From assembly GCA_964017185.1 (NCBI GenBank), contig OZ024870.1, positions 56,484,312-56,548,311 of the forward strand: a stretch of 64,000 nt of DNA. The letters are read 5' to 3'. The stretch's first letter is position 1. Every line of letters starts with the position of its first letter. This DNA comes from Rugalucina vietnamica (taxonomy: Eukaryota > Mollusca > Bivalvia > Lucinida > Lucinidae). A model generated the notes under the pieces. The model did not search any database, was not told where the DNA came from, and saw only the letters and a program-made list of their open reading frames with translations. Shown piece after piece: positions 1 to 64,000 of this stretch. A program made the position numbers and the translations under genes.

Positions 1-683
1 TACTGTGGGGTTAAACCGGTTTTACTGGTCCTTACCTCACCCTCATCTTCTGCAGTGGTTCACAACATTTAGTTAGTTGTTCGGTCCTCGTGGTGAATCT
101 CTAACTAGTCAATGAATCAAACGAATAAATCATGATAATCACCCTGATGAATCAAGAACGAGGACTCAACAGATTCAGTAAGCTGCCCGACGATGGAGAT
201 CCCTGGGCGCCGAATAATTTACTGAAGCCCGGAGCAAAAAAAAAACCACACCAGTTGAACCAACAAACAAGAAGCTCAGGCCCCAACCGACTATCATGAA
301 TAGCTTTATGTTGGGGCCATCATAGAGTCTGACGCCCGACCCACTGGCGTGTAATTCAAGAAGGCAGCAAAGTTATCAACTATGATTAGGTTAAAAACTA
401 AGCATGCAGACTGTCGCATAAAATTCAAGTTATAACCTATTCGTCTGTACCGTGTTATGATTTTTCTTAATTGAAAAGAAAAATCATACTTTCCTGTAAG
501 TTTCTTAAATTTGTAAACCAATTTACCATTAAATTCTGGTTCCGAAAGGCCCTCACGTAAAAGCGTCGTTAGACCAACATTAAATTTGGAAATCAACTCA
601 TAGTGTCTGCGATAAAATTTAGAAAATGTTTTTCGAAGTTTATGATACCGATAGCCCTGCTGGAGAAGTTCGGCTGTTAACAT
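1..683 (-). mobile_element. 3' end of a 5'-truncated retroelement (copy 1)
   Basis: The minus strand encodes about 125 residues (stop at 306) of the C-terminal tail of a retroelement polyprotein. Recognisable pieces are QGYRYHKLRKTFSKFYRRH, then RYRRIGYNLN, and the terminal GRASDSMMAPT. The non-coding tail that follows (1-305) is shared with the copy at 16386-17645 and includes the landmarks CCCAGGGATCTCC and CTGCAGAAG. The window edge cuts the 3' tail. Homology stops near 683, so the copy is 5' truncated, as is usual for target-primed retrotransposition. The class (LINE or Penelope-like) cannot be decided because no reverse transcriptase core is present. The reading frame is open but is only a fragment. 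Confidence 0.7.
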
Positions 684-1189
684 TTATTTTGCGCGTTGAA
701 GTCTGCTACATGATTGCAGACTCTAGCAAACCTAATAAGTTGGGAAATGTATACACCATACGAAGCACGGCGAGGAACGTCACCATCCAAAAACGGAAAA
801 TTTACTATATCAAAATGTCATCGCGTATATCATAAATCTTGGAAGAATCAAATCCATTTGCAATAGAATGATTTATCATTCAATGCGACTGTCCAACTAG
901 TAAAATAAGCATCAGGTCTCGATAAAACAACTCGAATCTGGATGACGTTAGCGATAATTGCGTGAACGCCATTCAGGCGCGGATATATCCAAATCAACAC
1001 GCAAATTGGCTCAATTCTGACGAACACACGCACATACATGTACATGTATATGACATGCAAGCACTTTTTTATCGATCCAATGTCATATCCACCCGTGGTT
1101 CATACGTACATTTATACTGATCAAAAAGGAAACTAATCACGCGATCAGCTCCAAACCTGCATCTCACTGAGTTATAAGCTGCTACAATA

Positions 1190-1284
1190 CATGCAACATC
1201 GAGATCTTCATGCAACATCGAGATCTTCATGCAACATCGAGATATTCATCCAACATCGAGCTCTTCATGCAACATCGAGATCTA
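1190..1284 (+). repeat. 19-bp tandem repeat, five copies
   Basis: Five head-to-tail copies of CATGCAACATCGAGATCTT, the third and fourth with one to three changes. The right copy of the surrounding duplicate lacks it, so it expanded or inserted after the duplication. Confidence 0.9.
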
Positions 1285-2013
1285 CAACACGTCCTACACA
1301 TTCATCGTAGAAATCTAGTCATTTTCGACGGTCATTCTGCTCTTGCTCTGATTTGATTATAACAGTATAAATTAAATTTCGGTGTCAGACTTAAGGTTCG
1401 CAGCTTTGGATCGTATATCGTATCAGATCCTAGTACTGTACAGGTATATGCGATTATGTTGAACGAGTGTTCCCTTATAAGAGCACTCATAATCCAACAT
1501 TGCTAAATTTGGCTTGTCGTTGATGTGGCGCAGTACCAAAACGTCATGGGAAAATTATTTACATGCTTTAATTTAGAAACAACAATATAAAAATGCTAAA
1601 AAATAAAAAAAATAATCACATTTACAGCCGCCGGAAGCAAGCATCATTTACCGACTCTGAATACATATATGCCATATATGTGCTCCTTTCAACACCTCAA
1701 TTAAAATGCAAAATTATGCCTTAATTAAATTAATTCATGAACATTTACTCAAGTTACCATTTTGTCAACTGAGACGTGAGCAAATAAAGGATCAGGGAAT
1801 ATTTCTTTAGTGAGATTGCCCAAGAAAATTTGAAAATCTCAAGTTCCAGGCACTTAAATGAAGTTTACTGCAGTGGCAAAATAAGTGTCTATTGTATTTA
1901 GACATGTAATGTTGAAGGTAAGTCGAGAAGTGACTTCTTTAAAAATTGGACAAAATCTTTGAATTTAATAAAGGATCATATAGGAAATTAGGAAACTTTT
2001 TATAAGTCCATGT

Positions 2014-2090
2014 CCCCCCCTTGCCTGATCACAACTGTATTTTTGTAAATGGCATATTATATCAAAATGTCATGTTTGGCAAGGGGGGGG
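2014..2090. repeat. Poly-C/poly-G hairpin conserved in both duplicates
   Basis: A C-run followed by TTGCC at 2014-2025 is inverted at 2078-2090 as GGCAA plus a G-run, giving a stem with a loop of about 50 bases. The same hairpin is kept at 8653-8746 in the duplicate segment, where the arms pair over about 16 bases (CCCCCCTTGCCCAA). Confidence 0.65.
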
Positions 2091-5000
2091 GAGGCTGTCA
2101 AAAAGCCCCAAAACGGATAAATAGGCTCAGCTCAATTATTTGTAATGTACAAAGGTTATCGAAATAAACTGTAAAAGTGTTTTCTACCTGAATGAACAGA
2201 CTATCTGTCCTATCTTTAACAGGTATACACAAAGTATACACGTTATAATGCATATAAATATACAGTGCAAAATATGCTTCTCAATTGTGATGGTTTATGT
2301 TTTATTTGAGATATGCGTCGGCGGACTTCAAACCTTATGTTACTTCAGCACCACACAACTGTTGGTTTTACCTTCATTTGGTACATGCAAGCAATTGTCC
2401 GAAGAACACCCCTAATGTCTACACAACACATGGAGTCACTGTTCAAAGTGAAAGTTGCTTATTTTTTTTGCATTGTATATTTAAGGTACAGGTTTTTGCA
2501 AAAGTGATGAACAGTGTTATTTAGAATGATAAATAAGATAAAATGATGTGCCTGTTATTCGTGCATAAATAGTTTCCACCCAAAATTTTAGGTTGCAATA
2601 AGTCTACTGTAGTATTTTCTTGATAAATTATGGCAAAAAAGTTGTTTTCTGACAAAATAATGTTTTGAAAAAATCTGACCCCCCCCTTTTGACACAGATT
2701 TATGGTGCAGGTGTGTAACACCAAGGGGTTGTCACCATGTTGTTGCATTTACCAAACCTTTCATTTTATGGAGAATACAACAGATATTCTATAAGATTAA
2801 CACAGAAGCTGCCAGAAACACTCAAACTTTGGGCGGAAAACCTATATAGTTTTCCCAGATCCTTTAAATTAAATTTGGTCACATCGTAAATAATAATTAC
2901 TAATAAAATTCTATTTGTTCCCTGCTTGTACGCACAGACAAGCTTAACAATCCGGCTATTTAAAATCTGTTTTCCAAATTGGCAAGATCCTAAGCAAATA
3001 CCTGCGTTACTTCAGTTGCTAATTTAATCCCGAAACTTAAGCGAACCATCCGATGCGAAACTTTGGATCCAAACTTCGGAACATTATCCAAAGTCTGAAC
3101 GATATTAAAAAATCAAATACTGATGAACATTGTCGGACGATTACTGACTTTTCATGTTTACTATGACTTTAACCAAGCAATACATCAAACAAGCAAGAAC
3201 AACTTATTCGATTCTGAGCAGGTTTAAGTTGGTCCGAAAGACAAACGGAAGCCATTTAACTGCAAGATAAACCTTATTTTTAACACTAAGGAAAGCAGGA
3301 TGAAAGTGCGAGAAAAACAGCTTATCTCGCCGAACGTCTCGTATAGAACGCCTTATACAAGAGCATGTCATTTCGACCTTGCCTCGAGAAAGTTGAATAT
3401 TCTAATCGTAATAATCATGGCGCAAATAAGCTGTGATTACCCCTAAGAAGATTGACGTATTAAGCTTGTTTCATTAAAACTACACATAATCTTTTTTTAA
3501 TATATCCTTCAGTCAATTTTGAATAAATACAAGCTTGTATCCCTGCTTGTATGCAACTTGCAATTCAGTTTATGTCTGGCCCGGAGAAAGGTTTCTTTTC
3601 ATGATGCTACTCATTTATTTCAACTGTCATTTCATATTGCTTACTGTCTGGCAGTATCTCCATACTAAGTCTGAGGCTTTAGCTTACTTAATTGCGTATA
3701 GATGAAGACTGTTGAAAGGATGCATCAACTTTCTCGTTAGCATCGTTTGTAGTTTTTTCTTATATATCTGTGACGGTTTAGTAGAAAATGACGTTTTTGT
3801 TTAATACGTGGATGTACACTGCTCAATATGTATAGAAACGCTATAAGGACAGTTTCCGAAAAGATAATATCATATGACTTCTAACAAACTGGAAGTATTG
3901 AATCGTTTACCATCGCAATATACAAGATTGCATGTTTCGTAACGAAATTCACTTGTGGAATATGGGCGAAACACATTTATTAGCTGGTTTCTTTTATACT
4001 ATTCTATCGCAATATTCTTTAAGAGTATATGTCTTTGAATACACGTCCTACGGATGTATTTTGTAACATGTGTGGGGTTTTTTGAGAGCAGTAAATCCTT
4101 TTCAAAGGTAGCACCAAAGCAACGAATATTCTGTCAATCATTTTCAATAAACTTTGAAATAAACGTGAATTTGTGTTCAAAAATATTTTATAGCTTTTAT
4201 AGCTTCTGATAGCTGCTTCCCCTAAGAAGATACATGTAATTATGACTTGAGTTCCGTTTGATTGCTTTCTTAATGTAATAACATGGGATTAATGATTGAA
4301 TATTTTATTTATTTCTGCAAAAATATTGCATATAAAACTTCTGCTGATGCAACAACAACTTAAAGACCAAGCAAAAGAAGATTCGGACTGAAGTACATCA
4401 TGGCCGATAGTACAGAAATTGGAGAATATGTATACTATTCGTTTAGGAATAATTGGGTATTCCTGACGAACGTTTGCGTCCTTAGTCTTGCATTAGGCTT
4501 TCCGTCTTTGGCAAACGGCTGTAGTTCTCTCCAGTCTAAGAGGCTAAGCTTAATCATGAAATTATTTATCGGTGGTTTTATGTTTCGACGAACTTGAAGA
4601 GTTTATTTTTTTCATGGGCATTACTACCATTTACTTTGTTTCAAACATAGGTGAGTCTTCCAAGTTGTACATATGCAATAGTTACTGACCCGGTTCTAGT
4701 TTCCCACAGTCAGTTATCTAGATTCTCATTATCGCTGTATTCCTGGATACATATCATTCTGTAATCAGAAAAAAAAAATGATTTCTTCATTTCTCTTTTT
4801 TTTTTGCCATTCACCATCAGTTTAGTGTTATTCCGAAGCATTTGCAATTATAATATTTAAGTTTTTATTGTTGTTGTTGTTGAGCTAGGTATTTACATAT
4901 CACACATAAACATCTATCATAATCAGTAGAATGTAGACGGAACTTTGGGATAGAGTCGTATTTTATTTGACCACAGTAGCAAAACTCTAATGAAACTTGA

Positions 5001-5327
5001 ACGCACGGTTCCATTTATTCCAAACAAGCGGTTCCTGAATTTAACATTTCCATGTCATTGCCAATGGCTCTTTTAATTTGCCTTCGTCAACAAACAATTA
5101 ATCAACATGCTCTTAATCTTCTAGTAAGACGTCAGATTTTCTGGGGCGGAATGTTGTGAATATCACAAGCAAGATCAATTAAATGCTTCCACGAAAATGT
5201 TGTATTCAAATGTATAAGATAAAGTGTTAGCCAACGCAGTTTTATTGGTTCTGTTAACATCTGCATACTGTCATATATAACACACCTTTCAGTCACTGTG
5301 GCTTATTTTACCACATTATAAAAACAA

Positions 5328-5505
5328 GCCCATGCAATATATAAACTTTTCTGAAGCTGTAAAAGTTGAAGCAGTTCAGTTGAGAAAGTTTGGTTGCTTT
5401 CCTGTTTTTGCTCAAAACATTGATTGTGGAAATCTACCCCTGTACACCCCGCAGTTTTACTATATAAAAGTGGTGTATAAGGGGGACATGTTATCGTGAT
5501 GAGAT
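5328..5505 (-). mobile_element. MITE family B copy, internally deleted
   Basis: Matches the family B ends (CCCATGCAATATATA on one side, GGGGGACATG on the other), the TTTTACTATATAAAAGTGG segment and the TTTTTGCTCAAAACAT core arm. The second arm of the core palindrome is missing. Confidence 0.6.
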
Positions 5506-5699
5506 AGCTTGTGGTTCAGAAACGCAAGAATGCTAAACTTTTGGCGAGGACTATAGTGTAAATGTTCTGACATATTTACATAACAAATGGTTGTTTGAGC
5601 TAACAATGTATACACTTCAAGCAGACACACTTTGTTCTCCATATTCATGCTGCTTATCAGTTTGAAAACAGTATGAAGCAATAAAGAACCTGTTTATGT

Positions 5700-7130
5700 T
5701 CTCGTTTCGCTGATACAGTTATCTCAGGTGTACATCATCCAAGAATGGATAAGAGATTTTTCAACTAAACTTAAAGTAACGAAGATTTCGTATCAAATAA
5801 TAGACCTAACTAGTTCTTCGTAGTGTTCTTTAAGTCGGTCTATCGAACAGTAAGTACTTAACGATCAACGTACGTGTACCAGACGTGATTGAAACTTGGA
5901 CAAAGAAGTATGTAACTGCAAAGTGATTTTGATATGTACATTTTCATTTTCTCACACAATTTTAAGATGATAAATTACTAATAACTGCCTCAGATACCAA
6001 AACCCTATATTGGATCCGTGTTTATCTACGCTAATTACATGTAATCATTAATAAATTCAAAATATAGCAACTTGCATATACAATAGTCTTATTTTGATAA
6101 AAGTTTTAATTTGAAATCCTCTTTCATTTTAGATTGTAAAACATTGTCAATATCGCATTATTAATTAGGTATGCGTGTACGTATATGGCTAAACCAGCCA
6201 AAGTTCTTGTTATATAATGACTCTGACATGGGTAAAATATATTTTATATACCACTTTCACTTTCTTTAGTGTAAGACATAAATATAAACGATGCTGTCTA
6301 TATGAACTTTGAATCGATTCACAGACGACAGGTTTTGGAAAACATTTGCAATTACTGCACCAAATACCGACAAAGCCTCCATTAATACCACTGCATAAGA
6401 CTGACTTCAAGCTCGAGAAATACGTTTTCATCTGTCACTTTATATTGCTGTCTGTCTGCTGGGCTCTGTGATAAGCTCTAAGCTTAACTTAGTAATTGGT
6501 TTGCTATGAATCACAGACCATCGCAGCATTTAAACGACATAAGCATAACCAAAAGTTAATGTTTTGAAGAAACAGAATTACAGAAATTCGTACAATCATA
6601 TAAAATTTGAATCCGTGTAACCCTGAATTGTCATCTTTATATCTCGCAACGTTGAAAAATATGGAGTATCCTGCTTAACTCGCTACCAAAATTTGCATTA
6701 GAGTGCATTAGTGTCCGCCTGTCCGTCCGTCCGTAATTGCTTCGTTTCCACTCTTTGGCTTGAATATTTCGCAGGATGTTTTAAAAAACTTTCTATAAGA
6801 GTAAGTGTTGATATCTGGAAGGAAAGGTTTGAGATTGTAGATAGATTTTGTGACCCTTAATTGCTATAAATAATTCGAATTCCACTTTCTATCTATAACA
6901 TCTTTTAATCAGTTGAAAGGAAGACCATTATGGTTTTCAAATAGTTGTATTTTGTTAAAGAATACATACGTATATATAACTGAATGATGAAATATTATCG
7001 AAAGAAATAAAACCTGCTTGGTACTAGTAACTGATAATTATAAGATCACTTATTTATCCCAAAGTTCAGCCTCATGTAATACACTGCCAATTTGCTCATT
7101 ATCTTTATATTGCTCGATACTTACATTACG
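5700..7130. other. AT-rich sequence, no gene seen
   Basis: No open frame has the composition or motifs of a known protein and no splice-consistent exon chain was found. The only local structure is a short GTCC repeat near 6720. Confidence 0.5.
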
Positions 7131-7135
7131 AAATC

Positions 7136-7396
7136 TTGCCCATGCAATATATAGAGATTTTTTGAGCTTTAAAAACTGAAAATTTTCAGCTGAAAAATTA
7201 TGATATTTTTCTTATTTTTGCTCAAAACATACATTGCGGGTACACGTTAGAACCGCCTCAGCTTCTAACGAGTACCCACAATGTATGTTTTGGAGCAAAA
7301 ATAAGAAAAATAGGTTTACCCCTGCATACCCCAGTTTTGCTATATAAAAGTGGGGTTCAAAGGGGTATACATTACACAGGCATGTTTTCCTGATGT
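7136..7396 (-). mobile_element. MITE family B copy, near full length
   Basis: Carries both end regions (CCCATGCAATATATAGAG and GGCATGTTTTCCTGATG) and a core inverted repeat in which TTATTTTTGCTCAAAACATA at about 7211 is mirrored by ATGTATGTTTTGGAGCAAAA at about 7280. The centre is TTAGAACCGCCTCAGCTTC. No coding capacity. Confidence 0.8.
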
Positions 7397-7854
7397 AAAT
7401 CTGTTATAAGACAAGATTCCTGATTTCCTCTTTTCACTTTCTTTTTAGCCGCAGATCAAAACTTCCACCAATTTAGGTTGCGCCAATCTAAGACATGTAC
7501 ATGCATGTGTCAGCCTCGACGACTTAGGATCACTCAAATATACATGTGTTCCATCAGTGACTGCCAAACAAATGGTCTTTATTTTCTCCAGTGACTTAAA
7601 ATGAACATGATCGGACTTTGCCGACACACACATAGACATAATCAACTTTCACCTCAAATCAAAACACTGTTTCCCAACTAGGCGGCTTATTAGCACTAAA
7701 TCAACACTTAAAGAACTAAGCTGAACAATTTTGTAAGTATAATAGTAGAAATCGATTAACAAGTGGCGGAGGTTCGCAACATTATCAACAGTCAACAAGA
7801 ACAGAACCAGAATTGATATCAAGTAATCGAAATGCAAATTGAGCCGACGCTCAA

Positions 7855-8000
7855 GAAAACAAACAACCTGTATAATGCGAAAACAAAGACGCAGATCAAC
7901 TATGTAGTAACTGCACAGCTGATCTTCGCCTTTGTTTTCTCTACACGGATAGTATGATTCCCCTTCTTTTTTAATCCCGAATTGTTGGTTTTCTCATGCG
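7855..8000 (+). mobile_element. MITE family A copy, internally deleted
   Basis: Shows the family A hairpin (GCGAAAACAAAGACGCAGAT against CTTCGCCTTTGTTTTCTC) and the right end AATTGTTGGTTTTCTCATG. The middle block with the TGTGTCAGACCTG motif is missing. Confidence 0.65.
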
Positions 8001-9595
8001 AATGCTTAATTTGTATCTGCTCACTTGATGCTTTTGTTGCTTCAACAGTTCAACGGTAGACAGATGGCCATACGGAGTGCTTGTGCACAGGCGATGAATG
8101 TGTAATTGTAATTGTACATCAAATACCAAGTACGAGAATTTCGGTTTACCATTCAATGCGACGAATGCGACTGTCCCTACTAGCAATACGGATAATGGCA
8201 GCGCGGATTACTTTCAACATTAATCGACTCGCTAATTGGCTCAATTCTGACGAACGCACGGACATATCTGACATTGCAACCACTCTTACATCGATCTAAT
8301 GTCACATCAACCCGAGGTCCATACGTACATGTACACACATATATATTGATCGGTCGACAACTTCAACACTTCACATACCATTAAATGTTGACCCTGTTTT
8401 TTCACCAAGCAATACATCAAACAAACAAAGGTTTTCGGAAGATTTCTTTTGTGAAATGCCCAAGAAATTTTCAAAATCTCACGTACCAGGGACTGTAATG
8501 ACGTTTATTGCAGTCGAAAATTAGTTTCTATTGTATTTAGGCAGGTAATGTTTTGTGTTATCTCAAGCAGAGACTTCTTTAAAAATTGGACAAAATCTTT
8601 GAATTTAATATAGCATCATATAGGAAATAGGAAACCTTTTATAAGACCATGTTCCCCCCCCTTGCCCAACCAAAATATTTTGAACACAACTGTAATTTTG
8701 TAAATGACATATTATATCCAAATGCCATGTTTGGGCAAGGGGGGGAAGGCTGTCAAAAATCCCCAAAACCAATAAATGGGCTCAGGTCCATTATTTGTAA
8801 TTCACCAAGGCTATGGAAATATACTGTATATGTATGTTCTACCTGAATGAACAGACTGACTGTCCTATTTTAACAGGTATACACAAAGTGTAGACTTATA
8901 ATGCATATAGATATACTGTGCAAAATATGTATATCAATATTTGATGGTTTATGTTTTATGCCTAGGTCACACTAACGCTTACGGATGCCGCGGATAGTTG
9001 CGAATACTATACGTAGCGATCCGCAGAATTTTGTGGGCGGGGCTAACGGTTCTTAATGAATTTATTACCTTTAAATACGAATAAATACGGGAAGTTCAGG
9101 AAAGATACGGACACGTTCGAAGATAGTTACGGATAAATTCGAATACATACGGTTAAGATACTTGACTACATACCTTTCGATACCATCTGTTACTTTTAGA
9201 TACAGACATACACTTTCAGATACGTAATGTTGCGTTTTCTTGCGTAAATAACGGTGAAATTTGATGCAAGAAAACGCAGATTTTAGTCAAACTACAGTCA
9301 CACTAGCACATCCGGATGCTGCGGACGCTGCGGACTGACCTTTCGTATCTATCCGTCATATCCGTAACAATTCGTATCTTTTCCGTATATGTTCGTATCT
9401 TAACGTATTATATATGCAAGTCCGATTCCATCCGCGCCCAAATTTTGAAAAAAGTCAAAAATTGGGCACGGATGAAACATCCGTAATAGTACGTAATGAC
9501 ATGTAAATGAAGGCGTTGATTCGAATCTTTCCGTATCTAAACCGTAACACAAACGTATCTACACCGTAAATGAACGCATCAACCAACAATCATAT

Positions 9596-10967
9596 GGGGT
9601 GCCGTTTTACTATCTATTCCCTATTCATGGATATCCATAATTCATTTTGGATATCCAAAAGTCATTTCTGGATACTTAAAATCGATTTATGAATATCCTT
9701 AATTCGTCTGAATATTGGATATCCATTAATTGATTTTAGGATATCCTAAAATCGAACTATGGATATCCTAAAATACAATCCTATTTTTGGATATCCATAA
9801 TTCGATTTAAGGATATTATAAAATCGGGCTAATATTGGATATCCATAATTCGATTTATGGATATCCATAAATGAGTTATGGATGTACTTCAATAGAACTG
9901 TATTTTAGGATATCCATTATTTAAGGATATCCTTAAATCACAAAAAATGATGTACGTGCCTATGGGTGCCATTTTACTATTTATTCCCTATTTTTGGATA
10001 TCCATAATTCATTTAAGGATATCCATAATTTATTTATGGATATCCTTTATTCATTTATGGATATCCTTAAATAACTAAGGATATCCATTAACATTTTTGG
10101 ATATCCTAAAATGAATTATGGATATCCATAATGAATTATAGATAGCCTGAAATGAATTATGGATATCCTTATTTTTTTCGATATCCAAAATTTATTTTTG
10201 GACATTCATAATTCTTTTTTGGATATCCATAATTCATTTTGGATATCCTAAAATCAATTTAAGGATATCCTAAATTCATCTGAATATTGGATATCCATAA
10301 ATAGATTGAGCATATCCTAAAACCGAACTATGAATATCCTTAAATACAATCCTATTTTTGGATATCCATAATTCGATTTAAGGATATCCTAAAATCGGGC
10401 TAATATTGGATATCCATAATTCGTTTTATGGATATCCATAAATGAGTTATGGATGTCCTTCAATAGGACTGTATTTAAGGATATCCATAATTAATTTAAG
10501 GATATCCTTAAATCACAAAAAAATGATGTACGTGCCTTTGGAGTGCCGTTTTACTATTTATTCCCTATTTTTGGATATCCATAATTTATTTAAGGATATT
10601 CATAATGTATTTATGGATATCCTTAATTCATTTATGAATATCCTACAATAATTAAGGATAAATCGAATTATGGATATCCAATATTAGCCTGATTTTAGGA
10701 TATCCTTAAATCGAATTATGGATATCCAAAAATAGGATTGTATTTAAGGATATCCATAATTCGATTATAGGATATCCTAAAATCAATTTATGGATATCCA
10801 ATATTCAGCCGAATTAAGGATATCCATAAATCGATTTTAGGATATCCAAAAAAGAATTATGGGTATCCAAAATGAATTATGGATATCCAAAAATGAATTT
10901 TGGACATCCAAAAATGAATTATGGATATCCATAAATAAATAGTAAATAAATAGTAAAACGGCACCCC
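9596..10967. repeat. GGATATCC palindrome array 1, in a fold-back unit
   Basis: GGGGTGCCGTTTTACTAT at 9596 is inverted at 10950-10967, so this block is an element inside the element. Between the ends lie about 40 exact copies of the self-complementary octamer GGATATCC, separated mostly by 12-14 AT-rich bases such as ATAATTCATTTA. The end sequence recurs internally near 9965 and 10540, pointing to internal duplication. Confidence 0.9.
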
Positions 10968-11119
10968 ATACGTGCCTGTGGGATATAATGATTTCTTCCT
11001 AGTCAGAGAATGGGGGCATCTGGTGTGGTTGAATTTACGTTGGCTTCCGTTTCGTTCAGTTTAAGTTAGCGCATGCGTATTACACGGAAAATATCATTAT
11101 GGAAAAGAAATATTTTTTA

Positions 11120-11560
11120 AAATGAATTATGGATATCCTAAAATCGAATTATGGATATCCTAAATTCAAGCTTATTTTTGGATATCCTAAAACACATTTA
11201 AGGATATCCTTAAATGAGCTGATTTGAGGATATCCATAATTCGATTTTTGGATATCCAAAAATCGAATTATGGATATCCATAATTCATCGTGATTTTTGG
11301 ATATCCAAAAATGTATTTAAGGATATCCATAATTCAATTATGGATATCCATAATTCATTTAAGGATATCCATAATTCATTTATGGATATCCATAATTCAT
11401 TTATGGATATCCATAATTCATTTATGGATATCCATAATTCATTTTAGAATATCCAAAAATATTGATGGATATCTTTAATTATTTTAGGATATCCATAAAT
11501 GAATTATGGATATCCATAAATGAATTATGGATATCCTTAAATAAATAAATTACCTGTATA
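11120..11560. repeat. GGATATCC palindrome array 2
   Basis: About 17 further exact GGATATCC octamers. From 11330 to 11440 the period is a regular 21 bp, which gives a heptapeptide repeat (HLWISII) if translated; that frame is an artefact of the repeat. It is separated from array 1 by about 150 bp of unique sequence. Confidence 0.9.
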
Positions 11561-14500
11561 ATAGAAAAATGACGGACATTTTTGTCAAGGAGACTATATA
11601 TTCCAGAAACGTTCTTGTATGATTCATTCAAGCATTGGATACAGATTATGTTATGCACAAACACTCAGCTCTAGAGGGCTCAGCCACACGCTTATTAGCA
11701 TTGTTCAAGTTTCATCCTGGTTTGATTCCGTTTTCATACGTGTGGCATGCTGTGTAAACTTTAGGAAAACCGTAACATTACGTGTTCGTATCTGAACGTA
11801 TTAAATTGTATCGAAAAGTGTGTATAAACGACAAAGACCGCAACCGAACGAAACAACACGTATGTAACAGTATCGATCCGCAACAAATGCTTGATCGCGG
11901 AATGATACGTTTAGATGCGATTAGATACGGACAGATTCGAATAAATGCCTTCAGTTACGTACCATTGCCTACCATTACCGATCGTCCATCCGCGCATGCA
12001 TTTTTGACAGTTATGAAAATTTGCCCGCGGATCTACCGCGCCCTGAGGATACGATACGTACAGTTACGGACATTACGGATGAGATACGAATCGTTACGGA
12101 TAGGACGGACAGATACGGAACACCTATCCGCAGCGTCCGCAGCGTACGTAAGCCCTAGTGTGACCTAGGCATTACTTGAGATATGCCTCCGTGGGCTTAA
12201 AATCAAGTGTCACTTTAGCATTACTCAAAGACTGGTTCTACCATAATTTGATACATGCAAGCCATTGTCAGAAGAATTTCCCTAATGTCTACAAAACATA
12301 TGGAGTCACTGTTCAAAGTAAAGGTTGCTTAATTTATTTTGCATAGTATATTTAATGTACAGGTTTTTGCATAAGTGATGGACAGTGCTGTTTACAGTTA
12401 TAAATCTAATGAAGATGTTGTATCTATTATTTGTGGATAAATAGTTTCTATCCAAAATTTTGGGCTGCAATAAGCATATTGTAGCATTTCCTTGATAATA
12501 TATTGCAAAAAATATGTTTTCTAACAAAATATTTTTTTGAAACAATCTGACCCCCTCCCCCTTTTACATAGATTTATTCTGCATGTATGTAACATCAAGA
12601 GGTTATCACTATGTTGTTGCATTGACCAAATGTTGAATTTTACGGAGAATGCAACAATTTTTCTATACAAATCACACAGAAGCTGCCAGAAACACTCAAA
12701 CTTTGGGCGGGAAACCTATGAAATCTTCCGAAAACCTTAGCTGGTTCTGAGCGGGGCTTAAATTGGTTCGACAGACAAACAGAGGACATTTAACTGTTTT
12801 TGTCACTAAAATAGACAGGATGAAAGTGCGATTTATCGCCGAACGCCTCGTATAGAACGTCATATACAACAGCATGTCATCTCGACCTTGCCTCGAGAAA
12901 GCTGAATCGCAATAACCATGGCGCAAATAAGCTGGGATTACCCCGAAGAAGATTGATGAATTAAGCTTCATTTCATTGAAACTAGACAGATTCAAATTTC
13001 ATTAAAATTTTCCTGTAGTCAATTTTGAAGTCCTGTATCCCTCCTTGTATGCAGCTTACAATCCAGTTTGTGTCTGGTCCGGAGAATGTTTTCTTTTCAT
13101 GATGTTACTCATTTATTTCAACTGTCAATTTATATTGCTCACTGTCTGGCGGTATCTCTATACTAAGTTTGAGGTTTTAGCTTATTTAATTACGTATAAG
13201 TCAAGAATGTTTAAAGGTTGCATCAACTTTCTCGTCAGCATCGTTTATAGTTTCATCTTTTTTCCATATATACAACTACGATAGATAAGTAGCTAATGAC
13301 GTTTTTGTTTAATACGTTGATATTCACTGCTCAACATACGTACAGGAACCCCGGACAGGAACGCTATGACAATCGTTTCCGAAACATTTATCCTATGACC
13401 TCTGACCAACTCGATACCATCACTATACAATATTATGTGTTCTTCTATCTTAACGAAATTTATTTGCGGAATATGGGTGAAACATTTGTGGTAACTTAAG
13501 GTTTTTCGTGAACTTTATTTTGATCCAGCTTTGCTTTAATTTCTGGTTTCTTTACCGTGACGATCTATTTATTGCAATATTCTTAAAGAGGATATGTCTT
13601 CGAATACAGATCATATGTATAGGCGTATATTGTAACATGTGTGGGTTTCTTTGAGAGCAGTAAATCCTTTTGAAAGGTAGCACCAAAGAAGAGAATATTC
13701 TGTCAATCATTTTAGATAAACTTTGAAATAAACGTAAATTTCTATTCAAAAATAGTTTAATAGCTTCTGATAGCTGCTTCCACTTAGAATACATGATTTG
13801 AGTGCAGTTTTATTGCTTTCTTAATGTTATAAGATGGGATTAAAACTGAACAATTTATTCCTTTCTGCATTAAATATTGCACATCAAACTTCTGCTGATG
13901 CAACAGCAACTTGAAGACCACGCAATAGAAGATTCGGGTTAAAGTACATTATGGTCGATAGTACACAAAGTTGAAAATATGCATGATGTTCGTTAACGAA
14001 AAAATATTCGCGACGAAATTATCCCTCCCCAGTCTTGCAACAGGTTTTCAGTCTTTGACTTAAAATGTTGTACATGTATTTCACTACATTCGAAGGGGTT
14101 AATTTAATCATGTTATTATTTTTGGCAATGTTTTAGGCTAGCTTGACGTTTACTTGTTCATGTGCATTGCTACCATTTACTTTGTTTGAAACATAGGTGA
14201 GTCCTTCCAGCTGTTCCATATGAAATAGTTACTGACCCGATGCCAGTTTCATTTAGTCAGTTACATGTTTCTAGATGCTCGTTTATCGCTGTATTCCTGG
14301 ATACATATCATTCCGTAATCAGACAAGAATTTTGATTTCTTCGTTTTCCCTGTTTTTGCCATTCACCAACACTTTAGTGTTATTCCGAAGCATTTGCAAT
14401 TATAATATTCCTGTTGTTATTGTTGTATTGAGCTAGGTAAAATAGCCATAGATCATGTAGTCCGGAGAAGGGACACCGCGCAATTTTGCAAGCTTTAAAA

Positions 14501-14750
14501 CAAACTGACAACAACAACAATAACAACAACAGTTAAATTTACTGTTTGTCAGTATGATCATGGCCAGTTCGAAGAATTTTATTTTTTTTCGAAACAAGTT
14601 TAATGGCCCAATAATTATTTTCTCTAAAGGGTTAACTTTTTATTTGCAAAGAGAGATTCCTATTTTTTTTCATAAAAAAGTTATTCCTACAAAAATAACT
14701 TTTTTAAAATGTGATTCAACAAATCAACAAAAATGTTATCATTTGAAAAA

Positions 14751-15055
14751 GCGCCGTAACTTAGTGGTTAGCGCAATGGCCTCTGGTGTTAGAGGTCCCG
14801 GGTTCGATCCCCGCCCTTGGCGAGGAACATTTGGTGTCCGAACACGCTTCCCTTCAGGGATGACAATGACATAGACACAGTGTGCCGTCCTTCGGATCGA
14901 AACGTTAACTAGAGCCCCCTGTGCAAGGACAGTTATCGTGTGTGTGTGTTAAAAATCATTAAACAGGTTGAAGGCTCATCCTGCAAACACACAATGTACA
15001 CCTCCCAAGAATAATCAAAAATTGGTTGATGGAAGTAACAAAAAACAAAACAAAA
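14751..15055 (+). mobile_element. tRNA-derived SINE
   Basis: The first 74 bases fold like a tRNA: A-box region TAACTTAGTGGTTAGCGC at 14757, anticodon-type stem CCTCT/AGAGG, B-box GGTTCGATCCC at 14801, and acceptor-type pairing CGCC/GGCG. A non-tRNA body follows and ends in an A-rich tail (AACAAAAAACAAAACAAAAC) near 15050. These are the hallmarks of a pol III SINE. The anticodon loop is one base short, so a functional tRNA is unlikely. Confidence 0.8.
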
Positions 15056-15061
15056 CAATTT

Positions 15062-16110
15062 AATGATACGTTACCTCACGGTTCCATTAATTCCAAACAA
15101 CCGGTCCCTGAATTTAACATTACTATGCCATTGCTAATGGCAGTTTAAATTTGCCTTCGTCAGCAAACAATTAATCAACATGATCTTTATATTCTAGTAA
15201 GACGTCAGATTTTCTGGAGAGGAATGTTGTGAATATTACAAGCAAGATCAATTACATGCTTCCACGACAATACTGTATTCAACTGTAAAAGTTAAAGTAT
15301 TGTGTAGGGTAACGCAGTTTTATTTGTTTCCCTATTGTTGCCTGTTAACATCTGCGTAAAGTCAGCATCAGAATCACCGAGCATCGTAGTACATTATCAA
15401 ATCAAAGTAACTATTCCTGCGCGCATGCATGATAACGCACCAGATTTTGCATTTCCGTTCTTCGCATGCGAGCTCGTGATTTTTTAAAACCACTATATCA
15501 TTTTGAATCTTTAAAGACCACCAAGTGAGTGAATGCCAATTGAAATATATAAACGTTCCACCGAATGTCAGAAAATGTCATTGTTTCGTAGAACTTGTAT
15601 TTTGCTTGTTTTATGCGACCAACGACATCGTAGCTGACAGCCAAATACAGTTTCGTATCATCAATTATCGTATCATCAAACTAGTACCAAAAAAGTTTTT
15701 TTTTAGTTTTGCTGCTCCAGAATAGAGATGTCAAATAGTTTCACCGAATTCGAAGAAAGAAATATTGAATCAAATATTCTGTTTATTACATTCAGCAAGC
15801 TAGATGTACATGTACGAAGAATCACAGAACCACCTGCTGTGATCGTGAGAAAATCAGAATAAAAATATAATTAAGATCATATACGTATGAAAAGTAACAG
15901 CTGTTCATGTTAATTTGATATACTGTTTATGATGATTATAATAATGAACAGTATAGTAATTGCTTTATGCTAAATTGAGATGAATCTCGAGTCAGCTATA
16001 GTTCAGTGTATTTCTCACATAACGTTTTCAAGGTAACATATTGCGATCTAGCATACATAGAATGTTTGAAAAGTTGAGAACCAATCATACTTTTATGTCA
16101 ATATTTTAGA
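15062..16110. other. Non-coding stretch, no gene seen
   Basis: The first 300 bases continue duplicate 1. The rest is AT-rich with only short unconserved frames and no recognisable element. Confidence 0.4.
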
Positions 16111-16111
16111 G

Positions 16112-16220
16112 ATATCATTATCATTATAATTACTATTATTATTATTATTATTATTATTATAATTATTATTATTATTATGATTATTATTATTATTATCATC
16201 ATTTTATTATTATTATCGTT
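16112..16220 (+). repeat. ATT trinucleotide microsatellite
   Basis: Runs of ATT/TTA with occasional interruptions (AATT, GATT, TCATC). Confidence 0.95.
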
Positions 16221-16289
16221 ATTGCTGCTCTTGTTGCTCCTGCTGAATGCTTAAAAAGTATCTACTATTAACCACGATTTTCTTGTATA

Positions 16290-16372
16290 CTCACTAAGAA
16301 TGTCTTACTATTGTCTACTAAATTCTTTAGTAGAATATCTTACTATTGTCTACTAAATTCTTTAGTAGACAA
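16290..16372 (+). repeat. Two-copy tandem repeat at the retroelement's 5' junction
   Basis: TCTTACTATTGTCTACTAAA and the following TTCTTTAGTAGA occur twice in a row immediately upstream of the truncated retroelement. GGCCAAACTTCT is also doubled at the junction (16374-16402). Confidence 0.8.
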
Positions 16373-16385
16373 CGGCCAAACTTCT

Positions 16386-17645
16386 TTAACGGCCAAACTT
16401 CTCCAACAGGGCTATCGGTATCATAAACTTCGAAAAACCTTTTCTAAATTTTATCGTAGACACTATGAATTGATTTCCAAATATAATGTTGGGTTAAAGA
16501 CGCTTTTAAGTGAGGGCCTTTCGGAATCAGAATTTTATGGTGACTTGGTTTACAAATTTAAGAAACTTATAGGAAGTAATGATTTTTCTTTTCAGTTTAG
16601 AAAAATCATAACACGTTACAGACGTATAGGTTATAACTTGAATGTTATGCGACAGTCTGCATGCTTAGTGTTTAACCCAATCACGGTTGATAGCTATGCT
16701 GCCTTCTTTAATTTCACGCCGGTGGGTCGGGCGTCAGACTCTATGATGGCCCCGACTTAAAGCTATTCATTTTAGTTGGTTGGGACCGGAGCTTCTTGTC
16801 TGTTGCTTGGCCCACCGGGGTCCAACTGATGTTTTTCTTGTGCTCCGGAGTTAGAAAGTTATTCGGCGCCCAGGGATCTCCATCGTCGAGCAGCTTACTG
16901 AATCTGTGAGTCCTGGTTTTTGATTCATCAGGATGTTCATCATGATTTATTTGTTTGTTCTTGATGATTAATTGACTAGTTAGAGATTCACCACGCGGAC
17001 CGAAGAACTAACTAAATGTTATGAACCACTGCAGAAGCTAAGGGTGAGGTTATCGCCATGTAAAATCGATTTAAACCCGCCAGTAACTTTGTGTTACTGA
17101 TCGTTCCAAGTCGATACTTCTGTGGTGGTTATTTTTGCTTTATGTCTTGGTGTTCAAAATATTTTTGTGCTGTTGGCGCCTTATGTATGTTTGCATATTT
17201 TTAGTTAAGTTAAAGTAACTGAGTGGCCACCTATTGGGAAAATAGCTGCTCATTCGGCTTACGAAATGTTTTCATGGTATAAGTACCTGGGCCCAGTTGT
17301 GTAAAACTTCGTTAGCTTAACGTCATCGTTAAGACGTCAACTCGTTAAGTAAATGCCACATACATAAGCAAATACACAGTTATTTTTTGTTGAAAAAATG
17401 TGAGAATCCTTTTCAATGCAAAGGATTCTCACATTTTATCAACAAAAAATAACAGTGTATTTATAATATTCAAGTTTGAAATTTTAACGAATCATTAACT
17501 AACGATATCGTTAATTTTGAACAACTGGGCCCTGATTGTTACTGTAGTTTGGTTTTTTCCCACCTCGGTTTTTGGAGTGGGAATCTTTTTCTGATTGCGC
17601 CTTTTCCTGATCTTTGCCTACTTGTACCTTTTCAGTCTAACCTCA
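16386..17645 (+). mobile_element. 3' end of the retroelement (copy 2, best preserved)
   Basis: Encodes the polyprotein tail from LTAKLLQQGYRYH to GRASDSMMAPT with a stop at 16758. About 890 bases of tail follow, ending in TTTGCCTACTTGTACCTTTT. It is 5' truncated. The tail is interrupted by a small inverted-repeat element at 17289-17530. Motifs such as FSKFYRRH and RYRRIGYN fit the C-terminal region of a reverse-transcriptase polyprotein, but the catalytic core is absent, so the class stays open. Confidence 0.75.
17289..17530. mobile_element. MITE with GGGCCCAGTTG ends nested in the retroelement tail
   Basis: The ends GGGCCCAGTTG and CAACTGGGC are inverted. The interior has a long hairpin (TGTGAGAATCCTT against AAGGATTCTCACA, with flanking TTTTTTGTTGA against ATCAACAAAAAA). 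The retroelement copy near 49000 reads straight through the site (rev. strand AAGTACCTGATTG), so the insertion boundaries are known. CCT is duplicated at the junctions. Confidence 0.85.
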
Positions 17646-17850
17646 TTGTCCACTTGTCCACAAAGGGCATTTCTTAAGTTTTCATCGACATTTTGTTAGA
17701 ATTGTAATTCTTGAATAAGGAACACTGAATAGTACCGACTTCATTTAGTCGATCTATTTTAAGTTATATACTAGTTATAGAATATATAAACAAACCATTT
17801 ACACGATATTATTAAATTAATTCAGTTATTGTTCCAGTAAAGATATTTAA

Positions 17851-18115
17851 CATCAGGAAAACATGCCCGTGTAATGTATACCCCGTGATCCCAACTTTTA
17901 TATAGCAAAACTGGGGTTTGCAAGGGTATACCAATTTTACTTATTTTTGCTCCAAAACATAGATAGTGGGTTCAATCGGCGAGGCGGTTCTAACGTGTTC
18001 CCACAATCTCTGTTTTTAGCAAAAATAAGAAAATATCGAAAATTTTCACCTGAAAATTTTTCAATTTTTAAATCTCAAAAATCTCTGTTTATTGCATGGG
18101 CAAGTTCTCGTAATG
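17851..18115 (+). mobile_element. MITE family B copy
   Basis: Starts CATCAGGAAAACATGCCCGT and ends GGGCAAGTTCTCGTAATG. Has the TTTTATATAGCAAAACTGGG block and the core palindrome arms TTATTTTTGCTCCAAAACAT and TGTTTTTAGCAAAAATAAG around CGGCGAGGCGGTTCTAACG. Confidence 0.85.
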
Positions 18116-18474
18116 AACAGGCCAGCATTTGAAACCATCGCAAGAAGTTCGTTTGCAGGGCTAACGAGGAAAAACATGGATGATAAAAATTGTGTGCGTA
18201 CATATTTGCTTGGAAACATTCATTTGTTTAAAAAACAGTGCTCAACTTTTGATGCCATGTATACTTCATGTAACTGAATGAAGAGCATATACATGTATAC
18301 ACGAAATGAGCTTCACCCGCGTTTGATGTAACAAAAGTTCATATTATCAATTTAAGATTAATGTCCCGGTAGGCACCATGCAGTACTTCAATAACAGAAA
18401 TGCAATTAACTGGTGCCAGTGGATTTGAAAGCTAATGTTTCTGATTACGCAAACAGTTCAAACCGTAAAACCAT

Positions 18475-18672
18475 TTGAGCCACCGCACAAGAAAAACAAC
18501 GATCTGCACAGCTGATCGGCGCCTTTGTTTTCGTTACACAGATAGTTGTATTTTTTTCTCCTTAAATCCTAAATTTCAAGGTTCTAGCCTGTTCCTGTGG
18601 CTATACATGCCGATTTGCGTCAAACCTGATCGAAACCCCAAATTGTTGTTTTCTCGTGCGAAGGCTCATGGA
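18475..18672 (+). mobile_element. MITE family A copy
   Basis: Left end GAGCCACCGCACAAG, right end TTGTTGTTTTCTCGTGCG. The hairpin keeps mainly the right arm (GGCGCCTTTGTTTTCG). Confidence 0.8.
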
Positions 18673-18679
18673 CGATGGC

Positions 18680-19600
18680 AATGACACATGTTTGCGTACA
18701 AAATGGCACTGTTAATATGAGTTCTAGAAAAAGTAGACATTAATGAAATTGTTCTTAGTAGCTCTCGTATTGCAATCATTGGCTAATCCTTATAAATCTG
18801 TAGGAGCAAGGCGCCGTTGGCAGGAATCAATACTTCGATTGCTCGTTCGATGTTTACAGTTTCATTAGCAATTTGATAGCAGAAATACAAATAATCTGTG
18901 AACGGAAAGCGATAAAAAGCACTTAAGTTTCAGGTGTGTAAATTATTAGAGATAATTGGTTTTGAGATTGGTCATTTTAAGTCAGCAAGTCAGCAAGTTC
19001 CATCGGATTTAGCTAAAGAGGCTTGGCTTGTTGACAGTAACTTCACATTTTATCTGGAAAATAACATCGACTGACTATCGTAAGGTATGTAGAAGACATT
19101 AATTTCATTAGATTGATAAGATTCTGTGTAGTTTTATTTTACAAAAAAATATGACATTAGGTTACATTTATTCTATTTAACATATATATTTTGGGGGTGG
19201 GCGTTTAATCTATGGGTATCAATCGCGAGGCGGTTTAATCATTTGAAATTTACATTGATGCGTGTATTTGAATACATAATATTAAACCAAATGATTTAGT
19301 TGAAGTATTGTACATTTTGTAAACAATTAAGTTAGCCTGTTAACATTGACTAAGTTCATATGTTTAAAATACAACTACCTTTCAAGTTTGTAGCAAAATA
19401 TCAATTTGACTAATTCTTCTTTTTTCAATACGATTTCTCATTAAGAACATTCAAGAACAAGCTTTATTTCGAATTGACGTTCTTAAATACAGAAATTCAG
19501 TTAGAAAAGCGTAATATTGCAAGGGTTGTTATAAGCTCGCATAAGATAGCCACGTATATCACATGACTATATCTATCCAAACTTATTGTATGTACAAATT
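18680..19600. other. Non-coding stretch, no gene or repeat seen
   Basis: AT-rich, short frames only. Nothing recognisable on either strand. Confidence 0.4.
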
Positions 19601-19611
19601 ACTACAATTTC

Positions 19612-19737
19612 ATCATGAAAGCATGCACGTGTAATTTTTAAACCTCACTTTTTATAGTGAAAATGGGGGTTTAGGGGTTATAGATTGTGGTTACTCGCTA
19701 GAACCGCATCGACGGAGCGGGTCTAACGTACAAATAA
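19612..19737 (+). mobile_element. Degraded MITE family B fragment
   Basis: Keeps ATGAAAGCATGCACGTGTAA, CACTTTTTATAGTGAAAATG and a TACTCGCTAGAACCGC core half. The second core arm is lost. Confidence 0.5.
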
Positions 19738-19857
19738 TCCAGGAAAATTCAAACACAACAAATAGTTTTGAAATTATACTATACTAAAGGACTTTGAAAA
19801 CGCTTCATTATAAAGGATCTTAGCCTCAATGAAGATTATTTCTTTTAGACTAATATG

Positions 19858-20580
19858 CTGTTTACACGACGAATTTGTTCCGAACCAGGACCGGACCTGG
19901 TTCGGTCCAAGTGTTTAGACGAACACATTTGGTTCGCTCCAAAATTTTGGAACGGTCCAACTTGGCCCGGTACATAACCTAGGACCTGGTCCGGTCCAAA
20001 TCTTGTTCCGATCCTGGTTCGGTACAAATATTCCGTCTAAACACTTTGGTTCGGTCCAACGTAGAATCAATATTGATTTGAGACAATCTGGAAATTTGCA
20101 TAAAATAATGATAATAAGCTGAATGTTTTCGTTGAGCCATTGTTTCTGAGTAATGAAACTGTGCCAAATGTAGGTTGTGTATTTACTCAGATTTTCCCGC
20201 GAAAGTCCAGTTTCACACATTTTTCCGAAAGATCTTGCAAAATACTTGCAATGGAATTAAATCAAATTATATCGACAGTCATGTTTATTTTATGCACCTA
20301 TGGTTATTCGTCTATAGTTTAGAATGCACAGCTTAAATAATGCCGAATTAGTAGCTGGGCGTTTTCCCGCGACATACTTTGATTTAGTATATTACGAGAT
20401 ATATGCAAGTCATACATGTATTAAAATAGGTTCTTTCTATGAGCTTATCTAGTGCGCTGAATATTGTGAGTCATTTGTTCCGATCTAAATAATTCAATGT
20501 AAACAGCAAGATAGATTTATTCCGGACTAACTTGGACCGATCCAATATAGATCGGACCTGGTTCGAACCCGTCTAAACAG
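19858..20580. mobile_element. 723-bp inverted-repeat element, CTGTTTACACG/CGTCTAAACAG ends
   Basis: The left end CTGTTTACACGACGAA and the reverse complement of the right end (CTGTTTAGACGGGTTCGAAC) match. Both end regions are dense in CCGAACCAGG/CCTGGTTCGG words on both strands, giving strong fold-back potential, and an internal GTAAACAGC lies at 20499. No transposase is encoded, so it is probably non-autonomous. Confidence 0.75.
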
Positions 20581-20599
20581 ACTATTACAGGATATTTCA

Positions 20600-23500
20600 G
20601 CAAATGTATTTTTGAGCAGAAAAGTACCATCAATCTGCTTATATTTCATACCAAAACCGAAACGTGAACGCGAGTAATTCACGTTAAACCTTACAAAAAA
20701 TTCGACAAAAAGAAGCTATAAGGACGAAACATATTCATCAGGTCCAACATGATTTCTGAGAGAAACACCAAAAGCCAAGCAAAGGCTGTTAGCTGTCTTT
20801 CAAATGCACTAAAACTGTGGTAATTACGCCAATTTAACGTTTATGAATAAAACTTTAACTTTTGCGTGTAAAACGAAACGAATTCGAAAGTTTCCAAACA
20901 CGATAAACTATGCACGGACTTGTGTAAAAATACCATAACTTTTGGCGCTGCAATCGTATATCTGTGTGTTTTGACCACTTTACGCTTGACGTCAGCGAAA
21001 ACGCTAAACGGCATTGAACGAAAATCCCCATTCTTATGTTTTCTTGTGCTTCAGGTTGGATGCTATCATCGGAGATGGCCGTCCTAAGGTTTTCTTTGAC
21101 AAACCAACAAAAACGTTACGTATCAAGAAAACAGTATTAGTAAACAGTTTACCAAACACGTATTTGTGAATAAATATTGTTTATCATGTTAATTGACACA
21201 CTATTACGTGTATTTTATACTCCAGATTTATTTTGACCAGTTCTAAGCAAAATGAAAACCGATGTGTAACGGGGCGTCTTCAAAGTCCTTTATTCTAGAT
21301 TAGAATATTGCCAAAATGTTGATAACAAATTCATTCAATTCTGATAGAAATTAATGAGATACAAAGCCCGAACCACCTCCGCTACCCAAATCTGTGACTT
21401 TTTTCCGTGACTTTTTTTCCTGTATCTTTTTTTTTCCTGCACTCGTTTACGGAACATGAAACCAAAATGACCTTTTGACACAACATGTTTACAAAACGGC
21501 ATTATACATATACGTACATGTATATATATATTTTCCATATTGTTATCATTGTTGTGTTGTAAGCGGATTAGTCACCACGGTTACAATTGCGAAAGAGAGA
21601 GCTGTTTATTCTATCGATTATTCGTTATTAATTTTTGTAGAGTCTTCGCTTCCTCCGAAAACGTTGAATCTTACCAATGACACTTCAAGAATCCGTCTTT
21701 GTATGTGGCCAGATTATTAGACTTGACGCTTTCTGTGTCACCGATGACACAATCAACTGCTATTCGGATGGCAATTAGATGCAATTGTATTCAGTTTCCA
21801 TTGGGGTTGGCCGCTTTGAGCGAAAACTGTATTTACAGCTGTATATATTCGAAAATCGGGGTACAGAATCAGTTAATATGCAATCTTATCAGCGCGATCA
21901 TTTTTTCGCTAAATGGGTGATACAATCCCAATAGTTTTCACTTTATGTATTTTAGAAATTTAGAAATTTTAAGTCTGTAATCATTTCCTGTGGCTGTACA
22001 GTCCGGTTGTCGGTACATGTAAGTGCTGGCGGAAACTCCGAAGACTAACGCGGCTCAAAATTTCATCAATATTAATGACTGAGTAGCGATTATTATTGTT
22101 GTCAAGGGAATAAAGCTATGTAACTAATGCAACTATTAACGTTTCATACAGAATATAGACAACTTTATAAAATAAGGCTAATGAGAATTATTTTTCTATA
22201 ATAGAATTGCTCTTTTAAAATTGCCATTTCTCACGTATGTGGGAGAAGTTGTTAAAAGCCATGATCGTTTTGTTAGAAAGAGAGAATTAGCTATGAATCA
22301 CACGGAGGAATTGCCTATTCAGGGTAGTGAAAAATACATCATTGGAACCATAATTGTTTTGATACATTTACTGAACGTAATTTACAGTTTTGGTACTTTC
22401 AGTGAAAGTAATTTACAGTATTTGTCTGATATATTGGTCACAACACCACCTTAACAAGAGAACACTAGATGTATCTGATACGATACGTTTATGAAAACTT
22501 TATATCGAAACTTGTGCATTATGTAACTTCCATAAGCTGCTGTAAGTTGCAAATAGCGAATTCTTTAGCGGAGTGACATTTACATGTACGTTGATACCAT
22601 ATTTGTTCGTTTATAAGGCAGTTGTACCGCGGCTATTAGCCACACAGTCGAGTTTGCATTATATACAGTATACTCAATAATGCCGTAAGCAACACTATCT
22701 ACAGTAACAATATTAAAATTCTTATCAGGAACACAATCAGATTGGTTTAATTGGAATAGCAACAGGTCCTCCGGTAGGATATCTTATATTTTTAATGATA
22801 ATGAGAAAGATAATGAGCAATCAGATAAATGGATGGATCATTTCTTTAATATGGTACTTGGTTTGTAAACATTGCCTCGACCGGTTCTGTAAAATAGCCT
22901 AAGAGGATTTGATATTGGCACTTTTGATTTTTACAACTATATTGTAATATTGCTTTATTGAAATTGTTAGACTTTTATTTGACATACACTGTGTACCTTT
23001 CAAATAACATCAGATTCTATGTATCTGAAATATCAACGTATTCCATACCTATTTGAAAATAGTGCCACTAAAACATAATAATAAAATTGCTTGCAATGCA
23101 TTTTTGTAGTGCCTTTACAGTATTATCAGATGATATATAATTTCACCCAAGCTATAATGTTTCCGGTGTGTCTCGTAAATTCAAATCTAATAATTCTCTT
23201 AAAATAATTTCAGATATATTTAGTATTGTATGGCATTCATCGGAAATGTAATGGCAGTTGACTGCTTTTATCGCTGAAACGTCCTCCAAGAGAATAGAAA
23301 ATAAGCTTTGATCTTAGAAAATGATGCGCGCTAATTGTCGGCATGGGAAAGGCAAGAAATGCCACGTTAGGAAACAACATTTCTTCAGTGTTACATATGA
23401 ATTGTAAAGATAGGTACAAGTGGCAGAAACTATTGTTTCAGCATCGAATGTTTGAAGATCAACTCAAATTCTAATGCTCTGTAACCAACGTGCTAAATAT

Positions 23501-24040
23501 AGTTCATCTGACTTGGAGGAAGCACAGGTTGAACGATGCTTTCGTTTTTAACGTGATAATAAAACGGGGATCATATAATACCATCGGAAATACAAATGAA
23601 AACAATCAAATATTTATATTGGGTATAGATAACACAGACGACTGATGAAGAATAATAGCAAATTTAGTTACGCCCATGTTATTTTTTGACATTTTGTGTC
23701 ATTAAGACGATTACCGTGGTTGGCTAAAATTGACACCGATATCATACACTGATTTCAACAAGTTCTGTAACACGTGAATGTACTTCTAAATTGACTAGTT
23801 TATTTTGTGACCCTTTTTTTGTTAAAATGCGTGCGCAATGATCCGGTTGGTTATGACAAATATGAACGTGTGTGTAATGATTATCAATGGGCTATGGAAT
23901 GTTTTACTTTTGATATGAAAAGTGATACAATATTTCTGTCGCGTTTCCACTTTTGTTCAGTATAAATGTGCTATCTAAGTTATGCACGTATATTAGGCTG
24001 AGTTTGATTTGGGCTATTTCTCATCAAAATTTATAAAATT
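20600..24040. other. 3.4 kb without a supportable gene
   Basis: Short frames only (60-80 codons) with no recognisable domain and no exon chain. No clear inverted-repeat element was noticed. Confidence 0.4.
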
Positions 24041-24294
24041 CTTAGAATCGACAGAGCCACTTCCTCAGAGGAATGACTGGCCTGCGAGCATTTAAGACGT
24101 TTTAATTATTTTTTTTTCGGCAGTTACGTATGGTCAAGTTGTGTATTCCCATGTCAGACCAAACAATTACCATGTTAAGAAATTGATTAATAACTTAATA
24201 TCTCCGCACAAACTCATACTGCTTTACAGATTTGCACTGGTCCCAAATATCAAACTGAGATGATGATTCTGTCGAGGTGCTATATTTCATTTGA

Positions 24295-24492
24295 GCCGCC
24301 GCATGAGAAAAACAACAATTTGCATAGGCAAAAACACAGCCGCTTTGTTTTCACTGCTTGGATAGAACGATCTTTCTTCTTCTTAAATCCGAAATTTCAA
24401 GCTTCTAGCCTGCTTCTGTGACTGTACAGGCCGGTTTGTGTCAGACCTGGTCGGAACCCAAATTGTTGATTTTCTCATGCACAAGCACATTT
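24295..24492 (+). mobile_element. MITE family A copy with a paralogous empty site
   Basis: Begins GAGCCGCCGCATGAG and ends TTGTTGATTTTCTCATGC. Duplicate 3 right copy lacks it at 48840, where ATATATTTCAT continues directly into unrelated flank. Confidence 0.85.
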
Positions 24493-27400
24493 GTCTTATC
24501 TAAGCGTGATCGTTACGTAGTATTTCGTATTTACTAATTTCCATTTGCGTAGATCAGTAAAATGTTTATGAAGCTTAGTGAGAATCCATCGACACAACTG
24601 CTGGTCACCCGGCGTCTAGATAATTTTGTCTAGGGGGCATAAGAAATGGATGTGCTGATTGTGCCTCCAGGCAAAGCTTATTACCTACCGACTGACCATC
24701 TGTTTTACTTGCGAACCTCTTGAGTCAAATCACCCATTGTGCATATAAAGCCTTAGCGGTTTACTTGGGTGGTTATATTTTCAAGGAGTTTCTAGAAAAT
24801 TTTGCAGCCTTTGGCCTGAAAGTTGGTAAATGCAGACAATTCATTGAGTCGATGTGAGAATGTGGAGAATGAAGTACAAGGTAAATGTATTGTCAACAAT
24901 TGTTCCACAGCCAGATCAGGTGAACAATCTCAGGACCACTGGTCCTCTAGTTCGAAACAAATATAACATCTACAGTTGTAGATACATGACATTTGTCAGC
25001 CGGGCGCTCGAAGAAAAGCAGTTGCTCGGACGTAAACACGATGTTCATATTATTTATACTTATTTTCAATAAGCAATTTGTTATGATCCAGAGTTAAACG
25101 ACCTTATTGCATAATGCTTCGTTACTCACTAGACATTGAATTGCTTAGGGAGCATTTTGTTTTTATTTAGTTATTGTTGTAATTAATGATTTGTAAAGTT
25201 GAAAATCAAGAATAATTTCTAAATAATGTGTTGTCATCGGGCAAAACGAGTGCCTTTTTTCTAGTTGTCACATATGGGATGCAACTGCACGTTTCACAGT
25301 AAGTCAATTATTATGTCACATATTGCATGGCTTGAAGTAGTCGAGTACGTTATACTTAAATAATCGCCTGTCTTTTTCCTGCTCCTTACCTCACTACAAA
25401 TATATACAAAGAAAACTTATCATTCGTTGAGTGGGCAGCTCTTTTACATAACGTACGTTAATTTGACTTCACTTAGCATTTTTGAAAGTACTACAAATGA
25501 GCAAAGGCATTAGGTATGTCAAGTGGTGTGGTATATTTGGAGTACACTGCCGTTAATCATATTGAATGTATATGCATACATGTATCAGAATTGATTTAAG
25601 GTGGGACATATGACGTTTTGCTTTACTCCAACATACATGTAATCTGCTTGGACAGCGCAGTACTCCAATGCTCCCTTGAGGAGCAGCTACTCCATTATAC
25701 TTGATTACAAATGTGCATGCTCGGGGTAAAAAGAGTGTGTAGGGTTTGCTAAATCAAGCACACCCTTAGTTTACACCTATCAACAATCTGCACAAATCTC
25801 GGTATTTGAAGACTTGAATATACTGCTAACTAAGTTAACGCACTAGACGTACGAACACTAATATTGTATCAATTTACCGGAATAGCCTTGTGCAAATATC
25901 TGCTTTATTTTGAAACATTTATGGATATAAGTTTTTTTTGCTGGCAAAAGCGTCGTATAGCTGGGGACGATCTTCTTACTTAGGTTGATGAACTTTCAGA
26001 CTCGGAATTATGTTGTTTCATTAGTTGGTTTAATTGCGCACAATAAAAACAATGCAAACCAATAAAAATGTAAACGGATAGCAATTTTTGATGGACTGGC
26101 AATAAAAACATTAGGAAGCTTTCCAGAACGTGTCAATTATTTGGTAATATTCCATTTCAACACACTACGAATCTCATCAGACGTAGTGTAATGTAGTGCT
26201 ATAAGACAGCTAAAATAAGCGCATGACTGTTCGTCTATCTCTAGCTGTAAATTCACGTAATCTTTAAACAAATCACTGACATGTACTTGCCAACGTGCAT
26301 GGAAGAATGATAAAACTAGGTTCAAAGTATTTGCTTCTATAATGATTTTAGATACTCATCATTTGATTCAGATATTAGCTTTACAGACCATAATTTTGAT
26401 GAGATCATTAACCCATTCATTTTCTAGAAGTACATCGTTTGATATGAAGAGAAATATAATAAAAATGCAAACTCGTTATCTTTTAGGGATCAAGTGTAAA
26501 TATACCAATGACACAAAGCGATGAGACAATATCATTTTAAATTCAAAATTAGGACGTAAGGGATAGTGTTCATTTATTGACTTTGTCATCCTGGTGTAGA
26601 TAAATAGGTTTAATCATGAGTAGGCAAACAGTAACATTACTGTTATTGCATTAAACGCCCTTGTGTTAATTGGAAAGTAAATGGGAGTCATTTTATTTAA
26701 CGCGTACTGCTAATCAACTCACACATCTTAATTCCGTTGGATTATATGATTATGAATGTTATCTGCAACGGCGTCAGCATGGTTGGTCGACAGTAAGAAC
26801 ATGAAATAAGTTCTTTGATTCAGTTTGCAACGTAAAATTCAAGAAATCGCTAATTATAGCTGAATATGTCAAATAAGTGTTATCTACCTTCGGATGAATA
26901 TGTTTATGCCCAACAAAATGCCCAATGGGTATGCCTAGGAAAGTTTCTTTCTTGCTGTGTACCTATTGTAATTTGATAGCGACGCTCCGCTCTTATGGTA
27001 GAACGTGGTTAAAATGTTCTGTTCTATTCTATTCTTCTGTACATTGACCTAAAAAAATATTTCGTCAACCGGAACCGGAATAATTATTGTTATTTTCGCG
27101 TCATCGTGACGTATCAACACTCACTACATTATTACTAATTTATCAATTAACTTCCCATACAGTTTGACGTCATTGTAACACGCGCTGCATTATACTAATT
27201 GATCAGTTAACTTTCCATATGGAAATGGTCGGAAATCAGTTCTCCAAAACCTACAGATATATACGGAGGATTTAGTTAACTGTTGTATATTAAAAGAATG
27301 ACAGCTGAAGTTTTTAAAACAAGAACAAAGCCACTAAAACGAACAAAAAACCGGCCGGATTGTTTTCTAAAAGCATAATAAACATAGTAGTAACGCATTG

Positions 27401-28597
27401 GTGAAGTGTAGTTCATTTCACTTTTGATCAACCAACTGGACTCGCAACGAAGCGATAGGCGGAACATATTTTTGTGTAATATAGCACAGACAGATGCCTT
27501 CTTCCGAGTTCCCTGAAAATAAATGGCCCTTCTCCACAGATCAACAAAAACCGTGGAACGACACAAGGGTAAAGAAGCTGTCATATATGTAGCTTATTTT
27601 AAACTTATCTACACAAAGGGAGTAGAGCGTCGCGACAAAGGTAGTGCATTATTTCATATTAATTTACCGTTTAAAATTTGAATAAATTTTTGTGGTGTCA
27701 GTCGATTCGTCTGAAATTCCGCTTTATGTATAGCCAAACCATTTTCAAACCCGTGAATATCAACCAGCAAACGTTTTTAGGTCAGTTATGTACAAACCGA
27801 CGAATTTCTTGCTAAACTGTGCAAACCACCATATTCTTAAGAGCAAAATTCCCATAACTGTAATACACTTTATTCGATAAGGCTAGGTTGTTAACACAAA
27901 AATCATATGGTTAAGTGACGTCGAGTACGTGACTAAGTGACGTTGAACGCCTAAAAACAAGCAATGTTGGGGTACTTAAAATCAATGGCGATTTCTGGCG
28001 TTGAGGAACAACGATACAACATTGAAATTGCCGTATACTCATAGGACGACCTTCGAAGATTTGCATTGTGCGCACTGTTGTGAAATCTTTCGAGCCCGCG
28101 CGCGCACATAAAATGTATTTCTGTACCCTGAGGCCAATGCGCACTAAAACTTTGGATTTGATAACACACATAACACACAAAGATTTTCGAATCATTTTGG
28201 TGCTGATTGGGCACAAAGGTTTTCAGATAATTGTCCAATTTAAGAGATGAAATGATAAATAAAGTTGCGTTGGCTGTGTAACTCAGTATATATATTATAA
28301 TTTTACCTCTTGAAAAGACATTACGGGCGTTTCGTCTTCAAGTGACATTACAGAAGTTACGCCTTTAAGTGTCTTTACGTCTAGAAGTGACTATAAGGAC
28401 GTTGCAGCTTACCATCAGATGCCTGATTTTACATGACACAATGGAACAGGTTGGTCCTACATAATTAAATAGAACAGATTGCCCTGTATCTTATATTCAT
28501 TAATCTTGCATGATTGTTGTTAATTTACAAATGGTTCCCGAAATATACCAAACTTCAATCAAAACAGGCAATCTATTCCCTTGAACTTCAATTGAAT

Positions 28598-28740
28598 TTT
28601 TGTTTGTTTGTTTGTGTTGAGGCTAAATGTCCCAGTCATAAATTTTTCAGTCCTGTCGGGACGGAGCCAACGCTTCCTTGGTTTAACCAGTACTGCAGGG
28701 AGTTAATGTGTCTTGCTAAAGGAAAATTGAATTTTGAGCT
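28598..28740 (+). repeat. SINE-like repeat (GTTGAGGC...GTCCCAGTCA family)
   Basis: Contains GTTTGTTTGTGTTGAGGC, GTCCCAGTCA, TCGGGACGGAGCCAACG and TTAATGTGTCTTGC. Related pieces lie at 37232-37375 and 62523-62562. I cannot name the family. Confidence 0.6.
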
Positions 28741-29229
28741 TTTCAAAAATATTTCGTCTTACATTTGAAGGACCACATCATACCAAAGAAAAAAAGAAAA
28801 TACGCGTTCTTAACACGAAGAACAGGTTTAATAACAATCCTAAAGGGATAACAAAAAGCAGGACTGGTCATAGACTTTATAGGTGCACATACTATAATGG
28901 TTCTACATGTATATGTTTGCCACATTGTTGCTCATGTTCGTTGATGTCGATAAAAATAAAGATTATCCAGTGGATTTCACTGTTATCTGTATACTATACC
29001 TTGAAGTAGTTTTACATTTGGACACACTGATTCAAAAATACTGTACGCGAGGTAACGCGATTAAAACCAGTCTTAACGGCCGAAAACACATTGCACAAAT
29101 GACTTTCCGAAATCAGAGTTAATTGCCCACCGTAATCACCAAGGCGGGAAACGATAAAAATGTGTTGATACATAGAGCAACTGAACTATCATGCTAACTC
29201 CATACCTACTTTCATAACCCGATAATAAG

Positions 29230-29530
29230 ATGTTCATAGAGAAAAGAAGGCAATGATCAGTAAAAATGGCGCAATCAGAAAAAAAATCCCACTCCAAAAA
29301 CCGAGGTGGGAAAAAAACTAAATTACTATATACTTATACAAAGAAATCTAGCTGAGTGAGCAGCTATTTTTTCAAAAGGCGACCACTCAGTTACCAAAAC
29401 TTTCCTAAAATATGGAAACATACAAAAGGTGCAAACAGCACAAAAATTCAACGCCAAAACATAAAAAAGTAATAACCATCACAGAAGCATCGCCTTGGAA
29501 CGATCTTTAAACTAGTTTCAAACGGTATTT
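29230..29530 (-). mobile_element. Retroelement 3' tail only (copy 3)
   Basis: On the minus strand this matches the last 300 bases of the tail at 16386-17645 (CGTTCCAAGGCGATGCTTCT, GAGTGGTCGCC, CCCACCTCGGTTTTTGG). It carries no coding sequence. It lies just upstream of the P2X7-domain gene. Confidence 0.75.
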
Positions 29531-29741
29531 GCTCAAGATGCTGCTTAAAGCTCATAGCTGGAGGTTCAAATAGGCATAAATTGCTTATATCTATTATAAA
29601 AGAATGACTCTGAGCCCTTTTAAAGACAAATTTTTCAAAAATGTAATTAAATACGCTAATTAATTAATTTGGCTACCCAAAAAGTCGATATCGGTTATCG
29701 CGCCTGAATTTGTTCCGCTAGAGTGACTTCCCTTTGTTGTG

Positions 29742-29758
29742 TGACGTCATAGCGGAAG
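29742..29758 (+). promoter_or_regulatory. CRE and ETS-type motifs upstream of the P2X7-domain gene
   Basis: TGACGTCA (29742-29749) is a perfect cAMP-response-type palindrome and CGGAAG (29753-29758) is an ETS core, 35-50 bases before the ATG at 29793. There is no TATA box at the right distance. Known factors bind such motifs; use here is inference. Confidence 0.45.
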
Positions 29759-29792
29759 GTGAAGGCCATAATAACTTACACACTCATTCGTA

Positions 29793-29986
29793 ATGGACGT
29801 GATATTCGATAGTGATTTGAGCGATGATTCGGAGGTTGAACTGGACCAGCCTGGTCCTATTCAACCCTACATGTATGAACCGACCAGGGAAGAACGGGAA
29901 GAGACATCGGAAAGCGAAGAAGATGAGGAATTTGAGCAAAATGACCCCGATAGTGACACTGAAATCGGACCAGCTGTTGCGACTTG
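29793..29986 (+). CDS. P2X7-domain gene, exon 1
   Basis: Codes 64 residues plus two bases (TG) of the split Trp codon. Acidic and probably disordered. The ATG is the first in frame. Confidence 0.8.
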
Positions 29987-32900
29987 GTAAGATAATGTAC
30001 TTATAAAATTATATTTTTTGCGCATACCGTAACGATTTCATCCGAGTTGTCTGTGAGTCGATTTTTTTTCTTTTACCGACGAGTTAATTGTGCTGGATTT
30101 TATATTTATTTTCGGTATTTTGCGAATTCAAGAGTATCAATAGTCAATAGATAGATTTTACCCCACCCGGCGATCGATGTGTACTCGGGAGTAATTATCC
30201 GGGTTGAAAGTCTCGATCATCGCCTTCAGTGGGTTATTTTTTTATTTCAATTATATTTTTTATGGAAACTGAATTTCCATAAGATGCATGATGTTTACAT
30301 TTTTCTTTCTTTGATCAACACAGCTATTGGTCCAAGTTCATTGGGAAGATAATTGAGAAATAACTGCCCAGGAAATATGGTTCTAGTCCCAGTTGAGCCA
30401 TCCATTCTTAGCCTAAGTTGTTTACTTGGGTGGCTATTTTTCAAGCAAATTTTGGGTGTCACGATCTGTTGGTTAGAAATCAGATTATTCCATAAAGTTG
30501 AAGCATGACCATAGCTGTTGCCTGGCACGTAAAGCATCAAAGAAAATTTTACTTTTGCTTATAACTTAGTATTAAAATCTTTGATAAATTTCAACCAGTT
30601 TGCAAAGTCTAAAAGAGTGGCTATCCTTCTAGAGCATGTCCTTTTCCATCTGTATATTGCATTGACATGGGTGTAGGAAAATATGGCCCGGGCGGGCTCG
30701 AACCCAGGGTCTCACGCTTGCTGTGCCAGCACTCTACCACTGAGCTACAAGCCACATCATGTAGACAGGTTACATAGTCCCCTTGCTTAATTAGATTCAT
30801 CCCCGAATCTGCTTGGAACCATGCCATTATCGGTGAGACATTCCTATTTTGCCATTTGCAGACCAAGCACAAACCCACATCAGATGTCATGGGGAGGTGG
30901 GGATTCGGTCCAACCGGGACTTGAACCCAGGGTCTTTCGTTTACCGTGCGAGCACTCTACCACTGAGCTACTAAGCCGCATGCCGACCGGTTACAGTAAT
31001 GAGTATAATGCCAATTATATGTGGCATTTCAATAATTAATTCTAAAGTACTGTAGATACAGGCATCAAGCACACTAACTTGAAACTGCAAATATTAACAG
31101 GTTATTTCATTTATGAAGGTTCTTGGTGTTTATTATTTCACCAAAACTATGATACTGGGATAAAAGAAATAAAACATGTTCCACATATTCCACCTTTATT
31201 CTATAATACTGTTTGCATAATTAATAGACAATCATACTGTGTATGGCATATTTTATATGTACATGTAGATGCAGACAAACTTTCCAAGTGTTTGGTTCTG
31301 CGTTTTAACTTTCCAACGTTTTAATAGTCATGTTGCGACAGAGCCATCGTTTCTTGGGTACCATAAATGAGAGAAATTTGGATGAAATACCACTATAATA
31401 ATTATAAAAATACTACTGTTAGCCATCTACATGATTGAGCACTAAATTAGAGAGCAATATACAATTGCACATGTATAAGCAATAACGAAAACTAAAGAAT
31501 TCAATTTCGAATAATAGAATATTAAAAACATTGTCATATCTCAAGAATAATATGCCATTCAGTTTTATATATATCCGAATCGGATGTAAATATGTGCAGA
31601 GATTGATAAATTACTGTGGTAGCAAAGATGATTAATATATATACCATGGGAAAACCAACAATCTGCATATGCGAAAACAAAGGCTTACTGCGAAGCTGAT
31701 CAGCACCTTTGTTTTCACTACACGGATAGTACAATTCTTCTACTTTCTAAATCCAAAATTTCCAGTCTCTAGCCATCTTTTGTGCTTGTAATGTACAGCC
31801 CTGTATGTATCGGACCTGTTTGGAAACTACATTGTTGGTTTTCCCATGAGGTGGCTTATATATGTATAATTGTAATGTATCATTGTGACTGGGCATTCAT
31901 CAAACTGCATCTATGCTCATGGGCTGTGGCAAGATAAAATGGTCATTTCAACCTTTTCACATGTACAAAAACAATGCTTTGAGATATAGAGACAGTTTAT
32001 GCCTCAGATAGTGGTACATGGTGGTAGCAAACTGGAAAGACAAATCCAATAATTTTGATTTAGTGTCTGCGATGAAATATCAAAATAAATGCCTTAAAAT
32101 GGCTAAATTTTGAGTGTACAATGTTTCCTGTATATTTTCAATAAATTTCATTTGCATTTTTTAACCCTTATCTAGCTCCAAAGCAGCATATATATAGCTT
32201 TATAACCTGGAGATATTACTGATGTTTGTTTTGATATATTGTTCATAATTTTATCGCAACTGATGCTCGTATGACAAACTTTTGAACATTTGTGGTCGGA
32301 TGTTACGAAAAGGTTTTCAAATTTTGATAGCTTTTTATAATCCATTATAAAAATACCAAATATATGAATTGTGTAATTGAAACTGTGGTATGTAATAGTC
32401 ATGACATGTCTTTTTTTATACTTCAGGCTTTGGAAAGCTGACTACTAAGAGGAAAATTGATATCAATTTTTATATGCTATTTTTTAGGGTGTCCGAAACG
32501 GCCTGTATCATCCGAAGAGTGGCTATTTTCTCTAATGCACAAAGTTACAAACAGTTCATATTACCTTTTTTTAATGGTTGATGAAAAACAGTATAAGAAC
32601 ACAAGGATTTTTTTTGCTCTGCGTAAACCCTCGGAAAACATTGTTGCCGATATGTGTCCGAAACAAATGTTTGTATCATCCGAAGAGTGCTTTTCACAAA
32701 ATGTTGGTCTGTGATTTTGTTCTCTGTTTCTCTATTTTGTTTTTTTTACCTAAGCTTTTCACAAATTAAGATGTGATGATTTGTAAGCCAAAAATCTTCT
32801 ATCATAGTATGCTGAACTGAAAAAAAAATGATTTTTAGAAATTCGGCTTCCTAAGCTCATTCTTAGGACACACATATAAAATTCATATAAAATTAATATG

Positions 32901-35575
32901 CAGTGATGAATTAGGAAACATATGAATGATCATTGTTATGCTTTGGTTTTATTTAAATAATAGATGCATGTATTAAAATCTATATTATTCTTGGGTTTGT
33001 ATCATCCGAAGAGCTCTTCGGACGAGATACATAGTACTCTTCGGATGATACAGCTCTTGAATTGTATCATCCGAAGAGTTCTATGTATCGTCCGAAGAGT
33101 TCACTTACAATTTTAAAAGAGATTAAAATGGAAAAAAGAAGCTTTTATAATAATGTAAGATATCTATCAAGTAGCTTTATGGTGTAAATTATGAAAAAAT
33201 CATGAAATTGATTCAAAAGCTGTATCATCCGAAGAGCATTGTGTATCATCCGAAGAGCATTATGTATCGTCCGAAGAGCATTTGTATCATCCGAAGAGCT
33301 GACTGTAATGATATACAAAAAAAAATGCCCAATATCTTTTGGAAAGGTTTGGGTTGTATGTCAGAGAAAACAATACCAACAACACATCCTTGAGTAAGAC
33401 AGATGTTTGCATTCACTTCTCTCAGAAATAACTTAAAAAAACCTATAAAAAATGTTAATTTGATACAGTACTTCAAAAGATGTGGAAATTAAATACATCA
33501 GCAAATTCAAAGCAACTTTGGTCCATGTTTGTTTTTTGGATGAAGGACTAAACTTATAATAAAACATGAAAAGACAAACAACACAGTTTTCATTCTTTCA
33601 GTTATTGGCTTTAAAAGGTGGTTGTAGCGTCCGAAGAGTTTTCAGGGGTTCATCTCGAAAAAAAGACACTGTCAGCAAATATGGCAAAAAGTTATCTTCT
33701 CATTACCATTTCTGGTTATGGCAGTGATTAGGCTATAACATAGTGCTAAAGAGATGATGATTTGAACAAGTTGAAAAATTGACACCCAGGAAACACTTTT
33801 TGTCCATTTTATCTTGCCACAGCCCTCATGTACTGGTGGATATGTGATAATGTCTTCTCAATGATATTAGTGAAGAACAAGCAAAACATTTTAAAGGAAA
33901 CAGTGGTAACCCTCATTATTCCCTCTAAATACACCCGTATGTACATTTTAGTCCAAAAATGATTCCACAAGTTAACAACACAAAAGATACATTATCAGCA
34001 CAGTGAAGCACTATTGGCACCAGTACAGTACAGTAAATACTGTGAATAATGCATTTACAAAAATGAGTGTATATACAACTAACAGCATGTAGAAAATGTG
34101 CAGAACTTATTTTCATTTGAAACATAGAGAATTTACCCAAATGTACAGGCTTCGAAACAAAATTAAGACTGCAATGGGTATATGAGCAATTGTACATGTC
34201 TGGTCACATAAAAGCAAAAACACACTTTGCTTTTCTAATTCGCTTTCCAAACAAGATGGCTGCTAAACACAATTAAATGATACCCATCTTAATTGCCTTA
34301 GAAACGAAATAAAGGCCAAGAGTAAAGTATCATGAATTGTCTACCTAGACATAAAATCCATCAAAGTTCTGTTAATTAACATCTACACAAAAAGTTGCTT
34401 AATTCTGTTATATGACATCTAAAACCAATGCATCTGTTCATAAGAGAAGTAAAAAGAAGCATAAAAGTATGAGCCGTGTTATGAGAAAACCAACATTTTG
34501 CATACACAAATATGAAGGTGCAGACCAGCTTCGAAGTAACTGCAAAGTTGATCACTGCCTTTGTTTTTGCTACACATAGCACACAATTTTCCTCTACTTT
34601 CTAAATCCCAAGTTTCCAGCCTCTACCCATCTTCTGTGCTTGTATACCTTGGTTTGTGTCCGACTTGTTCGGAAACCACATTGTTGGATTTCTCATGACA
34701 TTGCTCATTTAAAAGAAATGGATACTGATATCAATATACTTAGCATATAAGCATCTAACCATCATATAAGGATTTGGTAATAATTCTATTTACAATATAA
34801 AGATATATACATATGAATACATGTCTATCTATATACAAGGTTACACAGGAGCTCTACAATGCTTTTGTGTTTCATTTCACAATACATTTAGTAACATTGA
34901 AAATTTGCCTATTTTTCAGGTGCCAATGTGGAAACTGCCGTGTAATGCGCAACTTGAGAGAAAGTAAATGCTGCCAGACAACGAATGTTGTAGATGGAAG
35001 ATTAGAAGGACTAGCCTGTATAACAGAACACGAGGGCTTCAGAGTTAACTGCCTTAACCCTCATGTTCTAGAAGTGGCCTATTATGATCATGTGCTTCAA
35101 GAAGGTCCACGAGAGGAGCATCAAAGAATTCACCGGTAAGTTTGATATTTTATAAGTACTGTACATGTACGATAACAATTATCATCAAAACATAGTCAAT
35201 CAAATATTCATATGCGTGCACACTTGTATATAAAATAACGGCTGTCTGAGCATGTATGGAAGTACCTCAAAGTAGGCTTAATTTTAGAACTGCTGTGCAT
35301 GTTGATACTTTATCCATACAATGAAACTGATTTGATAATAATTCAGTTCTTCCGACTCATTTGATTTGTATATACACATGTAACTAAAACTGGTTACTGA
35401 TGTTTATCATTTCAGGCTGTATCGTAATATTGCCTACAGGAGGTTCTCCAGATGGATTTATGGTTTACTGGGAAAAGGTGTGCGAAAAGTGATACCATCA
35501 TGTGCTGTTCTAGCCATTCGGACTCAGTTTCCCTCTGACTCTGGTGACTATGTAGGATTTAGATACCCTCAGTGA
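29793..35575 (+). CDS. Stand-alone P2X7 ballast-domain protein (3 exons, 189 aa)
   Basis: CDS join 29793-29986, 34920-35135, 35416-35575. Both introns are GT-AG (GTAAGA, GTAAGT donors; TTTTTCAG, TTTCAG acceptors) and phases agree. Residues 1-60 are strongly acidic (DSDLSDDSEVE, ESEEDEEFE). The first splice recreates W65 of WCQCGNCRVM, the start of the zinc-binding cytoplasmic domain known from P2X7, followed by KCC (81-83), C98, C109, and the C-terminal block AYRRFSRW, GKGVRKVIPSCAV, AIRTQFP, GDYVGF. The P2X7 ballast is known to bind zinc and guanine nucleotide. Here there are no membrane segments or channel domain, so a soluble protein is expected; its role is unknown. It converges with the transposase-like gene. 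Exon 1 alone would end at a TAA inside the donor, so splicing is required. Confidence 0.87.
30682..30755 (-). repeat. tRNA-like SINE head 1 (intron 1)
   Basis: Minus strand shows A-box TGTAGCTCAGTGGTAGAGT and B-box GGGTTCGAGCCCGCC. The anticodon-stem equivalent does not pair, so this is a tRNA-derived repeat rather than a tRNA gene. Confidence 0.6.
30907..30979 (-). repeat. tRNA-like SINE head 2 (intron 1)
   Basis: Minus strand shows AGTAGCTCAGTGGTAGAGTG and B-box GGGTTCAAGTCCC. It is homologous to the head at 30682 (same orientation, both with a GACAGG/GACCGGTTACA upstream flank). The acceptor stem is degenerate. Confidence 0.6.
31645..31860 (+). mobile_element. MITE family A copy (intron 1)
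   Basis: Left CCATGGGAAAACCAACAATC, right TGTTGGTTTTCCCATGAGG. The hairpin arm is GCGAAAACAAAGGC against GCACCTTTGTTTTCAC. Confidence 0.85.
31921..33825. mobile_element. 1.9-kb inverted-repeat element with GTATCATCCGAAGAG repeats (intron 1)
   Basis: The 22-base ends (31921-31942, beginning GGGCTGTGGCAAGATAAA) are exactly inverted at 33804-33825, and TCAT flanks both ends (31917-31920, 33826-33829) as a target duplication. Inside are about 12 copies of GTATCATCCGAAGAG or GTATCGTCCGAAGAG (32506, 32678, 33000, two inverted near 33018-33054, 33063, 33084, 33222-33298; a shortened one at 33628). No transposase frame was recognised. Family unknown. Confidence 0.85.
34472..34706 (+). mobile_element. 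MITE family A copy (intron 1)
   Basis: Left GAGCCGTGTTATGAGAAAAC, right TTGTTGGATTTCTCATGAC. Contains CTGTGCTTGTATACC and the GTTTGTGTCCGAC block. Confidence 0.8.
34920..35135 (+). CDS. P2X7-domain gene, exon 2
   Basis: Residues 65-136 plus two bases: WCQCGNC, KCC, ACITEHEGFRVNC and VAYYDH. It holds most of the Cys/His set expected for zinc binding. Acceptor ATTTTTCAG, donor GTAAGT. Confidence 0.88.
35416..35575 (+). CDS. P2X7-domain gene, exon 3
   Basis: Residues 137-189: RLYRNIAYRRFSRW, LGKGVRKVIPSCAV, AIRTQFP, GDYVGF; stop TGA at 35573-35575. This is the signature C-terminal block of the family. Confidence 0.88.
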
Positions 35576-36336
35576 CATATTCAAGAAACAATGTGACAAA
35601 CTAATATTTTACTAATCTACAGAAGCCACCCTATACATATAATACATGTATATGAACATCAAAGAAAAGTTTGCAATAAGCCAACAGTTGAGCATATTTT
35701 TCTGTCTAGGATTATATGTACATGCGAGTCTTTTTGACAGTTCATGTTTTCTTGTGTTTCTCTTCACAATAAGTAAATACATCTATTATTCATGTAGCAT
35801 GTTTTGCCTTTTCATGTTTTATTGCCATCAGCTCTTTTCTAGTTCAATTATTTTAAGCAATAATATGTGGAATCTGCCCTTAAAATTTCTGATCAGATCC
35901 TATACAGACTAGCTGACACATGCTAGGAATTGTGGCCTGAAGTACAAGGATTGTTCTATGGAGCTACATGTAAATGATTAATCCACACTGCTTTTAACTT
36001 GTTTTACATAATAGAAGCAGCTTTGCCACTAAGCCACTAAGCACTGCTCTTGAAATAGCCTCCATTGTGACATTTGATTATATTAAAATAAATTCATGGT
36101 TGGTGCAAATCATAAATCAATTACAGGTCATGTAGTTCCAATCCATGTAATAAAATTCACCTATTTTCAAGATTTCAAAGGATACAAATACATGTACATA
36201 GATTTTTAATATGTTTCTATTTTTATTTGTAAAATACAGAGCTTGTTTCTGTAGCTTACATAATGTTTCAGTCCAACCTGATAGGAACAACAATAAATGA
36301 AAGATATAATAATGTCTGTATAACAATACTATATAT
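35576..36336 (+). other. Probable 3' UTR and intergenic spacer between convergent genes
   Basis: No gene. A possible poly(A) signal AATAAA lies at 36087-36092 on the plus strand, about 510 bases after the stop. Confidence 0.35.
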
Positions 36337-36562
36337 GAGCCGCCTCATGTGAAAACCGACAATTTGCATATGCGAAAACAAAGGCGTAGATCAGCTTCGC
36401 AGTAACTCAGCGCTTTGTTTTCACTACACGGATAGTACAATTCCTCGACTTTCTAAATCCAAAATTCTAAGCTTCTAGCCTGCTTCTGTGACTGTGCAGG
36501 CCAGTTTGTGTCAGACCTGTTCTGAAACCACAATGTTGGTTTGCCCAAGAGGTGGCTCATAT
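36337..36562 (+). mobile_element. MITE family A reference copy
   Basis: Complete: GAGCCGCCTCATGTGAAAAC left, GGTTTGCCCAAGAGGTGGCTC right. Hairpin GCGAAAACAAAGGCGTAGAT against CAGCGCTTTGTTTTCAC, then TAGCCTGCTTCTGTGACTG and GTTTGTGTCAGACC. Confidence 0.9.
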
Positions 36563-36850
36563 AATGTCTATATAGGTATATTGGCTTGTCAAAAATCCAT
36601 CACACTACAAGAAGTGGTTTAGCCTGCTAAACTCTAGATTTTATCATTTTCATGTACATGTTGTTTCGTAATTCCATCTTTAACTATTTTGTTATCCCAG
36701 TTCGTTTCACTTATAATATGATTCATAATTTTACACTTTTACACAAAATGTTCACCACATCATTTCACTTTGACCACGTCATTTCACAAGTAATTGCACT
36801 TCAGTTTATTGACAATGATGAATAGATCTGTTATGTTTCACTGCCAGAGT

Positions 36851-36856
36851 TTTATT
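36851..36856 (-). terminator. Poly(A) signal of the transposase-like gene
   Basis: AATAAA on the minus strand two bases after the TAA stop (36859-36861). A second AATAAA lies at 36805-36810. Confidence 0.4.
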
Positions 36857-36858
36857 GT

Positions 36859-37046
36859 TTATCTATTAAAACGCGCTCTATGAGCACTAACTATGTCTTC
36901 TTTCCTTGGTCTTGGTCCTGGTGTGCTGTGAGCCAATGGCTTTGGAGTGTTGGGGATTAACTGGCTGTTTGCACTCTTTGCTCTGGAGTAGCTCTTGTTC
37001 CGCTTCCTTTGTTCTAACAGGGATTCCATGAGTTTGTCAACATAGC
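36859..37046 (-). CDS. Transposase-like gene, last exon
   Basis: Reads GYVDKLMESLLEQRKRNKSY to ...AHRARFNR and stop TAA. Basic, Ser/Pro-rich tail. Acceptor TTTCTAG. Confidence 0.8.
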
Positions 37047-40000
37047 CTAGAAAGCAACAAATTAGATTATTAGTTGTTGAAAGTTAGTACATTGTATTGA
37101 CCAAGGTTTAACCTTAGTAATCTGAAACAAAAAGGTGAAAAAAACAAACAAAGAAAACAAACTATAAAATTCTAGAAATGAGTAGCTATGTTTATTCCAA
37201 TAGCTCAGGTTACAAAAATATAACAGCATGAGCTGCATCCCAGCCAACAATTTTTAGTCATGTCGGGACGGAGCCAATGCTTCCTCGGTTTTACCAGTAC
37301 TATATGGAGTTAATGTATTTTGCACAAGGACACAACATGATGGCGCCTGTGGGGATTGAACCTGGTATAATAAACCAGCGCAACAAAGTCCTTGTTACAT
37401 GGAGAAGCTAGATAGAGCTGACACCAAAACGAAAATAATTTGAATGATTTCAATAAAAGTGATCGATTATAAAGCATACCATATGTCTGATCTGACTTGA
37501 CTTCCTTGGCTACACCCTCTCCATGTCTAGACTTTGGAAATGAAACGGTCCACTGCAGTTCTCCAGTTTTTGTCACCGCCTGTGCCCTCCCAGCATTTTC
37601 ATTAAAATGCATTGCAGCCAAAGCCAATCTGAAATAAAAGATATTCTTTGTTAAACTAAAAAATTACAGTGTCAGACTAAAATAAAACAACAATTGAGAA
37701 AAGCAAGTAAAAATTGTTTTGCATGTTTTGTGCATTAACGTCCCAGTAAACATTTTCTCAGACATGAAACTGATCGTAAATGACAAACCTATTTTTGTGT
37801 AGATGATTATATGGTAAAACAAAGCTTCATAATAATTTGTAAAATTTGAATAAATGTGGTTTCTTCATGATACCATGAAAATTATGAGCCGCATCATGAG
37901 AAACCGGATTTTTACCTAGATGCAAAAACAAAAGGGCAAATCAGCTGTGCAGTAACTGCACAGCTGATCAGCGCCTTTTGTTTTCCTACACAGACAGTAC
38001 AATACCTTTCCAACCTGTAATCAAAATTTCAAGCTTCTAGGTTTCTTTTGTGACTGTTTAGACCGGTTTGTGTTGGACCTGGCCGGAAACCCCTTAACAT
38101 GCTTAAGACCGGTTTTCTCGCATCGCAGCTCATGTGGGAATTATAGACACAATATGCACACAGTGCCGAATCTAACAGAAATAACAAATACCTGGCCTCC
38201 ATCTGTGCATACATGTAATGGACAGCTTTAGCTGCGAAGTGACACACAACATTGTGGAAAGACTCAAGGGATGAGGTTTGTTCTGTGGGAGACAACTTCT
38301 TCACGTCATTCACAAGAAGCCTTCCCTTCACCACCTTCTCTACTTCAGCATAGGGTTTGAAACCTGAAAAACAATGTGTGTACTGTATAGTACATGAAGA
38401 ACAAAATCTGACAATAATCCCTGTATTTTTTTTATTATGTTTTTTTTTTGTTATTGTTCACTATTTACATAGCCATATTTTTCCTCAACCTTATTTTTTG
38501 GCATGAAAAACAAGCCAAATATTTTGCAGTTTGGGAAATTCTAAGTGAAAGTTGCCAAAATTAGGAATTTGACATGACTTAAAGTAAGAAATATTGATGG
38601 GATAGGGGGCATCTTTTCTGCCCCTGGAGATACACAGAAAATCAAATCCCATGAGATACAAATGTATACTAGTCATAGGCAGCAGTGCAGGGAAAAGTAT
38701 TAATTCTACTTCATTGTGCCAACAATAAAAGCAATGTGTTAGAAACAATATTTACCTTTTATCATCCAATCTCTGTCTTCAATTGTACCATGCTGACAAC
38801 GGGGAAATTTGTCACCATGCCCCTCGTGAACGTTGGTGATGTGGTTGAGGATGGATAACCACTTTTCTTGGACAAGTTCACCGTCTCCCCCACTGCTGGC
38901 CGCACACCAATACATGTGATTGCTGATAGACCTGGCCCACTTCTTCACTTTCTCACATCCCTTCTTCTTCCCCGCAGCTTCGAGCTTCTTATATACCCCT
39001 GCAAAAAGATAAAATTTAGGTGCATATACATGTATGTAAACATGCTGCTTGCAGTAGAGTAGTACATGCCATGTCTAATCTGGATTCAGTCTTTGCATGA
39101 GACTCGGAAAATTGCAGTATGGCATATTTATTCAAATCATTTAAGTGAAAGATTAACATATTTTCAAAAATTTCTTAATAGCGCCCTATTGAGATTATTT
39201 TAAGGATTTGCCCTGTTTGTGAACCCATTACAAAACCTTTCTACACTTTTAAAACTTATAAATGAATGACAATACCAACTGTAAACCAGGGGTCACAGGT
39301 TCAAATATGATCCCTGACTTCTACAGTATGTCAGAAGAGCCTATACACTGAGGTCCCATCTCAATATGACTTTAGCTGTTGGTGGGACTTTAAACCCAAA
39401 TCAATCAACCATACCTGGAGGCTGGTAAAATGCAAAAAGTTGGCTTCTTACATGGACAGTAGAAGTAAGGAACAGTAACATACCTTTGGCAACATGCCAT
39501 ACATCAAACCAGTGGTTGATGTGTGGGTTCTCTTCACGCATGTACTTTTTCACTGAGCTGTGGCGGTCTGTAACTAAGTCTGTGACGGTCATGTCGTTGG
39601 TGTCGATCACCCATTCAAGGCCCCTCTTCAAACCCTCCAGCTCCATGGCATGGGAACTTCCAACTTCATTGCTCTGTAATGCCAAAGACATACATGTACA
39701 TGAATGTACTGTGCATAAACATGATAAACTGTCTGATTATCTCTGTACCAAATATGTGCATCATGATAAAGTAGATCTTGCACACAATGTTACTGTCTTG
39801 CAACTAAATATACTGTGATGTTCATGTTGTTTGCTTGTTTGTTTTGTGGTTGACCATTGTACATTCCAGTCAATGTGGGGACAAAGTCACATCTAAGGTA
39901 TCCATAAACTTATCGCAACTTGTTTATAATTTATATAATGTTCTGCACATACACAATGTAGATAGAAAAAAACATTTCTGAACACACAGATGCCATGTGT

Positions 40001-43000
40001 GGTCAGTACTCAGTTCAATGCCATATCAAGATTTATTCGGATCACAATTACATGTGTAGCATATTTTCACACCACTTAGACTAGAGACAACAAATGTGTC
40101 TGAGAACAACCAACACAGATGGAATAAATTTTGTAACTCGTAAGACTGTAGTGTTCGAAAACCCTGTCAGGGAACAACTTTCCACAGGTCGATATATATG
40201 TGGAAAGATGTCCTAGATACATGTACATGCATTTATTATAATGTACATATTGTTGCACCTTTATTTCATCTGCATTGAATGTATCTGGATTAAGTGAGCT
40301 TTAGTAACTTTAAACAACTCCTGCAAAAATACATGTACAGTACTTTGAATCACTCTTACCTGTACTAATTGTATGTCGAGAACCTTCCCAGCCTCGAGGT
40401 CCAGCAGACTGTATGAACCATATTTGGCTGTGTGGCCTGGTGTACAGCAGCGCATATCTCCCGCTAGTCTTAGGAGTCTGTCTTCTTCCTTGATTGCTGC
40501 CACCATCTCTTGCTGTTGATCTCGCCAAACACTGATAATTGTCGGAGTCAAATATGCTGCTTGTATGCTGTTATATGTACTTATACTGATAGCAGCTATA
40601 TTTGCGAAGTTTAGAGCCCTCAAGTATTTAACTGGGCTGCTACCGGAGAACAATATTGCGGCACTAAGGGCTAAATTTCCCAGGGGCAAGTTGCCTGACA
40701 TCGGTTGTGTCCTCCAAGTGTTCACAGAGTCACAATTGAAGCACTGAATGTCACACACTAGTACTGAGCCTATTGTCCTCTTTGTTACACAAGTTTTTGA
40801 ACCACAAATCACACACTGGCCTAATAATTCGTCCAAACAGGATTCATATACTATGAATTTCTTTTCCTGGAGTTCATTCCTGTCTTTAGTAGTAAAGGTG
40901 TCATCTTCACAAGTACTTATGTCCTCTGGGTCAGGTTCCCAGTCTGGGTCATTTGGGTCATGTGTTGATCCGATTGAAAATAAACTGTCATTTAGACTCT
41001 CATTCATATGTTTTGTCCCTGGAATTTCCATTTTCACTTTCGTTTGAGTCCCTCTCTCAACATACTGGGGTTTCTCTGGGGGATACTGTATCAAGACACT
41101 TCTTCTTTTCTGAAATTATAATAATAAAGTAATATAACACTTGAACAGCAGTATGCATAAGATACGACACATAATAATCGTAGCATAAGGCCATCGTTAA
41201 AATTATTTCTGTTTGCTGTCTCCTGACCGACCCAACATTTTGGGCCCTACCCAAAAAATTTTACGGGATTCTGGGATTTTTTATTAATTTGTCTCCGCTG
41301 TCTAGATACATCTTTTCATTGGTCAAATTTTAAATCATATGATGTGCAAATGTTTTAAACTCTAGCTTTATGTATCAACCTTCACAGAAATTGCCATTTA
41401 TTACTTTATACATGTAATTGTAGATTCAGAAAAAAAAGTCAATAGCTTGAGATTGAAAAAAAAAAGACCTACCTACCGACCCACTCTAATATTTCTGGGT
41501 CGAATGACCGCAAACAAGATTTTTATATGATGGCCTTATAATGATAATAAAGCATCGGAAGTTACAGGTGGGCGAGGGTTCATGGTTCTATTTATGGAAG
41601 AACAGTAAGTAGTCTGTAGACAATGCAGCCCATTTGCTTTTTTTGTATACAGGTTTTGGTTTTCTTTTGAAATGGCTCCACTGTACATAACATTTATAAT
41701 ACAGCGTTATACTCACTGACTCTTTAAATAATAGAGTGAAACAAAAGGTCAATGATACAAACAACAGTCCTTATAGGACATCAGGAAAACATGTACGTGC
41801 AATGAATACTCCCTAAACCATGTAAACCCCCACTTTTATATAGTATAACTGGGGTATACTATGCGCCGTATGCGGGGGTATACCTATTTTTCTTATTTTT
41901 GCTCCTAACATATACAATGTACATGTATTGTGGGTACTCAATAGAACCGCCTCTAAGCAGTATCCACAATCTATGTTTTGGAGCAAAAATATTGAAAAAA
42001 TTATACTGAAAATTTCCATTTTAATCACTGTACAATGTACATGTATATTGTATGGGCATGTTTTCGTAATGGATGACTTACATGTATAATCATAGGTTTA
42101 TAAAAATATTCTAACCACTCTTTTGAAACCGCATGTAGTACAATAATTGCTTAAAATAGTAATTAGTTTAAGAAATGAATTTCATTTTTCTGGTGTTCAT
42201 GGAGCTATGAACCGCAGTGGGTCGCGTGCAAAGTGAATGAACCCCGAAGGGGTTCATGTAAGCTTTGCTAGCGACCCACTGCGGTTCATAGCTCCATGAA
42301 CAACAGAAAAATTAAACTCATTGCTTATATTTACATTCATTTCTCTCTATCGCTTGTTGAAAACTCACCAAGGCGGTCACATTTACCAGCAAACAGAGAA
42401 TCTACACAGTGTGTGTTCAAACAGCGGAACGGCGTCGACGTTTACAACGTCCAATCAGATTGGCGAGATTCATGTTTTTTGACGTCAAGTTTGAATTACG
42501 TCACGTCGCGTGACACAATGTTGTTCATGGAAGTATGAACACAGATGAACATCTAATGGTTCATCTAAGGAGGTTTTAGAAAAATGTAAATATATATATA
42601 TATGAATGGTAGACAACATTTTTTACATATATACTTACGACAAGATTTTTAGGGGTCTGTGTCTGCATTGAAAAACTTTCTCGGCATTTGTTGTTGATCT
42701 CTTCAGTCTTGGTTCGTTTACTTGGATGTTGTGTTGTTGACTTGGATGGGATAGAGTCTTGGTTTTGTTGATTATCTGACAGATTCACCGACACACATGA
42801 AGTAGTTTTTGATTCAGAATGTGACATATCCATTTCCACCTTTTGTTGAGATGATGCTACATCAGCAAACCATGATAATGAACACTGACTTGTTTGAGAA
42901 ACACTATTCACCGTGGACGCCACACTAGCAAACCATGCTAATGGGCACTGGCTAGATGGTGTAGTCTGACATGTTGTCTGGGATGTTGCCGTGGTGGTCA

Positions 43001-43166
43001 GTACAGTTGTTGTAGTCACTGCTGATGTTACACATGTTGTTGGTTGATACACTACATTTAGGGGCACAGCTTCGAATGGTCCATAGTCCATAAATGAGTC
43101 AGAGCTGGTCTCAGGTGCATTTTCTTCTGATGGAGGCTCAACTGATTTGGTCAGGGTTGATTTAAT
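36859..43166 (-). CDS. Transposase-derived (DDE-type, Kolobok-like) multi-exon gene, 5' incomplete
   Basis: Seven exons, minus strand: 43166-42639, 41109-40360, 39673-39484, 38998-38756, 38363-38192, 37628-37480, 37046-36859. All introns are GT-AG and phases agree, giving 739 residues with no internal stop. Counting from the first visible codon: a Ser/Thr/Gln-rich N-terminus (1-176); a Cys finger CVICG...C...C..C (275-302) then NTWRTQP; GDMRCCTPGHTAKYGSYS (393-410); LVTDRH (459-464); HWFDVWHVAK (480-489); SNHMYWC; NHITNVHEGH; LESFH (603-607); LAAMHFNENAGRAQA. Such proteins are common as multi-copy transposase-like genes in marine invertebrates and fish. Asp/Glu in TDRH, FDVWH and LESFH are candidate catalytic residues. 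RCC replaces the RCD I would expect. The start exon was not found; Met at 43091 is an alternative start (714 aa). Either an intact transposon gene or a domesticated one. Confidence 0.82.
37232..37375 (+). repeat. SINE-like repeat in the intron (same family as 28598)
   Basis: Contains GTCGGGACGGAGCCAATG, TACCAGTACTATATGGAG and GGGGATTGAACCTGG. Confidence 0.6.
37480..37628 (-). CDS. Transposase-like gene, exon 6 of 7 seen
   Basis: Reads LALAAMHFNENAGRAQAVTK to SFPKSRHGEGVAKEVKSDQ. The HFNEN...QA block is typical of the family. Confidence 0.82.
37884..38131 (+). mobile_element. MITE family A copy (intron)
   Basis: GAGCCGCATCATGAG left, GGTTTTCTCGCATCG right. Hairpin CTGTGCAGTAACTGCACAG at the centre. 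It lies 60 bases from a splice donor. Confidence 0.8.
38192..38363 (-). CDS. Transposase-like gene, exon 5
   Basis: Reads FKPYAEVEKVVKGRLLVNDV then KKLSPTEQTSSLESFHNVV. It carries the LESFH motif with a candidate catalytic Glu and the FAAKAVHYMYAQMEAR block. Confidence 0.84.
38756..38998 (-). CDS. Transposase-like gene, exon 4
   Basis: Reads VYKKLEAAGKKKGCEKVKKW, then SISNHMYWC, KWLSILNHITNVHEGHG and FPRCQH. The spaced His/Cys residues are family features. Confidence 0.84.
39484..39673 (-). CDS. Transposase-like gene, exon 3 (core motifs)
   Basis: Reads SNEVGSSHAMELEGLKRGLE, then DLVTDRHSSVKKYM and HINHWFDVWHVAK. It holds two of the candidate acidic catalytic positions. Confidence 0.86.
40360..41109 (-). 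CDS. Transposase-like gene, exon 2 (Cys finger and N-terminal core)
   Basis: 250 residues in phase 0: KRRSV at the start, acidic linker (DPNDPDWEPDPED), Cys finger, GNLALSAAILFSGSSPVKYL, STYNSIQAAYLTPTIISVW, GDMRCCTPGHTAKYGSYSLL, ending LVQ at the GTAAGA donor. Confidence 0.85.
41779..42072 (+). mobile_element. MITE family B copy
   Basis: Starts CATCAGGAAAACATGTACGT, ends GGGCATGTTTTCGTAATGG. Core arms TTATTTTTGCTCCTAACATA and TCTATGTTTTGGAGCAAAAA. It lies in the intron between exons 1 and 2 of the transposase-like gene. Confidence 0.85.
42185..42311. mobile_element. Fold-back element with 41-bp arms
   Basis: 42185-42225 (containing TTCATGGAGCTATGAACCGC and AGTGGGTCGC) is inverted at 42271-42311 with a single mismatch. 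The loop holds a second hairpin (GAACCCCGAAGGGGTTC). A related GTTCATGGAAGTATGAAC at about 42524-42541 may be the true far end. Confidence 0.85.
42639..43166 (-). CDS. Transposase-like gene, first visible exon
   Basis: Phase 0 from acceptor CTTTCAG: IKSTLTKSVEPPSEENAPET leading to MDYGPFEAVPLN, then low-complexity TTTTVLTTTATSQTTCQTT and two related peptides PLAWFASVAS and SLSWFADVAS. The donor after KNLV is GTAAGT. Probably disordered. Confidence 0.75.
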
Positions 43167-43169
43167 CTG

Positions 43170-45320
43170 AAAGATTAGGAAACATAAATTATTTTAGGAA
43201 ACATAAATAATCTATTTATTTATCAAATTCTTTACTTGTATTTCACTACAAGATGGTGTGTTTTATACGTTATATTACTGTTTTTGCTAAATGTGATTTA
43301 TTATGTTGGCACTAAATGTGTCATAAAAAGATCGTTGCCATTTATACAGTAATTCTATACTCTAACAATAAATCAGCAAAGACAGCTAAGAACATTATTA
43401 AAAGACACGTGAAAAACATTAGTATCATTTGCCAATAATTGCATCTTTGGTACACGAGTGCACGTATGTTTTATTATGCAAGTGCTCCGTGTGCAAAAAA
43501 TCTTTAAACGGCGTCTCCTCTTCTGTAGTATAAAGTTTATGCACCAGTCATTTGTAACCACTGCTCTCCACCTATGGGGATAGGTGGTGGATGACCGGAC
43601 TAAAGAGCGGAGCAATAACTTTCGATTGTCCCTGCAGTGCATTGGAAATGACAGGGTTTTGGCATTAGGAGCTTAACCCAAGAAAAATGCAAATAGCAGT
43701 TTTGGCCTCTAGTTTGTCCCCTAGTGGTAAGGCCCTTGTCTCGTAGATGGGGGCAGTGGTTACAAATGACAATCTCTTTCTAGGATGTAAAAGTTGCGAA
43801 AAAAGTTTTAAAAAAGTAAACAAAAAAAAATGGTTTAAAAAGAAAGGCACCGCTTGGTTCGAATCTCTTATTATAAAGGTACCGGTTATACAAAATGCTT
43901 TGTTTGTATTTTTGTATGTGCGTGTATTTATAGAAAAAATATAAGTTTTAACCCAAAACATTTTATTGGTTTTTCGTGCCAATTATTTGCATTCCTAATA
44001 TTACGAAAATTAAATCACTTGTATGTTTCTCTTTTCAGGAGGCGTAAACGTAAACAGAAAACAACATCAAATAAAAGTTGATTTTTGAAGAGTTAAGGTA
44101 AATCATTATACTTGTCTTCATATCATGGAAACTTTCTCGGTTATAAGACACATTAGATATTAAGGGGCTAACATACTTTTAATGGTTTTATTTTCAAAGA
44201 TTTTAACAGTTAATGGAACATCATAAAAAAGTTAAAAGCGCTGTTTACAAAGTTCTTTGCAGGTAAAAGCAGCTGGTGGTTTATATACTTAAGGACTTAA
44301 AATACGCAACACACTAAATTTCAACTTTTACGTATGCATTTGACGTTTTGATGAAATCCTTTTATGAAATGACATACTTACTGCTTTTTGCACGTGATGA
44401 AATGAGAAAACGTCATTTTATTGACAAAATCAACGACAAAGCGTCAAAAACCATGAAAAACGCAAATTGTAACGTAAACGTCGGGGCGAAGGGGAAGATC
44501 ACAAATTCTTTGCATGTGGGTTACGTGACGTCGACTTGATAATGTGCAATAAAGACTAGGATCATTGTATACTTAGATGCCGTCCCATGTTACGTTAAAT
44601 CTTGTTAACGGTATGCTGAAGTTTACAATAACGAAAAATGAGTAATTAACGTCATTTAAATCATTCGATTTTGGCTTTTTTGTACCTAAACGGTTTATAT
44701 CGAACCAACATACAACACGACGTGCTTTTTAATCAACAGTGACGTCACAGGTACCGTAGAAATGGATCATCGGAGCGTTTGTTTTGACGTTCGTTTAACA
44801 GAAAATCACGTTATGTAAAGGAGCGAAGCGGATTATATGCTTTGAGTAAACACTCTATTCACGCACTGTAATCAAACGTTTGGCAATTGATCATTTTTTA
44901 AATCAGAAAATTTGAAAACCATAATGAGAGTCTTTAAAATGCAGAATGTTGGATTTTGATGTTATTTCGAACCTCTCCAAGATGTATTAGCCCACAAAAA
45001 TCATAATTTTGTTAAATTTCTGTTTAATTTTCCAAATTTCTTCATTTTCAAAATTCCGTAGCCATTTTGCTGTATTTACATTTTTCAAGTTTGTAGCGGT
45101 GTGTTTATTTCTTATGTAGTTATATAAGGTTTTACAATGTTATGAGTAGTATGTAGATTTTTTAGATTACATTTTGTCTCCTAGTTTTGGACTGCCTATG
45201 ACAGGCAGATGTAGATATCACACTCTTATTATGTAGTATTTAGTAAGCCTCTGAAGAAGCCGAAAGGCGAAAGCGCGCTCAGGCACAAATAGGATTTTGC
45301 ACTGTTGATGATAAAATCTC
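43170..45320. other. Upstream of the transposase-like gene, no coding exon identified
   Basis: The missing 5' exon should lie here or beyond. A TGACGTCA palindrome at 44740-44747 in a locally CpG-richer stretch (44500-44900) is a possible promoter, by analogy with the P2X7-domain gene. No start codon with a phase-0 donor was convincingly found. Confidence 0.3.
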
Positions 45321-45324
45321 CACT

Positions 45325-45326
<2 letters not shown>

Positions 45327-45405
<79 letters not shown>
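45327..45405 (+). repeat. AT dinucleotide microsatellite
   Basis: 79 bases of uninterrupted AT, absent from the duplicate copy at about 54890. Confidence 0.97.
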
Positions 45406-45408
<3 letters not shown>

Positions 45409-46884
45409 CCCTGTAGTTCAAGTCCAACAGTGCGTTAATGTAATTGTCCACTCTGCTTGGTCTCAAGCAACAAACATCTTCTGATTGCCCAAGTTTCCTA
45501 TAATTTTTGGTTAAATCGTAAATCATCGTCGAAGTGTGGGCGTTATCTGTTTGCGCTTTCTCTGACAAGTAACGCTAATATCTTTTTCATGTTTTTTTTC
45601 CACATTCGATATTAGTCTGATGTCCGAGTATGGTGTTAGATTTATTGAAAATATTAAGAGGCTAAACGTTGAGCATTCAAATTGACATCCTTCTACAGAT
45701 GTACTTTGTTTTATGGTGTACAAGATCAGATGTCGCAGTCTATACCCGAACTAACAGTGATGTATCGCCATATATGCATGTTTGTTTTCTTATAGCTGCA
45801 AGTTTATTTATACGATGCATTGAGGTCTGCACAAATGTAAACCAAGAAGTCTTGCATTAAACTAAATGTGATTGTATGCCCAACGGGTCCCGCATGAACA
45901 GCATGAAAAAGTCACCAAATTGTTCTCAAGATACAAAATTACGTTTAATCATGTTTATGTGATCCTTTGTTTCGCAGCGAATCGTGTCCCTCATTACAGA
46001 TTTAAACTTATTTTCGAAAAAGATCTGTCTCCTGCCAGACTACAATACAACCGTGTCCCTGCATGATTAGTTGAGAATGTGTTAGAATAACAGAAAATAA
46101 GACCATACACCAGCATGATACGTGCTAAATACGCAAGAGTCAAGGTGTAAATTATCAAAACACCTAGAGTTGGAAAACATTATATCATCATTATCACAAC
46201 ATGCTATAGTTTCCTCTAATCATTATACGTGTGTCTGGTGAATAAAAGTCAAAGTCTGTTGGAGGTGAATAAATGGTTTGGATAAATTGTTTCGACGAAA
46301 ACATGGGAATACTCTTGAATTAATGGTTAATGGGAGGAACCCAAATGTTTAATGGGAAGTTTATTACTGAATGATTTACTAAAATTGAACAAATGACCTA
46401 CTCCATCATCTATTAAGCTATCTATAAAGGCAATAATTCGATTACACGATTGTTTGGAATCAGAATAAAAGTGTTTTTTTTTTATTTGTTCGACACTCTG
46501 CATTGCTTGTTTCAGCCCTCGTGTTCACGTCGAGATTCAGACCAATGAAACGGAAATTTTCTTTCGTGTTACATGTCACGAACTTGAACTTGTTGCGAAT
46601 GAGATCGAACATAATGTATGATATTTTTAAAACACAATGATAACATTGATAAGTGAAAAAATGTATTTCAATGCTTTTCTGATCCGAGAAGAATGACATT
46701 ACTAATATTTTAACAGGATGTGAATTGGCAACAAAGCGGGCTTTCTGTGGGGGCAGGGGACAATACTCAGTCCTTATGTCTGGGTTTTAAACATCAGATA
46801 ATATTATTTTACCGATATAACGACATACTCTTTTTTGAGTGCATGTACAACAAGTAAGCGCAAGGAAAAGAGAAGCCATATACG

Positions 46885-47853
46885 AGGGTTGTCCCAAAAG
46901 TTCCATTACACTCACTGTTTTGCCACAATAAAAGCACGTCAGAGCTTACAACACTTATGATCACTAAGGACTATATCTAAGGGCTTTGGGTGCAAATTTT
47001 CGTACTGCTACGTGCATTTGTTAAAATGCAGCGGAGGTTTGAACCTTTGTTCCCCTCCTGCACCGGAGCAGGTCTAATGTCGTTGCCGTTAATTCTGATT
47101 TTTTCTTAATATTTTGCCGTTTGGATGAATACACTACAAACAAAAAATCTACTTCAAAATTAGATTTATATTTAGCTTAACGATACTGTTGCATATATTT
47201 GGAAATCTGTGTAAAATATTTATAAGCAATTCGTCAAAATAATGCTATAAAGATCAGTCATGCAAAATAAGAATAATTTGGTCAAGTATTATTACTGTTA
47301 GCTGATATATCGTTTTAAAAGTAGGTGTTGTGTTATAGTATTGAAGTCACCAACTTATATCAACCTAAACATTTGCTTGGTTTCCATTAAAGAACATATT
47401 TTAGATGTTTAAATATAACGACCCTGTATTTTTGCTCCGCATGTTTTTCACGACGTTGTAATTTTGTCGTTGAATTTTTATAGGTTAGCTATCTTATTTG
47501 TCACCCAAAGTATCAAATCGTTCTCAAATTTCATAACATTATCACTAAATGATGCCCATAGAATAGTAGTTAGGCTGGTATATTTTTCTAAATGATCACA
47601 TTATACCTATGTTGATTTAGCAGGTTGCGAAAAATAGAAATTACGAAAACATTTTACATAATTTGACTTGCTCCGGTCATGCCTACTTATGGTAACCAAG
47701 GTAACTGTAGCAGTGAGGTCATTGAAGTGAGTATCATTTTGTACAGTAAAATAAGTTCCAATATGGCCAATAATTCTGCATGAGTAACTGTTGTTGGTTC
47801 CAGCTATGCGTTCAGAATAAAATGTATGTGTAACGGGACTTTTGGGACAAGCC
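46885..47853. mobile_element. Mariner-type non-autonomous element
   Basis: TA dinucleotides flank matching inverted ends: CGAGGGTTGTCCCAAAAGTT with CATTACAC at the left, and on the opposite strand CGTGGCTTGTCCCAAAAGTC with CGTTACAC at the right. The TA target and CGAGGGTTGTCC-type ends are typical of Tc1/mariner. The interior (about 0.9 kb) has no recognisable DD(E/D) transposase. Confidence 0.8.
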
Positions 47854-48907
47854 ACGTACTTTCAAGAGTGTCATAAGTACCAATGTAATAATTGTTTGAG
47901 CCAAATAAATTTAGAATAAGTCATATACTTTAAAAAAGATCATTACGGATTGACATCTTTTACGACATTATTCGTGGAGGCAATCGTATGTTCCTTATTA
48001 ACCATTACTAAAACATAAATTCCAGGTACATGTGAGGTTTCGCAACGTATTTAGCATTAATGGACCTTTAATGATGATAGAACATGCAATTCTGACATCT
48101 CAATACATTGTCTATGAGCACTGTATTGTCAAGTTGTCTGAGGATAGGAAATCTAAATAAACAGTAAACAGTCTGTGGGCCATAAAAATCAGAAAGATTT
48201 CCCATAGAACATGTGCTATTGCATCTTTATTATTCCCAGTATGGATTGTGGATCTATTCTGAAAGTGTTTGAATGGTATCCGTAGTATGCGTTAGTGGAT
48301 ATCATAATTTTACAGTCGGAGATAGCGTTATACATTTCGATGTTGCAGGTGGTTAAAACGTTTAATGCCTTTAGTGTAACGTGCCATTTTATTTCCGTTG
48401 GTCGTCTGTATGACTGCCCAAACAAACCAACCAGAGCTAAACACTTAGTGACTTAAATATAATTAGCAATATAAGGAAATACATAAACACTGTAGCTTTT
48501 TTTCTTTTTTCTACTTGTCTCTATTTTATTTAGTTTGAATTGTATTCTATACGACAGAAAAGTCTTATATCTACAGAATCATCTCCCCAGAGAACTGACT
48601 GACATGCAAGCGGAAAACATACAAGACGTTTTAATTATTTTTCTACAGTTGCTTATGGTCTAGATGTGTATCCCGTGTCAGACAAAACAATTATAACCTT
48701 AAGAAATCGATTAATAATTCTAGATACCAACAAGAACTTCATATTGCTCGGCAGTCTCGAGTTTGCACTGTCCCCAAAGGTCATTCTGAGATAATAATTC
48801 TGCCTTGGTGCTCTCTGTCATTTTTTAAAATATATTTCATGCGTGTAGCCATTTAGTTCCATTTGAGTAAATCAGTAAAATGTTTCTACATGTATAAGGA
48901 AAATGTT

Positions 48908-49085
48908 ATAGTAGGCAACGATCAGGAAATGACATGATCAGAAAGAAAATCCCTCTCCAAAACCGTGGTGGGTAAAACTAAATTGGCAATCAGGTACTTA
49001 TACTTAGAATACATATCGTAATCCGAATGAGCAGCTATTTCCCAATATGCGGCCACTCAGTTACCCGAACTTAACTCAACTCAAC
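48908..49085 (-). mobile_element. Retroelement 3' tail only (copy 4)
   Basis: Minus strand matches CCTGATCGTTGCCTAC, CCCACCACGGTTTTGG and GAGTGGCCGCATATTGGG. Useful as the empty site for the MITE at 17289. Confidence 0.7.
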
Positions 49086-49122
49086 TACTCAACTGAATTT
49101 TAAATCAACTCAGTTTACATAT

Positions 49123-49353
49123 GAGCCAGTGCGTGACAAAACCAACAATTTGGGTTTCCGACAAGGTCCAACACAAACCGGCCTGTACTGTCACAGAAGA
49201 TGGTTAGAGGCTTGAAATTTTGGATTTAAGTAGGAGAGGAATTGTACTATCCGTGTAGCGAAAACAAAGGCGCTGATCAGCTTCGCGGTTACCGCGAAGC
49301 TGATCTGCGCCTTTGTTTTCGCCTATGCAAATTGTTGGTTTTCTCATGCACAG
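49123..49353 (-). mobile_element. MITE family A copy, strong central palindrome
   Basis: Central palindrome GCGAAAACAAAGGCGCTGAT / ATCTGCGCCTTTGTTTTCGC around GCTTCGCGGTTACCGCGAAG. Ends GAGCCAGTGCGTGACAAAAC and TTGGTTTTCTCATGCACAGG. Confidence 0.9.
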
Positions 49354-51256
49354 GCTCATTTGTGAAATGTGAGTCAAAACAAAACATGCATACATGTAAA
49401 ATAAAAATATGAAAACGTATATAAAGTGGAAACAGCACAAGAATCAATATCAAACAATCAGAACCACAACAGAAGTGTCGCATTGGAACGATCAGTTATA
49501 CAAAATTAAGCTTAGTGAAACTACAACGGTTATCGGCTTTATGTACATTGTGCTCTGGTATGGCATACATTGCGATAAACTCAATGTCATTTATTTATAT
49601 AGATAAGTTAAAATTATTGGTTAAAATCACTGAAACAACATATTTCAGTAAATTTGTTAACGATCCATTGCATAATATTGCCTCGTTTACTCGCTAGACA
49701 TTAATTTGCATTATATATTGTTTCTCGGAGCAGTTTAAGATATTGATGCTTGATTTTTTTTTTTAAACTTGGGATTTATTTTAAGATTGGACATACATTG
49801 TTTGAATGGTTTACAAAAGCTAACAGTGCCAAAAATGTGTTTTTTTTTCTGTTTTTTTTTTTTTGTTGGCAAATGTGCAAATGTGGAATGAATTTGCACA
49901 TTGCTTGGAGTTTGTAGTCTTTTTAAAGTTAGGAGGATTTTTCAAAACGTTCTGTCACATCATTGTTATTCTTTTATTCGAAATATCATTTTGACAATTG
50001 GGTAAAAGCTGAATAACAAAGGGGTTGACAGAACTTATCGCGGAGTAGAAGAGGTTCCAATCATATTACGGGGCAAGCCTCGCCCAATATTTCTTCTTAA
50101 GTTTGAAACATTATTTCTTTTGACATAGGCGTCGAGAATAGCTAAGGGCGATCCTCATGCTAAGGTTAATGAACTTTCAGACTTAAGATTCTGTTGTTTT
50201 AACAGTTGGTTTAATCATGTACGATAAAACAATAAAACTGTAAAAGGATAGCACTTTTGACTGACTGGCAATAAAAACATCAAGAAACATTCGATAACTT
50301 GTCAATTATTTGGTTATATTCCATTTCAACACAGCATGTATCACACCAGACTTTGAGTGCAGTGATAAAAAAAAACTCAAAAAAAAGCGCATTTTCTTCT
50401 CCTATCTCTAGCTGTAAGTTCTCGTAATCTCTGGAAAAATCACTTGCCAACATGCAAGGAAAAATGAAAAACATAGGTTCAATGTAGATGCTTCTATATA
50501 TAATGATTTTAGATACTCATAATTTGATTTAGATATTAGCTTTACAGACCATAATTAAGATGAGATCATTAACCCATTCATTTTCTAGAAGTACACCATG
50601 GGTTGGCAAACAACTGCCAAACAAAACTATATAACATAACTGCTATTGCATTTAACGTCCGTGTGTTAATTGGAAAGTAAATGCAGTCATTTTAGTCAAC
50701 GCATACTGCTAATAAACTCACACATATTAATTCCTTGTGCTTATAGGATAATGAACGTTAATCTGCAAAAGCGTCAGCAAGGTTTGTCGACAGATTATAA
50801 AATAAGTTATTTGATTAAGCTTGCAGCGTAAAATTCAAGAAATGGTTCATGATAGGTAATGTTGCATAAGTGTTTTTTTCTACCTTCGAACGTATATGTT
50901 GGTGTCCAAGAATGTTTTTCTCTTGCTGTGTAATTCTATACCATTCGTTAATGTTTTTCATAATCAAGCTTAAAATTTATAGAATGTATCTATAATATTC
51001 ACGTGACGTTATGGACGTAATATCTCGAAGTGACAATACGGACGTTTAATCTGATGTTTCAGTTACACAACAAGGGTCTTGTCCATGATAGAACATAACA
51101 GATTGCCCTGTATTATACATTCATAAATCGCACATAGTAATGTTTATTTACAAATGGTTCCCAAAATATACCAAACGTCAATCAAAACAGGCAATCTCTT
51201 CCGTTTGAATGTTAATTGAATATTGAACTTTCCAATTACATTTAGTCTATTTGACA

Positions 51257-51496
51257 TTTGAGCCGCCTCGTGGGAAAACCAACGATGTCGTTTTCGAACA
51301 GGTCTGACACAAACCGGCCTGTACAGCTACAGAAGCAGGCTAGAAGCTTGAAACTTTGGAGTTAAGTAGAGGAGGAATTGTACTATCCGAGTAGCGAAAA
51401 CAAAGGCGCTGATCAGCTTCGCGGTAACCGCGAAGCAGATCTGCGCCTTTGTTTTCGCCTATGCAGATTGTTGGTTTTCCCATGGGGTGGCTCATT
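51257..51496 (-). mobile_element. MITE family A copy with a paralogous empty site
   Basis: Ends GAGCCGCCTCGTGGGAAAAC and GTTTTCCCATGGGGTGGCTC. Central palindrome around CTTCGCGGTAACCGCGAAG. In the left duplicate, CATTTG joins AAGGACCACATC directly at 28757, so the site is empty there. Confidence 0.9.
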
Positions 51497-51599
51497 TTAA
51501 GGACGACATCGTACCAAATTCAAAAAGAAACTACGCGCTTTTATCACGAAAAGAGATCTTAGTACCACACTGAATTGGACATCCATTCTAGATTTGATA

Positions 51600-52610
51600 T
51601 AAAGGCATGGTAGCAGAAGACAAAACTGGTCATAGACTTTTGTAATACATGTGTTAGCCAGTTGAGATCTTGATTTATTCTTTATTCCAATCCGTTTATA
51701 ATAATCACTAATACATTTTCGCTGTACTGATAAAACGGTTTTATTAATGATAATGATAATCGCTGTATTTCTGGTGTTTGTGGTTGGGATTTTAACTTAA
51801 TTACATCAATAGTTTTTGTCACATGTGTTCGCCAGTTGAACACTATTTTTCTTTTTTTTTTTATTTAATTTTCTTTCTTTATGAATTCGAGGATGTCCCC
51901 AGAAAAAATAGCTTTCGGCGTTGTACCCAGAAAAACGATAAGTTGTGTCCCAAGAAAAGTGGTTTATCTTCATCATACTTGTCCCCAATAAAACGATAAT
52001 CGGTGTCCCAGGAAAAGTGGTTTATCTTCATTATACTGCTGTTTGTTGTGCCTGCCTCTCTGTCGTGCTCGTTGCCTTTCGCTCCTGTTGGAACTTACCA
52101 GGATAACTACCTTCTTGGGAAAGAGCTACTGTCTGAACACCATCTTTCAGAAACTGCATTTTTCGAAATCTCACTTTTCTGAAACACCACAATAAAAATA
52201 TGACAATGCCATCTTTTAACAAATCATGAGTCCTAGAAAGTGTTACAAAAAGTTTGAAAATCGGTACCCTTATAAAACAATTATGCCCAAAAATCATTTT
52301 GAATAGGCATTTTGCATGTGCAAGGGAGGTAATCCACACACCTTAAAACTGAAAATCAAGCAAATCTGTGGAATGATTTCAAGAGTTTGGCGCTCAGCCA
52401 TGCATACAAAACAATTTATTTTGTTTTGGTCTGGTGTATTTATGATGAAAAATAATCAATTTAGATTTTTTCCGGGAAAATAGTTACTCTCCTTGCTGGC
52501 AATTTTACAATGGAAAAAGCCCTATTCAAAAATATTTTCTTGCATAAAATTTTTATTTGTTAACCGATTTTCAAAAATTTTGTGGCACTTTTTAAGACTT
52601 TTGGAATGCA
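51600..52610. other. Non-coding stretch with a short 58-bp repeat
   Basis: TGTCCCAAGAAAAGTGGTTT at 51946 recurs at 52004 after 58 bp, with a weaker unit at about 51895. Nothing else is recognised. Confidence 0.5.
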
Positions 52611-52616
52611 AAATGA

Positions 52617-52730
52617 TGACGACAAGGCGGTTCTAACGTGAACCCACAATCTATGTTTTGAGCAAAAATAAGAAAAATATCATTTTTTTTTCAGCTAAAG
52701 ATTTTCAATTTTTATAGCTAAAAATATAGA
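52617..52730 (+). mobile_element. MITE family B fragment
   Basis: Half element: AAGGCGGTTCTAACGTG, CACAATCTATGTTTTGAGC, then the AT-rich right end. Confidence 0.65.
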
Positions 52731-52752
52731 GGATATTTACTTTTTTGAGGTG

Positions 52753-52865
52753 AATACCAAATATATTTCATCGAGTGAGTTGAAATCATCAAAATTTTCA
52801 CGAGTGCGTAGAACGAGTGAAAATTTATATGTTTTCAAGTCACGAGATGAAATATATTTGGTATT
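52753..52865. repeat. Hairpin with 20-bp perfect arms
   Basis: AATACCAAATATATTTCATC (52753-52772) is inverted at 52846-52865. Outside it TTTACTTTTT/AAAAAGTAAA extends the stem, suggesting a small fold-back element of about 150 bp. Confidence 0.8.
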
Positions 52866-54070
52866 TACCGATAAAAAGTAAATTTTCTTTATATTTTATA
52901 CAATACACGGGCATTTTCCTATTCACAAAGCAGGCGGTGAAAATGCAAAAACCAAACATTTTTGAAAACACAAATAATTTTGGTACCACAATATTGTTCC
53001 TAACGTTCTAACTAAGAAAATGAATACCCACACTTTATGTTTTCGTTCGTAAACAACGGAGTTATAGGCATTTGAATTTCTGAAGTGAGGCACATTTAAT
53101 GACGTCAAGTGAATGGAAACGTCAGAAGTAATCCAAACTCTACAGTGAAAATATCGGCTCGGCTGATATCAATCACTAGTGCAGTGAAAATATCACTTTT
53201 ATCCATTTTTGATATACATTAATTTCACTGCTAAGTATAAAATAAATATGTTTACTGCATGTGCAAGTTTTCATAATGACTGAATCTTTTGTCCACGAGT
53301 ACATGTGAACATCTTTACTAAAGTTTAAGGATATACACGTGCGTTGTATGCAAAATGATATCTTAAAACCATGTCTCATTTTCTGTAGTATAAAGTTAAA
53401 GTCAGAAACTCTTTTGAGGTTGTATAAGTTGCAAAACAAAATCTTAAACAACATAAAACGGTTTAGACAGGACCACACCAACAGAAGCCGCTTGTATCGA
53501 TCGTCAAAAATGATATAGATTCTCAATCTGTCTCATGAATATTACGTTGGCAATGGTTGTATAAACTGCTTTGTTTGTCATGTTGTTTGTTTATGTATTT
53601 ACAAACAACTAAAATGTTTAAGCAAAAACATTTAATTATTGGTTTTCCATATTAATTATTTGTATTCCTAATATTACGAAGATTAAATTACTTGTATATT
53701 TCTCTTTTCAGGAGGCGTAAACGTAAACAGAAAACAACATCAGATGAAAGTTGATCTTTGAAGAGTAAAGGTAAATATACTTGTCTTAATATCTTGGAAA
53801 CTTTCTCGGTCATAAGACAGAGGCTAACAGACTGTTAATGGTTTTATTTTCAAAGATTTTAACTGTTAATGGAACATCATAAAAAGTAAAAAACGCTTTT
53901 TGCAAAGTTCTTTGCAAATAAAAGAAGTTGGTGGCTTTAGTTTTATAGACTCACGAGATCTAGGCCGTCTGATCGATGAAATCATGTTACGTTAATATGC
54001 TTAGTAAGTACGGAATGAACTATAAAAATTAATAAGTTCATTAGGTAGGAGGTATGTTACATAAATCAAA

Positions 54071-54502
54071 ATGAATTACCACGGAAATTGATTGTATGGA
54101 TAAAGTACGTGTTCTTGGTGCTGTAAACATAATGTTTAAGAAACATCAGGAAAACATGTCCGTGCAATATATACCCCCTTGAACCCCACTTTTATATAGC
54201 ATAACTGGGGTTGACAGGGGTATACCTTTTTTTCTTATTTTTGCTCCAAAACATAGATTGTGGGTACTCGTTAGAACCGCCTCGCCGAGGCGGTTCTAAC
54301 GAGTACCCACAATCTATGTTTTGGAGCAAAAATAAGAAAAATATCAAAAAATTTCCTCTGAAAATTATCGATTTTTTGACCTGAAAAAATTACTGTATAT
54401 CATATGGGCATGTTTTCGTAATGATGAATTACCAAGTATCGGAAATTGATTGTATGGATAAAGTACATATTCTTGGTGCTGTAAACATAATGTTTAAGAA
54501 AA
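54071..54502 (+). repeat. Long direct repeats flanking a family B MITE
   Basis: 54071-54142 and 54425-54502 are near-identical (shared GGAAATTGATTGTATGGATA, TTCTTGGTGCTGTAAACATA, ATGTTTAAGAAA). They are far too long for a normal target duplication. Confidence 0.8.
54147..54424 (+). mobile_element. MITE family B reference copy with a perfect 56-bp-arm palindrome
   Basis: Arms 54229-54284 and 54286-54341 are exact reverse complements around one central base (54285). They read CGAGGCGGTTCTAACGAGTA, then CCCACAATCTATG, then TTTTGGAGCAAAAATAAG. Outer ends CATCAGGAAAACATGTCCGT and GGGCATGTTTTCGTAATGAT are imperfectly inverted. The perfect core implies a young copy or gene conversion between arms. 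Confidence 0.92.
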
Positions 54503-55274
54503 AGATCGTAAATATTAAATATCTATAACCAGAATTAAACGGTACAGTAACTATAACCAGAATAAAGCGGTACATTTAAAGCATGTATATACATGTAATA
54601 ACATGCAACAATGCATTGATCACGAAGAAGCTCTTATTTGTTCCAGCACTGTACAATGTAACGCGCGATTTTCGATTAACATTCCCTTTTTGTTCATTAA
54701 ATAATTTAAAATAATTCTATTTATAATAATAAGAAAATATCTCCGTACCAGACAGAGGTGCTCCAAGAAACCAGTGACGGATTTAGTGGGGGTTCAGGGG
54801 TTTCGCACGAACAGCCTAATAGAACAAATTATTTGGTTACAGTGGAGAAATTTGACAAACAATAAGTTAAATTGCATACAATAAAACTCTGTAGTACAAG
54901 TCCAAAAGTGCTTTAATGTAATTGTTCACTCTGCTCGGTCTCAAGCAACAAATATTTTATCATGCCCAAGTTTCCTATCATTTGTTTGGTTAAATCGTAA
55001 ATCATCATCGGAGTGTGGGCGTAATCTGTTTGCGTTTTCTCTGACAAGTAACACTAATATCTTTGGTATGTTTTTCCTCATTCTATATAAGTTCTATGTC
55101 CGAAAACGGTATTAGATTTATTGGAAATATTAAGAGGCTAAACGCTTTAGCCATCAAAATGACATCCATCTACAGATATATTTTGATTTTATGGTGTACG
55201 AGATCAGATGTCGCAGTCTGTGCCCGAGCTGACCATGATGTATCACCATATATGCATTTTTACGCCTCTAAAGT

Positions 55275-56075
55275 TAAAACAAGGCAATGATCAGGAAAAG
55301 ACACAATCAAAAATAGATTCCACTCAATAAATCGACGTTAGCAAAATCGATTAACAATCAGGAACTTTAACTATGAAACATATCGTAAGCCGATTGGGCA
55401 GCTATTTTCCAAATAGGTCTCCACTCAGTTACCTAAATTTAACTAAAAATATGAACACAAACATATGGTAAAACAGCACAAATAGTCAACGCCAAGACAT
55501 AAAACACTAAGAACCACCTAGGAAGTATCGCCTTGGAACGATCAGTAATATGAAATTACTGGCGGGTTTAAGCCGGTTTTACAGGTACCTAACCTCACCC
55601 TCAGCTTCTGCAGTGGTTCACAACCTTTAGGTTGTTGTTCGGTCCTCCTGGCGAATCTCTAACTAGTCAATAAATCATCAAATTAGAACAAACAAATAAA
55701 TTATGATAACCACCATGATAAATCAAGAATTAGGACTCATAGATTCAGTAAGCTACCCGAAGATGGAGATCCCTGGGCACCCAATAACTCACTGAAAATA
55801 CGGAGCAAAAGAAAAACACCGGTTGAACCCCGGTGGCCCAAGCAACAGACAAGAAGCTCCGGCCCCAACTAATATAACTAAAATGAATAGCTTTAAGTCG
55901 GGGCCATCATAGAGTCTGACGCCCGTCCCACCGCAGTGCAATTAAAGAAGCCAGCATAGTTATCAACCATAATTTGATTAAAACTAAGCATGCAGACTTT
56001 CGCATAACATTTAATAAGTTTTATCCTATACGTCTGTAACGTATAATGTGTTTTCTAAACTGAAAGGAAAGACCA
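55275..56075 (-). mobile_element. Retroelement 3' end, degraded (copy 5)
   Basis: Contains the tail (GGGGCC..CATAGAGTCTGACGCCC) and a frame-broken remnant of the coding end. It splits sequence that is continuous in the left duplicate at about 45778 (ATATATGCATG then TTTGTTTTCTTATAGC), so the insertion is dated after the duplication. Confidence 0.75.
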
Positions 56076-56215
56076 TTTGTTTGTTTTCTTATAGCTGCAA
56101 GTTTATTTATATATATCCATTTGGGTCTGCGCAAACGTACATCAAGATGTACATGTAAATCTTGCATTAAACAAATTATACTGGTAGACCCCTCGTGTCC
56201 CGCTTTAACTAAATG

Positions 56216-56269
<54 letters not shown>
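56216..56269 (+). repeat. Poly(A) run of 54 bases
   Basis: Uninterrupted A after AAATG. In the left duplicate the matching position (about 45906) has only five A. Confidence 0.95.
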
Positions 56270-56272
<3 letters not shown>

Positions 56273-56420
56273 CCAAATTGTTCTCAAGATACAAAACGAC
56301 CATTTTATCATGTTTATGTGGTCCTTTGTTTTTTACTCTCGGTTGGAAATGTTTTGCAGCAAATCATGTCCTTTATTAAGGATTGGAAAAAACAAAACAA
56401 AAACAAAACAAACCTGTCTC

Positions 56421-56656
56421 TTTCTAAGCCAGGGCTTTGATGCTCGTTACGGAGAGTCACGGAATGAACTACACCCCTTTACAATTAAATAATAAAATAA
56501 TATGCAAATTAGGTTTATTCCGTGTTTAATATTTCATAACTATAAGTCTAAGAAATCAGGAGGATGGGTGGGTATGGTGGGAGGTGTAGGCTAGGAAATA
56601 TTATGGAATTATACGAGCAGCAACGAGCATCAAAGCCCTGGCTAAGAAAGTCTGCC
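56421..56656. mobile_element. 236-bp MITE with 29-bp inverted arms and a GTCTC target duplication
   Basis: The arm beginning CTTTCTAAGCCAGGGCTTTG (56420-56448) is inverted at 56622-56650 with one mismatch. GTCTC flanks the insert (56416-56420, 56657-56661). The left duplicate is the empty site (CTGTCTCCTGCCAGAC, about 46026). Confidence 0.85.
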
Positions 56657-57883
56657 GTCTCTAGCCAGACTTACATGTATATACATGTACCACCGTGTTG
56701 AAATTCCATGCATGATTAGTTGTGCATGCGTGAAAGTAACAGAGAAAACAAGAACATACACCAGCACGGTACGTGCTAAATACGCAAGAGTTAAGTTGTA
56801 AATAGTTAAAGTTATCACAAAATGTTATGTTTCCTCTAATCATTAAACGTGTGTCTGGTGAATCAATGGTTGAAATTTCAAAGTCTATCGGAGGTGAATA
56901 AACGGTTTGGATAAATTATTTCGACGAAAAACATGGAAATACTCTTGAATTAATGGTAAATGGGAGGAACCATGTTGTTTTAATGGGACGTTTATTAATG
57001 AATGATTTACTGAAATGGAACAAATGACCCACTCCATCATCTATTAAGCTATCTTTAAAGGCAACAATTCGATTGTACGATTGTTTGGAATCAGAATAAA
57101 AGTTATTTCTTATTTGTTCGACAATTTACATTGATTTTTTCAGCCCCCATGACCACGTCGAGATTTATTAGATCAATGAAACGGAAATATCCTTTCGTGT
57201 AACATGTAACGAGTCTTGTCGTGAATGAAATCGAATGTTGAATGTGCGTGTAACCTTTTGCGTTATTAACATATATTGTTTATACAAAATGACTGATAAC
57301 GGGGTTTTGGTGGGGGTATGGGACAATGCACAATCCTAATCTCTGGGGTTTAAACATTAGATGATATGATTTTTACAAATATTGCGACACCCTCATTTGC
57401 TAAGCGCAAGTAAAAAGAAGTCAGGGTAGAGTGTCAGACAAGATATACATTGGCACCATTTTATCGCCTTTGATATGTGTGGCGAAGGCTTGCATCTCTG
57501 ACCCCAGTCCTTAAGCGGATGCCCTACTAATATTAAATCTTCTTTGGACAGGAAATAATACCTCATTTGTCAGAGTGATCAACATTAAAACAAATTATAT
57601 ACTTTCAAAACTATCGTTAAGAACTAATGTCATAACTTTTAGGATCAAATACATTGAAAGCAAGCCATATACTTTTTGAAAAAAAAAAAGTCATCTTTTA
57701 CGACATTCCACATGGAGATGATCGTAAGTTTCTCATTAACCATTACTAAAATATAAATTCCTTGTTAATGAGAGGTTTCACAACGTAATTAACATTAATG
57801 AACCTTTAATGATGAAAGAACATGCAATTCTAGCATCTCACGACATTGCCTATGAGCATTGTATAGTTTTCTTTAGGATAGAA

Positions 57884-58230
57884 AGGTACAAGTAGGCAAT
57901 GATCAGGAAAAGGCCTAATCAGAAAGAAATTCCTACTCCAAAAACCGAAGTGGGACAAAACTAAATTTTCACTTAGATACGTGTACAAAGAAAACATATT
58001 GTAAGCCGAATGATCAGCTATTTCCCAATAGGCGGTCACTCAGTTACATTAACCTAACTAAAATATAAAAACGCACGTAAGGTGCAAACAGCGCAAAAAT
58101 TCAACACCAAGACATGAACAATAAGAACCGCAACAGAAGCATCATCTTGGAACGATCAGTAATCTAAAATTACTGGCGGGCTTAAACTAGTTATACATGG
58201 CCATAACCTCACCTTCACCTTCTGTAAAAG
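57884..58230 (-). mobile_element. Retroelement 3' tail (copy 6)
   Basis: Minus strand matches the tail (CCCACTTCGGTTTTTGG, GAGTGACCGCC, CGTTCCAAGATGATGCTTCT). Its terminal sequence TGATCATTGCCTACTTGTAC is found again in inverted orientation at 58578-58602. Confidence 0.75.
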
Positions 58231-58448
58231 CTCTAATATGCACAGCTATATACAGGCGATAAGGAAAATTATGTTATTATGAGATATGAAACATAGGTAC
58301 CAACGTATAACACGTATAATGGAAAGCAGGGTGAGCAGCTATTGCAGTGAGGTGGTCACAGTGCTAGCTTTGACAGAACAAATAAAATGCAGAGGGCTAA
58401 GTGAACAGCAATTCTAAATTCAGGGAAGACTTCCAGAAGAACATTTGC

Positions 58449-58577
58449 CAAGGCGGTTCTAACGAGTACCCACAATCTATGTTTTGGAGCAAAAATAAGA
58501 AAAAAAAAAAAACAGTTTTACTACATAAAAGTGGGGTTCAAGGGGGTATACATTACACCGACATGTTTTCCTGATGT
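58449..58577 (-). mobile_element. MITE family B half copy
   Basis: Keeps AAGGCGGTTCTAACGAGTAC, GGAGCAAAAATAAG, an A-run, then AAAGTGGGGTTC and ACATGTTTTCCTGATG. One core arm is lost. Confidence 0.75.
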
Positions 58578-58689
58578 GATCATTGCCTACTTGTACCTTT
58601 TTATCCTAGTATGGATATTTATTCTGAAAGGTCTTTAATGGTATTCTCGGTATTGCAATTTCGTCATGAACAATATTATTCTGACGAAT

Positions 58690-60820
58690 TTTATAAGTTT
58701 ACAAAGGTGCCAATGTTTTCGTCCAACAAAAAATAAACACTTTTATAAACTAAATTTAACGCAACTCATTTGCTTGTTTAGTCTCATCTGATAATAAAAG
58801 ACAAGGCAAAGTAAAGATGGAAAGATAAGGAATTGATACAAATGAATTCGAAATTCCAGCCCAGACACCAGGTGGGAATGAAATGACAGCACAGGACAGC
58901 AAATAGCTTTAAGCAACTGGCATAAAGAGCTAAATGGCTGGCTCTATAAATAAGTTGTAGACGTTTACTGCTTCCAAAGGATCCAAATTTTATATTTTAT
59001 TTATCAGAATGTCAGGTATCCATTGCAGGCAAATCATTTGCCAACTTTACAAAGACCAGGTGCCAAGTTGTTTGGACCTACGGCACATCGACTCCAAAAA
59101 CGCCACACATTTGTCTAAATACGCGCCATCAGTATGCTGACGTAGTTTCGGACAATAAGCTCAGTATCATAAAAGGTTAGCGGCAGTTCTTAGGCTTTAC
59201 CCAGTAAAAGCATTATTCTAAATATATTACGCTTGAAGCGGTGAAAGTTCAGAACGTATTTGGCCGAGGTAATCACAGACATTGTGTATTTCTAGATTTG
59301 AGCCGCCACATAGGAAAACAAACAATCTGCATAGGCGAAAACAAAGGCGCAGATCAGCTTCGAGGTAACCGCGAAGCTGATCAGCGCCTTTGTTTTCGCT
59401 ACTCGGGTTGTACAATTCCTCTTCTACTCAAATCCGAAATTTCAAGCTTCTAGCTCTTTTTCAACGGCGTTATTTATTATTGAAATAAGAAACTCTTTTC
59501 AGTAATTACTTGAATCAGATATTAATTAGCCTTACTATTGAATTCAGTTTTGACGGACGATTCCATTAGTGGGTGTTTTTTCTCTTGTGAAATATTGCGA
59601 AAAAAGTATTTATTGAATTTTGCAGAGTTTCAAAAGCTAATATCTTGATATCATATGTTTTTTTTTTAAAATTAAAAGATACCTATTAGTCCATACAGTG
59701 ATTTGTTTCTTTTTGAAATTTGGTTTTGAAGAACCTGAATCACCCTTGGACTACCAACTTCGAAATACGTCATACGGCAGGAAAGGGTTGTTATAAAATT
59801 ACTAGTGATACACTGAGTGTCGTTCAATAGACATCTTCAAAACCGAAAAAAAGTTATAGAATCTTTTTTATTTTCTAACAAATTCAACATTTGTGGCATC
59901 CTTTCTGTACGTTGACAGCTGGTTTCTGGGGTTTCACCCATATTTTGAAAAGAAGAAGAAGAAAAAGAAGGAAAAAAAATTCTCGGTAAAAGATGGATAA
60001 TTATTGATCGACCCTCCGAAGATCGAACCTACCCTATTAAAACGACGCCATTGCGATGACTCGACTAAAACAATTTGATGTATTTTGGCTATTTTGTCAA
60101 TGAACTAAAGAGCAGATGATGTGGAAAATATTGTGTAAAAGCTAAGGTAAGTAATAATATTTCCATATGACAGTGACACCTTACAGTAGGCCTACTGATA
60201 AATTGATCAAGCTGCAGTTTATTGTAGTGACCTACTTTCGTAAGTTTTTGCAGAATTATACAAGTTTCAGCTTTTTTGAAAATCTAGATCTATCTCTGTA
60301 CTTTATGAATTTATGAAATGCTAAAAAAAGCCTAAGGCTGCAAACCAAGATTATGAGAGATTTGCTTATTATTATTTATTTTGTGTGTGAAAACAAAGAC
60401 TGGTCAGTTGAGATTAGTGGGATTATTGGTCCCCTTCATCATCGATCATTTACTAGTAGTTTTTAACCTTTCATCTTGACACTCATCATTCTTTATCTTT
60501 TTCTTTTTTATAACCCTAACGCGCAGTGCCTGCCAAAAATAATCGCGAGGGCTTAGGCAGTATTTAAGATAGATAGTGAAAGCCCATTTCAAGCAGAAGC
60601 TGCCTAGCAAGAACAGTTAACCTCAAAAACAAAAATTGAATCTTTTTTTATTTCGAAACAGATCAAAAGGAATGTGTATTAAACTTGTTTTTTCGTCATC
60701 TATCAATCTTCCTTTACATATGATCTTAACCTCCGAGGAGGTCTTCAGATGGTGTTCAATTATACCAAGAGCTGAAGGGGGTTACTTGAAATAAAAACCG
60801 AGATCAAGAAAAAGTGTACA
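58690..60820. other. Non-coding stretch apart from one MITE
   Basis: No supportable gene. Around 60000-60055 a weak tRNA-like B-box (GGTTCGATCTT on the minus strand) may be an old SINE. Confidence 0.4.
59299..59455 (+). mobile_element. MITE family A copy, 3' truncated
   Basis: GAGCCGCCACATAGG start. Palindrome GCGAAAACAAAGGCGCAGAT / CAGCGCCTTTGTTTTCGC around GGTAACC. Ends after CAAGCTTCTAGC. Confidence 0.85.
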
Positions 60821-61192
60821 GCTCTTCCCTTATGAAAAAAAACAGGCCTCCTGCAAACATAACTGCAAAGCTACCATAATGAAGCGGCAGGCTAGTCGCA
60901 AACACTGCTGCAAGGCTACCGCAAAGTTTTTACCATGCAAATGAAGATTGCTGTAAGGTTGCCGCAGTCTAATTAATTCACAAAATCTTTGTGGCGATGT
61001 TCTGGTGATAAACTAGATTCCAAATATGGAAAGATGTAACTCTGCAGCAACTTAACCAGAAGTTTTTCATGGTTAATGAATATTCATAGGGCTACCGGCA
61101 ATGCTGCGGTGAACTTTGCCGCAGCATTGCCACACCTTATTTAGGGACTGGCTACATCCAGCTAAATGATTTGAATAATGAATATTCATGAG

Positions 61193-61398
61193 GTGAGCTG
61201 TGTCACAGAAAAATTACCTTACAACCAAAAGAGCAGATCGGCTGTGCAGTAGCCGCACAGCTGATCAGCACATTTGTTTATACAATCCATCTTACTAAGA
61301 AGCCTCTATAGCTGTCTTTGTCACTGTTGAGAAATCCCAATGACAAATATAGACCTGGTCAGAAATCACAGACAAATTTTCTCATGACTGCTCATATT
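61193..61398 (+). mobile_element. MITE family A copy, degraded
   Basis: Retains GAGCTGTGTCACAG, hairpin CTGTGCAGTAGCCGCACAG with GATCAGCACATTTGTTT, and AAATTTTCTCATGACTGCTC. Confidence 0.6.
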
Positions 61399-62105
61399 AT
61401 TATCCAATTTCCCACTTTTATTGCTCCCATATCTACATGAAAAGACATTTTTCTGATTTATAAAATATACATATAGCTCATAGAGTGACAAATTTGGTAA
61501 CTATCTAACCTTGGAACCAAAATATTGGATCCTAGGTCTAACTGACTTTTGCATGTCAGTAAGTTAAATCACAACCGGTTTCACAATTACATATTAATAA
61601 AAGTGAACAGGTTACTTTAATTCATTGACTTAGCTTAAGTTGAGGGCATGTAGAAATCTAAGACATGTTTTATGTAATGCTTTGGATTATCAGAAGATAA
61701 TTGTACATATTTTTTCTTACTACAGGAATAAGACATTAACATGCATCAGCACAATTATCTTTTCATTACGCTTTCCAAATAAAGTTGAAATGTTTTGTGC
61801 GCATAAAATCTGAGCATATTCTATAGAATCATGTCTAGATGCTGAATACCATAATCCATTTATCTCTTTCAATAAAATAAATGCTAACATACCATTTTAA
61901 ATACTTGAAACTCTTCTCATGGTCTGTATTCTTTATGTATATCCAAGATTTTTGAAATACATGTACAGAACAATTCCAAACAAATAAGTACACAAATACA
62001 AAAGAAAAAACATAGAACACCCTATAATTTGACTGTTCATTCCATCACTAAAATCCTATAAGTGTCTGCAGTTTTGTTCCAAAAAGTAATTAAGTGACCA
62101 CTTTT

Positions 62106-63007
62106 TATCGCACCTGCTTATAGCAGGGTGCGATATAGGAGTCCAAATTTCCGTTCGTCCGTTCGTTCGTTCGTTCGTCCGTCAACATTTACGTCGAAGT
62201 TTGACATTTACGTCGAAGTTTTTGTTTTCTCTGCATCAGAGATAGCTGTGACTGTGAAACCTTGCATAGCAGTTGTCCTTGACATACCCTTCAAGCACGC
62301 ACCTTGACCCAGTGACCTTGACCTATATTTCATGGTCCATTGACTTTGTTAATTTTTACGTCGAAGTTTGGTTTTCTCTGCATCAGTGATAGCCATGAGT
62401 GTGAAACCTTGCATAGCAATTGTCCTTGACATACCCTTCAAGCACGCACCTTGACCCAGTGCCTATGACCTATATTTCACGGTCCATTGACTTTGTTAAT
62501 TTTTACGTCAAAGTTTGGTTTTGTTTGTTTGTGTTGAGGCTTAACGTCCCAGTCAACAATTTAAAGTTTGGTTTTCTCTGCATCAGTGATAGCCATGCGT
62601 GTGAAACCTTGCATAGTAATTGTCCTTGACATACCCTTCAAGCACGCACCTTGACCCAGTGCCCTTGACCTATATTTCACGGTCCATTGACTTTGTTAAT
62701 TTTTACGTCGAAGTTTGGTTTTCTCTGCATCAGTGATAGCCATGAGTGTGAAACCTTGCATAGTAATTGTCCTTGACATACCCTTCAAGCATGCACCTTG
62801 ACCCAGTGCCCATGACCTATATTTCACGGTCCATTGACTTTGTTAATTTTTATGTCGACGTTTGGTTTTCTTTACATAATTGATAGCTGCCAGTGTGAAA
62901 CCTTGCATAGTAATTGTCATTGACATACTCTTCAAGCACGCACCTTGACCCGGTGCCCTTGACCTATATTTCACGTTCCATTGACTTTGCTCGATGCAGG
63001 TGCGATA
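62106..63007. mobile_element. Element with TATCGCACCTGC ends and a 147-bp tandem repeat
   Basis: TATCGCACCTGC (62106) is inverted at 62996-63007. Between them five units recur; anchor CTTGCATAG falls at 62261, 62408, 62608, 62755 and 62901, giving periods of 147, 200, 147 and 146. The 200-bp unit is 147 plus a 53-bp insertion. A short CGTT/CGTC repeat sits at 62155-62182. Non-coding. Confidence 0.85.
62523..62562 (+). mobile_element. 40-bp SINE fragment with a 13-bp target duplication
   Basis: GTTTGTTTGTGTTGAGGC...GTCCCAGTCAACAATTT is flanked by AAAGTTTGGTTTT at 62510-62522 and 62563-62575. The other four tandem units have a single copy of that 13-mer, so the insertion is unambiguous. Confidence 0.85.
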
Positions 63008-63639
63008 TCGACCTCCGCGGAGTTCTTGTATGATATCTTAATTAATAACATATTGCAACCATGGTTACAAGACCATCTGTCTCTTCATGCAACATTTGCA
63101 CATTATTGCAATTATGATGTGGTAATGCTTTGGCGAAGTTCGCCATAACTTTGCCAAAAAGATATATTTTCCTAGCAAGTATTAGCATGTATGTATACAA
63201 GTTTGAAATAAGTTCTTAGCACTAAAATCCTTTGCCAGTCTTAGTCTGGTCACATGATGTCAAAGGATGAAAAACTGAATCATTTAAAATCACATTGTTA
63301 GTGTATGTTGTTTTTACCTGCATGTTCTTGGGACAGGATATATTGACAAAAGTGCAATTTAAAACTTGCAAGTTTTTGGTAATGTTATGGCGATGTCAGT
63401 TGAAAATGCTAAGTTTGTGGCAAACATGTAGCCAATCATTTGTAATATGATACATAAAAGTGAAGCTGTAGCGAATTCACCGCTAGCGGCAAAGCACTTC
63501 GCAAGAACATTACCGCTAGTGGCGAAGTCCGGCGAAGTCGTAAATCATTTTGCGGCAAACTTTTTCTTCGCTACAACCTTGCAGTAAGGCTATGGTAGCT
63601 TTACTGCAGAAAATCCTTTTCATAAGGGTTGGCTCATGC

Positions 63640-64000
63640 GCAACCGGAACACCGGTCATGATTAGTGTAAGGTGACCAGTGATCGATCAAGGACCAGTGA
63701 TTGATCAACTAGTGGTTATCAGACCTGGGTTAATCTTAATCGTTAATCATGATTACTTTGAGGCCAGTCATGTTTTTGTTTAGTTACGATAACTGTCGGG
63801 GGATGAAAAGGGAAAAATATAGACCACACTGATGTGTTTGTCGGCATTATAAATGCCATTTGCAAATTGCTATTTGCTAAATGCTCTTTGCCAGATGCTA
63901 AAATGCTAATTGCTAAATGCTGATTGCAAATTAAAAATAAAACTGTCCATGCTTGTACAGTACATACTATGTTTTTATAATGTTAATTAATCCAACATAC
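63640..64000. other. Non-coding end of window with short word repeats
   Basis: Repeats of TGCTAAATGC/TTTGC words at 63850-63930. No gene. Confidence 0.5.

Follow-up and report, generated by a model that had tools for sequence, protein, structure and literature searches.

A tail-to-tail pair of a P2X7 ballast-domain gene and a transposase-like gene, probably the remnant of a Kol0-type Kolobok transposon

Why does a gene for the ballast domain of P2X7 lie tail to tail with a transposase-like gene in a stretch of 64,000 nucleotides (the window, meaning the whole of the DNA analysed)? It is proposed that the pair is the remnant, probably immobile, of an autonomous Kolobok DNA transposon of the Kol0 type, a reading to which we give a probability of about 0.75. 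A sequence-only reading of the window had already suggested two genes of one large DNA transposon, and this is supported by the pairing of their homologues, by the layout and by the outer boundaries of the relatives, the evidence of mobility belonging to the relatives and not to the window copy. The central idea is already known from Kojima and Bao (2022; PMC9587614), who state, in the parts of that paper examined, that KolX, a protein of Kol0 Kolobok elements, shares the fold of the ballast and was the source of P2X7 and probably of Nanor; the suggestion that such an element could have spread the ballast domain until a receptor gene captured it is therefore already in print (same parts), and the window is a new, damaged member. 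Besides PMC9587614, no paper linking Kolobok and the P2X7 ballast was recognised in the part of the open literature covered; PMC9319628 contains both 'Kolobok' and 'P2X7', in unrelated places of the text available.

The ballast gene (29793-35575, plus strand) consists of three exons with GT/AG junctions and is open from ATG to TGA, encoding 189 amino acids (Table 1). The homologue of its first exon on C9 shows 78% DNA identity over 29750-29914 and 65% identity over amino acids 1-40; the best transposase match at that place (C9:13861563) has an E value of 0.066 and was not counted as real. The Pfam model PF20478 (P2X7 intracellular domain) matches exon 3 with 43.5 bits (E 4.4e-11) and exon 2 alone with 15.3 bits, below the cut-off, and the spliced protein aligns to residues 475-594 of P2X7 in PDB chains (9e3m, 8tr5, 6u9v) with a best E of 9.9e-12. 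No match to the P2X channel part was found in the 189 residues, so that the gene had rightly been read as the cytoplasmic domain of P2X7 without a channel; it differs in this from the P2X7 receptor, in which a P2X channel domain is fused to the ballast. The same reading had called the domain zinc- and nucleotide-binding. The alignment is consistent with the zinc part, as all seven zinc cysteines of P2X7 are retained, and supports the nucleotide part only partially: five positions are given as GDP contacts in the examined part of PMC7016195, of which two are kept (R546 and R578) and three are not (H547, R574 and K583; alignment by eye).

The transposase-like gene (43166-36859, minus strand) comprises seven in-frame exons with 739 codons followed by TAA. 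Eight rows were aligned, made up of the window protein, six further long frames and the exons of the relative E16 joined together, and all of them agree at D394, D462, D483xxH486 and E604 (numbered as in the window); two pairs of these rows are near-identical copies, and L010 and L014, with open frames below 500 amino acids, were excluded. This is the D-D-E arrangement with C/DxxH between the second D and the E that the examined part of PMC9587614 gives for Kolobok. Within this genome the window transposase is nearest to family F7, with a core identity of 60%, the highest among 11. The first exon found begins at an acceptor site (43166), and no THAP exon was found upstream within the range given below; the description of two intact multi-exon genes is therefore confirmed for the ballast gene and not for the transposase.

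Table 1. Positions of the two genes and of repeated sequences in the window.
Feature	Positions	Strand	Remarks
Ballast exon 1 with ATG	29793..29986	+	homologue of exon 1 on C9
Ballast exon 2	34920..35135	+	WCQCGNC, CC and ACIT zinc cysteines
Ballast exon 3 with stop	35416..35575	+	PSC zinc cysteine; PF20478
First transposase exon found (linker)	42639..43166	-	homologous to exon of C2/C11/C16 relatives
Transposase exon, first catalytic D (GDMRC)	40360..41109	-	
Transposase exon, second D (TDRH) and DVWH (D/CxxH) motif	39484..39673	-	
Transposase exon, conserved C/H residues between DxxH and E	38756..38998	-	
Transposase exon, catalytic E (SLESFH)	38192..38363	-	
Transposase exon	37480..37628	-	
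Last transposase exon with stop	36859..37046	-	
High-copy dispersed repeat	29400..29522	+	query began at 29400, may start earlier
682-bp high-copy repeat upstream of transposase exons	44284..44965	.	inserted
Stretch duplicated at C14:37710754-37712135	34120..35506	+	95.7% identical

The spliced frames confirm that the two genes end tail to tail with 1,283 bp between their stops, as had been noted (1.3 kb), and the question becomes whether homologues keep this arrangement elsewhere. One genome of 1.09 Gb was searched, in which the window transposase gave at least 81 matches (best 77 of 286 candidates scored) and the window ballast protein at least 88, to which a Pfam search added ten places, making 98 ballast places in all. 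Clustering yielded at least 43 window-type transposase loci and at least 58 ballast loci. A ballast locus lies within 20 kb of 27 of the 43 transposase loci, the window included, and all 27 pairs are convergent. Beside ballast matches first taken as solitary, a second, diverged transposase clade was noticed; its search returned 44 matches, 14 of which fall on loci of the first clade and were excluded. The remaining 30 form 16 loci, nine of which have one of the 31 leftover ballast loci within 20 kb, eight of the nine being convergent and one not. For both clades together, 36 of the 59 transposase loci found have a ballast match within 20 kb, and in 35 of these 36 cases the two genes converge. 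As the pairs are copies of roughly ten families in our own grouping, they do not count as independent cases. Within this genome, homologues of the two genes are thus recurrent neighbours in the layout of the window, as the idea of a mobile pair had anticipated.

These counts refute the view that a host ballast gene has come by chance to lie beside an unrelated transposase: with 43 and 58 loci spread over 1.09 Gb, chance alone would give roughly 0.1 pairs, and the near-uniform orientation and matching gene trees (below) leave this view, for which the lack of ends and nothing else speaks, with a negligible probability. There is published material that counts against a transposon reading as well. 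Rump et al. (2020; PMC7016195) describe stand-alone ZCD/ballast and Nanor-like proteins which, like the window protein, are short, carry the ballast domain and have no transmembrane part, and report that from sponge to sea urchin such genes lie in linkage with two further markers, a linkage read there as ancestral host-gene synteny. In the parts examined, that paper differs from the present account in treating stand-alone ballast as few-copy host genes, the string 'transpos' occurring 0 times in its main text.

The pairing is not universal. No ballast match was found within 20 kb of 16 of the 43 window-type loci. These include the F7 relatives and no fewer than seven loci with THAP, a minimum because THAP was marked from 40 matches picked by hand out of 126, and they indicate that KolX has been lost, missed or is dispensable in some lineages. 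Four ballast loci still without a transposase have one of the marked THAP places within 20 kb, suggesting that some transposases were missed.

The history of the two genes can be compared as well as their positions. For ten shared lineages, the tree of the transposase core and that of KolX have seven of seven splits in common, against four in the best of 2,000 label shuffles; some splits have weak support (41 and 67 in one tree, 64 and 77 in the second). In both trees the window pair holds the same position. The seven shared splits argue that transposase and ballast genes travel as one unit. Over many families the two genes have one history and one convergent layout.

If so, the units should have common ends, and several families do. 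Three first-clade families, F1, F2 and F6, were each compared in two copies with unrelated flanks, and all have AG...CT termini with TTAA on both sides of both copies. In F6 (C3/C2) the first copy measures 5,125 bp, with a 5-bp TIR, and the two copies have unrelated flanks; F2 (C15/C17) has copies of 6.0 and 6.7 kb, also with unrelated flanks, the first of 6,042 bp with a 12-bp TIR; and the F1 copies (C15/C14) span 16,754 and 18,591 bp with a TIR matching at 15 of 16 bp, the comparison covering their end regions only. For F7, the closest transposase relative, one copy on C16 has AGGGACTA ends, TTAA on both sides, a length of 15,567 bp and an 8-bp TIR, and its right end is common to a copy on C2; the F7 relatives have their ends, and no ballast gene was detected in them. 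In F3 the right end is shared and lies beside TTAA, while the left end is not settled.

Ends were also found in the second clade. In a family on C8, the 18-mer TTAAAGTTATACGATTGG, taken from the right end of one copy, occurs exactly at four places of the genome, which are both ends of two 11.1-kb copies. One-mismatch matches number 43, of which 42 are a single variant, presumably another repeat, and at up to two mismatches there are 77 matches against 304 for the backward control, so that only exact matches carry weight. Over a compared length of 3,249 bp the two C8 copies show no difference, and they may thus represent a later duplication rather than two insertions. A C6 copy of this clade has a right junction one T short and CTAA as its left flank. 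TTAA together with RR/YY ends, the Kolobok signature, is therefore present on both sides in F1, F2, F6, F7 and the second-clade C8 copies, and it is in these relatives, within one genome, that aligned loci have the common outer boundaries with inverted ends and target duplication that a mobile unit would leave.

These ends also bear on the superfamily. The Pfam Mutator model PF20700 matches the exon at 39484..39673 at E 4.7e-5 (22.9 bits, below the 26.5-bit cut-off); Mutator/MULE membership, for which this weak match was the ground, was dropped, as the relatives have TTAA duplications and KolX. PiggyBac elements use TTAA too, without RR/YY ends according to the examined part of PMC9587614. Because the relatives end in AG...CT beside TTAA and the transposase and ballast genes form one unit, the ballast protein of the window is assigned, by homology, as KolX. 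The window agrees with the definition of Kol0 in section 12 of PMC9587614, by which a second gene encodes KolX, a protein of the ballast fold that has seven cysteines, and like the Kol0/KolX elements described in the parts examined it combines a DDE transposase with D/CxxH and a separate ballast-fold protein. The relatives share with Kolobok, as given there, the TTAA duplications and 5'-RR/YY-3' ends; the window copy, in contrast, has no recognisable ends and no recognisable THAP. For the layout, a precedent is the KolobokP lineage of the same paper (parts examined), in which the gene of an accessory nuclease follows downstream of the transposase on the opposite strand. No statement on the Kol0/KolX layout, on joint trees or on two KolX clades was found in the parts of PMC9587614 examined.

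How such an element would work may be outlined from its relatives, whose transposases open with a THAP domain: THAP and DDE transposase lie on one strand and KolX, convergent, on the other. The transposase would bind the element ends via the THAP domain, cut and join DNA through the D-D-E site and insert at TTAA, and KolX would partner its own transposase, probably as a zinc-stabilised assembly or regulatory subunit. The window copy still has both genes and the catalytic residues, but its THAP exon and its two ends have been lost or can no longer be recognised, and this copy is most likely immobile as a consequence.

The ends of the window copy were sought directly. A search for a TTAA-RR/YY-TTAA inverted pair in 22-29.8 kb and 42.6-58 kb, made without shuffle control, found at most 5 matching end bases, and on targeted search the window copy has no convincing ends, TIR or TSD, nor the 4-bp TTAA duplication with 5'-RR...YY-3' ends of Kolobok, in accordance with the earlier remark that no inverted ends frame the pair. 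The two AG-type left candidates closest to the ballast ATG were rejected: 29545 has 27 partner matches in the window where about 30 are expected and no second exact match in the genome, and 29620 has 58 where about 95 are expected. The distance from the left end to the ballast ATG is 266 bp in one intact relative and 306 bp in another, and the corresponding place in the window is occupied by the high-copy repeat at 29400..29522. The 682-bp repeat has 39 other copies among the matches listed, 93-99% identical, and searches with flank DNA returned mainly dispersed repeats. No THAP exon was found in the 20.8 kb upstream of the transposase inside the window (best E 1.7) or in the next 6 kb outside it (best E 1.4), 26.8 kb in total. 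The THAP model recovered both THAP exons of E16 (9e-20 and 3.7e-12), a control that is not independent, as the model holds a near-identical THAP (L047).

Could the element nevertheless be complete and mobile, with short or diverged ends outside the recognised candidates and a THAP exon far upstream? Families in this genome reach 16.8-18.6 kb, as much as about 13 kb can separate THAP and transposase core elsewhere in the genome, and TIRs can be only 5 bp. Against this stand the 26.8 kb without THAP, the repeat in the place of the left end, and the two left candidates, neither with an above-chance partner in the window and one without a second exact genome match, which together make a mobile element very improbable. 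No second near-complete copy of the window pair was found among the genome matches scored (for the transposase, best 77 of 286 candidates). Lacking convincing ends, a THAP exon within 26.8 kb and another near-complete copy among those scored, the window copy is probably immobile; the sequence is Kolobok-derived and is not demonstrated to be a complete Kolobok element.

An immobile copy with surviving genes raises the possibility that the pair was domesticated, the host having kept a Kolobok transposase core without THAP, together with KolX, as two ordinary genes once the ends were lost. Both frames are open over 10 exons, and frames that stay intact after a loss of mobility could mean domestication; no other near-complete copy of the lineage appears among the matches scored (again the best 77 of 286 candidates). 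The duplicate on C14 covers ballast exon 2 and most of exon 3; it is an internal fragment of 1.39 kb and was set aside as a source of shared outer boundaries. Between it and the window, four of 307 exon sites differ, all four synonymously (chance about 0.006), which suggests that the ballast gene was probably under recent coding constraint, either while its element was active or as a gene of the host. For the transposase, comparison with F7 over 564 codons gives dN 0.26, with dS not computable and read as saturated. The selection signal could, however, date from the active-transposon phase of the lineage, the exon differences number only four, and their contrast with the non-coding sites (36 of 1,067 differing) is not significant (Fisher P 0.08). 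Domestication is therefore regarded as unlikely, and the Kol0-type remnant is preferred. If the pair was domesticated, a host would have captured the ballast domain for a second time, independently of P2X7 and together with the transposase.

The families found here also bear on the origin of the P2X7 ballast, for whose published derivation from a transposon protein they give independent genome-wide support. KolX in this genome falls into two clades, with the window protein in the first. The one second-clade member searched against P2X7 (L002) scores 80.7 bits (E 8.9e-22), compared with 48.2 bits for the window (whole protein), 38.2 for F2 and 39.5 for F3 in the first clade. From the CC pair to the next cysteine the spacing is 6 in both P2X7 and the second clade (CC-x6-C), whereas it is 14 or 16 in the first clade, and three second-clade proteins compared keep CC-x6-C, a PSCC motif, R546, H547 and R578. 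An unrooted tree built from 12 sequences places P2X7 with the second clade, supported by an IQ-TREE ultrafast bootstrap of 93 and a FastTree value of 0.916, a grouping that is suggestive only, since P2X7 sits on a long branch. The two clades, with P2X7 nearest the one to which the window does not belong, are a refinement not encountered in the parts of PMC9587614 examined; the possible source of the P2X7 ballast would be narrowed to one of two KolX clades, with identical zinc-cysteine spacing, the origin of the domain becomes testable, and transposition assays may reveal a role of the fold outside the receptor. Percent identity to P2X7 separates the clades poorly (window 35%, F2 37%, second clade 35-38%), and R546 and H547 are also retained in the first-clade families F1, F2 and F8.

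The only neighbouring pair (a transposase locus with a ballast match within 20 kb) that is not convergent lies at C11:36079884-36083736, where both genes are on the minus strand. Seven further transposase loci bear a THAP domain and have no ballast match within 20 kb. One of them, C2:36635133, is placed by the tree as the sister of a transposon family, F2, in which KolX, the ballast-fold partner protein, is present; KolX at this locus has therefore been lost, been missed or is supplied from elsewhere.

The second KolX/transposase clade differs in the position of the intron inside the ballast domain, and P2X7 is a nearer match to KolX of this clade, judged from the one member searched, L002.

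Within intron 1 of the ballast gene, the 15-bp motif GTATCATCCGAAGAG has 11 matches with up to two mismatches in 1.1 kb, against 0.06 expected. Exact matches number 627 across the genome, against 1 for the backward control, and those listed are grouped at about two to eight per cluster, so that the intronic cluster seems to belong to an interspersed repeat with a reiterated motif at its core. The 84 loci fetched contain nothing close to this 15-mer.

At L035, a partial copy of the ballast gene region, GTGATACCATCATGTGC is repeated at the right junction, which may reflect template switching. The 682-bp repeat is probably a young non-autonomous transposon.

Features discussed in the text and their coordinates
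Feature	Position	Details
682-bp repeat	window 44284-44965	at least 39 other copies, 93-99% identical
15-bp motif cluster	window 32505-33638	intron 1 of ballast gene; motif GTATCATCCGAAGAG
L035, partial copy of window 34120-35506	C14:37710754-37712135	1.39 kb, 95.7% identity
Second KolX/transposase clade		members L001-L004, L006
THAP-bearing transposase loci, no ballast match within 20 kb	C2:16629758, C2:36635133, C10:36059089, C14:10693881, C16:15222315, C17:3478223, C5:2157067
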